DNA of 64,000 nucleotides, taken from assembly GCA_947044365.1 (NCBI GenBank), contig OX345636.1:61259537-61323536 (forward strand), read 5' to 3'. Shown here piece after piece: positions 1 to 64,000 of the stretch; position 1 is the stretch's first letter, and each line of letters opens with the position of its first letter. The translations under genes and the position numbers were made by a program. The stretch comes from Petrosia ficiformis (lineage: Eukaryota; Porifera; Demospongiae; Haplosclerida; Petrosiidae). The notes below the pieces were generated by a model. It did no database searches. It saw nothing but the letters and a program-made list of their open reading frames with translations, and was not told the DNA's origin.

Positions 1-1310
1 CTGGAAATACTTCCAATATGATATTCCATTTACTGCTATTTCAAAATTACAGACTCCTAGTAGCGAAATAGTGAACAGAAATATACTGAATCAAAAAAAC
101 TGTCCCTTGAATCCCATACTACTATACCAAGAAACTAAAAAGGGAATTGTGTTTATTATATATGTTATGATAGTATTCACTGTCATTTCAGTAATTATAA
201 CTATCATGATAGTAAAATAATTCACTATTGACCAGCCCTAATTTATTAATACACACTTACAAAGCAAGTAGCCCCATCTTAATCAATCTTCCAGCTTGTA
301 AAAGTTTGATATACATGTACATGTACATGTATACACTTGTCCTCACACCCCTAGCTTCCTCATATGTAAAATGAGTGGTAACACCAGAAGTAATTATACA
401 ATGACACCTTAGCTCACTATAATTATAGTTGATAATCTTTTCAGTGAGTACATACATTACTCAATGAATGAGCCTTCCATAGTAGATTCTTAATCTCTCA
501 TACATGTACATGTAATTATAAATTATTGTTAATCTAAATTGAGCTAACCTGTAGTATTGAGCAATTATTGAATATTCTAATAAATGAACATCTTTAGAGA
601 GTCCAATTTATCATGTACTGTATGATACAAAGATCATGATGATCAACTGAATAAAGAGTGTGTAACAGATAAAAACAAAAGAAGGGCTAAGCAATACTGG
701 AAATTATTTGTTGTACTTGTATTTTATAACTACACATAGTAGCCACATTCATTAGTGATAATAATTATCTTAACTAATAAGTTCTAGTGTTGCTTAGACT
801 TCTCTTATCTAGTGTGTTCTCTTGTATTTCAATCTTCATTCACTGGATCATCATTCTGTTTATATTAAGTTTCTGATGATCTACTTTATTATAATATTTA
901 GTATATGATCAATGATATAACAAAACATTCACATATTATCCATTGACTACATTACTGATATGAATGTACACTTGAATTGAGCTAATTATAAACCTGATAC
1001 TATTTAAATATCATTAAAAGGACATTGTTTGTATAAATTATAATTATATGTAAATTATGTATAATAATTATCTCTTGGTAGAGATGTTTGTTTACATGTT
1101 AGTTTTCATAAACTCATCTTTAGGAATTTTACTGTCACAAACTTATTATATTTAGGAATCTATTATTAAATTATATTCATAATATTTTATACATAAGTAT
1201 GTACATGTAAATATACTGTATAATTATAATATAAATAATAAGTGTGATTATATTTTATAGATAATTATAATCACACTTATAATTGCTTCATTACATGTCA
1301 TTATTTACAG

Positions 1311-4300
1311 GATGAAGAAACAGCTCTGGATATAGCAAAAAGTGAAGGATATGAAGGATGTGTGCATATACTGGAAGAGGCTATGGTGTGTAAAATAATG
1401 TAATTTTCATTACTTGTCATTACATGAATATAATGTATAATGTATATTTACATCACTACACTATCAGGGTTTCATTTAGAGGGGGTTGTGGTGGGAGGGG
1501 TCATTTGCCCCCCCCCCCCTTGCTAGAGTTTTGCACATCTTTAACTTTTTTTTTTTCCAATATGCACACTATTATAGCCCTGTATGTCACCCCTCTAAAG
1601 TTATTTAAATTCACACTTCAACAAATTTTCTAAATGAAAACCTGACAATCAGAGTTTTTGATAAGGTTTGAAGCATGGGCCAAATTGGCTCAAAAATGTT
1701 TAGTGTGTGCGCATTGGAAAAACATCTTGAGCCAATTAATAAAGACTTAATGCTGTTAGTGACAATATAATCATAATTAACTTCGCCACTGGCTTGAAGA
1801 GAGAACTGTGAAGTGCCCAAAAAAAGAAGCTCCATGGGCCAGTGGTGCACCATATGTGCTTATCGAAAACACTGCTGTCTATACTATATACCCATATGGG
1901 TATACATTTTCGAGGTGTTTAATTTTCACATTTTCAGCTTTTGTAGGGGTTTCATTTTCGCGGTTGGGATAATTATTATTAACCTGTTTGCAATTATTCC
2001 TGTTTGTGGGCATGGTGCAAAAGAAATTTATTGACATAATAATTCTGATTCCAAATATAGGATGAAATCATGGAATAAAAAAGAAACTGACATGCTCACA
2101 ACATGAAGATGTTTATTTAGTTTAAAGCAGCCCAAAAATCGAAACTACTTGCCTAACAAAAGTGATAAAGAGACGCTAATTGTGGGTGTTACCACTAGAC
2201 TACTTAATACTCGCCTTGCTGCTTTCCTGTAGCCAGCGAAGCATGTTTGTTGTATATACAGCTTTCTTAGATGGTCTTCTGTCTAATTAAGTGGGTTAAA
2301 AGTCACTGGTATTTAAAATGCAAAAATTATGCAGGCGAGTATAGAGGTGGGTGTAGCCCTGGAACTATTAAATTTTCAAGCGCTCACCTTACTCTCTTCC
2401 TGCTGATAATAAAGCATTAGGCAATCACCTGTGAAGGCACAATTTCTGACAAAGGAACATTGGGATCCAAAACATCATCAACAGGATGAAGGTATCTGAG
2501 CAAAGCCATGATCGTACATGTTTCACACTTGCGTACACGTGTAAAAAAAAGTGGGTGTGGTGAAAAAAATTAAAATTTCCAGAGAATTTAATTTTGTGGG
2601 AGCCAAAGCATAGTGAAAACAGCGAAATTTAGTCCCCATCGAAAATTTATACCCATACGGACATTTCTGATTACCTATACATAATATAGTTCTACCACAC
2701 AATCTATTGCTCTATGTGTACAATATTTATACATTCCTAATCATATAAACCTACTCATACTTGTATAGTGATTATGTTTATTATTAGTACATTAAAAAGT
2801 CTGATTCTGTTACTAGTATTGAGATTTGGTAATTATTTCCTTTTAGAAGAATCAAAAAGTTGATAAGCATTTGGATAAACCTGGTAAGTAAATATGATAT
2901 TGTTTTATTGGTTATATACACATGTACATGTACATGTAGATTGTAATTGTTGTAATGATTGTAATGATTGTAATGATTGTAATGATTATAATGATTGTAA
3001 TGGATATCAGGTCTGGTACTTGGCCGGGTTGTGTCAAGCACTTTCTGGGCTTAAGCACAGTTTATGAAGTGCTTTATTTGAAGTGCTTCAAAGCCCTTTG
3101 TCAATTTAAGCACAAATGTTAATTTTCTGTGCTTGTAGTTAGTTACATGTACATTCTGATATTTACCACTTTTCTTTGCAACTACATGTACTGTAAGAGG
3201 GTATACAACTACCCTTATCAGCACATGTGTGATAGCAGGTGTATAATCAAGACAATGACAGCTGTAGTAGCACTTTCAAGTGCTTTAAAGTAATTAAGTA
3301 CTCTAACAAAGGGCTTGTGCTTAGGGTTAAGCACATGCAGAAATGTTAATACTTGTATTTGTGCTTGTACTTGTACTTGTGCTTGTGCTTGTGCTTGTGT
3401 TTGTGTTTGTGCTTGTGTACTTATGCTTGTACTTGTACTTGTGCTTGTGCTTGTACTTGTGCTTGTACTTGTGCTTGTATTTGTGCTTGTGTACTTGTGC
3501 ATGTGCTTGTGCTTGTGCTTGTACTTGTACTTGTTTTTGTACTTGTACTTGTGCATGTGCTTGTGCTTGTGCTTGTACTTGTACTTGTACTTGTGCTTGT
3601 ACTTGTACTTGTACTTGTACTTATACATGTATTTATACTTGTACTTGTGCTTGTATTTGTGCTTGTACTTGTGCATGTGCTTGTGTTTGTGCTTGTACTT
3701 GTACTTGTGCTTGTACTTATACTTGTACTTGTGCTTGTACTTGTATTAATACTTGTACTTGTGCTTGTATTTGTGCTTGTGCTTGTAATTGTACTTGTAA
3801 TTGTGCTTGTGCTTGTGCTTGTACTTGTACTTGTGCTTGTATTTGTGCTTGTACTTGTGCATGTACTTATACTTGTACTTGTGCTTGTATTTGTGCTTGT
3901 ACTTATACTTGTACTTGTGGTTGTACTTGGGCTTGTACTTGTGCTTGTACTTGTGCTTATATTTGTGCTTGTGCTTGTACTTGTGCATGTGCTTGTGCTT
4001 GTGCTTGTACTTGTACTTGTACTTGTACTTGTACTTGTACTTGTGCTTGTATTTGTACTTGTGCATGTGCTTGTGCTTGTGCTTGTGCTTGTACTTGTAC
4101 TAATACTTGTACTTGTGCTTGTGCTTGTGCTTGTACTTGTACTAATACTTGTACTAATACTTGTATTTGTATTTGTACTTGTACTTGTACTTGTGCTTGT
4201 ATTTGTGCTTGTACTTGTACTAATACTTGTACTTGTGCTTGTGTTTGTGCTTGTGCTTGTACTTATACTTGTACTTGTGCTTGTGTTTGTGCTTGTGCTT

Positions 4301-7300
4301 GTACTTACATGTATACTTGTACTTGTGCATGTTTTTGTGTTTGTGCTTGTATTTGTACTTGTACTTGTGCTTGTATTTGTGCTTGTGCTTGTACTTGTAC
4401 TAATACTTGTACTTGTGCTTGTGCTTGTGCTTGTGCTTGTAGTTGTACTTATACTTGTACTTGTGCTTGTATTTGTGCTTGTACTTGTACTTGTATTTGT
4501 GCTTGTGCTTGTGCTTGTGCTTGTGCTTGTGCTTGTGCTTGTGCTTGTGCTTGTACTTGTACTTGTACTTGTATTTGTGCTTGTGCTTGTGCTTGTGCTT
4601 GTGCTTGTGCTTGTGCTTGTGCTTGTACTTGTACTTGTACTTGTATTTGTGCTTGTGCTTGTGCTTGTGCTTGTGCTTGTGCTTGTGCTTGTGCTTGTGC
4701 TTGTGCTTGTACTTGTACTTGTACTTATACTTGTACTTGTGCTTGTGTTTCTGCTTGTGCTTGTACTTACATGTATACTTGTACTTGTGCATGTTTTTGT
4801 GTTTGTGCTTGTATTTGTACTTGTACTTGTGCTTGTATTTGTGCTTGTACTTGTACTAATACTTGTACTTGTGCTTGTGCTTGTACTTATACCTGTATTT
4901 GTGCATGTTTTTGTGTTTGTGCTTGTATTTGTACTGGTACTTGTGCTTGTACTTGTGCATGTGCTTGTACTTGTACTAATACTTGTACTTGTGCTTGTGC
5001 TTGTATTTGTACTTGTGCATGTGCTTGTGCTTGTGCTTGTGCTTGTACTTGTACTAATACTTGTACTTGTGCTTGTGCTTGTACTTATACCTGTACTTGT
5101 GCATGTTTTTGTGTTTGTGCTTGTATTTGTACTGGTACTTGTGCTTGTACTTGTGCTTGTGCTTGTACTTGTACTAATACTTGTACTTGTACTTGTGCTT
5201 GTATTTGTACTTGTGCATGTGCTTGTGCTTGTGCTTGTGCTTGTACTTGTACTAATACTTGTACTTGTGCTTGTATTTGTGCTTGTACTTGTACTAATAC
5301 TTGTACTTGTGCTTGTGTTTGTGCTTGTGCTTGTACTTATACTTGTACTTGTGCTTGTGTTTGTGCTTGTGCTTGTACTTGTACTAATACTTGTACTTGT
5401 GCTTGTGCTTGTACTTATACCTGTACTTGTGCATGTTTTTGTGTTTGTGCTTGTATTTGTACTGGTACTTGTGCTTGTACTTGTGCTTGTGCTTGTACTT
5501 GTACTAATACTTGTACTTGTGCTTGTGCTTGTATTTGTACTTGTGCATGTGCTTGTGCTTGTGCTTGTGCTTGTACTTGTACTAATACTTGTACTTGTGC
5601 TTGTATTTGTGCTTGTACTTGTACTAATACTTGTACTTGTGCTTGTGTTTGTGCTTGTGCTTGTACTTATACTTGTACTTGTGCTTGTGTTTGTGCTTGT
5701 GCTTGTACTTACATGTATACTTGTACTTGTGCATGTTTTTGTGTTTGTGCTTGTATTTGTACTTGTACTTGTGCTTGTATTTGTGCTTGTGCTTGTACTT
5801 GTACTAATACTTGTACTTGTGCTTGTGCTTGTGCTTGTGCTTGTAGTTGTACTTATACTTGTACTTGTGCTTGTATTTGTGCTTGTACTTGTACTTGTAT
5901 TTGTGCTTGTGCTTGTGCTTGTGCTTGTGCTTGTGCTTGTGCTTGTGCTTGTACTTGTACTTGTACTTGTACTTGTATTTGTGCTTGTGCTTGTGCTTGT
6001 GCTTGTGCTTGTGCTTGTGCTTGTGCTTGTGCTTGTGCTTGTACTTGTACTTGTACTTGTACTTGTACTTGTGCTTGTGCTTGTATTTGTGCTTGTACTT
6101 GTGCTTGTGCTTGTACTTGTGCTTGTACTTGTATTTGTGCTTGTGCTTGTATTTATGCTTGTGCTTGTACTTGTATTTGAGCTTGTACTTGTATTTGTGC
6201 TGTGCTTGTGCTTGACGTAATTTAAAAGTGCTTGCACTTGTACTTAAGCACTTTTCTAAAGGGCTTCACACAACCCTGGTCTTAGAGTGGGCAACCTTTG
6301 GATTTACCCAGGATCCCCAACATACCACAGAAAGAATGGGCCTGGAATGGATCGTTTTGGAATTTACAAATGACTAATCACTCCTTGTCTAGATAATAAA
6401 TTGATTTAACAACAGTATTCAATTGATTTTAAAGCATAAAAATCTGATTTCTGTAGTATAACATCATACTCACATAATAACAAGTTAATTAAGGACATAA
6501 TATAATAAGTGACCACACCATCATGAATAAATTATTATCTAGGATCATTACTACTATTGTAGTCTTGTGTAGTCAAGCACTGCAACTCTACGAGTGACTC
6601 CCAGAGTCTTGTCACATGACTCTTGACAATTCTAATTAAAGCTTTAAAGCTGATTTTTCAAAATACAAATAATCAACATAACATTTGCATGCGTGGAACC
6701 GTCTCCCGTCACCTTCAATACAACCCACATTACTTGAGTAGGTGTTTAAAATGGCAAAGTAGCAAAAACGAAAATTATATAGGCATGTCTTTAAACACGC
6801 GTCTTATACTAAATATCATTATCTATAGCTCAAGAGTTAGTTGACCAATAGCTAAGATATTATACTATATAGATATTGAAATTCCTGAGAGAAGCACAGT
6901 TTGTCTGGAAGCTCTATTTGAACTAATTATGTTTTCTTTAATTTTATTGTTTATCTATACAGTATAATAACTTATCTATTTGTCCACTAACTCTTGGATT
7001 ATAGATAATCATATTTATAAGCATTTAAAGTCATGTCTATGAATTATTGCTGCTTCTCCATTTTAAACACCTACTCAAGTTAAGTGCGGTTGCACCTAAG
7101 AACTACTGATATATCTCTGATCAAACACTATCCATACAGTGTATTAGACCATCTCTTGATCATAGAGAGGAGGGGCTTGCTACACAAGACTAGCGTTCAA
7201 AATATGCAAATATTTCTGTCCCAGACCAATAAATAATCCCTTAAAGTTTTAAGTTTTATAGTTTGTATTAATACATGTATATTAGTTATATTAGGTGTTT

Positions 7301-10300
7301 TGGTTGTATGAATTGTATTGTAATACTGATTTTTTTAAAACTTTTTTTTTTCATTTGCAGACATTAATCGAAAAGTAGCCATGCCAAAGAAGCCTGAAGC
7401 AGTGCCAGGTACTAAATACACTTCCAATGTTTTCATAGTAAATAAGTACAATATCTATACATTGTACATAGCTACATTTAGAAAAGTTACCAAGGATAGC
7501 AAAACAGGTGTTTGTCAAAATAAAGGGGAGCAAACCCCTCATCTGTTTACATAAGCACATGCCCAACTAGGGAGGTCTGGTGACAGGGTTCCTCAGGAAA
7601 TTTTTATATTACAATCTCTGAGATCACTTTTGGTTGCATATTCAGACTAATGTTTGACCTCAAAAGATTGCAATTTAATAATTTGTTGTGAAACTCTACT
7701 AGTAATTTATTAATAGTACAATACTATATTATTTGTAATTCAGACATAGTAGTTACCATTCTAATAGTTAATTAAGAGCATAATATAATAAATCACCACA
7801 CCTGTTATGAATAAATAGTTGCTAGGGCAACATGTGCAAATCTATATTCTCAGCATACATTTATTATACTCCCTGAGTGTTTTAATGATTGTATTATTTG
7901 TATTACATGTAGTGATAAAAGTTGTAATAGTCACATGTATATTGTTTGTATTGGTTATAAAAATTGTATTACATGTATTTAGGGCTGAGACAAAGGTGGG
8001 AAAACAACCTTTAAAGCTTCGTCAGCAAAAACCAACAAAGGTTCGAAGGTTCGCACATGTTTTTATCAATGTTGGTCTTACCTTGATTGGCTGTAGAAAG
8101 CCTCCAAAAAAGGGTTATTGCTTTATAATGAGAACTAGTGTGGTTCCTGTCAGTGTTTCTATCAAGATTAGGCACTGCTGGACTGAGAAATAAGACAAAA
8201 GCTACCAGCAACACATCCTCAACGTTCATGGAACATGCCCACATTATTAGCCACAAGTTTGAATTGCAGAATTGCACATGCATAAACATTATGTAGGCAT
8301 GGCAGCGAAGCTTCAAAGGCAGAAATGTAGCTTTGAATGGACAACCAACGAACGAAGGTTCGAACTTTCAAATCTTCATACCCAGCCCCACTTGTATTAC
8401 TTGTATTACTTGTATCAGTTGTATTAGTTGTATTACTTGTATTAATTGTATTACTTGTATTACTTGTATTAGTTGTATTACTTGTATTAATTGTATTACT
8501 TGTATTACTTGTATTAGTTGTATTACTTGTATTGTATTACTTGTATTACTTGTATTAGTTGTATTACTTGTATTAATTGTATTACTTGTATTACTTGTAT
8601 TAGTTGTATTACTTGTATTGTATTACTTGTATTACTTGTATTAGTTGTATTACTTGTATTAATTGTATTACTTGTATCAGTTGTATTAGTTGTATTACTT
8701 GTATTAATTGTATTACTTGTATCAGTTGTATTAGTTGTATTACTTGTATTACTTGTATTAATTGTATTACTTGTATTACTTGTATTACTTGTATTACTTG
8801 TATTACTTGTATTACTTGTATTAGTTGTATTACTTGTATTATTATAAATAATGAGCATTTGAAGTCATGTCATTGAATTTTTGCTTCTGCTCCATTTAAA
8901 CACCTTGTATTAACTGGGATTTATACTATATAAAGCCCGGTTTGTATGGTGGTAACCACAAGCAAGTCTCAGACAACCTAAATTTTGTGCAGTGTCATTG
9001 TGGGTATATTTCCTGCAGACAACATTTGGGGCTAATTCTGCTATGAATTAGGGGTGGGCGGCATTGGTAATTTTTTTACTGATAAATTCATTTCTGTATC
9101 GCAATACGATATCACAAATTGATACATACCGAAATATCGAAATACACTGTTAATTTAATATTTTTGTGCCACACTCATATTATGTTTGAGCACATGGCCA
9201 ACTGAAATAGTGCGTTTAGCAGTGTTTGTTAGACTTTTCTAGATGCGAACAGGTTAGAAAAGAGTGGTAGACTCCAATTCATTAATAGTAGATACTATAT
9301 TTGAGTGTTATCGTTGTCACATAAGTCAATTGATACAAAGACTTTTTGTTTACGTTAAGAATTCTACTCCAGTATGCCAAAAAAAAGTGTGTTTTACAGA
9401 TAGTATTTTAGTAGTCTGAACTAGTTGTTGGTTGTGTTTCAGGCACAGTTTGTGCCTACAAAATGTTTGTGGGAGTGACCATTTGTAAAACACGTATTGT
9501 ATGTACATGTAGTTGATATTTAGTTATAATTGATACTAAAATTTCCAATATCACCCACTGCTACCTGCTCACTGGCGTGTTTAAGGGAGGCCTGGTGGGG
9601 CCCAGGCCCTCCCTGTTGCTTTGTAATGACATTTTTTTTAAATAATTCTAATTAATGCCTCCATGCATCATGGTTTGCAGCCCCATTGTAGGAGTAACTA
9701 AGTCTGATATGGACTCTGAGTCTGAGTCTGAGAGCATTGAATCCCCACAGAGTTCATCAACATTGCTAGATTCTCAGTTGTCATCATCAATAATAGCGAT
9801 AATGTACGTAACGTAGATGCCGACAGACCACACCCATCATAAATGATTAATTTGCACACCATAGTAATATCAATACAGGTGCTAGGCCCCCCCTGATATT
9901 CATGTCTAGACACACCTATGTATCTGCTAGTAAGTAGAATGCTATATTTGTAATTAAGATATAATACCACTCTTCTTATAAGCTCCTATACATAGAACTA
10001 TTGTATTGCTTATAATTACATGTATTATTATCAATACATGTATTGAGAATGTCTGTTGATATTATTATCATTTATCCTAGTCATACAAAACTTTATTACA
10101 TTGTATACATATTTGTTTATTTATACATTTTACACATTGCTATGATCTATACACATTGCTATGATCTATACACATTGCTATGATCTATTCACATTGCTAT
10201 GATCTATTCATATTGCTATGATCTATACACATTGCTATAATCTATACACATTGCTATGATCTATTCACATTGCTATGATCTATTCACATTGCTATGATCT

Positions 10301-13300
10301 ATTCACATTGCTATGATCTATTCATATTGCTATGATCTATTCACATTGCTATGATCTATTCATATTGCTATGATCTATACACATTGCTATGATCTATTCA
10401 CATTGCTATGATCTATACACATTGCTATGATCTATTCACATTGCTATGATCTATACACATTGCTATGATCTATTCACATTGCTATGATCTATTCACATTG
10501 CTATGATCTATTCATATTGCTATGATCTATACACATTGCTATGATCTATTCACATTGCTATGATCTATACACATTGCTATGATCTATTCACATTGCTATG
10601 ATCTATACACATTGCTATGATCTATACACATTGCTATGATCTATTCACATTGCTATGATCTATTCACATTGCTATGATCTATTCACAGATGACAAATCTA
10701 CTGTTACTAAGAAACAGGAGGTATCACTCCCAGGTACTGATTTGTGTTCCATATCAGTTTCATTATCATAATTTTAATGTTCTATATGAGTGTTTGAAAC
10801 ATCCCATAGTTTAGTAATAATTATTATCATTGCAATTACAATAATAGCACTTGGCATGTTGCTTCCTTCACCTTGTTAAGATAACTATACACTGTGAACT
10901 ATAATGATATAAAATATATTCCAAACATTTCTAAATCAGTTAGTAAAATTGTCCTCCATTTTCTATTGTCACATGAAGTGATTGAAGTTTAGCTGTATAT
11001 AGGACTGAAATGAAAATTTAAAATCTGCTTTATCACCTAATGATCAAATGGCTGCTTGTGTTATTATCATTGGGGTAATGCTTGCAAGGTTTGGTTGTAG
11101 AAAATATCCAACACTTCCTAGTCACTCATCATAAGAATGCTAGGGCAACATGTGCAAATCTGTCTGCTCAGCATCTATTTGTATTATTTGTATTACATGT
11201 AGTGATAAAAGTTGTAATAGTCACATGTATATGGTGTGTATTGGTTATAAAAATTGTATTACATGTATTTAGGGCTGGGGCGAAGGTGGGAAAACAGCCT
11301 TTAAAGCTTTGTCAGCAAAAATGAACGAAAGTTCAAAGGTTCACACATGTTTTTATCAATGTTGGTCTTACCATGATTGGCTATAGAAAGCCTCCAAAAC
11401 AGTGTTATTGCTTTGTAATGAGAACTAGTGTGGTTCCTGTCAGTGTTTCTATCAAGATTAGGCACTGCTAGACTGAGAAATAAGACAAAAGCAACCAGCA
11501 ACACAGCCTCAACTTTTATAGAACATGCCTACATTATTAGCCACAAGTTTGAATTGCAGAAGTGTGCATGCACAAACATTAAAGTAGGCATGGCAGCCAA
11601 GCTTTGAAGGTAGAAGTGTAGCTTCGAATGCACAACAAAGGAACGAAGGTTGAACCTTCATTCCCAGCCCTACTTGTATTAGTTGTATTACTTGTATTAC
11701 TTGTATTACTTGTATTACTTGTATTACTTGTATCAGTTGTATTACTTGTATTACTTGTATTACTTGTATTACTTGTATTACTTGTATTACTTGTATCAGT
11801 TGTATTACTTGTATTACTTGTATTACTTGTATTACTTGTATTACTTGTATCAGGAGCCCAGAATGATGTTGACGAGAAAACGAAAGAGTAGGAGAGGCAG
11901 ACGACCACGCATTTAATTAAATTGGTCAAACTATCTGTCTGACCATCTGTTACTATTTTTAGAATCCACGTGTATCCACACCTTCGTTGAAAACGAACTG
12001 CTACTAACTACATTGACTTAGTTTCCTCTAAAACAAAGAAAATAATTTGGCAATAATCTGGCTGTGTAGACCTGTGAAGACGTTGCTAGTGAAGCCATTG
12101 ACAGAGTAGCAGAAATAATGTCAAACACTCTTGATTAGGACTAAACAATTCTTTCTCGGCTTCTCCAAAGCATGCTCTCGCTTTCCTGATAGTACATGTA
12201 GGTGACTCCATTTCTGCCTCCAGACATGTTCGTATACTAACTAACCTTGGAGATCTTCGAGGTGTTGACGCCATATTTAACAAAGGCGTGGATTCTACAA
12301 ATAGTAACAGATGGTCAGACAGATACATGTAGTTTGAGCAATGTAATTAAATGCATGGTCATTTACCGCTCCTACTCTTCTGCTTTCTGGTAAGTTTTTG
12401 GCTCTTGTTTGTATTAGTTGTATTTTTTTTGTACAAGTGTTTTGATCAAATGTGGCTTAATGAGGAAGCTAAAATAGCACAGAGATCGACGGCTTTACAT
12501 CCCCTCCGAAGGATGGGGTGATTAACACCTCCTCATTTTTGGAGGGTAGAGCTGTGTACACTCATAGATGAAAAAAACCTAACCCTAGCGGGGCTTAAAC
12601 CTGCAACCTTTCGATTGCAGGCCAGCACTTTAGCTAGCAGGCCACTAGTACCCCCTGTTAGTTGTGTTATACATGTAGTTGTGTTGATATGAGGGTTGTA
12701 TTATAATGCACATTTCAATGAACACTATTTTTTCCATTGCAGATGATATCAAAAGCGATATTTCTGTGCAAGATGAACCAAATGTGAAGAAGCCAGATGA
12801 AACAATACCAGGTACTAAATGTAGTGTCTTTATAAAACAAATAGTACAGTATGACTAGTAGCATCATGAGTACATGTATCTCTTTCTGTATTTTAACTTG
12901 ATGTGATGTGTTATAAACTCTACTATTAATATTACTATTAGTAGAATGCTGTATTTGTAATTAAGATATAATTAGTTACCACTCTTCTTAATAGTTCCTA
13001 TACATAGAACTATTGTATTGCTTATAATTATATTATCAATACATGTATTAAGAATGTCTATAGACGCATTGAAATTTCAAACTCACTCTAGTGTGACTTG
13101 GCCATGGAAAGTATAGTATAATGAATATCTGTTATTAGTTTCAATTATCATAGGTTATTGGTAGAATACATTTTGTAATAAGTAGGTGATGTCAACTTTC
13201 ATACCTTAAGTCTACTTTTAATTACATGTACTCATTTTAGCAAATTTAGTGACTAAAATTATTATGTCCTAATAATATATTTAGTGATTAGGCAAATTAG

Positions 13301-16300
13301 GAGTGGCTCAGAAATTCATTAAAATTATACAATGCCATGATAAATATGAGCAATAAAAAATCACTGAATTTAGTGGATGCAATTAATATTAGGCTTCAGG
13401 TATTTAGTGAAAATTCACATCACCATAGTTATGTATACAATGTCAGCTTTCCAACAACATTAAATCCACTTGTGTCAACATCATTGAAAAGCTACTTGTG
13501 TCAACATCATTGAAAAGCCACTTGTATCAACATCATTGAAAAGCCACTTGTATCAACATCATTTAAAAGCCACTTGTATCAACATCATTACTATAACACT
13601 TACATCATGTAGTGCTACAGTTCATCTAATGATATTCATAAACATGATCTTCCACTACTATGTCCTGATTCATTTCAGTATACTAACACAATGTTTTAAT
13701 GCTGTGTATAGTAGTAGAATGTAGTAGTGGTTGATATACATTTAGTAGGTGTGCTTATTTTAATATTCAAATACTAAACGATCATGATTATATTACTAAT
13801 AATTTTGTACATGAAGCCAATATCTGATTCATTGATATCTCATGTTTTAAGTTGGAATTCAATAATGAAACATTCTTCTCTCTCAATCCCTAGATACCCC
13901 ATTTTCACCAGAAATTCAGGCTTCTCTGATCAGCGCTCTAAAAGAGGGGTCTGGTGATGCTAATGTGTGTCTTTTATTAATGCATGGGGCACCAGGTGTA
14001 GGTAAATCTAGCGTTTGTCATGTACTACAAGGACTTCCACCTTTACCAAAACCCCAGCAGCATAGCACAGGCGTTTTCGAGAATCCAGTTCGATTAATCA
14101 AAACGGGCCGCTTTTCTCTAACATCTGAAGCAGTACTAGAACATGTCGACGAGACGAAATTAATGGGAATGATTGCTTCCCATATTGGGGAAAAGGAAGA
14201 GGAGGAAAAACACAAATCAACAACACCATCTCAGCCATCCACTAAAAGTGAAAATCGAAACAAACGTGCAGAAACACAACCTTCAACTGGTATTCGGCAA
14301 CCTGTTTCAAGTGAAACCTCCCCAGCAAAAAAACATCCAACCTCGCAGCCAATGTCAGATGTTCTTAGAGGTATTGCCAAGCTGAAGCGAAAAGAGAAAT
14401 CCTCCTCTGATCTTTTCAAAATTGCCTGGTTTCACATAATGGATTCTGGTGGTCAGCCTCAGTTCACTGATGTACTTCCTCTTATGTTCCCAAAAGTGTC
14501 GCTTCATCTTGTAGTGATTCGTTTAGATGAGAAGCTAGATGATAAGCCATTGGTTCGTTACCTCGTTGCTGGTGAAAACAAATATAAGCTCCCAGATAAT
14601 CTTGCACTGTCCAATCTACAAATGATACAGAGGACATGTGAACTAGCTGAGGCCGCTAGAATCTCTAGTCAGAAGAAGGGTCATCCATGGGTAATGGTCA
14701 TCGCAACACACTTAGATTGCGATTGTTCTAAAGAATCTTTACAAGAAAAAAACCGTCGCCTTCGAGAGCTGCTTAGGAGGTACAAGTATGTCCTTATAAC
14801 CAAAAGTAAGGATGAAGTGATTTTTGCCATGAACGCAATGGCACCCAAAGGACAGGAACGTAATGAGTATACACGCTTACTCCAAGACCACGTTCTGAAT
14901 GCTCCAAAGGTTCACGAAGATATTCCAGTTCCTGTACGATGGATGGTATTCCACTTGGAGCTTAGTCGATGCTCTGACGAGGGTGTGGTGGAGAAATCAG
15001 TTTGCTTGGAGGTAGGAGCTCGAATTCAGATGCAAAACGATGATGCAATGAATGCTGTCAAATACTTCGATTCAGTTGCCTTACACATGTGCTTGCCTGA
15101 TAAGCTTGGGAATCTGATCTTAACAAGTTTTGACCCATTTGTTTCTCGACTCTCTCTAGTACTAGCTGCCTCTTTCACCATGCCAAGAGCTGGTCCAATC
15201 AGTGAAGATCGTGAAAAGCTAAGGACCACCGGTATTCTAACAAAAAAGTTTGTAGAAGAATTGTTTCGTGGGAAGTTCCACCCTCATCCATTCACTGTAG
15301 ATAAGTTTTTCGCTCTCCTCAAATACCTACGAATTGCCGTCCAGATTGAAAAAGATACATATTTTATACCCTGTGTCTTACCATTGGATGACCCTAACCC
15401 TGTGAAATTTGTCAAAGAGTGTTCTCCTGCATTGCTAACTTGGGGCAAAAATGTTCTTCCTCAAGGGTTTTTTCCTGCTTTAATCGTGCAGTTGCTTCGA
15501 AGGAAATCTGCTCCACATTTTCGTCCTTCCCGTGGTGCAAAGCAACTTCGACGTGCAGTTTACCTCAATTCGCAAGATGGTGCTCTTCTTGTCGTTGATC
15601 AAACCTCGTGGTTTGAGTTGTATTTTTCTGGTGAAATCTTGAAATTTCCTCTCATGTTAGAAGCAGTGGAAGAATCTTCACGTCGTCTCGCAGATAGAAT
15701 GAAGATTCATGGCTATGGAGAATTAATCCGTGGTGTCCGGTGTCCAGGTGTTAGTTGTGATGCTCCTTTTATTCATCCTGGTATAATACTTCCACAATGT
15801 AATATGGCAGAGTGTACTGAGATGGAAGCTTACCATTTCGAATTGTCACCAGAACAGAAGCATTGGATCAACTCAAATTCAGGTGAGCATGTGAAAAATA
15901 ATTAATAACAATAATCATAAATTGCTAGAAAACCTATTTGGCTTTCCAAAAGCATGAAAGTAATTCCTATTGCATTAACTAGCAAATATTCTCATCGACA
16001 AGATTCATGTTGACATGCTACTTTTTTTGTATATAGTTATATCCCATATGAATTGTATTCAGTGAATTGTTCATAGCACACATCTTATCTGTAATTCAGA
16101 GGTGCTAAAAAATAGAATTCGAAAAATCTTGCAGATTGATTTTTTTGTCACCCACATTCACATAATTATTATGCTTTTAATTTAATTATTACCTGTATAC
16201 TATAGGAACATTATCCACACAAGAAGTCCATTTGAAAGAGCTAAACTCAGATGAAGTGTTTCTTCAAGGTTTGCATTATATTATAGTAATTATAATCAAT

Positions 16301-17017
16301 TCGATGGTAACCGAAATACCTGTAAAATGTGCTTATTTTATATACTATTCCATACTCTACAGTGAGTTTCTTTGCTTGCAAAGTTGATATCAGTTTGCTC
16401 AGCAATCTTTTAAACAACCTATACTCCCAATGTTTATACACTAAATTGTGATTTTGCTATATACTTACCTATGCCCTGTGAAACAAATAATTATTAGCTA
16501 TTATAAATGGAAATTACTTGAGTGCTACAGCTTCATATGATCAGGCTGTCGATATTATTAGGCATCTGATGGAACTATTATAACATGAATATTTTACTAT
16601 CTTTATTTAGTAACTATTGTATTACCTTTCATTATGTCTATAGATTCCGATATTCGAGATGTCCTAACTGCCACTCTTGATGAGACAAATTGGTTCATGT
16701 TAGGTGTTCAATTGAATGTTGATCGTGCTAAACTGGAAAGAATACAGATGAACTATCCAGGAAGAGCACTAGAGTGTCAATATCATATGTTACATACATG
16801 GATTGATACAGGAAATGCCTCTTGGATTGAACTAGTCACTGCACTTCGTAGTCCAATCATAAATAATAAGAAGCTTGCTCAAGAAATAGAGGAAAAGTAC
16901 TTGAAAGTAAGCCAATAGACTTTACAGTAAACTTCAATTAATTGTAATCATGAATCATGATTCAATAAATAAATTTCCTTTCTTACATAGGTTGGAGGTA
17001 GCAAGACAAACAGTTGA
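1311..17017 (+). CDS. Ankyrin-repeat / ROC-COR-like GTPase / Death-domain protein (5' end outside window)
   Basis: Nine exons chain in phase: 1311-1385, 2847-2883, 7361-7408, 10689-10733, 12743-12811, 13894-15882, 16206-16268, 16644-16906, 16991-17017. The first encodes an ankyrin-like helix pair (ETALDIAKSEGYEGCVHILE), so more repeats should lie upstream of base 1. Four short linker exons follow; the three at 7361, 10689 and 12743 are phase 1-1, start with Asp and end in Pro. The large exon carries a P-loop (GAPGVGKSS), a DSGGQPQF switch-like motif, ATHLDCD at the usual NKxD position and a COR-like region. The exon at 16644 is a Death domain (NWFMLGVQLNVDRAKLERI). Stop is either 16916-16918 by read-through or, using the GTAAGC donor at 16907, TGA at 17015-17017. 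ROCO/Death proteins act as GTP-regulated signalling scaffolds; a role in immunity or cell death is inference. No kinase domain is seen. Confidence 0.8.
1465..1644. mobile_element. MITE with CAGGGTTTCATTTAG ends
   Basis: A 15-bp terminus at 1465-1479 is matched by its reverse complement with one difference at 1630-1644. The interior has a poly-C run near 1509 and a poly-T run. A longer relative with the same ends lies at 54405-54816. No coding capacity. Confidence 0.6.
1651..1823. repeat. Interspersed repeat containing GGCCAAATTGGCTCAA
   Basis: This stretch (GTTTGAAGCATGGGCCAAAT..., then AGAGAACTGTG) recurs at 56203-56366 and 59750-59945 with similar length and order, including the ATTAACT and GAACTGTG blocks. 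It is a dispersed non-coding repeat. Short open frames over it are not genes. Confidence 0.6.
2938..3002. repeat. 9-bp microsatellite (TTGTAATGA)n
   Basis: About seven near-perfect copies of a 9-bp unit in the intron after the exon at 2847. Related 9-bp arrays (TTGTATTAC) occur later in the same gene. Confidence 0.85.
3025..6277. mobile_element. Fold-back-ended element swollen by a hexamer array
   Basis: GGGTTGTGTCAAGC at 3025 is mirrored by the reverse complement of GCTTCACACAACCC at 6263-6276 (one mismatch). Both inner flanks are rich in AAGCAC/GTGCTT words, and the hexamer array is made of the related CTTGTG. A degenerate relative of the AAGCAC-rich flank lies at 54905-55045. This suggests a small element whose inner sequence expanded into a microsatellite. 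I did not find a convincing target duplication. Confidence 0.45.
3343..6214. repeat. 2.9-kb hexanucleotide array (CTTGTR)n
   Basis: Roughly 475 copies of CTTGTA/CTTGTG with sporadic CTTGTTT, CATGTG and CTAATA variants. Larger repeat units of about 220-300 bp (TACTAATACTTGTACTTGTG blocks) recur inside it, so it is a higher-order array. Since six is a multiple of three, every frame stays open for up to about 950 codons. These frames encode only low-complexity Cys/Thr, Leu/Val or Lys/Tyr strings and have no exon features. The array lies in an intron of the ankyrin/Death gene. Confidence 0.95.
6722..7091. mobile_element. Fold-back (MITE-like) element
   Basis: ACTTGAGTAGGTGTTTAAAA with flanks at 6722-6754 is the reverse complement of 7058-7091. 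The arms are about 32 bp with few mismatches. A fragment of the right end recurs near 8850-8915. Intronic and non-coding. Confidence 0.6.
7981..8389. mobile_element. AGGGCTG-ended MITE, copy 1
   Basis: Starts AGGGCTGAGACAAAGG and ends CCCAGCCCCA, so the ends are short inverted repeats, as in many hAT-type MITEs (assignment by ends only). The same element with the same flanks occurs at 11271-11671. The right edge touches a TTGTATTAC array. No coding capacity. Confidence 0.55.
8391..8843. repeat. 9-bp microsatellite (TTGTATTAC)n
   Basis: About 50 tandem copies with TTGTATTAG, TTGTATTAA and TTGTATCAG variants and occasional 5-bp slips (TTGTATTGTATTAC). Open frames here read Val/Leu or Ser/Asn/Thr strings and are not genes. 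Confidence 0.95.
9050..9560. mobile_element. MITE with GGGTGGGC...ends
   Basis: Begins GGGGTGGGCGGCATTGG and ends CCAATATCACCCACTGC, which are inverted ends. Internal blocks (GTCAATTGATA; CAGGCAC...TGCCTA) recur at 40823-41050 and 43990-44300, marking a family. No coding capacity. Confidence 0.5.
10129..10688. repeat. 19-bp minisatellite ending at a splice acceptor
   Basis: About 29 copies of CACATTGCTATGATCTATW, alternating CACATT and CATATT variants. The last copy runs directly into CACAG, the 3' splice site of the exon at 10689, so the intron end is made of satellite DNA. Confidence 0.95.
11271..11671. mobile_element. AGGGCTG-ended MITE, copy 2
   Basis: Near-identical to 7981-8389. The preceding 110 bp (from the GCTAGGGCAACATGTGC block) and the following TTGTATTAC array are shared too. 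The two copies therefore look like a segmental duplication rather than two insertions. Confidence 0.55.
11672..11851. repeat. 9-bp microsatellite (TTGTATTAC)n
   Basis: About 20 copies, the same unit as at 8391-8843, again abutting the right end of an AGGGCTG MITE. Confidence 0.95.
11852..12405. mobile_element. Fold-back element with about 115-bp inverted arms
   Basis: The left arm (GAAAGAGTAGGAG..., TCTGTCTGACCATCTGTTAC, AGAATCCACG) pairs with the right arm 12295-12400 in reverse complement, with small gaps. The core match is 11932-11970 against 12299-12337. No transposase. Confidence 0.65.
12470..12656 (-). mobile_element. Possible tRNA-derived SINE
   Basis: Read on the minus strand, 12655-12582 resembles a decayed tRNA: a TAGCTAAAGTGC D-arm-like block, a CCTGCAATCGAAAGG anticodon-like hairpin, and GGTTTAAGCCC at the place of a B box. 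A non-tRNA body with a CCTCCGAAGGATGGGG palindrome follows. The tRNA parentage is uncertain. Confidence 0.4.
13463..13595. repeat. 26-bp tandem repeat
   Basis: About five copies of CCACTTGTATCAACATCATT + GAAAAG, in the intron before the ROC-COR exon. Confidence 0.85.
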
Positions 17018-18560
17018 AACTGAAACAGGACCACAGAAAAGATGCCTCATACTTTGACTCGGAACTTCCATTTCCTTGCTCTATTGATAGTTTTATACCC
17101 TTTGATACTAATGATAATTACTTTTGTTTTTAAATTTGTGTGATACCTTATATAAGTATCTTGTACTGATTAATGAACTATTTTGGTGTATATACATGTA
17201 TGTAATTTATGTGGTTTCTAAATTGATACCTTTGTAATTATTTCGTTCCTACAAATGTGTCTTGGGAAGCGCTGAAATTTATTTGCATCATCGTGCTCAC
17301 ACACAACATTTTTAGAGTACTAGTTATGTATGATGATAAAATAAAGAGAGAAACACATGACCAGAAAGCTGGACCTAAGTAGTTATTTGTCATGAAATTA
17401 AATACACTTCCTCAACCTGCACTGGTTCCAGTAGCTCAGATGATAGAGCATCTGACTAGCAATAGTTCTTATATATATATATATATATAATTATATATTA
17501 TATAAATTATAATATAATTTATATGTTATATATAGTTATAAAATGGGCATACTGTTTATAACAGAATTCTAAGCCACCCACTTCAATTCAAACACTCGCC
17601 TTGCTACCTTCCAGCAACTAACGAAGGATAATGTTGATATGTATGACGTTCTCAGAAGTTCTTCTATACATTCAAACAAGTTAAAAGTCTGTACTGTTAA
17701 AAATACGGAAGTTATGAAGCTTAGCCAGAGTGTGGACGTAGCCCGGGACGTTTCATACATTCGCCTTGCTGTTCTTCTGCAACTAACGAAGCATGAATTT
17801 CACATCTGTAGCTTTCTTAACACTTCAACTCACCAGTAAAAGTAATTACAATCTTGAATCTTGTAAAATGCAAGAGTTATCGAGCTAAGAACAGTTGTTT
17901 CTGCAACGCCCCGCCCACACAATTTTACTAATTTACGCATGCGCTATACTATTACCTTGGTTACAGCGTGTGCGAAAGTCAGCGAAACTGGGAAGTTATA
18001 AAACTTCCTTATAGTTGAAATATAACACATAGCAACAACATAGTAACAGGCTAGAAATATATAATTATATATATATATAATTATAATTATGTCTTAGTTA
18101 TAATAGCAGATGCCTTTTATATAAGAGCAAGTGCTTTTATATCCCTGGTCTACTTGATAATATTTTAATTTAGTATTTCATTTATTATGCTCCAACAAGA
18201 CTACATATGTGGAAATATATAGCTGCTCTATATAGTACATCTCTGCAAGAAATGGACCTAATGACTATGCATGTGAGTGTATACCCCTCCTATAGAAGTG
18301 AAAGCTTTTTTCTTCATTATAATTATTATGTGCATGAACAAAAAGTTATCAAATCAGATGTAGAGAGTTCAGACCAGGACACTAATGATTACAAAATGAT
18401 GGAGAAGGACTTTACAGATGATTACAAGGACTTTACAGATGTGTCTAACATTGCAAGACTTTAACATTATGCTCAAGTATTTTCATGCAGTTAATGAAGC
18501 TTTCTAAATGTTGTCATGTCATAATATGTAACTGCCCCATATTGTTTTAACTGATTACAG
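17018..18560. other. Intergenic region with dispersed repeats
   Basis: Holds polyadenylation-like AATAAA words just after the Death-domain gene and AT-rich (TA)n tracts near 17470-17530 and 18058-18090. It also holds two partial copies of a dispersed block (CGCCTTGCT...CAACTAACGAAG...TTTCTTA) at 17585-17830; relatives lie at 2212-2290 and 29518-29600. No supported gene is seen. Confidence 0.5.
17419..17466 (+). repeat. tRNA-Ala(AGC)-like 5' fragment
   Basis: GTAGCTCAGATGATAGAGC forms a good D arm and box A. It is followed by the first half of an anticodon arm whose loop CTAGCAA would give anticodon AGC. The tRNA body then stops and runs into a (TA)n stretch. It has no T arm, so it is a SINE head or truncated tRNA copy rather than a functional tRNA. 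Confidence 0.45.
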
Positions 18561-19699
18561 GAACCTCCAGTGAAACGAAAAGAAGACTTAACCAGCAGCT
18601 ACCTATCAGATATTGAGGATGACATTCTACCCATTGCTCATAATTCTAAAGTAGTAAGCATTATTAATGGTTACATAGTATTACAATATTTTGTAACTGA
18701 TTACAGGAACATTCAATGATGAAAGAATCATCTGTGATAACTGTTAAAAGATCAACCCCAATTCTCACAAAAAGAGTACAAGAGTCCCCACCAAGACCTT
18801 TTGAACTCCTACAAAATTTTTCACAAGCCATTACCATAGCCTTATCGAATAAGAAGCTCGCTGGAAAGCCTAGAGCAAAATTTATTACTACCATATTTCA
18901 GGCAGTGTACAGTGGTGTAACCATACAATATAAGATATACTTACAACCTACCCTGCAATCAAATACCCTGATGAAATAAGTACTGTATGGTAAATTTACA
19001 TACTTATGCATGTCAAACAATTAATGTTTTGGTCATACAACACCTTTATTCTATATTTCCACATTTAGGTGATCTGCCAATTCAATATAGTAATGCAGAG
19101 AAATGTGGCCACAGAGTTAATAGTGCTTTGGAATGTCCTTGTTCCAAAGGTGTTATTACTAGCTGCTGATGATGAAGCAATTGGAACAAAGACTTTCTTG
19201 GACACATATTTACATCATTAGGTGACAGATGGTAGGTTGTATAATCATTTGTGGAAATAATGTGCTGTAGATCATTCACATTCCGAAAGTGCTTGTTATC
19301 TTTTACATGAAACTCTTCCCTTTCTCTCTTTGTAGATTACAGTCATGTACTGGCTATGGGATGCTTAGTATTAATGGCACCTGATGTACGAACAAAGGTT
19401 GACCAACACAAGAGTTATATCTATACTTCGGGTATATAATCTAGTAATAATTATAAAATACATTTCATATAGCTGTTACAAATTACAATGTACAGGCATA
19501 TTTTTATTTTATATATAAAATGCATGAATGTATTAAAAGCATATGATGTGTGTAATATTATACATAATTATTCTTGTTTACAGTACACAGCTGATGTGAA
19601 AGTGGAATCCGGAAGTAAGTCAAGTTCCAACTACTCAGCCTATGTACTAAAATTGGAAGTGGGCAGTAAAACTGTGCTAATTCGTGAAAATTTTAATTG
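18561..19699 (+). pseudogene. Exon-like fragments of an unrecognised gene
   Basis: Exon-like pieces with acceptors occur at 18561-18650 (GATTACAG acceptor; charged, EPPVKRKEDLTSSYLSDIED), 18707-18930 (SPPRPFELLQNFSQAITIAL then NKKLAGKPRAKFITTIFQAV), 19071-19220 (QRNVATELIVLWNVLVPKVL), 19336-19430 and 19584-19699 (YTADVKVESGSKSS...). The first two share the same acceptor context, ACTGATTACAGGAA, as if duplicated. I could not join all pieces in frame and recognise no family. The conserved-looking FSQAI...ARxKFI block may be a small helical domain. It could be a decayed gene or part of one with the USP fragment downstream. Confidence 0.35.
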
Positions 19700-19978
19700 A
19701 TAGGCCTTTTGTGAAATATTCAATCACGAATATTTTCCGGCATACGGTATATCAAAAGATATCTGGAAACAATGGGGTCTTTTACACCATGTAAGAGCAA
19801 AATCTACGATAAAGAATTATTTATCATGTCATAACTTTCAATCTGTCACCAAAAAAACGCTGCAAAAGTGGTGAGTGTAATGTCTCATCTACCATCAACC
19901 ATGATAATCCATTTCCGAAGGTACGTACATAATTATTCCTATAATTTAACCATAAATGATTCAACTTTGTAAAATTTT

Positions 19979-20203
19979 CATGGAAAGAAAACAAAGGAGT
20001 AAAACTCCTATCCACAGTGACGAATCTAACAAATATACATTCAAAATGAACATACAGGGCACATACAAAACTGACTATACGTTATTTGACATGTTAGTTC
20101 ATATAGGCTCTGCTCTTGGAGGAGGACATTGTATTGCTTATGTTATGGTAAACAGCCACTGGTTTGAAATGAATGACAAACAGGTATATAAATATATAAA
20201 TTA
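19979..20203 (+). pseudogene. USP-type deubiquitinase C-terminal His-box fragment
   Basis: The open frame reads YTLFDMLVHIGSALGGGHCI then AYVMVNSHWFEMNDKQV. This fits the ubiquitin-specific protease signature Y.L..VLVH.G...GHY.AY....W..F.D..V, including the catalytic His. The Tyr normally after that His is Cys here. No Cys-box partner (G..N.GN.C) is visible upstream. The frame ends at a GTATAT donor and then at the CCACTTCCACATAAC fold-back element starting near 20203. A remnant truncated by element insertion is the simplest reading; a partial exon of the preceding fragments is the alternative. Confidence 0.5.
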
Positions 20204-20804
20204 AATACCACTTCCACATAACTATTATGTTGAAGTGGTATTTAATTTTATTTCCAAAGCAAGGCACCATCCCAATCGTGTTCCTGTGCTTTTTTCGGTT
20301 TTGATATATATCCCTACATATTCTTTCAATTTAAAAATGTTTATTATTATGGGGCGTAGGGCCATCCCTATGATTGCTTTCCCACGGGTTCGAACTATAA
20401 TTATTATATAATTATTATATTTGTGTCCACTTGCGCGAGTATGCGTTGTATACGTAGTTGCGTCATTCCCGGGGGCTCGGTCAATTAATGGGTGTGGCGC
20501 GTAAAAGATCGCGCGCTCGAGCTCTACACGAGTCTACAGACCAGCAGAAAGAAAGCTGCCTGTAGCTAAGTAGCTTACGTAGAAACTGGAACTAGTAGCT
20601 AGCCATTCTGCCTGAAATATATTCCTAAAGTTCTACAAGGTCCTTTGAAAGGTCAGGAGAGTAGATAATCAAAATAATAACTATAATAAGCTGATGTGTT
20701 TTAGGCATGATAATTCAGCCATGGTTACTGAATACTGGACACCACAAAGCAGTCATAGGGATACTTTTGTCTTCACTTAAATTTGTAAAGCAATCATAGG
20801 GATG
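20203..20804. mobile_element. Fold-back arm plus CATCCCTATGATTGCTTT element
   Basis: 20203-20340 is one arm of the fold-back family seen perfect at 35238-35545, with most of the other arm lost. 20363-20804 is a 442-bp MITE whose two ends are the same 18-bp inverted repeat, CATCCCTATGATTGCTTT, at 20363-20380 and 20787-20804. Related copies are at 35655-36071, 28252-28608 and (partial) 39378-39590. The interior is relatively CpG-rich (GCGCGCTCGAGC). Confidence 0.7.
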
Positions 20805-22254
20805 TTTTTTTTCTCTGTATACACTTGTTTATAATTACAATTATAGCGTATACTGCTGTCAACAGTGATTGCACTGTGTTGATGCTTTGATAATTAAGAG
20901 AATTGTAGACTAGCTATCAATCTATCTATATACAACTTACATGAGATATTTACATAATTGTTAAAATGACCACATTAAGTTTAGTCACCGGATGATAAAC
21001 TGGTCACATTATTACTACAACTCAAAAAAATCCATTCAAAATGCTTTGTACTTTTAAATTTAACCTTTTTTTCCCTTGAATTGATTGGGTTAAAGAAGGC
21101 CCAACCTTTGAACTAACTAGAAACACATTCATTGATGCACTTCCTGAATTATCAATTTTCCAAACATAATGTACTAAATACCAACTAAATTATCACTGAA
21201 ATTGGTTCTGCACGGGCTACTGGCCTTTCCAATTCCCTATAATCAATTGTAGACGGTGTTCTGACCCTCCATTTCAACTGTCCTGGAGTTCCAACCTTTG
21301 GATGCATCTAGAATTGCTAATTACTATATTATTATCCACACAAACAAAATTATAAATTAAATTATTAAAAAAACAATAATTACATTAATATATTTCTTCA
21401 GATTCTTTTTGTTTATTGTGTGGATGTGTTTGTGACAATAATTGTAAAATATAAGGAGTTAGTTCATTTACCTGTAAAAAAAAAAGATAGGAAAAGAAAT
21501 GTATCACATTATAATATTATGTCTACGGAATTATAATACTAATTCCATTTTATATAATATGACAAGGTTCATAATGGTGATGATCGTTATTTATATTGTA
21601 TCACATATACTGTACAATATTGGCTTCTGGGTATATTGATAAACAGTTTAGTATACTTGGTTTCACACAAACAGACAGACAGACAGAACACCAGATTACA
21701 GTAACCCTCCATTCCACTTACGTGAGCAAGAGTTAACAAGATATATAATATTTATAAAGAGGAAAGATTATCACTATGATTACTTTGTTGCATCAGTAAT
21801 AAGTCCACCATTGCTGAACCAAAGAAGTTTCTCATGTTATAAACCCAATATAATCCATACTAACAATAGTTAATAGTTATCTGTCTCCCATTCTTTATAG
21901 ATAATGTATGTTAGCTATTAGTTTCTATAAGCTACTGTTTATTGTACTAGCTCAAATTTGTGTTGTCTCATGATATGCCCCACCCATAAATTAATGATTT
22001 CAACCATTGCTTGGCCTAGCTTTGTGCCATACTTACTCCATATTGTCACTTTATAAGTATATAAAATTTATACAAAATGATAACACTCACTGATAATCTT
22101 CTTTCTGGTACATATACATCATCTACCGTGAGAGGAAGAAATTATAATAGATGTTCATAATGTAACATGATGTATATACCTTCTTGAGTCTTCATAGTTT
22201 TCAAGACACTAACAAAATCCAATACACTATAATATAAAAGACATTCTTTAAAGC
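20805..22254. other. Intergenic, no gene seen
   Basis: AT-rich DNA between the MITE and the transposon. The block ACACCAGATTA...GTAACCCTC at 21690-21710 recurs near 51735. I see no supported exon. Confidence 0.5.
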
Positions 22255-22300
22255 TATGGAGGGTGATCAGTGCAAAAATTCGTTAGTTCATTTGAGTGAT
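22255..22300 (+). repeat. Left terminal inverted repeat of the integrase/HECT transposon
   Basis: 46 bp, one mismatch (position 14, C against T) to the reverse complement of 27329-27374. Followed by about seven 20-bp subterminal repeats, probably transposase binding sites spaced near two helical turns (inference). Confidence 0.9.
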
Positions 22301-22637
22301 GATTATTTCATTTGAGTGATAATTATTTCATTTGAGTGTTAATATTCCATTTGAGTGATGATTATTTCATTTGTGTGATTTATATTCCATTTGAGTGATG
22401 ATTATTCTATTTCAATGATTAATTCAAATGAGTTAAAAATATTTTATCTGAGTGATAGTGTAATTAGGTCAGTTATTCAAACAAATAGCCAACGTGGTAT
22501 ATATAGCTGATACATCTTATCTTCCACTTACTTTTCATCATGTCCCATATACAAATAGAATTTGCTATTTATATTAGAAAGAATTTGTTGAGATACTCAA
22601 TGATTTTTTAAGTATTGACAAAATTATTATAATTATT

Positions 22638-24228
22638 TCAAAGATGTGCATATTGTCTCAAAAACTGCAATGACTGAGTATAATAATCGATGCCATTATG
22701 GTTAGAGTGAGCTAGTGGGTCAATTGAGTCAAGCATAACTTGAAAGACATCTGCTGAAAGTGGACATTCAGTGACTGGGACTTCCATAACAGATGATTCA
22801 TCCATGTCAGTAGGTGCTGGACCTTCCCAGTCAATACCATACTCTTCTATAGTAGTCTGAGTAAATAGGAGGATAGAGTCAACAAGGTCATAATTATAAA
22901 TAATTTTGCACAGTACATTGTATTAATTATCACCTCAGAAAAAAATTCTGTTGATATCAGACTGTTTATACGACACAACTGTTGAAGACCTGCTGTCCAA
23001 AGTTGATTTGGTGTGGTGTTATGAGTGGTACTAAGAGGATGATTTATCCATGCATTTTTCCATTGTTCTAGGAGGCGATTTATGCGTGGGATATAGATAT
23101 AATGAAGGGCAAACACACACAACTCATCATCAGGATCTAATAAACTTGTCTCTTCCAAATGAAGAAACAACTCTTTATAAAACTTTATAACTCCAGTAAA
23201 GACATCTCTCCATAATCGTTCAATCCTTTGATTATGGACACTACGTCCAACAATCATGGAACCTCTCCCAGGACCTCGTAATGGATGCTCCAACATAAAC
23301 ATTGCAACATCAACATTTTCTCCACCTTTGTCACTCCTAACTCGAGAAGGCAGACCATAGTGTTCAACAGCAGTTTGAAATAATTGTAGCACTGTATTGG
23401 CACAATTATTATTGCTACAATGAAGATAAACTGGTATTCTGGAGTATCCATCAATACCACCATGGATGACAAGTCTCCATCTACACCAAACAGGAGATTA
23501 TGATTTTTACTTTAAACAAGTGAATATATATAGAAATACCTGATGAGCTTGTGATTCCCATCTATGTGCCAAAGAGCCAGAGGTGACAAAACATTGTATG
23601 TACGCCTTTGAACAGCTTGTGACCTTCGCAACAGAACTCCAACAGGGTCAACTCTATTAAGTGATTCTTTGACTCTCAACTGAGTCACTCTAATTCCCCT
23701 AGCTTTTAAGTACCCCAACATCATACGATATCCACATGAAGGATATTCTTGCTTGATTTCTCTTACAATTCCATCCAATTCAGCATCATTAATACATGTA
23801 TAAAGGTCTCTTACAGACAATCCAAATTCATGCATTCTGTATCGAACGGTTCTTACGCTAACACCTAGAAGATGTGCTATCTTTGTACATGTAAATCCAA
23901 TATGTAGTAAATGCTCCAGCTGTTCTTCACTTATTTCATATGAAGGCCTTCCTCTTCTTCCAGAAATACTTACTGCAATTCTTTGAGTAAATACTTCAGT
24001 ACCTTGTGAACTTTCTTGTATGGTATTTAGAATTGCCAAACTTTGGGCCAGTGATGTAAGGGAGTCCAAGGGATATGAGGGAATCATAAGTAGGCAGTGT
24101 AAGAGTCTCGAGACATGGAAAATCAGTCTGTCAAGACATTTAGGGTCTCTATTCCTTTCATAATCGGCAAAACCCCTTCTCACAGATTCAGACATTAATT
24201 CAATGTATTGAGATAATTGCTCTTCCAT
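22638..24228 (-). CDS. IS3-like DDE integrase/transposase
   Basis: Three exons, 24228-23540, 23480-22934 and 22856-22638, joined by short introns (59 and 77 bp) with consensus sites, give 484 residues in one frame. An N-terminal helical region is followed by a helix-turn-helix (about 96-137, [20 protein letters not shown]) and an IS3-type HTH_21-like block ([19 protein letters not shown], 161-179). The rve/RNase H core then carries the triad D223 (WHIDGNHKL), D280 (RSDKGGEN) and E317 (HNQRIERLW), spacing D-56-D-36-E. The C-terminal exon is acidic. It would cut and join the element's ends in the nucleus. The start is the first ATG after the divergent promoter gap, 58 bp from the HECT start. 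All key residues are present, so it may be active. Confidence 0.85.
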
Positions 24229-24286
24229 GGTGAATAGAGTAAATTAACATTAATTAACCTTATTAATTTTTAATTAAATAAACAGC
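24229..24286. promoter_or_regulatory. Divergent promoter gap of the transposon
   Basis: Only 58 bp, nearly all A/T with TTAATTAA-like words, separate the two start codons. Core promoter elements for both genes must lie here or inside the first exons. Bidirectional control is inference from geometry. Confidence 0.5.
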
Positions 24287-27003
24287 ATGGCTGACGATCT
24301 AGATAGGGCCAAGAGCTTGCTGTTGGGTGCTGTAGAAACCGCTCTTCGAATAGCTGCCACGAGAGGCGGTAATAGTCATCAGACATCTACAAATACGGAG
24401 CGTATGCTTAATGCTGGTTCTTCGTCAAGGCAACCATCTACCATTGCACTCACTTCATATGAAGAACATAGAAAACTTTTTGGTCACGCATCTCAATCCA
24501 AGGAGAGAATTGGAGCAAAACGAAAACAGTCAAAGTCAGTGGTTGGAGACACAAAGAGAAAGAAGAAAACACAGCAAACTTGGAAGAAGGACGTACTGTG
24601 TTTGAGACTGTGTGATCAAGAAACGAATCCGAGTACTGAAGAAAAAATGCATTTGGCAAAACTAGGCCTTGGCTTAAAACAGTTGGTGTTTGATAGTGAT
24701 GGGGGTCCTCAGCACATCCATGATGTCTGTATTGATCACTTTCCTGGTCTTTTGAAATGTGGGGGGTACACACTTCTTCGTCTTTCAGACCACTCCAAAA
24801 CTAATTTAATTGAAATTGAGAGTCCTGATTCAGGAATGACTGTTCCATATTTGAAAGATATCTTACGCCAAGCTAAATTATTCATAAGACCATTGCAATG
24901 TGATATACCCGAGGAGACTCTGAAGGTTGGTTGTCAAGTTAAATTATTAATCATAATTATGTAGTGCATGTTATAATTAGAGTACAAATCTAGGCTTATT
25001 ATGTGTATCACAATTCAAACAGGACATATCAAAAGATGTCTTCAGTACTGAACCAGAGGAATTCTGTCAAAAGTGTTCCAAATTGTTCTCATTGCCACAA
25101 CTTAGAAAGCATGTGACCAAATGTGGTAAGGAGACGGAAGATTCAGATGAGTATGAGTTACCGGAAGTGACTGTATCAACAGATACATTTGAGTTACCTG
25201 AAGTGACTGTATCAAATGATACGTTTGAATTACCAGAAGTGACTATAACAACTGATACATCTGAAGACAAAGGGTTAGTTTTTACATGATCGTTACATTT
25301 GATAATGATTTCAATAATTTTATGTAATATAGGAATACGTCTACCCCATCATTTTCAAATCAGGGTGCTAGTGCAAAACCTTTACCTTCAGTTGATATGT
25401 CATCAAAACTGGGCACCACAACAACTTATAAGTATGTAATTGAGATGATACTTTGTGGTAAATTGACTTGAATTGTTTCATCAGTGATTTTATAGAACTG
25501 TTTGACAGCGATTCAGACTTTGATGATGTAATGTTGCAAGATGCTATTCAACAGACCAGCACATGTAACAGTGAAACGTAAGTGATCATTACTATACTTG
25601 CATATACATTTCATGTATTAAATGTTGTGCTTCTTTTTGTAGAATTGAAAAAGAGTCATCAGTGGAAAATGTTTTACTAAAACATCGACAAAGTGTCCTT
25701 TCCAACAGTTCTGAACCTTTACGTATCACCGTCAGACGGCATAATATATGGAAGGACTCACTTGTGGCATTGGGACGAAAGTTTGATGAAAGAAAACCAA
25801 TTCAAATTACCTTTCTTGGTGAGAGTGGAATTGATGATGGTGGTCCTCGTCGAGAATTTTTCATGTTACTGTTAAAAAGCATTGCAAACAACAGTGCAGT
25901 GTTGAGTGGGCCTTTAAATAGACGCATATTACAGCACAACACAGCTGCTTTACAAGATAATGTCTACTACATCATAGGGAAAATCATAGCACTGTCATTT
26001 GTTCATGGAGGTCCACCACCAACATTTTTTGCTCCATGTGTAATTGACTACATTATTGGTGGTATAGAAAATGTTGAACCTTCCATAGATGACATACCTG
26101 ATTTAGAAATACAGGATGCTATCAGAAAGGTATGACAAAAGAAAGTTTGTTTCATATCTGTTTCATTATACTCTTTCTTCTTTATAGCTTAATGCAGCAC
26201 AGAGTGATGTTGATTTTCGTGAAATTATGGGAAGTGAGGAATACAGTTTTCGTTTTGATTGTGGAGTTACCCAACCTCATATTAACTTGTCACTTTCTGA
26301 TCGTGAAAAGGTTGTGTCTGCCCTGTGTCTGCATTACACAGTTTTTTCCTGCCTGGCTGAACTTGAGCAGCTCTGTCGTGGCTTATCAACATTTCAGTTT
26401 TCTATGCTTGTTGAGTGTCATACAAATCTCTTCCGTCCTCTCTTCATCAATAAAGTCGAATGCATTTCTGCTTCATTTCTCCAAGATATGTGGAATGCTG
26501 AACTTTCTGCTCCTGGAAGCAACAAAAGAATTATTGAAGAACAACTGACCATGTGTTGGATAAACTTTTTGATTTCCTGTGAAGGTGATTAATTGTATGA
26601 ATGGACTGTTACACTAAGTCTATAGCCATATGTCTCATATGACTATATACATATCCATCTGTAATTGTATTAATTACTATAAAAAATAGATTTGTTTTCT
26701 GAATTACTATTTTATATTTTTAATGTTATTATATATTATACTACAGAAACTGGTGGGACTACAGAGATGCCATCATTAACTGATATCTTGGTTTTTCTGA
26801 CAGGATCAGATGTGATTCCACCACTAGGATTTAAGGATATAGTTCCTAAAATTATATTTTCTGACGACTGTTGTTTACCAAGTGTTTCTACATGTGCAAT
26901 GACATTGAAGATTCCACTTGACTTTCCAAATGAACAAGAAGAGTTTAACTCAAAAATGGGATACTGCATTTTGAATTCACAAGGATATTTTGGTCAACCC
27001 TAG
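24287..27003 (+). CDS. Zinc-finger and HECT-domain E3 ubiquitin ligase (transposon-borne)
   Basis: Seven exons in phase (24287-24925, 25023-25273, 25333-25431, 25485-25577, 25643-26129, 26188-26584, 26747-27003) give 740 residues. Residues 1-213 hold a Lys/Arg-rich, NLS-like stretch (KRKKKTQQTWKK) and a folded-looking domain. C228/C231/H243/C247 form a C2H2-type finger. Three 12-residue ELPEVTVSTDTF repeats and an acidic DFIELFDSDSD segment (SUMO-interaction-like) follow. The HECT domain runs from about 350 to the end: the N-lobe has FLGESGIDDGGPRREFF, the C-lobe has LPSVSTC with catalytic Cys705, 35 residues from the end. HECT ligases take ubiquitin from E2 on this Cys and pass it to substrates. 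The nearest recalled relatives are G2E3-like HECT proteins. The substrate is unknown. Confidence 0.83.
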
Positions 27004-27328
27004 CAATTACTTAACCAATTCAATTTGCTAACAGTTCATGCTGAGAACTATTGTGATGATAGTCATATTGGGTTGTTGCTAACAACTTATCAACTTATTA
27101 TCAACTTGTTTATTATTCTGAAACTATGTATATTGCAACAATAGTCATATTGGGTTGTTGCTAACAGTTTATCAACTTATTATCAACTGAATTGAGGACT
27201 ATAATATATATAAAATTCTGAAATAATCATCACTCAAATGGAATATTAATCATACAAATGAAATAATCATCACTCAAATGAAATGGTCATCATTCAAATG
27301 GAAAATTAATCATTCAAATGGAAAATTA

Positions 27329-27374
27329 ATCACTCAAATGAACTAACGAATTTTTGCACTAATCACCCTCCATA
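27329..27374 (-). repeat. Right terminal inverted repeat of the integrase/HECT transposon
   Basis: Reverse complement of the left end with one mismatch, followed outward by the TAAAGC target duplication. Preceded by a 20-bp CACTCAAATGAA/CATTCAAATGGA array in mirror orientation to the left one. Confidence 0.9.
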
Positions 27375-27486
27375 TAAAGCAGTACATTATGATAATTATT
27401 ATGAACAAAATAATTATGTGATAATTACATGTACATACACATTGTGTTTCTTCATGTTCAAATGAAGACAATAAGTGAGTTACAAG

Positions 27487-27618
27487 TAATAGTTATAACA
27501 TACCTCCAAGTGCCACATGGAATAAATTGTCACTGTGATGACATCAGGCCTGAGGGTGTGGTGTCATTGCAGAGACAATATATTCCATGTGTGCATGAGG
27601 AGGTATGTTATAACTGTT
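27487..27618. repeat. Fold-back element
   Basis: AGTTATAACATACCTCC at 27490-27506 is the reverse complement of 27599-27615. A second inner pair (CACATGGAATA / TATTCCATGTG) extends the arms. It lies between the transposon and the HPS6-like stop codon; no gene. Confidence 0.6.
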
Positions 27619-27786
27619 TCGTAGCATGGAAATGAAGCATTGAAGTATCCTTGTTGTGTGGAATATTCCATTCCAGTACTTTTGCCATTGTAATAACATT
27701 GGTAGACCAAAATCATGTGATATGATTATTACAATGTGTGTGATATCTATTACCCAACCCTACATGTAGCTGACAATTGTAGAATG

Positions 27787-27828
27787 CTGCAGTGCCAACA
27801 TTTCTCATAATGGCACTGCAGTCATGCA
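27787..27828. repeat. Short hairpin
   Basis: TGCTGCAGTGCCA is followed within about 10 bases by TGGCACTGCAG, a perfect small stem. It may be part of a MITE; no evidence that it is an RNA gene. Confidence 0.4.
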
Positions 27829-27920
27829 ATGGCAACATGTGAGATGAGGCACTGTGGTTATACCACATGCTATATGTTAGCATTGCTGGCCTTTTGATAG
27901 TCAGCACTACATGCTACATA

Positions 27921-30900
27921 TCAAGTATTTGGAATGAATGAATAGTCATTAAGTTCCTTAAATAAATTATTTATGCAATTAAATTCATACTTGAAGGTAT
28001 CTGGTAATAGTTCCCAAATTTGATGAGTTTGAAGAACATCTCCTTTTGAAAAATGAATCAGAGCTCGATGGAATAAAGCACATTGAAGAGGAGGAGATAT
28101 CTGATAAAGATAAGAATATTAATCAAACATGTACATGTACATGAGAGCTTGTGGATGAGATCAAATAATTATATTCACCCTCACATAAAGCAATGGTTGG
28201 GTGGCTGTTTTGAGCCATACATTTAACAAGATATAATATTATGGATAAAAAAGTATCACAATCATTGCTTTGTGTTGTCGAACATTCAGTAATCATGAGT
28301 GATTTTTTCATACCCGAAGTACAACAGCCTATTATTTTGATTATCTACTCTTCTTACTTTTTAGATGTTCTTGTAGAACTTTAGGAATATATTGCATCTA
28401 GAACAACTATTAGTTCCAGTTTCTATGTAAAGCTACAAGCAGCTTTCTTTCTGAAGGTCTGTAGAGCTCAAGTGCGCACGCCATATTATGCACCTCGCCC
28501 ATTAATTAACAGAGTCACAACTTCCCTACATATACAATGCATAGTCACGTATGTGTCACACACATAAATATTCATTAATCCCCATGGAAAGCAATTATAA
28601 GGATGGCCCTGTAGCCCATAAAAACAAATTAGGAATACCTGAGAGAAGACTTGTTTCATCACATGAATAGCGTCAACCCACAACTCATTATCCAATAGGA
28701 TAGTCAATGCTTGTAGTTCAACATTAGGATAATCCCTATGTGTATGGAATATAATTATAAATGTATAATATACATGAATGTACATGTACATTCAACATTA
28801 GGATAATCACTATGTGTATGGAATATAATTATAAATGTATAATATACATGAATGTACATGTTTTAGCCAATGAGAGTATGCACATACATGTACATGTAGA
28901 TATATGTACATGTACATGTGAATTTCAACAATAGCTTCAGATGCCAACTAATGATAATTATTATTTCAAACGAAAAGAGGCTATACTTCAGTCTAATTCA
29001 ACATTTTCATGGTGGTGGTGGTAGATACATTTTTGAGAGTTAAAACCCAATATGGCAACAGTTACTACTGTAAAGTACTGTTACTGTTATAATAGTACCA
29101 CTAATACAGTGAATTCATAAAAATGTATAGTACATGTATAGTACATGCACAATGTACATGTACATATACATGTAGTGTAATACCGTATACATGTATGTGG
29201 AAATATTAACAGTAGTAAATATTGACAGTTTGCTGTTCCCAGAGTATTAAAGTTTGACAATTAACTAACCCTGTTGATACCTATAAACGTCAAGATCAAT
29301 TAACGTGTAACTCCTACAGAAGACGTCATGTATATCAACAGTTAAATTTTTGAAGTCCTTTGATATATTTTTCAATTATACAGGAGAGTACATGTATTTA
29401 AATTTACTTTAAGGTATTCCAAAAATTGAAGCTATATGAGTAACCAATCCAAATTGTAAGAGATCGAATTGACAAAGATGCTAAGTGTGGGTGCTGGTAC
29501 TGACCACGGCACTTTCAAACACTTGGCTTGCTTCTTTCCTTTGACTAACAAAGCATGATTTTGGTACCTACATGTACATGTATGACTTTCTTAGAAGGTC
29601 TTCTGTCTAAGCAAGTCTGTGTTTTGTAACATGTGGAAGTTACGAAGCAAAGTAAAAGTGTGTGCACTGCCCTTTGGACTCATTTAGATCATGTGAACTA
29701 TTGAATTTGATGGTTTGAATCCAAAACCGCTAAACTGCCAAATAAAAAACACCATCAATATTTCCATGGTATGTAAATTCAAGCACATTGTGATAATTGT
29801 TTTATAGTACAATACTACACACAATGTACATGTACATCATGAACCTTGATAACACTAGCTGACAATATGCTTTAATTTGATTGGTTGTTGAAGTGCTTGT
29901 AGGTGGTGATATACAGTTTATTGCTCGCTGATAGAAGTATCCCTTAAAAAAAATAAAGAAATAGATCTACATGTACATGTATCATGTGATCAGAGAATAA
30001 TTGTGTCTACATGTACATGTATCATGTGATCTCCACAACTATTGTTTACAAATGTTTAAGATTGTAATTTTGATCAGATTTTACTCATTATCTGTAGGGC
30101 CAAGATCATATGTATTAGGTTTCTATGTAGTCTTGTCTCCTGACTATAATCAAGGAAGATCACAAATTTCAGTGGCTTCCTGTACACAACAGTCAAATAG
30201 TGAGTGCATTACCACACGTACATGTACATGTATTGTGTTTGATAGAAAATTACATCCTCCAAACAGTCGATTTTTATAAATATTGTCAAAAATAATTACA
30301 TGCACATGTACATACCTTTCTGAGTCTCCTTGTGAAGGTGATATCTACTCCATGTTGTAAATCTCTTACTAGATGTGCATAAGCCACAAAATGCAGTAAC
30401 TCATTTGGTTCAGAATCATACAATAGATTACATGTTAACTCAAATACTGGAACTCGAGCTGTTTGAATACTTGGCTATAATTTATGAAAGAGATAAATGA
30501 AATTTATCATTAGATATTTTTTACATTTCATATACATGCAGTACACATGTACAAGCATTATAATGTGTACTGTACATGTGATAGTCATGTGCATTATACA
30601 TTATATTAACATGTACTGTACATGTCATAGTTACTAGGGCTCAGGATAACACCAGATCAATCATTATCTCTCATCAGTTATCATGAGCACTGCATTACAA
30701 TATATGAATATATGTATGTATTGTAATTGGTATACATGTACAGTATATGTCAATAAAATGTCACCATACAGTAACATTAATTACCTTAGTTCTACTGTCA
30801 GCATAGTACAGTAATTGCTGTCTCACTACTGTGGTGTTGAATACCAATTACTGTCAAAACTACTGTTGAACTACATGTATGTAGTGTGGAAATGAAACAA

Positions 30901-33900
30901 CTGAGTAATTACTGTACTGTATGGTGACTTTTTATTGATATACATGTATACTGCACATGTACATGTACATCTGCATAGTATATGTGTACATCATTACATG
31001 TACATGTATACCAGTGTTCTGACTGTTCTCCATAGTAGAAAAGGCAAAGGTACATGTAACAATTATTATTGGACCTATTTTATACTGATCGGAGGCATTG
31101 TCTCACACAAACTGTTAGATGTAACACAAATTATAATCAATTAGATTGGTGATTTGCCAGCCCTAAGGAGATCACTGAGTATAGATATACATGTACATGT
31201 AGGGTTTGTACTGTAAGTGAAAATTAATTTTAAAGACTGAGACTGAATGTGTGTGTACATGAATACACATCACACTGTGCACTACCATACATTGTAGATG
31301 AACACATACATGTACATGTACGTGTACCTTCAGTATATGTGTGTACAGGTGTACATGTACACATACCTTCAGTATATGTGTGTACAGGTGTACATGTATA
31401 CACATCACACTGTGCACTACCATACATGTACATGCACATGTATACACATACATGTACCTTCAGTATATGTGTGTACAAGTGTACATGTTTACACATCACA
31501 CTGTCCACTACCATACATTGTAGATGTACACGCACCTTCAGTATATGTACATGTATGTAGATGTATGTATGTGTATACACACACATATATACAGTATAAA
31601 TTATAGATGTAAACGTACCTTCAGTGTAGTTTGAGCTACTCTATCGGCTGCTTCAGTAGGTAACAGATTTTTCCAGTTTATGTCTGAACAATACTGATTA
31701 CTCTGCAGAACTGCATGTACAGTACATGTACACGTAAGTACATGAACACTATTATACATGTACATGTACATGTATAGTGTAAGTACATTTACCTTCTACA
31801 TACATGTATGTATGTACATGTACAACTAACTATGGCATGTATATACTGCATGCAAATGTGCAACCCTTTCCCAACCAGAAATGTACATGTATATGCAACT
31901 TTTGTCAGCTATGTACGTAAGCTTTTCAAGTTCTAGTTGGTCCAAGAGTTCCACAACTAAAAGAATGAAGCTTCATTACTGTCAGGAAAGCAGCAAGATG
32001 AGTGTTTGAAAATCTGTTTGGTAATACATGTAGCAATGTTCAGTAGCATTAATGTTTTTAGTGACCTTTGAATTTACAATTTTGGTATAATTATGTGTAC
32101 TTCAATAGATAAATATTTAGGACCTGAGGCTCATGTTAATGTCACTTTAATAATGTGTCTACATTTTCCAGGATCTGGAATAGCAGATTTGAATGTATTA
32201 TCAATTATTATCATTCCTACCTTCTGAGAAAGAGTCCTCAATCCTCATAAAATCTTTGATACCTTGTAAAGTCTCAGTAGGATTACAGATACTTAAGGAA
32301 TGTAGTTCCGCTCTAACAGATGCTAAAAGTAGATCACATGTATGTCACATGACAGAAAACACAAATGCAATACATACTTGTAGGATCTGTTGAAACTGTA
32401 GATTGCTGTGATAATTCAAGAATCTCTTTTACTCTTTTTCTCACTAAAGGGGTGTGGTCAATCTATGGGATATACATCACACAGACACTAGTCACATGTT
32501 CATTTGTAAAAATCATGTGACCTACTGGTATAATAGGTGTGGTCAGTAAAGATTCATATTCTTGTGAAAGTTCCAAATAATGTTCCAAGAGCGGTACTAT
32601 ACGTATCAATAAGAAAGCAAAGTGAATAACACTATACAAACTAATGGACCAGTACTATTGGTAGTACTATTGGTAGTACTATTGGTAGTGCTATTGGTAG
32701 TGCTATTGGTAGTACTAGTGGTAGTACTATTGGTAGTACTATTGGTAGTACTATTGGTAGTATTAGTGGTAGTACTATTGGTAGTACTATTGGTAGTACT
32801 ATTGGTAATACTAGTGGTAGTACTAGTGGTAGCACTAGTGGTAGTACTATTGGCAGTACTATTGGTAGTACTATTGGTAGTACTAGTGGTAGTACTAAAA
32901 TTACCATCAGTACGATATGCATTACTAATGGTAATACTAATGATAATACTAATGATAATACTAATGGTAATACTAATGATAATACTAATGGTAATACTAA
33001 TGATAATACTAATGATAATACTAATGGTAATACTAATGGTAATACTAATGGTAATACTAATGATAATACTAATGATAATACTAATGATAATACTAATGGT
33101 AATACTAATGGTAATACTAATGGTAATACTAATGATAATACTAATGATAATACTAATGATAATACTATTGATAATACTAATGATAATACTAGTGATAATA
33201 CTAATGATAATACTAATGGTAATACTAATGATAATACTAATGATAATACTAATGATAATACTAATGGTAATACTAATGATAATACTAATGATAATACTAA
33301 TGGTAATACTAATGATAATACTAATGGTAGTACTAATGGTAATACAAATTTAGTTAGTTTCTTTTACAAAATGGCTGAATATCAAGTTTAAAGGTACATG
33401 TAAGCAATTGATCAAATGTATTTTCCTTAAGACCTGTCATATATACATGTACATATATATTGTACCAGTTTGTGCGTTAAGAGGAGTTTGTAGGATAGCT
33501 TCATTGTCATGGTAACGATGAAGAAACTCAGTTAGCTGGTCTACCAAGTACTTGTGACAAACAGGATACTGTAAAAAATAATAAATATAATAACAGTACA
33601 TGTATTCAGGTAATATACATGTGTATCTGGATGTGATAGTGAACTTCACAATTAGGTATGTTTGTATGTGTACAAGTACATGTACATCTAGTTGTATACA
33701 TGTCTGTATGGGTAGTGACTGGGTACATGGTTATATACAGCCTGTACTACCAATATTTCACATGTACATGTACATGTATGTACATGTATGTAAATGTGTT
33801 GTATGTACATGTACATGTATACATGTCTGTATGGGTAGTGACTGGGTACATGGTTATATACTACCAATATTTCACATGTACATGGATTTCCACACCATGT

Positions 33901-36900
33901 CATGATTTAGTTTTAGACTCTTGTTTGCATTACTCAGGTCCTCTATGCACTGTATTCATGGCACTTCATCTAATCTCCATCATCCTTTATAATGTAGTGA
34001 TCTCTCTATCAAGTTAGCTCAATGTGATAGTCACATACCTTACATTTCTTAGTTTAGTATTAGCTTTATTCTTTATTAACTGGTACTAACAGTTAATATA
34101 TTATAATTTATATTATTCATATTAATAAAATGTATATGTATTACACATGTATATACATGTACATGTACATGTTTAGAAATGTCCAAATACCTGACTCATT
34201 AAAGCTACACATAACACTGGATTCTGAACTGAAAGCTCACTCAATTGTGATAATAACTAGTAAATGAATGATAAATAGTACATAAACAAGTAAATAATGT
34301 ATAATGTATACAATACATACCTCAGAGCTAAGTGGAAGTGTAGCTGGTTTACCAGTATCATCCTGAGTGTATAAAGTCAATTATCAGAGAGTACGGTAGT
34401 ACTCTCTATGTAGGGATGACACGGAAAAAAAATGGCCGCCCATGCATTTCAATTGCAAGTGATGAGCTGAAATCTCTGGTAATATATACACATAAGTTTC
34501 TATACACACATGCCTGTTTATATCTAGTGTTTTTATGACTACCAATACCTTCTAGATGGCCGAAGATTATTGTTAAGGTAGAGAACCGGCGAGTGGCAAA
34601 ACTGGCAAAATCTTCATCATATTAATATTTTCCAGACAAATCATTTTTTTGTTTGTTGACCTATCACGATGATTCTACCACCATTCCCGTCGCATTTATA
34701 GTAAAATTCTGGTCGTAAAGTATCGAGATGATATCTTCAGATACTATGAAAGAAGACAGTCTCAACGACTACAAAGATTTGATCTGGAATTGGACGCCAT
34801 TTTCCTAAGTGGAATTTAATTACGCATGCGCATTTGTATACTCTTTTAAAACATGGAAGCTGAAAAGGTGGAAGTGTTTGGCATTGTAATAACATTTGTG
34901 AGTTTGTGAGCAAATACTAATAATGAATATAATAATTATTAATATTAAAGCAATTGTATAATAATATTGTATACTATGATAAGCATTGGAATACTGAATG
35001 GTTGACACAGTGACTGACACTACTTCTTGTAGGACTGCAGACAGTGATGTAAGTGAATAGAGAATATACATCATCTGTAAGTGAAAGAGAATGATAATCA
35101 ATACATAAACAAAAAGACTGACCTTCATTGATGAACAAATTTTAATGCATTTTTGATTGCATGATTTCATAATGATATATAGTATTTCTGCAATCTACAA
35201 AAAAACATTCACATCGTTTAGAAAAAAATCAATGAAAACAAGAATAATAAAAAACATTTTCAATAAAAATGAAAGAAGATGTAGGGATGTCAAAACCCAA
35301 AAAGCAAGCAAACAAGGTTGGGAAGCTAACTTAGGACCCAAAATTAAACAAACCACTTCCATATAACCCTACATAATTACAGCTCTTTGTACAGAGGTGT
35401 AAGCACTTATGTAGGGTTATATGGAAGTGGTTTGTTTAATTTTGGGTCCTAAGTTAGCTTCCCAACCTTGTTTGCTTGCTTTTTGGGTTTTGACATCCCT
35501 ACATCTTCTTTCATTTTTATTGAAAATGTTTTTTATTATTCTTGTATAAATATTAATAATAGATATGATGGACAATAGAATACATTACATCATCATACTG
35601 AAATAAAAACTATTAAGATAATTAGTGAAAACAAGTGTATATAGAGAAAAAAAACATCCCTATGATTGCTTTACAAATTTATAAAAGTATCCCTATGACT
35701 GCTTTGTGGTGTCCAGCATTCAGTAATCATGGCTGACTATCAAGCATGAAAGACAACAGCTTATTATAGTTATTATTTTGATTATCTACTCTCCTGACCT
35801 TTCAAAAGACCTTATAGAACTTTAGGAATATATGTCAGGCAGAATAGCTAGCTATTAGTTCCAGTTTCTAAGTAAGCTACACAGCTTTCTTTCTGCTGGT
35901 GTGTAGAGCTTGATCGCGCGTTCTTTTACGCGCCACGGCCATTAATTGACCGAGCCCCCGGGAATGATGTAACTTCCTAAACTACGTATACAACGCATAC
36001 TCGCGTAGGTGACACAAACATATATATATATAAACATACATCGAACCCGTGGGAAAGCAATCATAGGGATGGCCCTACGGGCAATAAAAATTATCCCACT
36101 TTGTGATATCATCATTAATCATTGCTGATTTGCTCTTCTCAATCTAGTAATCATGTACATGTATTGTACACATGTACATGTATTGTACACATGTACATGT
36201 ATTGTACACATGTACATGTATTGCACACATGTACAGTACATGTAGTGCACACAATACCTTTAGTACATGTAGCTATACTGAGAGTATAGTGATATAACAT
36301 GTACATGTACATGTACAGTTCCCCTACATGTACATATACTTGTGTACATGTATCTTTAGTGGCGGATAAGCTATACTGTATAGTACATGTAGTGTACACT
36401 ATACCTTTAGTAGCTGGTACGCTATACTGAGAGTATAATGAGTGGATAATAAAGGAAATCCCCACAAATGACAAAGACAAGATGCTAAGAGTTCTCCATT
36501 ATCAAGATAATCACCAGGTGTCGTCTAACATAGACCAAGAAAATACATTACATATTCAATAATTATTATACACTTTACATATACATGTACATGTACATGT
36601 ATAATTTAGTGATTTAACATATACACATGTAAACCATGTACAGTGTATGTAATGCATAATTATTTTACTGTACATGTATAATGTGTACATACCTCATCAG
36701 CATTGGTTGTTATTGGAAACAGACTATCAACAAACATCTGAGCATGATCAGTGATACGCTTGCACTATATAAAGAATATTAATCACATCATTATTTACTA
36801 GTAATACAACACACATGCATATAAAAATTAGTGTTGCACCTATACAGCAATTTGCCTACATGTATATGCCTATATGCCTATATTTCATAATCCATATTCA

Positions 36901-39900
36901 TGATGACCTTAAAATTATGATGTACATGTACATGTACCTGCATATAATATAGTGTATAGTTTAATGTCATAAGGTTAATACATGATTATACTGTAACTCA
37001 ATAATGAAGCAATGGATTGAAATTTGACACACACAAAAAAGATAATGTACATGTACTGTACCTGTAATACATATATACCACTTTGATTCCAAAGAGTCAC
37101 AGGTAGAGGAACAGGTGACGATACCATATTGGGTGTGGTTAATAATTGAGTGGATATGTATCGTCTAAATCATCACATTCCCATACAAATTCACCAGACA
37201 TACTATCATACAGTCTATGAATAATTAATTAATTAATTAAATGGGGATTCCCCTAATCATACTGTAAACACACCTTAGTTCACCATGGAGACATAATCCA
37301 AAATATGTATGACAAACAAATAATTGTAATGGAGTTGAAGAGGAGGAGTACCATGACTTAGGAGATGGGTATTGTGTAGTGAAATCTTTGAGATGAACAA
37401 CAAGATGATTAATACAACTTCCTATATAAAGAAAGGTACATGTAGGTAGATACTGACTAGATTCACTAGAGTATAAGGGTTTCGTATAGAAGGGAGGAGG
37501 GAGAGGAGATACAAGAGATACAATATAATTATGTACACGTATGTGTTTAATGACTAACCATCTCTCCATATTAATTGATAAATGGTTCCATCATTTAGTA
37601 AAATCAAGAAGTGTTTTGAAATAGGATGAACACAAAGATATATCTGGAGTCACATTGCTGGAAGAAAAGATAATTAGATAGAAGAGATGAAGAAGAGAAG
37701 AGAATATTTGATATTAAAATGAATACTCCACATATACTGAATGTAGTGCTGGGATAATAATACAACACTATTACTAGTCTATTATACATGTATATACACA
37801 TGTATATGTATACATGTAGTGCTGAGATAATAACTATTACTAGTATATTATACATGTATATACACACATGTATATGTATACATGTAGTGCTGAGATAATA
37901 ACTACTACTAGTATATTATACATGTATATACACATGTATATGTACATGTAGTGCTGAGATAATAACTATTACTAGTCTATTATACATGTATATACACATG
38001 TATATGTACATGTAGTGCTGAGATAATAACTATTACTAGTCTATTATACATGTATATACACATGTATATGTATACATGTAGTGCTGAGATAATAACTATT
38101 ACTAGTATATTATACATATATATACACATGTATATGTACATGTAGTGCTGAGATAATAACTATTACTAGTCTATTATACATGTATATACACATGTATATG
38201 TACATGTAGTGCTGAGATAATAACTATTACTAGTCTATTATACATGTATATACACATGTATATGTATACATGTAGTGCTGAGATAATAACTATTACTAGT
38301 ATATTATACATGTACATACACATGTATATGTAGTGAGATAATAACTATTACTAGTCTATTATACATGTACTGTATATACACATGTATATGTACATGTAGT
38401 GCTGAGATAATAACTATTACTAGTCTATTATACATGTATATACACATGTATATGTACATGTAGTGCTGAGATAATAACTATTACTAGTCTATTATACATG
38501 TATATACACATGTATATGTATACATGTAGTGCTGAGATAATAACTATTACTAGTATATTATACATGTATATACACATGTACATGTACATGTAGTGCTGAG
38601 ATAATAATACAAACACTATTACTAGTATATTATACATGTATATACACATGTATATGTACATGTAGTGCTGAGATAATAACTATTACTAGTCTATTATACA
38701 TGTATATACACATGTATATGTACATGTAGTGCTGAGATAATAACTATTACTAGTATATTATACATGTATATACACATGTACATGTACATGTAGTGCTGAG
38801 ATAATAATACAAACACTATTACTAGTATATTATACATGTATATACACATGTACATGTATACATGTATATGTACATGTAGTGGTGAGATAATAATACAAAC
38901 ACTATTACTAGTCTATACACATGTACATGTGTACATGTATATGTACATGTAGTGCTGAGATAATAATACAAACACTATTACTAGTCTATTATACATGTGT
39001 ACATGTAGTGGTGAGATAATAATACAAACACTATTACTAGTATATTATACATGTATATACACATGTACATGTATATATGTATATGTACATGTAGTGGTGA
39101 GATAATAATACAAACACTATTACTAGTCTATACACATGTACATGTGTACATGTATATGTACATGTAGTGCTGAAATAATAATACAAACACTATTACTAGT
39201 ATATTATACATGTATATACACATGTACATGTATACATGTACATGTAGTGCTGAGATAATAATACAAACACTATTACTAGTCTATACACATGTACATGTAT
39301 ACATGTATATGTACATGTAGTGGTGAGATAATAATACAAACACTATTAATAGTATATTATACATGTACATGTACATGTCAATTAATGGGTGTGTTACATA
39401 GAAACTATTGTACATGTAGGTACAAAATATGACTAAAGTACTACAAGATCCTCTACAAAGTAAGAAAAGTAGATAATCAAAATAATAACTACATGTACAT
39501 GTGTGTATAATAGGATGTTGTGCTTCAGACATGATAAAGTCACCCATGATTAATAAATGTTGGACACCACAAACCAATTATAGGGATACATTTTCTCAAC
39601 ATATCTTGTTTTTTTTTCATATAATCATGTTTAACCATTTTCATGGATTCCGTAAGTGAAATATAAATATCTTCTATATATTACATGTACATTATGTTAA
39701 ATGTATTGCTCTAGTGTGAATCTGGTTAAATACATATGTTATCTGAAAGAAAGAAAGAAAGAAAGAAAGAAAGACAGACACCTGAGACAATGGAAAAATG
39801 AAAAAATGAGAGTTGCCTCAGGTGGGATTCGAACCCACGACACTCTGTATTCCAGACAGATGGTCTACCAACTGAGCTACCCAGGCAGCTCAGATATACA

Positions 39901-42900
39901 TATGTTGTACATGTATACATGTAAATACTTACCTTACTCCATTGCCATGCTGTTCTTCTATACAGGACTTTAAAGTTTTTGATACCACACAAATCATTAT
40001 CAAATTGTCTGTCTTGAAAATTATAAATGTAACTCTATAGTAATAATTAATAACTAATTAATATAACTAATTAATAACTAATTAATAACTAATTAATATA
40101 ACTAATTAATAACTAATTAATATACATTTGTAACTAATTAATAACTAATATAGTGCTGCACAACTCTTATTTATTCTGTACATGAAATAATTGAGAACTA
40201 TTGTACATGTATATTGACAAGTACACCAAATATTGAACTAATTTAGTGCAGAAATGAATTATATATTAATTGTACTATGATAATAAGAATAATAAAAAAC
40301 ATTAAAAATGAAAGAGTATGTAGGGATATATATCAAAACCGAAAATGCACAGGAACAAGATGGCTTAGGCAAAAAAATGAAATACCACTTCCACATAACA
40401 ACCGTACATAAGTATCACTTCTTTGTGTTTTGCCTTTACTCTAGCTACAAGTATATATACTTTATGTAGGGTTGTTATGTGGAAGTGGTATTTCAAGGGT
40501 ACTGCACTGTGTGGAGTGCATTCATTCATTATTTTAATAATTACTTGAAGTTGAATCATTTCCTGATTTTGTTAATTGATAGACAGCTGCAATATCAATG
40601 GAGGGACCAGCAATTATGGACAGTACATATACATGTAGGAGCTTGTATGGCATTTTGACTTGTACAGCTGTCATAATAGGAGAGTTGATACTACTTATCA
40701 CTCAGTGGTAACTATAACAACACCTACTTACACAAATCATTATCTTTAAAATTGTAAAGAATTTTATTTTTAAGAATCCACTTGCATTCCAAGAAATTCA
40801 TACAAGAATTTGTTTTGTGTGATGAGGAGTGTTTCTGTTGTTTAGTAGTATGAGTCAATTGATATAAGTGACTTCTTGTTGAGCTTATAATATGTTATAG
40901 TATGTTAAAAAAAGTAAGTTTTACATATACATCTAGTATTATAGAAGTCTGAATGATAGGTGGTGATTCAGGCATTGATTGCTTGATGCCTAAAAATGTT
41001 CATGGGTGTGACCAATCGTAGCTTCGAATATTGTTTTCCAACCTTCGTCCCCCTAACATGTATACATGTTAGGGTCTACATTGTACATGTACATGTACAT
41101 ACATGCACATGTACATTATACATGTACAGCAAAAATCATGAGAAGTTTAAAATTCAAATATTACAAGTACAATTTGAAATAGCCAATATTGTACACAAAC
41201 CTTGATGTTGAAGTGTTTCAATACACACTGAATGACACCATTCATCAGTTCCATCTTCAATACAGTACATCAACTGACCATGTGCTGTTATCATAGCATT
41301 AACCACACCTCCTTGACCTCTGTTTAACTGAAGAATTTGAATGTTCTTCCATTGAAGTGACTCTGATGTGAACTTCATTATATGTACAAGTCCATTAAAC
41401 TCGATCTACATGTAATTAACAGATCACATGATCAGATGCCTCATACATGAACATGTACAAGTCCATTAAAATCCATCTAATTAACAGATCACATGATCAG
41501 TATTCATGTATAAGTGTCTGGTGATTCTAATAAAATTCCGCGTCAATTCAAATAAAATATATTACAGAAAGATTGTGGGTGAGAACTTTACACACTAAGC
41601 ATGTATACAGAATTTCCGTCATTATTCTTATACATGTGTATATGTATTTGCTTCCAGAAATACTATCCATGGATCTACACTTGTTCCGTAATTAACATAT
41701 GCCACAGCAAAGAGGGCGTGGTCCACCAAACTACAGACCTATAGACCAGTTACATATACCTCTATGGAAGATTAAGGTTTTTAAAAATATTAATTAAGAT
41801 GCAAGCAGAGGTACAATGGTTCAGTGGACCACATCCTTGTTGCTATGACATATATTATTTACGCTACATTTACCAATTTTTTTTTGCTGGTCATGAATGA
41901 GGAAAAGTGATAAATATAAACTTACAATTGCAATATGAGTACTATCAATCATTAAGACAGCTATGATCTTGGATGCCACACCCACTGGATCACACCCATT
42001 ATCAGATACTGCATTCAGTGGAACTTGATCAAATATATATACTTCATGTTCACCTATTAAATGATTATCATAATTATATAATTACATCTTGTATATCAAC
42101 ATACCATTTCTGAGTGATTTATATGCAATAATTACATGTCCTTGTAGCAGCCACACACCCTCTACCTGTCTGTGATTCTTCAACAACTCTCTGAGATTCT
42201 AAATAAATGCACCAAGATTATACATTGAGTCAAATATTCAATGTACTATTGTACATGTATATTGATAAGTACACCAAATATTGAACTAATTTAGTGCAGA
42301 AATGAATTATATATTAATTGTACTATGATAATAAATTATAAAAAGAATAATAAAAAACATGTTAAGAAATGAAAGAGTATGTAGGGATATATATCAAAAC
42401 CGAAAAAGCACAGGAACAAGATGGCTTAGGCAACAAAATGAAATACCACTTCCACATAATTAACAACCGTACATAAGTATCACTGTTTTGTGTTTTGCCT
42501 TTACTCTAGCTATATATACTTATGTAGAGTTGTTATGTGGAAGTGGTATTTCAAGGGTACTGCACTGTGGAGTGCATTCATTCATTATTTTAATAATTAC
42601 TTGAAGTTGAATCATTTTCTGATTTTGTTAATTAATAGACAGCTGCAATATCAATGGAGGGACCAACAATTATGGACAGTACATATACATGTAGGAGCTT
42701 ATATGGCATTTTGACTTGTACAGCAGAAGAGTGGTGCTACTTATCACTCAGTGGTAACTATAACAACACCTACACAAATCATTATCTTTAAGAATTTTAT
42801 TTTTAAGAATCCACATGCATTCCCAGAAATTCATTCAAGAATTTGTTTTGTTTGCTTAGAGGAGACATTTTATGGATATAATAGTAAACAGATGTCCACA

Positions 42901-45649
42901 AAAATGTTTGAAAAATAGCTACCCTGAGAATGAATGTGGCGAGTTTTGGCAGCTATACACTTATCTTTCACACTCAATAAAAGAAGCAGACTAAATTAAG
43001 TATCCAACTATCACTACACTGACATGACTAATTTCATTTACTTCCTATATAAACTGTCTGGACAGCAAGTGATCAAAATTATTATATGTCCAATCATACT
43101 CCAATGACTGATTATCTCATAAGATAATAACATTTTCAAGCCATCCCTTAGAAAGAAAGACACTCCATAATGATGCCACTTTCAACAGGACACAATCCAC
43201 ATTATGGATGTTTAGATGTACATGCACATATAATTATGTAACATACTTTAATAAAATCTGTGCTATTCTTCCAATACAACATAAGATTATGAGGAGCAGT
43301 TGTTCCTATACTGGGTATCATCCACACACCTGAATCCACAGTGAAGAATTGGAATAAAGGACAATTTGAAATCAGAGAGGTGTGGTTGGATAAGAGAAAT
43401 TTGCCATTTTCTGAAACCATCATAAGGAATTTAATTAAAACAACATACATATATATACATGTATATGTACAAGTAATTATATACAATGTACATGTACATG
43501 TATAATAATATTATATATATCAGTTGATTATAATGAAATCATAAAATAAATTCTGTTCACATTCATGATGACATCATTAGACATTATATTGTAATAATAA
43601 TCATTATAGTGTATAGTGTAATGTCATAAGATTAATACATGATTATACTGTAACTCAATAATAAAGTAATAGATTGAAATTTGACATACATTACATAATA
43701 AAAAATGGGAATGATTTTTATATGAAAATAGTGCAGATCAAACGATTGTTGGCCATTCTAAACTAAAGTTATCATCATTTTTATGAGGGCATGTTGAATG
43801 TGAATGAAACTTTGTCTGTTCATATTGACATGACCTCGATATTAGGATTTGATGACTTCATAATAATTTATTAAAGTCATAATTATTATACAGAATAGTT
43901 TAATGACCTCGATATTAAGATATGATGACTTCATAATTATTCATAAGGTTAATACATGTATGCTTTGGATGTGTCATATACGATACTCATTAGGGGTGGG
44001 CAGTATATAGGTATTTAGTTGAAATTCTATATTGATTTAGAAAGGAGTGCTAGACATCAACATAAGATGCTAAATTTGTGTGTTGAGGAGTGTTTCTGTT
44101 GTTTAGTAGCATGAGTCAATTGATATAAGTGACTTCCCGTTGAGCTTATACTATAGTATGTTAAATATAGATCTACATGTAGTATTATAGAAGTTTGAAT
44201 GAGTTGTTTGTGGTGATTCAGGCATTGCTTGATGCCTAAAAATGTTCGTGGGCGTGACCAATCATAGCTTTGAATATTGTTTTCCAACCTTCGTCCACCC
44301 CTAACATGTATACATATCTACATTGTATATGTAGATGTACATACATACACATGTACATTATACATGTACAGCAAAAATCATGAGAAGTTTAAAATTCAAA
44401 TATTACAAGTACAATTTGAATGCTACACAGCAATAGCCATGCAATATTGTACACAAACCTTGATGTTGAAGTGTTTCAATACACACTGAATGACACCATT
44501 CATCAGTTCCATCTTCAATACAGTACATCAACTGACCATGTGCTGTTATCATAGCATTAACTACACCTCCTTGACCTCTGTTTAACTGAAGGATTTGAAT
44601 GTTCTTCCATTGAAGTGACTCTGATGTGAACTTCATTATATGTACAAGTCCATTAAACTCGATCTACACGTAATTAACAGATCACATGATCACTATGCCT
44701 TATACATGTACATGTACAAGACTACAAGACCAGTCAACTCTATCTAATTAACTGATCACGTGATCAGATGCCTCATACATGAACACGTATGTACAAGTCC
44801 ATTACAATCCTTCTAATTAACAGATCACATGATCAGTATTCATGTATAAGTGTCTGGTGATTGTAATAAAATTCCGCGTCATTTCAAATAAAATATATTA
44901 CAGAAAGATGGCGGGTGAGAATTTTACACACTAAGCATGTATACAGAATTTCCCTCATTATTCTTAAATATGTATTTGCTTCCAGAAATACTATCCAGGA
45001 TCTACACTTGTTCCGTAATTAACATATGCCACAGTAAAGAGGGTGTGATCCACCTAACCACAGGTCTATAGACCAGTTACATATACCTCTATGGAAGATT
45101 AAGGTTTTTAAAAATATTAATTAAGATGCAAGCAGAGGTACAATGGTTCAGTGGACCACATCCTTGTTGCTATGACATATATTATTTACGCTACATTTAC
45201 CAATTTTTTTTTGCTGGTCATGAATGAGGAAAAGTGATAAATATAAACTTACAATTGCAATATGAGTACTATCAATCATTAAGACAGCTATGATCTTGGA
45301 TGCCACACCCACTGGATCACACCCATTATCAGATACTGCATTCAGTGGAACTTGATCAAATATATATACTTCATGTTCATCTATTAAATGATTATCATAA
45401 TTATATAATTATAATATTACATGTTATATATCAACATACCATTTCTGAGTGATTTATATGTAATAATTACATGTCCTTGCAGTAGCCACACACCCTCTAC
45501 CTGTCTGTGATTCTTCAACAACTCTCTGAGATTCTAAATAAATGCACAAACAAAATTATACAATGTGTCAAATATTCAATTATTCTAACCTGAATACTTC
45601 TCAGTGATGGCCAGGCTTCAACGAGTCTGTGAACATCGAACAAACACAT
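27921..45649 (-). CDS. HPS6: HPS6-like BLOC-2 complex subunit
   Basis: I assemble 21 exons: 45649-45590, 45533-45440, 45380-45253, 44663-44459, 43410-43247, 40034-39933, 37643-37559, 37421-37274, 37164-37062, 36764-36693, 36524-36405, 34362-34321, 34256-34191, 33568-33466, 32596-32526, 32462-32378, 32322-32221, 31710-31619, 30474-30316, 28735-28639, 28100-27921. The product is about 759 residues (recalled human HPS6: 775). Motif order fits HPS6: LMYCIEDGTDEWCHSVCIETL, a CPLFQFF...GVWMIPSIGTT propeller-like block, LNDGTIYQLIW, RRYISTQLL, and a helical end SPPLQCALFHRALIHFSKGD. All junctions keep phase except 30316/28735, where a micro-exon may be missed. BLOC-2 (HPS3/5/6) directs cargo to lysosome-related organelles. 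The ATG follows an in-frame TAA. Confidence 0.75.
28252..28608. mobile_element. Diverged CATCCCTATGATTGC element
   Basis: Shares the internal blocks TTTTGATTATCTACTC, AGAACTTTAGGAATAT and AGCTTTCTTTCTG with 35655-36071 and, inverted, with 20363-20804. More mutated; in an intron of the HPS6-like gene. Confidence 0.6.
28710..28865. repeat. Tandem duplication spanning a splice acceptor
   Basis: TTCAACATTAGGATAATCCC and its about 70-bp continuation recur immediately downstream (28791-28860). The unit contains the 3' splice site and first codons of the HPS6-like exon at 28639-28735, so a decoy acceptor lies about 80 bp upstream of the real one in transcription order. Confidence 0.7.
31320..31620. 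repeat. Minisatellite copying a splice donor
   Basis: Four extra copies of TACCTTCAGTATATGTG (near 31327, 31365, 31456, 31533) precede TACCTTCAGTGTAG at 31617. On the minus strand each reads CTGAAG followed by GTA, identical to the end of the HPS6-like exon at 31619-31710 plus its GT donor. Confidence 0.75.
32653..33345. repeat. Two 12-bp microsatellites
   Basis: GGTAGTACTATT-type units fill 32653-32896; GATAATACTAAT/GGTAATACTAAT units fill 32921-33345, separated by about 25 bp. They lie in one HPS6-like intron. Frames through them read poly (Val/Leu) or (Ile/Met) and are not genes. Confidence 0.92.
35238..35545. mobile_element. Perfect 139-bp-arm fold-back element
   Basis: 35238-35376 and 35407-35545 are exact reverse complements over 139 bp, around a 30-bp loop. 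The RNA or single strand would form a very long hairpin. Diverged relatives are at about 40285-40500, 42330-42560 and 20203-20340. It sits in the largest intron between HPS6-like exons 11 and 12. Confidence 0.93.
35655..36071. mobile_element. MITE with 18-bp CATCCCTATGATTGCTTT ends
   Basis: Perfect 18-bp inverted ends at 35655-35672 and 36054-36071. The interior is the reverse complement of 20363-20804. As there, a fold-back of the other family lies just beside it. Confidence 0.75.
36130..36405. repeat. Array containing copies of an exon end and donor
   Basis: ACCTTTAGTA...CTATACTGAGAGTATA at 36255-36290, and ATCTTTAGTGG...CTATACTGTATAG at 36350-36385, repeat the 3' part of the HPS6-like exon at 36405-36524 and its ACTAAAG/GTAT donor. 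A (TACATGTATTGTACACATG)n array lies at 36155-36240. Confidence 0.65.
37740..39370. repeat. Minisatellite, about 65-85-bp unit
   Basis: Roughly two dozen copies of a unit with TAGTGCTGAGATAATAA, CTATTACTAGT and CATGTATATACACATG blocks. In an intron of the HPS6-like gene. Confidence 0.9.
39378..39590. mobile_element. Partial CATCCCTATGATTGC-family element
   Basis: TCAATTAATGGGTGTG, AAAGTAGATAATCAAAATAA and TTGGACACCACAAACCAATT match the element at 20363-20804 in the same orientation. The CG-rich half is lost. Confidence 0.55.
39741..39895 (-). mobile_element. tRNA-derived SINE with TTTC tail and target duplication
   Basis: On the minus strand, a tRNA-like head (39886-39814) is followed by a body of about 40 bp and a (TTTC)n tail of six to seven units. 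11-bp direct repeats ATACATATGTT flank it at 39730-39740 and 39896-39906. This is the architecture of a SINE with a simple-repeat tail. It lies just outside HPS6-like exon 6. Confidence 0.78.
39814..39886 (-). tRNA. tRNA-like SINE head, anticodon loop CTGGAAT (GGA)
   Basis: It has box A TAGCTCAGTTGGTAG, a perfect box B GGTTCGAATCC, a T stem GTGGG/CCCAC, an anticodon stem TCTGT/ACAGA with loop CTGGAAT, and an acceptor stem with one mismatch plus a wobble pair. Anticodon GGA would be Ser, but the long Ser variable arm is absent. Together with the tail, this argues for a SINE head rather than a working tRNA. Confidence 0.6.
40040..40150. repeat. AT-rich tandem repeat (TAACTAATTAATA)n
   Basis: Several TAACTAATTAATA units directly upstream (minus-strand sense) of the acceptor of HPS6-like exon 6. 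Confidence 0.85.
40197..42242. repeat. Tandem duplication unit 1 (internally deleted)
   Basis: Matches 42245-42856 plus 44081-45579 end to end; the counterpart of 42857-44080 is missing here (junction 40822/40823). It contains intact second copies of HPS6-like exons 4, 3 and 2 (41405-41201, 42053-41926, 42198-42105), with splice sites and only a few coding changes (for example D to G at the start of exon 3). Confidence 0.85.
42245..45579. repeat. Tandem duplication unit 2 (full length)
   Basis: Directly abuts unit 1 at 42242/42245. Contains HPS6-like exons 5, 4, 3 and 2, a CCACTTCCACATAAC fold-back near 42330-42560 and a GGGTGGGC MITE at about 43990-44300. Confidence 0.85.
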
Positions 45650-45780
45650 ATGTTGCAAAACGAGTAACGACTTTTAATGACACACCCACAAACAAACGGC
45701 ACTGCACTCGCGGCCCGCTGCCAGTTGCCACTTCCAGTATGCGTACTAAATTATAAAGCAGTGTGGCCGTGGCTAGGCTT
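45650..45780 (-). promoter_or_regulatory. CpG-rich upstream region of the HPS6-like gene
   Basis: A local GC- and CpG-rich patch (CGCGGCCCGCTGCC) precedes the first ATG. Such patches are rare in this AT-rich window. It is probably the 5' UTR and core promoter; no TATA box is obvious. Confidence 0.4.
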
Positions 45781-45827
45781 GCGCGTATATAGGCTTATAT
45801 ATAATTATATATAATAATATAATATAA

Positions 45828-46833
45828 CTAGCTTAACTACCGCCTTCGACGGTTTAAGCTAGGCAAGTGCATAGTATATGCTCTAAGCATAGTAGTGTAT
45901 TATTGTCATTAATTATCTAGAATCAATTAAATTTACATACCACGAATGAATGTATTATAATTTTTGTTTTTTAATAAAATTAATGAATAAACTAAATTTT
46001 ATGTCTCTCTGACTCTGTTACATATTCTCTGTAATCACGTTCTATGAGGGGTGAATATTACCAAAATTAGGATACACTTTTCATTGAGTGGAGAGGCGTG
46101 ACTTTGTCGTCGAGTGGCATGCCAATCCTAAGATCTCCTGAACTCTCCTGCTACTACTGTCTCCAAAGCCTTTGATAGTTTAAGCTAGGCAAGCGTAATA
46201 TGGTTTTTAAAAGCATTATTATCTAGAATCATAATTAATTTTATTTATTTATACTACGAATGAATGTATTATAATTTTTGATTAATAAATGAATAAACGA
46301 AATATTATGTCTCTTGCTCTTTCTCTCTCTCCGACTCTGTTCAATCTTCTCTGTACTTGTCTTTCCAGTTCTGAATGCCTTTGGTAGTTTAAGCTAGGCA
46401 AGCATAGTACCTTCTGAGTGTAGTACACTACAGGCTCTTTATATGTCTATCTCTGAGATGTTATATAGCTATGCTTCCTTCTCTATATCAGTTAGTCTTG
46501 TCTGTGTTTGTCTATCTCTACCTGCATGAGATTCTCTATCAGAGTAAGATGGGCTTCTTTAGTGTTGTCTGTGTTTGTCTATGTCTGTCTCTATTCAAAC
46601 ATCCTGAACTCTCATTCTACCACTGTCTCCAAAGCACTTCTCCCTCTCTGTCTAATTCTGTCGCTGATTATTGTCTATCTCTTCTCCAATCTTCTTTATG
46701 AACGCACTAATGATTTACTGTCAACGCCTTCTTTTATTACGTCACGCCAATCAATGCGTCCCGTCAATGTCTAATTTTCTGGGTCTTGGTTGCGGGTGAT
46801 ATCGACAGACAGACAACGGTATTATTATATAGA
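45828..46833 (-). mobile_element. Non-autonomous Helitron, copy 1
   Basis: Read on the minus strand it starts TCTATATAATAATACCG (46833) and ends with a hairpin ACCGTCGAAGGCGGT, TAGTTAAG and CTAG (45831-45828). It is followed by host T, as expected for insertion between A and T. No Rep/helicase. Internal degenerate copies of the 3' end (TAGTTTAAGCTAGGCAAGC) recur near 46170 and 46390. Confidence 0.75.
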
Positions 46834-47776
46834 CTAGCTTAACTACCGCCTTCGGCGGTTTAAGCTAGGCAAGTGCATAGTATATATAGTAGTGTGTAGT
46901 ATTGTCATTAATTAAAAGGATTATTATCTAGAATCAATTAAATTTACATACCACGAATGAATGTATTATAATTTGTGTTTGAATAAACTAAATTTTATGT
47001 CTCTCTGACTCTGTTACATCCTCTCTTTAATCGCCTTCTATGAGAGGTGAATAGTACCAAAATTAGGATACACTTTCCATTGAGTGGAGAGGCGTGACTT
47101 TGTCGTCGAGTGGCATGCAAATCCTAAGATCTCCTGAACTCTCCTGCTACTACTGTCTCCAATACGGAAGCCTTTGATAGTTTAAGCTAAGCAAGCGTAA
47201 TATGGTTTTTAATTAATAAAAGAATTATTATCTACAATCATAATTAATTTATACTACGAATGAATGTATTATAATTTTTGATTAATAAATGAATAAACGA
47301 AATGATATATCTCTTGCTCTCTCTCTCTCTCTCCTAGTTTAAGCTTGGCAAGCATAGTACCTTCTAAGTGTAGTACACTACAGGCTCTTTATATGTCTAT
47401 CTCTGAGATGTTAGCTAGGCTTCCTTCTCTATATCAGTTAGTCTTGTCTGTGTTTGTCTATGCATGAGATTCTCTATCAGAGTGAGATGGGCTTCTTTAG
47501 TCTTGTCCGTGTTTGTCTATTTCTGTCTCTATTCAAATATCCTGAACTCTCATTCTACCACTGTCTCCAAAGCTATTCTCCCTCTTTGTCTAATTCTATC
47601 GCTGATTATTGTCTATCTCTTCTCCGATCTTCTTTATGAACGCACAAATGATTTACTGTCAAAGCCTTCTTTTATTACGTCACGTCAATCAAAGTGTCGC
47701 GTGACGTCACATTTTATTTTCTGGGTCTTTGTTGCGGGTGATATCAACAGACAGACAACGGTATTATTATATAGGA
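46834..47776 (-). mobile_element. Non-autonomous Helitron, copy 2 (head-to-tail)
   Basis: Starts TCCTATATAATAATACCG at 47776 after host A, and ends CTAG at 46837-46834, which is joined with no intervening base to the 5' TC of copy 1. The 3' hairpin CCGCCGAAGGCGG is perfect. Internal order matches copy 1. Confidence 0.75.
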
Positions 47777-47817
47777 TTATTATATTATTATAATATATAT
47801 AATTATATATACGTCTA

Positions 47818-49995
47818 AGTGCAACGACACCCTCTGGACTTGATGCATTTAGTTGGAGACGATTATGTACTGCCTTCCGGCAAAAGTCCAATGACTTGTG
47901 TGAGGCCATAGCTGCAATAGCTCGAAGAATTTGTACTACATTCCTTGATCCATCTACTTTGCAGGCCTACACTTCGTGTCGTCTGATTCCCCTTAATAAG
48001 TGCCCTGGAGTTCGCCCTATAGGGATAGGAGAAGTAATGCGAAGGATTATTGGAAAGGCAGTCATGAAAGTGGTGAAAGTTGATCTGCAGGATGCAGTTG
48101 GTGCAATCCAGCTATGCGCTGGTCAAGATGCTGGGTGTGAGGCAGCCGTCCATGCGGTAGAACAGATTCTGTTAGATGAAGATACTGAGGCGTTGATACT
48201 GGTAGATGCATCAAATGCATTCAACTGCTTGAACAGACAGGTGACATTACTTAATTGTAGAACAGTCTGTCCTGCTCTGTCATACATCCTTGTTAACACT
48301 TATCGCAATAACTCGCAGCTGTTTGTTGACGGACATTGCATACTATCTAAAGAAGGGACTACACAAGGGGACCCGTTAGCCATGGCTATGTACGCCATTG
48401 GGACCCAGCCATTGATCCGCAGATTGGATGGTATTGCCAAGCAAATATGGTATGCGGATGATTCTGCTGCTGGATCGAGCCTAGAGAGACTCAGGAGGTG
48501 GTGGGATCTTCTGGCCGAGGTTGGTCCAATGTATGGATACTTTCCGAACAGCTCCAAGACACATGTTCTAGCAAAGCCACATCATGTTGAGGCTGCAAAA
48601 GAGGTATTTAAAGGTACTGGAATAGTAATTTCGACTGATCATGAAGGGGAGCGCTACCTGGGTGGAGCAGTAGGTACCTCTTCGTTTGTGCGTCAGTATG
48701 TGGAAAGAAGAGTGGTAAATTGGACAAATGAAGTGGAACGGCTCAGCAAAATTGCCGAAACCCAACCACATGCAGCATATGCTGCTTTTACTCATGGACT
48801 ATCTTCAAAATGGAATTACCTTTTAAGGGTAATTGATTGGGAAGAAGACCAACTGGATGGTGTATTGGAGCCTTTGGAAAGGGCAATCCACTCACACTTT
48901 ATTCCAGCACTCACAGGACAACCTGCACCAGGTGAATATATGCGAGAAATGTTTGCATTACCAGCACGACTTGGTGGTTTGGGCCTGATGAATCCTGCTG
49001 CCTCAAAAAAAGAACAGCGAGCAGCCTCACAGCAAATCAGTGCCCCACTTGTTGACAGAATCATCAATCAAGACCATCAGTTGGGTAATTGCCATTCAGT
49101 TCAGCAGAGCATTAAGAAGAGAACCCAGTATGCTAAATACACAAAGCAGAAGGAAGATGCGAAAGAACTCCAACGTAATCTATCGATCCCTCTCCAACGT
49201 TCTATCGAACTCTCCCAGGAAAAGGGAGCCTCCACCTGGCTTACAGCACTCCCCATCATTGAGCATGGCTTTGCTTTGCCAAAAGCTGCTTTCAGAGACA
49301 GCCTCTCCCTCAGATATGGTTGGCCTCTACAGAATTTGCCATCTCACTGTAGCTGTGGATATCCATTCAATGTTGAACATGCTCTGACATGCAAAACAGG
49401 AGGCTTCCCAGCAGTGAGACATAATGAAGTGAGAGATATCACTGCCATGCTGCTGACTGAAGTTTGTCATGGAGTGACAACTGAACCCCACCTGCAACCG
49501 CTTTCAGGCGAGTCCCTGTCTTACCGCTCTGCCATCACTGAAGACGGTGCTCGACTTGATGTTGCAATGTATGGATTCTGGGGGGGCAGATTTGAAAAGG
49601 CATTTGTTGATGTAAGGGTATTCAACCCTAGCGCCCAATCAAATCGTCACGGTTCCCTTTCGTCTATATATCGCAAGCATGAGCAAGAAAAGAGAAGGCA
49701 ATACGATCAGCGAGTGCGGGAGATTGAACATGCAACTTTCACACCACTGGTGTTGTCCACAACAGGTGGAATGGGACGTGCTGCAACAACATTTTACAAA
49801 AGACTTGCATCAATGATAGCTGAAAAAAAAGAAGCCTCCTATGCTGTGACTTTAAATTGGATAAGATGCCGACTAAGTTTTGCACTCTTGAGAGCCTCTA
49901 TTATGTCTATTAGGGGAGCTAGATCATCCCGACACCATCCAGCCAATAAATACCCGATTGACCTTCAGCTTGCCGAAGGTCATTTAATTAACTGA
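47818..49995 (+). CDS. Non-LTR retrotransposon reverse transcriptase with restriction-like endonuclease (5'-truncated)
   Basis: An open frame of about 720 codons without an upstream ATG at the homology start (near SATTPSGLDAFSWRRLC). RT motifs run in order: RPIGIGEVMRRI, LILVDASNAFNCLNR, EGTTQGDPLAMAMYA, the catalytic WYADDSA (YADD at 48451-48462) and YLGGAVG. The C-terminus has a CCHC knuckle (CSCGYPFNVEHALTC) followed by RHNEVRD and an endonuclease-like RLDVAMYGF...FVDVRVFNP. These mark the R2/NeSL/CRE-type restriction-like-endonuclease lineages; the exact clade is uncertain. The product would nick DNA and prime cDNA synthesis there. The frame is uninterrupted, suggesting a recent insertion truncated at the 5' end, as is usual for target-primed reverse transcription. 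Confidence 0.8.
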   Translation, partial: SATTPSGLDAFSWRRLCTAFRQKSNDLCEAIAAIARRICTTFLDPSTLQAYTSCRLIPLNKCPGVRPIGIGEVMRRIIGKAVMKVVKVDLQDAVGAIQLCAGQDAGCEAAVHAVEQILLDEDTEALILVDASNAFNCLNRQVTLLNCRTVCPALSYILVNTYRNNSQLFVDGHCILSKEGTTQGDPLAMAMYAIGTQPLIRRLDGIAKQIWYADDSAAGSSLERLRRWWDLLAEVGPMYGYFPNSSKTHVLAKPHHVEAAKEVFKGTGIVISTDHEGERYLGGAVGTSSFVRQYVERRVVNWTNEVERLSKIAETQPHAAYAAFTHGLSSKWNYLLRVIDWEEDQLDGVLEPLERAIHSHFIPALTGQPAPGEYMREMFALPARLGGLGLMNPAASKKEQRAASQQISAPLVDRIINQDHQLGNCHSVQQSIKKRTQYAKYTKQKEDAKELQRNLSIPLQRSIELSQEKGASTWLTALPIIEHGFALPKAAFRDSLSLRYGWPLQNLPSHCSCGYPFNVEHALTCKTGGFPAVRHNEVRDITAMLLTEVCHGVTTEPHLQPLSGESLSYRSAITEDGARLDVAMYGFWGGRFEKAFVDVRVFNPSAQSNRHGSLSSIYRKHEQEKRRQYDQRVREIEHATFTPLVLSTTGGMGRAATTFYKRLASMIAEKKEASYAVTLNWIRCRLSFALLRASIMSIRGARSSRHHPANKYPIDLQLAEGHLIN

Positions 49996-50152
49996 CTTCT
50001 TAATACCTAGCTATGTACATGTCCATTATTATTATTATTATTATTTTATTTTATTTATTTATCTCTTTATCTATTTATTTATTTATTTATTTATTTATTA
50101 TGAAAGAAAAGAAAAAGTTTAGTCTCGCGCCCCCCCCCCCCCCCCCCCCCCG
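49996..50152. repeat. 3' tail of the retrotransposon and simple repeats
   Basis: (ATT)n then (TTTA)n runs at 50026-50100 follow the stop codon closely and are a plausible 3' tail. A C-homopolymer is at 50130-50150. Confidence 0.5.
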
Positions 50153-50502
50153 GGGCCGACGACTCCGTTACATAATTACAGGACGGTCTCGCACTACACT
50201 AGCACACAAGATCTTAAGACTAACCATCTATAGGATCTTTAGTTTTCGGCTAAGAGGCGGTGACCCTTTGATTAGGTCATTTTGTAACCCGGGGTGTGCT
50301 AAAAGTTCCGCATTACGGCTATTACGTACTACGTGCTGCGACGAAACGTATGTGACGTTTGCAGGGCTAGGGAGGTACGTCACGACAATCACACCCACGC
50401 AAACTGCACTGCACTAGAACAGAGGGGCGTTACCCTGACCATTATCTCTGCTGTTTAAAGAACATGTATGTACAGCACTGAAGGACAGAAAAGGCCGTTA
50501 AA
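50153..50502 (+). promoter_or_regulatory. CpG-richer region upstream of the MGAT1-like gene
   Basis: GC content and CpG words (GACGAAACG, TACGTCACGAC) exceed the surroundings. It ends near the first ATG at 50503. Promoter and 5' UTR assignment is inference. Confidence 0.35.
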
Positions 50503-53500
50503 ATGCGACCAATGACTACATTGACCACCATATGCCTTCTCTTAACGTTCTGGAGTGTTATGACTGTAATACTGTTATCAAACAACGGACCTGAACAAGT
50601 GAGTTGACTTCCGTATAATAGGATGTTCAAAAAATCATTCAATATATAAACGAGAGAGCGAGAAGATATCTGGTAGATATGGAAGTCAGAATTGATGCTT
50701 TTGATACAAGGAATCGACAACACTTAGATGAACTCCATCAAGAAATAAAACAACTAAAAGGTATTTTAATACTAGACTTTGTTTGTCTGACAAGGAAAGA
50801 ATTCTTAATGTATCAATAAAAATAAACAGGGGGCTAGCTGGTGTGGAAGTGTGCTTACACTTTGAAGCAGGTTTTGTCTTTGGAGGGAGAAACTATAACA
50901 TAATAACCATGTAAGATTATAACCTACCATCCACTAGGCAATTTTGGAGTTAACAACAAATTGCCTAGTAGATGATAAAAAGCTATAGGTTGCAACCATC
51001 AAGCAACATGTAGTCACAAAGTAGAAGCATGCTCTATTTACACAAACATGGAGTTGACAAGTTGTTGCCAAAGCCAAAGCTACCTAGTGGATGGTAGGCT
51101 TTAGTAGTAGCCAGCCCCTCCTAATGTCAAGTATGTGTTGGAGACTACATTTATGAATGAATGCACTCACAATGCAGAACCCTCGCCACAAGTGTGATTG
51201 GGAAAAAAGAGTGACAAGAAAATAATTCAGATTATACTTGCCTTATAAAGAATATTATACTGAGATAATTATTATACTTATATATGTGTGTGTTACAACT
51301 TACACTTCAGTCCTAGCAAGAGTACATAATTCCTAGTATAAGTAGGGCAGTCCTTTATAAAACCATAGATCTATTTTGTGGCTTTAATCATGTATAAGCA
51401 ATGAAATTGACTGTCATGGTGCAGAAAGCTTAGAGCCAGCTTGATGTTGTAGCAGCCACTACTTCAACTTTACTTGGTTTCAAGCTGTGACAGCGATAGC
51501 TTTCAAGCAAGATGAGTTGTGTTTCCATATACTCTTTTGCTACCAGAAGTCTTCTGAAAGTGGTGAAACAGCAATTGTGACTTGTAAAACTTGTCATAAC
51601 TTCATGACCAAAAGGTTTTTGAAAAAGCCTGTCTTTTATTTTGATAATTTCACATCTTTTGGTAGCTTGATATAAGTCCCAATGATGTTAGTTGTTCAGA
51701 AATTTTGTTCATACTTGCACATGCACACAGACTGAACACCAGATTAGAGTAACCCTCTGCTCCACCTTTGCAGGCAAGGGTTAATAACTCAGAATATAAT
51801 ATTGAGGAAGCTCCTTTGTATACAAAGAAGCTGTTTGAGAAGCCACATATACTGTACAGAAATAAAAATGATCTGTTTTGTTTCTACTTGACACTGTCAA
51901 GCCAGGAAAGGGAGTTACTTCAGAAATAATCTAATATAGATTAAGTTGGAAGCAATCGGCCATTATATATAGTTTCACTAAGTTATTCACAAAAAGAGGC
52001 CATGGCTGCTTCCTATTAAAGAAATAATGTCTTTGTAGAATTCTTTAACTGTTTCTTTGCATTAGAAACAACTTCCTCATATAATTCTTAATATGACACA
52101 GATGCATGATTGATTGTATAAGGCTTGTGCAATGTGTTATTATGATCATTATGAAAGCTTGAGAGAACAAAGGAAAAGGATTGATTGCCAGGACATTCTG
52201 ATGTGTAGTCAGACACTCTTATCACTGATGGCAGGAGTGTAGGATTGTACTAATTCCAAAGCTTGCTTCACACCTAAATTTGTTGTGTACTTTACGCTCC
52301 TTATATTAAAATGTTTCAGACCTTTCCCAAGGAGGTAGGTGTTGGAAACACAACATTGTTCAAAATATATCGTAGGAGTCAATGTGTATACTATCAACTT
52401 CCACTACTGTACTATGAAGTTACCTATTATGTATGCTAGCAGCAAATATTTGATAACTGAATCCCTAATATACAATATACACTGGGTCTTCCTATAGTAA
52501 TTCCTAATATACAATGTACACTGGGTCTTCCTATAGTAATTCCTAATATACAATATACACTGGGTCTTCCTATAGTAATTCCTAATATACAATATACACT
52601 GGGTCTTCCTATAGTAATTCCTAATATACAATATACACTGGGTCTTCCTATAGTAATTCCTAATATACAATATACACTGGTTGTATTCTGTGTTAGCTTT
52701 ATGTTTCAATAAATCATGTCTTAATCAAGTGTAGTAGTTTCTCATTTTTTGATAGAAGGAGGGAGATATAGTGCATGCCTAATTTGGTCTGTAGAATGAA
52801 GTGAAGTTTATAATACTCGATACTTTGGCCACAATTTTCATTTAGATCAAAATGAGAAGTTTTCCTTTTTCAGGGACAGTCATTGTTTTGCTTCTCCTGA
52901 CAGTGTCTGATACTGCTAGCTTCTTACAGCTGTCATTTATGCCATATTGTAGCTGTAGCTAATTAATTAAAACTGAGATTATCCTATTTGTAATGGTGTT
53001 GTTAGTGATAGCCTGGTGGTTGAATTATATTGATGTCGTCTGTATATGAATGAACAGCTTTTGTGTTACGCAAATCTGTAATAATTGTTAACCATGCCTC
53101 AATGTCTATACATGTGTGATTACTATTCCAAAAAGCAGTGAACCTCTTGTAAAACAAATGTTGTCTTTGTTGATATTTAGTGTTGTGTTAGTTTGACAAT
53201 ATTGACCACTTTTAGTTATACATGTACATGTAGTTATATTATACCTAGTTAGATATGGTTTAATTAATTAATATTAGTCTTAGGATTTTAGTTTTAGTTA
53301 ACTAACTAAAAGTACCCATTATTGGTCTGTTTTCATTTTAGTTAGTTATAGTTATTGCACTAAATGCAAGCTAGAATCTAACTACCCTCTACGTAGTCTG
53401 GGCAGAACACTGTTATAATTATAGTCACAACACTTGTAGGAATTGCACAACATAATAATGGCTTCCTAATTCAAAATGGCCTAAAAACAATATCACCTAA

Positions 53501-56500
53501 TTATGGACTGTGAAAAATAAACCTTCCCAATCTAGAGTATTATTATTCAAATATTCTTTTACGTATCCATGGTTACATGTACATGTATGTATGTGTGATT
53601 TTGGAATAGATTATTAGATTTGGTCATTTCTATATATGAACTGAATCTGAGATCATTATAGTTTTCAATGAAATGTGCATTACTACATGTTCAATCATTG
53701 TGGTGGTTACACTGTATATATGAACTGAATCTGAGATCATTATAGTTTTCAATGAAATGTGCATTACTACATGTTCAATCACTATGCTAATTACACTGTA
53801 TATATGAACTGAATCTGAGATCATTATAGTTTTCAATGAAATGTGCATTACTACATGTTCAATCACTATGGTAATTACACTGTATATATGAACTGAATCT
53901 GAAATCATTATAGTTTTCAATGAAATGTGCATTACTACATGTTCAATCACTATGCTAATTACACTGTGTATATGAACTGAATCTGAGATCAGTTTGACAA
54001 AATTGCATGCTTTATCTCCCTGTTACCATAGCAATTGTTAATGAGCTTAGTTTAAACATAATGTGATTCTACTCTAAATACATGTAAGTAACAAGGATTG
54101 GAGGAGCTTTACTCAATTGGTATTTCTGGATACTAAATATCATTTACAAATCATATCACAGTTGTACATTTATCAGTTATTATAGTTATGAAAACTATTG
54201 CTATCTTGTTGTGTAAAGTACATGTACTGTTGATAATAATAATACTGTCAAACAGTGTGACATGTACATGTACATGTAGCTGCTCTGTTGAAACACATAC
54301 AGTACGTCATACATGAGTTGAACACAAATGTAGATACATGTACATGTACATGTACATGTAGCTGCTCTGTTGAATCACACAAGCACATACAGTAAATCAT
54401 ACATCAGGCTTTCATTTAGAAAAATTGCCAAGGGGGGGCAAAATTAGAATGCGGCGAAATTTGGTGGGGCGATGTATAGGTTTGGTGTGCTCTGCACAGC
54501 AACTGCCTAGGGGGGTCTGGGGGCATGATCCCCCATGGATTTTTTTGGCGTTAGACTCTCTGAGGTCATTTCTGGTGCATTTTCAGACCACAATAATGTA
54601 ACTGTTTGAGATACTATTTTTGGAATCTAAACCCAAAATTGAGTCCCCAGACAAACTGACAGATAGTGACCTTGAAGACATTGTAGATGTATGGAACAGC
54701 AAAAGTATAAGAATAGCAGTTTAGGTTGAACTACTTAAGTTTTGTTGTTGTTTTAAGACTCTAGCAAGGGGGGAGGGCGAATGCCCCCCCCCCCCCCCCC
54801 CCTAAATGAAACCCTGTACATGGGTTGAACATAAATGCAGCTACATGTACATGTAGCTGCTCTGTTGAATCACACAAACACATACGTCATACATGGGTGG
54901 AACACAAATGTGCTTGTGCTTAAGCTGCTTTAAGCACATTTTTGCAGTGATTAAAGGTACTGTTAAGCATTTTTCTGGATAAAGTGATTGTGCTTGCACG
55001 TATACTTGACTGCTTTTTATTTAAAGTGCTTGTTAAGCAGAAATGCAGTTTTAGAAATTAGTTGAACTATATATAATATATATATATATCAGGCTAATTT
55101 TCTTGTGTTGAATCACACAGTTCAAAATCAAACTGTGTCATATTATTATATGTATACATGTACATGTATAGCTGTTCTGTTCAATCACAAATCAAAACTG
55201 TCATACATGTATGCATGTACATATATACATGTACATGTACATGTACTCATGTATCATCATCTCTTATACATGTACTTGTATAGTTCTGTTGAATCACAAA
55301 AATCAAAATGAAATCAAAACTATATCATGTATACATGTATCTAGGGCTGGGACGATTAATCGATTAATCAATCGATATTGAAAATTCTTCTGATTATCGA
55401 TTATAAGTCTGTGATATCGATTATGCTAATTATTCCAAATGACATACTTTTCAAGCATGTGATGACAAATAATGTACAATATGGAGGTGATAGGAAGCCT
55501 TTTTGATCATGAAATGGGAGGAGTTTCCTGTATTAATTGACTTAATTGGCCTAATTACTTCCGCTGATTTTAATCGATTATCAATCGACTTGGAGTTAGT
55601 GATAATCAATTTCAGAATCTCAGCCGACTCCCAGCCCTAATTTATTATTACATACATGTATACATTGTACATGTACATGTATCATTATTCCTATACCTGT
55701 ATACACACAGCTGTTCTTTTCAATCACACAAATCAAACCTATCGACAAGGAAGTGGAAGAAACTGATAAAGATTTAAACAAAGAATCAACAGTAGATGTG
55801 ACTGCATTACATCATGAGAGCTCAACAGTAATTCCTGGCCCAGCTGTAGTGATCAATTCAACATTTAATAATGATGAACCTATAGCTATTCTATTAATAG
55901 CTTGTAATAGAGAGATTGTTAGTAGAGCAATTGATTCTTTACTCAAGTAAGTTCAATGGAGAATAGTTAATTATATTTATACATGCATGTACAATTTTTT
56001 ATTATTTCTGAATATTTTTGAAAAACACTGTGTACAATGAGTCATGTAGATATGTATAAGTATTTCAGCTGCAATAGAGTTGCAATTTCCACAAGCTGAT
56101 GTCATACTGCTAGTCTGTACTAACTTGAGCATGCTTGGTAAGCACATCGCATCGATTAATCAACCAAGCCCCCCATATAATCCAACTTTCCTAACAACGT
56201 ACATCAGAGTTTTTGATGTGATGGGCCAAATTGGCTCAACAATGGTTAGTGTGTGTGCCATTAAGAATACATCTTAAGACAATTAACAAAGAGTTAATGC
56301 TGTTTGTGACAATGTAATCACAATTAACTGCATCATCTGGTCCATAGAGAAAACTGTGTAGTGTCAAATAAGAAACTCATGTACATGTACATGGACATGT
56401 ACATCTATTATAAATATACAGATAATGTAATTGTCCACTTTCTCTTTACAATGTATATCAGATATAGACCATCAGAAGATCTATTTCCTATTATTGTTAG

Positions 56501-59500
56501 TCAAGATTGTATTCATGAGGGTACCTCAAATGTAATTGATTCTTATGGTGACAAGATTTCACATATAAAAGTGAGTATGTCATGTGACCTATGTACATAC
56601 TTGTACATGTACATGTACATTTTAAGTGAGTATGTCATGTGACCTGTGTATATACATGTACATTTACATTTTAAGTGAGTATGTTATGTAACTTGTGTAC
56701 ATACATGTACATTTTAAGTGAGTATATCAGGTGACCTGTGTACATACATGTACATGTACATGTACATTTTAAGTGAGTATGTCATGTGACCTGTGTATAT
56801 ACATGTACATTTACATTTTAAGTGAGTATGTTATGTAACTTGTGTACATACATGTACATTTTAAGTGAGTATATCAGGTGACCTGTGTACATACATGTAC
56901 ATGTACATGTACATGTGCATCTTAAGTGAGTACTGTATAGCTTATTTCTGGATACCAAATTTAAATGTTTTTGGCAATTATACCAATACAATTAGAATGA
57001 GTGCATCTCTCATTTAGAATGATCAATTAATGAATTCCAATTTGCTTCTTGTGTACTGATTAAAGTATAGCTCTCATCATACATGTAGTATCTTATAAGT
57101 TAGGTAGTGTACAGTATGTGTGAAAAATTGAACATGTAATAAGGTGATATTTCAACTGTACTTCTCAGTACTACCATTGTACTCCATCGTACTGTAATGT
57201 GTGAATTTGCATTACATTTGATACCATGCATAGTACTAAGCATTTAATACGGTGTAGTACATTTGAAGTACAGTTTACTTCACTCACAATGTACACTGTA
57301 GTCAATGGAAGTACAGTGATAGTATGTAAACTTAATGATTTTAATAAATATAGTAATAATTAATTTAATTATAATTATGTCTCAGATGATTTGGAAGTGG
57401 CTCCAGACTTTTACTCATATTTTCAAGCTACGCGTCCACTTTTAGCAACTGATATGAAGTTATGGTGTGTGTCAGCATGGAATGATAATGGAAAAGAAGT
57501 ATTTATTGATACAGATGACATTGGTAAGATAATATTACCTATTTTTAATAGGTATGGTACATGTACATGTATAGTATCATTTAATGAGTGCATGTACATA
57601 ATGTGTGTGTATGTCACTATGTATGTACGTGTGTGTGTACATGCATGCGTGTGTTTGTGTGTCTCTATGTGTCTGTGCATGTGTCTGTGTCTGTGTCTGT
57701 GTGTGTAGACATCAACATTGCTTCAGCATGGTCATTCAACGTTTCTCTAGACATATTTGAAAAATGTATGATACATGTACATGTATAATTAAGTAATTTC
57801 TGACCAATGAACTTGCATCAGTTGATGTACATGTACACACAAGTATGTCATCATTGACAACATTACTTAAAGAAGCTATACTCAACAGCTTCCTTTATTT
57901 GGTTGCATAAGGTACATGTAGGATATTACATAATATGTACATGTAGTTAGTTATGTAGTGTAGATAAACAATCTTATGAAATACAGTATGGCGCGCCGTT
58001 TGTAACAAACTAATGTCACTGATAATACAAATGTGAGCATGCGCAAACAACATGGATGATAACCCTAACAATCCCAAGGCCTATACTGGGGGGGCTCTGC
58101 CCACCCAGACCCCCCCCCCCCCCCCCCAGTTTGTCATGCTAACGTTTTGTTAATATTATGCGCATGCGCAAATAATACAGTGGGATACTGTTACAAACGG
58201 CGCGTCATAATACAGTCTCATAGTTAGCCTATGCACCACTCTTCATTTGCTTATTAAATATGCACATGAACTTTGACCTTGTATTGGTAAGGGTTCTGCT
58301 CTGGAGTGCTTTTATTAAAATGTAGTGTATGTAATAACATATTTATGCGCTTAGTGCATATCACATGATATTGTGCCAATCAGTTTTTGGTATATAGTCA
58401 CCTGATCATTTTTTAAACAACATTTAATGCATTAACTACTAAATACACAGCACCTGTAAAATGTAACTACAAAATGTCAACTGCTGGGGAATGAGGCTTT
58501 TGGAACATTGTTTACAGTATGTTAAACGCTTTACCACTCAGGAGGGCCAATGAAGGTCTCAATTAGATATTGCACTCGCTTTATTTGTGCACTATCTAAT
58601 CTTGATCTTCATTAAGCCTGGCCCTCGTGCTATGTTAAGTAAAATAAGTATGACACAGAAGACAAAGATATGAGACAAGTGATGTCTTGAAAATGATGGT
58701 CAGCAATACTGAATCTGAAGATCCACTGATGTATAGCACAGATTGATGATTTTGACAATGATAACTGTGAGCCATCTAACGATGAAAGGATCCTTCACCA
58801 TTACATGTTACAACATCACCAGTAGACTGTACTAATATTATTATACCATCCACTTCTTCCCTTTTACACTAACAGTGTTTCTTCATCACTGCCTATACTA
58901 CAATTACTAGCAACACCTACAAATAGACGAGATACACAGTGGTACGATAATGAATGCTGACATTTCTTTTGCCACTGAGGAAGCACAGTGGTTTTATATT
59001 GCATAATTATATAATATATACAATTATATATATATGTGTACATGCATATTCTAAATTTTATATATATACCAACTAATAATATAATATAAACACACTATAT
59101 TCCCAATCATCATTATTTATGAAGCTGCAAAACATTTTTTTTACATCTAAACATACTTATAACATCCAAGAGTCATTCTACAATATTATAACACTGTAAA
59201 AGTAGTTTTGACGCTTGCTTCGTCATCTATAGGCTGCCTAATAGATGTTTTTGTGATGGCCTTTGGCGTTTGAGGGCAAGTCAACGCCCACACAGGCGGC
59301 TGTTAATCGGTTAATGTAAACTTACATGTATGAGCACATAATTTAAATACAGATTATACAGTGTATCTTTTATAATATTGCAGGTAAACTGTATAGAACA
59401 GACTTCTTTCATGGACTGGGGTGGATGTTGACAGTTAACCTATGGCATGGGCATGAGTTGAAGGATAAATGGCCAATAAGGTGAATTACATGTATATGTA

Positions 59501-60419
59501 CATGTATGTACATGTATGTACATGTACTTGCACATACATGTATAAATATATACTGTGTAATCTTTATAATAATGGCCAATAAGATGAATTATATACGTAT
59601 ACATATACTGTGTATAATGTTTATAATTTATTATGAGTTGAAGGTTAAATGGCCAATAATAAGGTGAATTATATACATATACATTGTACATGTACATGTG
59701 TATACGTTTATATAATGAGCCTCATGATGAATAATCTCCTGAACACAGTTTTTGATACATGATTGTGTATGTTTTGAAGCATGGTCCAAATTAACTCAAC
59801 AATGGTTAGTGTGTGCACCATTGGAAACACATCTTGACTATTCTTGAGCCAATTAAGAAACAGTTAATGATGTTAGTCACAACATAATAATAATTAACTG
59901 TGCCATCTGGCCCAAAGAACGAACTGTGCAGTTCATATATAGTGTGCCATATGAGAAAAAAACTCACATGATGTACATGTATAATACATGTATGATACAT
60001 TACATGTGTTAGTAAGTAGGGCTGAGCGATAATATCGATTTATAGATTGTCGTGATATTTTTCGGCGATTGCGATAACAAATTTTGTATTGCAATAATTA
60101 CCACATGTGTCTGTGAATGCTCAATTATAATTTTGATAGCTTTTCTTGAAAGCATCTTTAAACTTAACAGTCACTACAGCTTTTCATAGATACAATGTAT
60201 CTAGATATAGCTATTTTTTGAAACTCCATCTTTATCACAATATAGGGTAGTTATGAAGAAGTTTATGTTAAACGTATTCATAGTTTGAAGGACGTATCAC
60301 TCATTGAAGTTATTCATAGTAAATCTGAAGAAGAAGTACAAGTGAGATACTCAAATCTAAAAGAATTCAAAGCATTTGCTAAACATCTCAAGATCATGAG
60401 TGATTCAAGAGTGAGTTAA
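50503..60419 (+). CDS. MGAT1: MGAT1-like N-acetylglucosaminyltransferase I (incomplete exon set)
   Basis: Exons seen: 50503-50598 (type II signal anchor, [17 protein letters not shown]), 50622-50760 (charged stem helix), 55711-55946 ([20 protein letters not shown]), 56462-56570 ([20 protein letters not shown]), 57386-57523 ([15 protein letters not shown]...[13 protein letters not shown]), 59384-59480 ([15 protein letters not shown]) and 60246-60410 ([16 protein letters not shown]). These match GnT-I blocks in order. The family enzyme adds GlcNAc to Man5GlcNAc2 in the Golgi, opening hybrid and complex N-glycan synthesis. Not found: the exon completing the metal-binding EDD motif, the segment after GLGWML (WDDW region) and the last strand. 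Phases 56570/57386 (0 against 1) and 59480/60246 (2 against 0) also require missing exons; 50760/55711 mismatches too. It is a decayed gene or a gap-collapsed assembly. Confidence 0.72.
52468..52685. repeat. 39-bp tandem repeat, about six copies
   Basis: Units of ACTGGGTCTTCCTATAGTAA followed by TTCCTAATATACAATATAC. The minus-strand frame reads [13 protein letters not shown] repeats; this follows from a unit length divisible by three and is not a gene. Confidence 0.92.
53630..53985. repeat. About 88-bp tandem repeat, four to five copies
   Basis: Units contain TATATGAACTGAATCTGAGA, TTTTCAATGAAATGTGC and CTACATGTTCAATCAC, with small differences. Confidence 0.92.
54405..54816. mobile_element. 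MITE with CAGGGTTTCATTTAG ends
   Basis: Ends 54405-54419 and 54802-54816 are inverted repeats with one mismatch. The inside has G-rich and C-homopolymer patches and the block AGACTCTCTGAGGTCATTTC, also seen near 7610. Same family as 1465-1644. Confidence 0.7.
55342..55639. mobile_element. TAGGGCTGGGA-ended MITE
   Basis: TAGGGCTGGGA at the left and TCCCAGCCCTA at the right are perfect inverted ends. The inside is rich in ATCGATTAATCGAT palindromes. hAT-like ends (inference). It lies just before the MGAT1-like exon at 55711. Confidence 0.7.
56571..56930. repeat. Minisatellite grown from a splice donor
   Basis: GTGAGTATGTCATGTGACC is the donor of the MGAT1-like exon at 56462-56570. AAGTGAGTATGT/AAGTGAGTATAT with GTGACCTGTGTACATACATG recurs about six more times, giving a row of consensus 5' splice sites. 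Confidence 0.8.
57981..58215. mobile_element. MITE with CG-rich inverted ends
   Basis: ATACAGTATGGCGCGCCG...TGTAACA at the left mirrors TGTTACAAACGGCGCG...ATACAG at the right. The inside has an inverted GCATGCGCA pair and a C-homopolymer near 58110-58128. Confidence 0.65.
59460..59700. repeat. Copies of an exon end and donor
   Basis: AAATGGCCAATAAGGTGAAT at the end of the MGAT1-like exon 59384-59480 recurs as TAATGGCCAATAAGATGAAT (near 59570) and TTAAATGGCCAATAATAAGG (near 59645), with ACATGT-rich spacers. Confidence 0.7.
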
Positions 60420-60519
60420 TATAAGTACTTGGGATTATGCAGGGCATTTGTGGGGATGAGCCTACGTTACTTAATGGAATAGGAAGTGTGTCCAAGTTAG
60501 AAAGACTGTTAATGCACAG

Positions 60520-60950
60520 ATCATACATTGAAGAGCCTATAGCACTACATGTGGCGTAATCATAGTGTACTGTACTGCACCATGTGGAGACAGACTCCTA
60601 ATACATGAGCCTATAGCACTACTGGTGGTATATGTAATCATAACCATTCAATGAGTGTACTGTACTGCACCATGTGGAGACAGACTCCTAATACAGCACT
60701 ACTGGTGGTGTATGTAATCATAACCATTCAATGAGTGTACTGTACTGCACCATGTGGAGACAGACTCCTAATACATGAGTCTATAGCACTACTGGTGGTG
60801 TATGTAATCATAGCTATTCAATGAGTGTGCTGTACTTCACCATGTGGGGACTCCTAATACATTGAAGAGTCTATAGCACTACTGGTGGTGTATCTAATCA
60901 TAACTATTCAATGAGTGTGCTGTACTTCACTATGTAATATTATATATATA
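60520..60950. repeat. Tandem repeat, about 90-130-bp unit
   Basis: Four to five copies of blocks CTATAGCACTACTGGTGGTG, AATGAGTGTACTGTAC and CACCATGTGGAGACAGACTC downstream of the last MGAT1-like exon. Confidence 0.88.
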
Positions 60951-62235
60951 CATGTATATGTACTTCTACCATGCCTATAGTAAACTGACCAATCAGATTG
61001 CAGTAAATGAGGTTGATAAATTACACTAAAACCTACTGAGAGGTTGATGACAGTTAGACACATTAAGTGTGAATTGTAGTTGATCACAGTTTGTTGGAGA
61101 CAGCTTTTGTTTATTTGGTATGGGATTTGTTCCTTCATGTGGCCTTAGCATTCGCATCCTCGATGTCTCTTGTATGAGAGTTGGGTGGGCCATGGGGCTG
61201 GTCTTGACTGCGCTCGCGCTCCTGGAAGAGCCACACCTTATACTGAATGGAGGAGGAGCCGGAAGTCTGCCACATGCTAGTAGGAGCTCTTTCTGTTATT
61301 TGCGATTGAACTGTTGATCAGTTACTTGTCTAAGGAGTCACAGAAATCCATACTAGGTTAGTGAAATTATGTATACTGTTGCCACGTGCAAAGATTTGCT
61401 TAGTTACTACATTTCATGGTAGAAGACGGTTATACACCTCGGTACGGTTTCTACTGGATTTATCAAACCTCATGCCTTCGGCCCTCGGTTTGATAAATCC
61501 AGTAGAAACCTTTACCTCGGTGTATAACCTATACTTATACTATAGTCTGTTCACGTTCACAATGTCCTCAATATTATGATGTGATGACTTTATATGTAAT
61601 AAAATTAGTTTAATGTCATAAGGTTAATACATGATTATACTGTAACTCAATAATGAAGCAGTGGATTGAAATTTGACATACACAAAAAAGAACAGGAAGG
61701 ATAATTATATTAAAATGGTGCAGATAAAAGGATTATTGGACATATTCCAATTAAAAGTTATCAACATTTATCTGAGGCCATGGGGAACATGAATGGACCT
61801 TTAGATAAGTATAATCCAAGCACCAGGTAGAACACACTGGGTTATATACATTTATCAGACCTGCCAAGTCTCATGCATTTGTGTTCCTTCTCGCACTCTT
61901 AGTCTTTGGACTTATCAAAAATGCTTCTTTCTCACACAATCTGACATTCTTAAATTTAACTTTTAAACAATCCAACTTCCTTTTCCAAATACTAAAATAC
62001 AGCCATTAGCCATGCCTTGAAATATTAATTAAAGAGCTTCTTTTGTAATTACAATTTCAAGGTGTGACCATACGTACCTCAAAATGGATGCATCGATCAA
62101 CAGCACCAAAAAATAACTCAACTGTTTTTCTTAAATCAATGTTAAAATTAATACTTGTACTTCTTGTAACAATAAATGTTCATTAGAAAAACAGTTGTTT
62201 CAGCATTATGCAGATGTTATCTCTGAGATAATATA
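60951..62235. other. Intergenic with dispersed repeats
   Basis: Contains a block (TTTAATGTCATAAGGTTAAT...GATTGAAATTTGACA) at about 61606-61680, shared with 36955-37035 and 43616-43690, and the fold-back at 61428-61529. A short open frame at 61120-61317 is GC-richer but has no recognisable motif. Confidence 0.45.
61428..61529. repeat. Fold-back hairpin with about 42-bp arms
   Basis: GGTTATACACCTCGGTACGG...ATCAAACC pairs with GGTTTGATAAATCCAGTAGA...TATAACC around a 16-bp loop that itself contains CCTTCGGCC. Confidence 0.85.
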
Positions 62236-62239
62236 TGTG

Positions 62240-62490
62240 TAACAATGTAGTAATATGGTTCTCTTCTCCTTGATACCCTACTTGCAGCAGACATATTATT
62301 AAAGGAGGGGGAGCATTGTAACAATGTAGTAATATGGTTCTCTTCTCCTCGATACCCTACAGCAGACGTACTATTAAAGGAGGGGGAGCATTGTAACAAT
62401 GTAGTAATATGGTTCTCTTCTCCTCGATACCCTACTTGCAGCAGACGTATTATCAAAGGAGGGGGAGCATTGTAACAATGTAGTAATATG
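62240..62490. repeat. About 80-bp tandem repeat, three copies
   Basis: Units of AACAATGTAGTAATATGGTT, CTCTTCTCCTCGATACCCTA, GCAGACGTATTA and AAAGGAGGGGGAGCATTGT. A fourth partial start follows at 62476. Confidence 0.92.
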
Positions 62491-62629
62491 TACAGTAACT
62501 ATTGTTTGTATAGTATAGTTGTCTCTCTTTTAACAATCTCTATTGTAATCATGTTTTAATTACATGTCTGATGTTATTGTTCTGTGACACCAATTTATGT
62601 TCTGTGTACTGCTATAAATACTGTTACAC
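62472..62629 (+). other. Possible short LTR-like segment
   Basis: Starts TGTAACAATG and ends ACTGTTACA, a perfect 7-bp inverted TG...CA terminus, with TATAAATA inside near the end. No target duplication and no partner, so this is weak. Confidence 0.2.
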
Positions 62630-62958
62630 TATCCATTGAGCTGATGTGGTTTTTCTGCTTTCTCTAGCAATTTTTAACTTTGAGAATAATTGCTTTCAGA
62701 ATATCCTGTTCTGAATTAAATACATTGTATTTGTAATTATTAACAACATTTTGCTAATTTTTTTTTCTTGTGTTAGACTTTCAGAACTAAAAGTATACTT
62801 CTGTCAAGAACTATTTTCAAGGGTAGCTAAGACTTGAAGAGAGAGTGGGTGGTATGACAGTAAACAGTAATTGTTGAACATACCCACCAATAATCCTTTT
62901 GCATGTATACTGTATGAGGTAAAGAATTATATTATTACTTGTATGATGTTACTTCCAG

Positions 62959-63150
62959 TTGCTCTCTTAAGGACGGAAGAATTTGCTAAATTAGCTCTAC
63001 TATATTATTCTATTTATCAGAATGTAGTGAAAAACTAGAACCCAAGTACTTTATTGAGTGTTTATATGATGTGGTGAGGATAAACAAAGACTCAATAGAG
63101 TCCATCCTTGGCATGTTGTATATACTTACTCAACACCTCATAAAATTATA
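62959..63150 (+). CDS. Possible exon(s) of an unknown gene
   Basis: After a TTCCAG acceptor, one frame reads LRTEEFAKLALLYYSIYQ. Slightly downstream, another frame reads KLEPKYFIECLYDVVRINKD then SIESILGMLYILTQHLIK. Both look protein-like against the AT-rich background, but they lie in different frames, so an unseen short intron or a frameshift separates them. I do not recognise the family. Confidence 0.25.
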
Positions 63151-64000
63151 TATTAATAATATAAATGGATGAAACTGCCATGTGTGTTCAATACCTATAC
63201 TGAAACCACAAACCCTATGAATGTGTTAGCTGGTGTATTTGTGTAATTTGAGGTGCTGAGTTCAAACCTTTCAGAATTTTCAATTCCAAGTAGCCATTTT
63301 GTAGTTAGAATCAATTCTCTTCGTTTTAATCCAATTGACCTTTAGGAGTGAATCATTTTTTCAATACAGTGAAATTTAATTACACAACACTTTTAACATG
63401 TCCTCACACATTCAATATGTATATATATACAGGGGAGCACGTATATAGGAATACCTGTTGTGTAACCCTTTCTTTACAGATAAAATAATTTCAATTCAAT
63501 TCAATACATGACAGAATTAGCTTTATATTACATCATACAAGAAAGTGTAATGAATATAAAAATCACTAGAAGTATAATTATTACAGACAGGTTAATTATA
63601 TTCAGAAGTTAATCTGTAACATTATGCAATATTGGCATTTTGATGGGAATTGATACACAAACAACTTGAGAGAATGTAGCAAACTTCAATTCAGTTTCTA
63701 AGGAAATTGCAGCCTTACATAAAATATGGTTTATTGGTAAGAAGCACCAATCCTTAACATGAATAAATTGAAAACCATAAACTACTATATCTGTGTACTT
63801 TTAGGTGTTCAGTTTCATATGTTTTTACCATCTCATCTCATAGTTAATTCACCATAGTGAAATGGGAATGTACTGATACACTAAAATTCTATGTAGACAT
63901 GTTTATTGGGTGTATGTGTACATATTGTGACCATTTTAAATTATCATATCTCAAATACCCATTAGACCCCTAAAGATCAATTGAACTAAAACTAAGATAA
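63151..64000. other. No feature seen
   Basis: AT-rich DNA with no supported exon, RNA gene or clear repeat boundary. Confidence 0.4.

What the first reader, a model, noticed from the sequence alone, without database searches (positions are those of the whole stretch)
22255..27374. Intact DNA transposon that carries its own HECT E3 ubiquitin ligase next to an IS3-like integrase
Seen: 46-bp inverted ends with one mismatch, perfect 6-bp TAAAGC target duplication, a spliced integrase with D223/D280/E317, and a divergent spliced HECT gene with catalytic Cys705, all inside the ends. Known: HECT C-lobe L-P-x-x-x-T-C and rve DDE signatures. Inferred: the ligase is an element gene, perhaps ubiquitinating host restriction factors, the integrase itself, or chromatin at the target. 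A ubiquitin ligase encoded by a cut-and-paste transposon would be an unusual accessory function.
Basis: partly seen in the sequence, partly recalled or inferred. Interest (0 to 1): 0.9.

Follow-up and report, generated by a model that had tools for sequence, protein, structure and literature searches.

The report
Transposon family carrying a ubiquitin ligase
A recently active cut-and-paste transposon in this animal genome carries, besides its own transposase, an intact-looking ubiquitin ligase gene, and the same two-gene pairing recurs across many distantly related copies, so the ligase looks like a standing part of this kind of transposon and not a stray host gene.

Summary
Window 22255-27374 is a 5,120-bp DNA transposon: 46-bp inverted ends with one mismatch, TAAAGC target duplication, a three-exon DDE transposase (D223, D280, E317) and a divergent seven-exon HECT gene of 740 aa (Cys705). 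Four copies are full length and nearly identical; four more are internal deletions that cut only the HECT gene. All eight have their own 6-bp duplication, and four of four fetched paralogous empty sites carry one TAAAGC. Ends (TATGG..CCATA), 6-bp duplication and missing HHCC domain fit the known IS3EU/GingerRoot superfamily. HECT is no chance passenger: 42 of 55 strong transposase loci have a HECT hit within 6 kb (shifted controls average 1.2, at most 6), five families with different ends enclose both genes, and the divergence of the two proteins is correlated. Two fish relatives are annotated 'G2/M phase-specific E3 ubiquitin-protein ligase-like'. Ten literature searches showed me no description of HECT in IS3EU; Repbase was not searchable. 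Function is inferred: a trans-acting E3 acting on host silencing factors or on the transposase complex. New variant of a known kind.

The parts
22249..22254 (.). target-site duplication TAAAGC, left copy
   Evidence: 4 of 4 fetched empty paralogues have TAAAGC once
22255..22300 (+). left terminal inverted repeat, 46 bp, TATGGAGGGTGATCAGTGC...
22283..22456 (+). left subterminal array of about 20-bp repeats; repeat number varies between element copies; possibly transposase-binding sites (inference)
22638..24228 (-). DDE transposase gene (PF24764), 484 aa, exons 24228-23540, 23480-22934, 22856-22638; D223 (23562-23560), D280 (23332-23330), E317 (23221-23219); weak helix-turn-helix matches below Pfam cut-offs before the core
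   Evidence: integrase fold predicted for the homologue P0010 with a 32-row alignment
24229..24286 (.). 58-bp gap between the two divergent start codons (19% G+C), presumably a shared promoter region (inference)
24287..27003 (+). HECT E3 ubiquitin ligase gene, 740 aa, exons 24287-24925, 25023-25273, 25333-25431, 25485-25577, 25643-26129, 26188-26584, 26747-27003
24578..24907 (+). N-terminal conserved domain of the HECT protein (residues 98-207); the matching part of homologue P0122 is predicted as a beta-grasp (ubiquitin-like) fold
25065..25124 (+). C2HC zinc-finger-like motif C-x2-C-x11-H-x3-C (residues 228-247), spacing like UBZ-type fingers (recalled)
   Evidence: same spacing in F2a, H-x5-C in P0122; only a sub-threshold Pfam match there (XAF1_C, E=0.06)
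25154..25264 (+). in-frame 36-bp repeats in the linker, about 3 units here, one unit more in copy L025
25656..27000 (+). HECT domain (residues 366-740) with catalytic-type Cys705 codon at 26893-26895 and C-terminal ..YFGQP
27219..27346 (-). right subterminal array of about 20-bp repeats
27329..27374 (-). right terminal inverted repeat, 46 bp, 1 mismatch to the left one
27375..27380 (.). target-site duplication TAAAGC, right copy

Best explanation
The feature is an intact-looking, recently mobile DNA transposon of the IS3EU/GingerRoot superfamily whose usual gene set in this genome is two genes: a DDE transposase and a HECT E3 ubiquitin ligase. The transposase would bind the ends and subterminal repeats and paste the element into a 6-bp staggered target (the 6-bp duplication is shown; catalysis is inferred from D-D-E and fold). 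The HECT protein (ubiquitin-like fold, C2HC finger, linker, HECT domain with the catalytic-type Cys) is most likely a working E3 supplied in trans by full-length copies, as copies that lost it keep an intact transposase and sit in their own target sites. My preferred target is a host factor: the ligase marks a silencing or DNA-repair protein, which raises expression or transposition of the element (about 0.45). Next comes the transposase or the transposase-DNA complex itself, controlling dose or disassembly (about 0.3). Shown: structure, mobility, long-standing linkage and correlated divergence of the two genes, conservation of the catalytic-type Cys. Inferred: ligase activity, target, benefit to the element. 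The confidence below is for what it is; the mechanism carries the lower odds just given.
For: Four full-length copies, 5,101-5,137 bp, differ by 3 single-base columns, one 1-bp gap and repeat-unit changes, each with its own 6-bp TSD. 4 of 4 fetched empty sites have one TAAAGC, and 3 of 3 fetched for L029 read across one ACTTTC. Five TIR families enclose both genes (F1 window; F2 L032/L033; F3 L052/L056 with extensions; F4 L053; F5 L055). 42 of 55 strong PF24764 loci have a HECT hit within 6 kb; 400 shifted controls: mean 1.245, max 6; 34 of 41 with an open transposase core. HECT and transposase identity matrices correlate over 6 families, r=0.75, reached by 3 of 720 orders, the true one included. 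Cys in a TC motif in 6 of 6 families; a four-family profile aligns it to the Rsp5 motif LPKSHTC, E=1.5e-18. Transposase fold: retroviral integrases, IstA, TnsB.
Against: No activity data. 4 of 8 units of the window family lack most of the HECT gene yet keep the transposase coding bases, so HECT is not needed in cis; two of these four still count as paired through remnants. 13 of 55 strong transposase loci have no HECT hit within 6 kb; two of the 13 are window-family deletion copies. HECT dN/dS between close copies is 0.59-0.95 in five pairs, 4.0 on 15 changes in one, undefined in one, so selection on recent copies is not shown. 0 of 3 transposase-bearing contigs of another sponge show HECT, with at most about 2.4 kb of flank on a side: too short to decide. 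The HECT part of the predicted homologue model is low confidence.
Confidence: 0.85

Rival explanations
1. The ligase acts on the transposase or the strand-transfer complex (turnover, dose control, or extraction of the complex after insertion), not on host defence.
For: The two genes are linked across families and their divergence is correlated, as expected of partners; in the window family they are divergent with a 58-bp gap.
Against: Correlated divergence also follows from simple co-inheritance. Units without a full HECT gene sit in their own target sites. No interaction data.
Confidence: 0.3
2. The HECT gene is a captured host gene carried as a neutral passenger.
For: Close copies show no clear purifying selection; half of the window family's units lost most of it; F2b is decayed.
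Against: Both genes recur in five TIR families and near 42 of 55 strong transposase loci; HECT cores of six families are still 22-47% identical with the TC motif kept in 6 of 6. A neutral passenger would hardly survive such divergence.
Confidence: 0.07
3. The HECT protein has lost or never had ligase activity and serves as a ubiquitin-binding or DNA-binding cofactor of the transposase.
For: PDB matches cover mainly the N-lobe start and the C-lobe; the most diverged type, L049, has an altered C-lobe.
Against: Pfam HECT over its cut-off, catalytic-type Cys and the ..FGQ tail are kept (the tail is altered in L049).
Confidence: 0.1
4. Two unrelated features: an IS3EU element that inserted next to a host HECT gene.
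For: HECT hits are numerous in the genome: 87 merged loci, of which 46 have no strong transposase locus within 6 kb.
Against: Both genes lie inside the inverted ends and TSD, and the empty paralogous sites have no insert.
Confidence: 0.01

Closest known systems
[quoted passage not shown]
   Same: TA..TA termini, 6-bp TSD, no HHCC motif, first catalytic D 100-300 residues from the N-terminus; ends TATGG..CCATA match the TAYGG..CCRTA of fungal TET+ IS3EU (PMC12730594, passages read)
   Different: a HECT E3 gene as regular second gene; the held main texts of these two papers have no occurrence of HECT or ubiquitin
Fungal TET+ IS3EU elements with an alpha-kinase gene (PMC12730594, passages read)
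   Same: a second enzyme gene in the orientation opposite to the transposase inside an IS3EU element
   Different: alpha-kinase and TET/JBP dioxygenase there; HECT ligase here
HECT E3 ligases of the Rsp5/NEDD4, AREL1 and HUWE1 kind
   Same: HECT domain by sequence profile, catalytic-type Cys, C-terminal tail
   Different: transposon-borne; own N-terminal beta-grasp-like domain and C2HC finger; no other Pfam domain over its cut-off
Fish 'G2/M phase-specific E3 ubiquitin-protein ligase-like' proteins (P0123 Sparus aurata, P0124 Cebidichthys violaceus)
   Same: related by profile, E=9.2e-65 and 2.5e-26
   Different: named as host proteins by the source; whether they lie in transposons was not testable here
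Kolobok lineages with accessory nucleases or helicases (PMC9587614, passages read)
   Same: DDE transposon lineages marked by an accessory enzyme gene
   Different: other superfamily, other enzymes

Membership tests
IS3EU/GingerRoot | 6-bp target-site duplication | tested here: met
   8 of 8 window-family units; 8 of 8 units of other kinds checked; F3 two units
IS3EU/GingerRoot | TA..TA termini, TAYGG..CCRTA in fungal members | tested here: met
   TATGG..CCATA in every unit counted
IS3EU/GingerRoot | transposase without N-terminal HHCC, first D 100-300 residues in | tested here: met
   no C-x2-C in residues 1-240, first D at 223
IS3EU/GingerRoot | groups with IS3EU/GingerRoot transposases in a tree | not testable with these tools
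   Repbase sequences not held
Ginger1 | HHCC motif before the catalytic core (PMC10045372 passage) | tested here: not met
HECT E3 ligase | HECT domain above Pfam cut-off | tested here: met
   53.0 bits against 23.9
HECT E3 ligase | catalytic Cys in the C-lobe motif | tested here: met
   Cys705 aligned to the Cys of Rsp5 LPKSHTC (that this Cys is catalytic is recalled); TC in 6 of 6 families
HECT E3 ligase | HECT fold in a predicted model | tested here: inconclusive
   few rows cover HECT; pLDDT mostly below 60 there; the best Foldseek rows are HECT ligases but none reaches E 0.001
HECT E3 ligase | ubiquitin transfer through a Cys thioester | not testable with these tools
   needs an assay
UBZ-type ubiquitin-binding finger | C2HC finger of the UBZ spacing that binds ubiquitin | tested here: inconclusive
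   spacing present, no Pfam match above cut-off, binding not tested; the UBZ consensus is recalled

The most novel reading that the evidence does not exclude
Animal IS3EU elements are in general two-gene transposons, transposase plus HECT E3 ligase; this would be a DNA-transposon lineage with its own E3 ligase as a standing component, and part of the 'G2/M phase-specific E3 ubiquitin-protein ligase-like' genes of fish and other animals would be transposon genes or their domesticated descendants.
Probability: 0.5. Interest if true: 0.8.

Novelty: new variant of a known kind. Interest (0 to 1): 0.66.

Why it matters
The transposon accessory genes that I know of or met in the passages read are nucleases, helicases, demethylating enzymes, kinases or proteases (partly recalled). 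A ubiquitin ligase kept next to the transposase through deep divergence would mean that a selfish element brings its own arm of the host's protein-marking system. Four nearly identical full-length copies make it testable in a cell transposition assay with and without the catalytic Cys, and its substrates could point to the host factors that restrain this superfamily. It also warns that some genes annotated as host E3 ligases may be transposon genes.

Tried and rejected
Single-host-gene capture and side-by-side coincidence were rejected by the bounded units, empty sites and shift controls.

dN/dS between close copies as proof of selection failed: too few changes, or decayed copies. Between families only two values could be computed, 0.14 (transposase, window against F2a) and 0.23 (HECT, F4 against F3b), at synonymous distances of 2.5-3.2, near saturation; two others were saturated. 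The transposase value for F3b against L067 includes a misaligned N-terminal stretch and is not used.

Literature: 10 searches. One search asked for IS3EU with HECT: 0 papers. Searches also gave 0. In the listings of the others (one search listed 30 of 41) I saw no title or abstract start about HECT in a DNA transposon; five papers were opened, by passages only. The GingerRoot paper was not held. Repbase and Dfam were not searchable.

In one search I used a pattern not taken from the element; its loci L001-L004 are not used. The pattern search had 4 hits with its reversed control against 32. One search stopped on an output error and was rerun. In one search a side check of the L029 empty sites printed False because its offset was wrong; the printed letters agree with the join. 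In one search I had left out PF00632 hits far from transposases, so the control was rerun with all HECT hits and the further loci; the result was the same. The strong transposase set is the first 55 of the 139 rows; the 84 weaker rows, many of them fragments, were dropped. The earlier count with weaker rows is.
Full report
OBSERVATION. The window element spans 22255-27374. Left and right 46-bp ends differ at one base. TAAAGC flanks both sides. The minus-strand gene splices into a 484-aa transposase with D223, D280, E317, Pfam PF24764 at E=3.8e-82. The plus-strand gene splices into a 740-aa HECT protein with GT-AG introns, Pfam HECT at 53.0 bits against a cut-off of 23.9 and Cys705 in LPSVSTC. 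Splicing is inferred from sequence.

MOBILITY. The left 18 bases occur with at most 2 mismatches 32 times in the 191-Mb genome, against 4 for the reversed control. I fetched 17 stretches around these sites. With the window this gives 8 bounded units of the window family, each with its own identical 6-bp duplication. Four are full length, 5,101-5,137 bp. In their alignment three columns are base changes and one is a 1-bp gap; the rest are repeat-unit changes, in the terminal repeats and in one 36-bp unit of the HECT linker. The other four are deletions with different breakpoints; they lose 1185, 2057, 1364 and 1796 of 2223 HECT coding bases and none of the transposase coding bases, so each still has HECT remnants. 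Of the 17 fetched stretches, four (L036, L038, L039, L040) gave no bounded unit.

EMPTY SITES. The joined flanks of the window insertion match four places over their full length at 98-99% and four more over 319 of 321 bases at 93-97%. The four best were fetched; each has TAAAGC once. For L029 four places match across the junction; three were fetched and read across one ACTTTC. L027 sits inside the HECT gene of a related element; the uninterrupted relative F3a has TCAAAG once at that place.

HECT IS AN ELEMENT GENE. Units with different end sequences enclose both genes: F2 (L032 5,512 bp, L033 5,445 bp), F3 (5,237 and 5,225 bp), F4 (L053 4,969 bp), F5 (L055 3,361 bp, decayed), besides the window family. 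Genome-wide, protein and family searches give 55 strong transposase loci and 87 HECT loci of any kind; 42 of 55 transposase loci have a HECT locus within 6 kb, against a mean of 1.245 and a maximum of 6 in 400 shifts. Arrangement: 31 convergent, 9 divergent, 2 same strand; one of the same-strand cases shares its HECT with a neighbouring locus. Of 41 loci with an open transposase core, 34 are paired, two of them only through HECT remnants of window-family deletion copies; two of the seven unpaired are the other deletion copies. An earlier count without searches gave 35 of 67 HECT loci near any transposase hit, shift mean 1.34, maximum 5. The tool states that hit lists are lower bounds.

CO-INHERITANCE AND CONSTRAINT. 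Across six families HECT cores are 22-47% and transposase cores 42-65% identical; the matrices correlate with r=0.75, reached in 3 of 720 orders including the true one (for one family the transposase comes from L043, taken as a close relative of the L054 element). The TC of the C-lobe motif is present in 6 of 6, D-D spacing is 57 and D-E 34-37 in 6 of 6. dN/dS between close copies is not informative. The window family is divergent while F2, its nearest in both matrices, is convergent, so gene order changed between them.

DISTRIBUTION. The transposase search gave 3305 proteins at E 0.001 or better of 7999 scored; among the 120 listed are named proteins of sponges, corals, fishes, hemichordates, a priapulid and a mussel. 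The HECT profile search gave 17 of 7856: P0122, two fish proteins named G2/M phase-specific E3 ubiquitin-protein ligase-like, and 14 proteins of 260-312 aa that match over 22-24% of the query at 56-64% identity; the five of these that I read (P0125, P0127, P0129, P0133, P0138) resemble the first exon. No genome context of these was available. Three contigs of another sponge, present in a bacterial MAG, have the transposase but no HECT match, with at most about 2.4 kb of flank on a side; this neither supports nor excludes pairing there.

CLASSIFICATION. TA..TA ends, 6-bp duplications, no HHCC and the position of the first D fit IS3EU/GingerRoot as described in PMC10045372, and TATGG..CCATA fits the TAYGG..CCRTA of PMC12730594 (passages read). 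Fungal TET+ IS3EU elements carry an alpha-kinase gene opposite to the transposase; the elements here carry HECT, mostly in the opposite orientation. I found no paper that reports HECT in IS3EU (0 papers; other searches in Tried and rejected).

MECHANISM. Shown: a two-gene mobile unit with precise 6-bp duplications and long-standing linkage. Inferred: the ligase is active and works in trans, since deletion copies keep only the transposase; a host silencing or repair factor is my first guess for its target, the transposase complex the second.

Noticed in passing
window 47803-49995: 730-aa open frame with a weak reverse transcriptase match (PF00078, 23.3 bits, below its cut-off), likely a non-LTR retroelement.
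   Followed up: partly
window 13869-15905: 678-aa open frame with a P-loop-like GAPGVGKSS motif (by eye) and no Pfam match at E 0.001.
   Followed up: partly
window 3350-6214: 2.9-kb array of a 6-base unit (TACTTG, about 477 copies), open in several frames.
   Followed up: no
window 22095-22254 and 27375-27540: The insertion lies in a sequence matched end to end at 8 other places on contig C1 between 56.4 and 61.8 Mb.
   Followed up: partly
L027: A window-family copy is nested inside the HECT gene of an F3-like element.
   Followed up: yes
L031: A unit whose outer ends are both of the left type, with right-type ends inside, as after aberrant repair.
   Followed up: partly
L034, L035, L037, L041: Short units of 661-2,239 bp with related ends and 6-bp duplications; L034, L035 and L037 look like non-autonomous derivatives, L041 holds a transposase fragment.
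   Followed up: no
L068, L069, L070: A public bacterial MAG (Cycloclasticus symbiont of a poecilosclerid sponge) holds contigs with this eukaryotic transposase, one beside a retrotransposon-like frame (by eye), so host contamination is likely.
   Followed up: partly
G000 C1:45759445-45763395, C1:15610244-15614068, C1:26131238-26134019, C1:28933599-28936509: Further divergent transposase/HECT pairs outside the window family.
   Followed up: no
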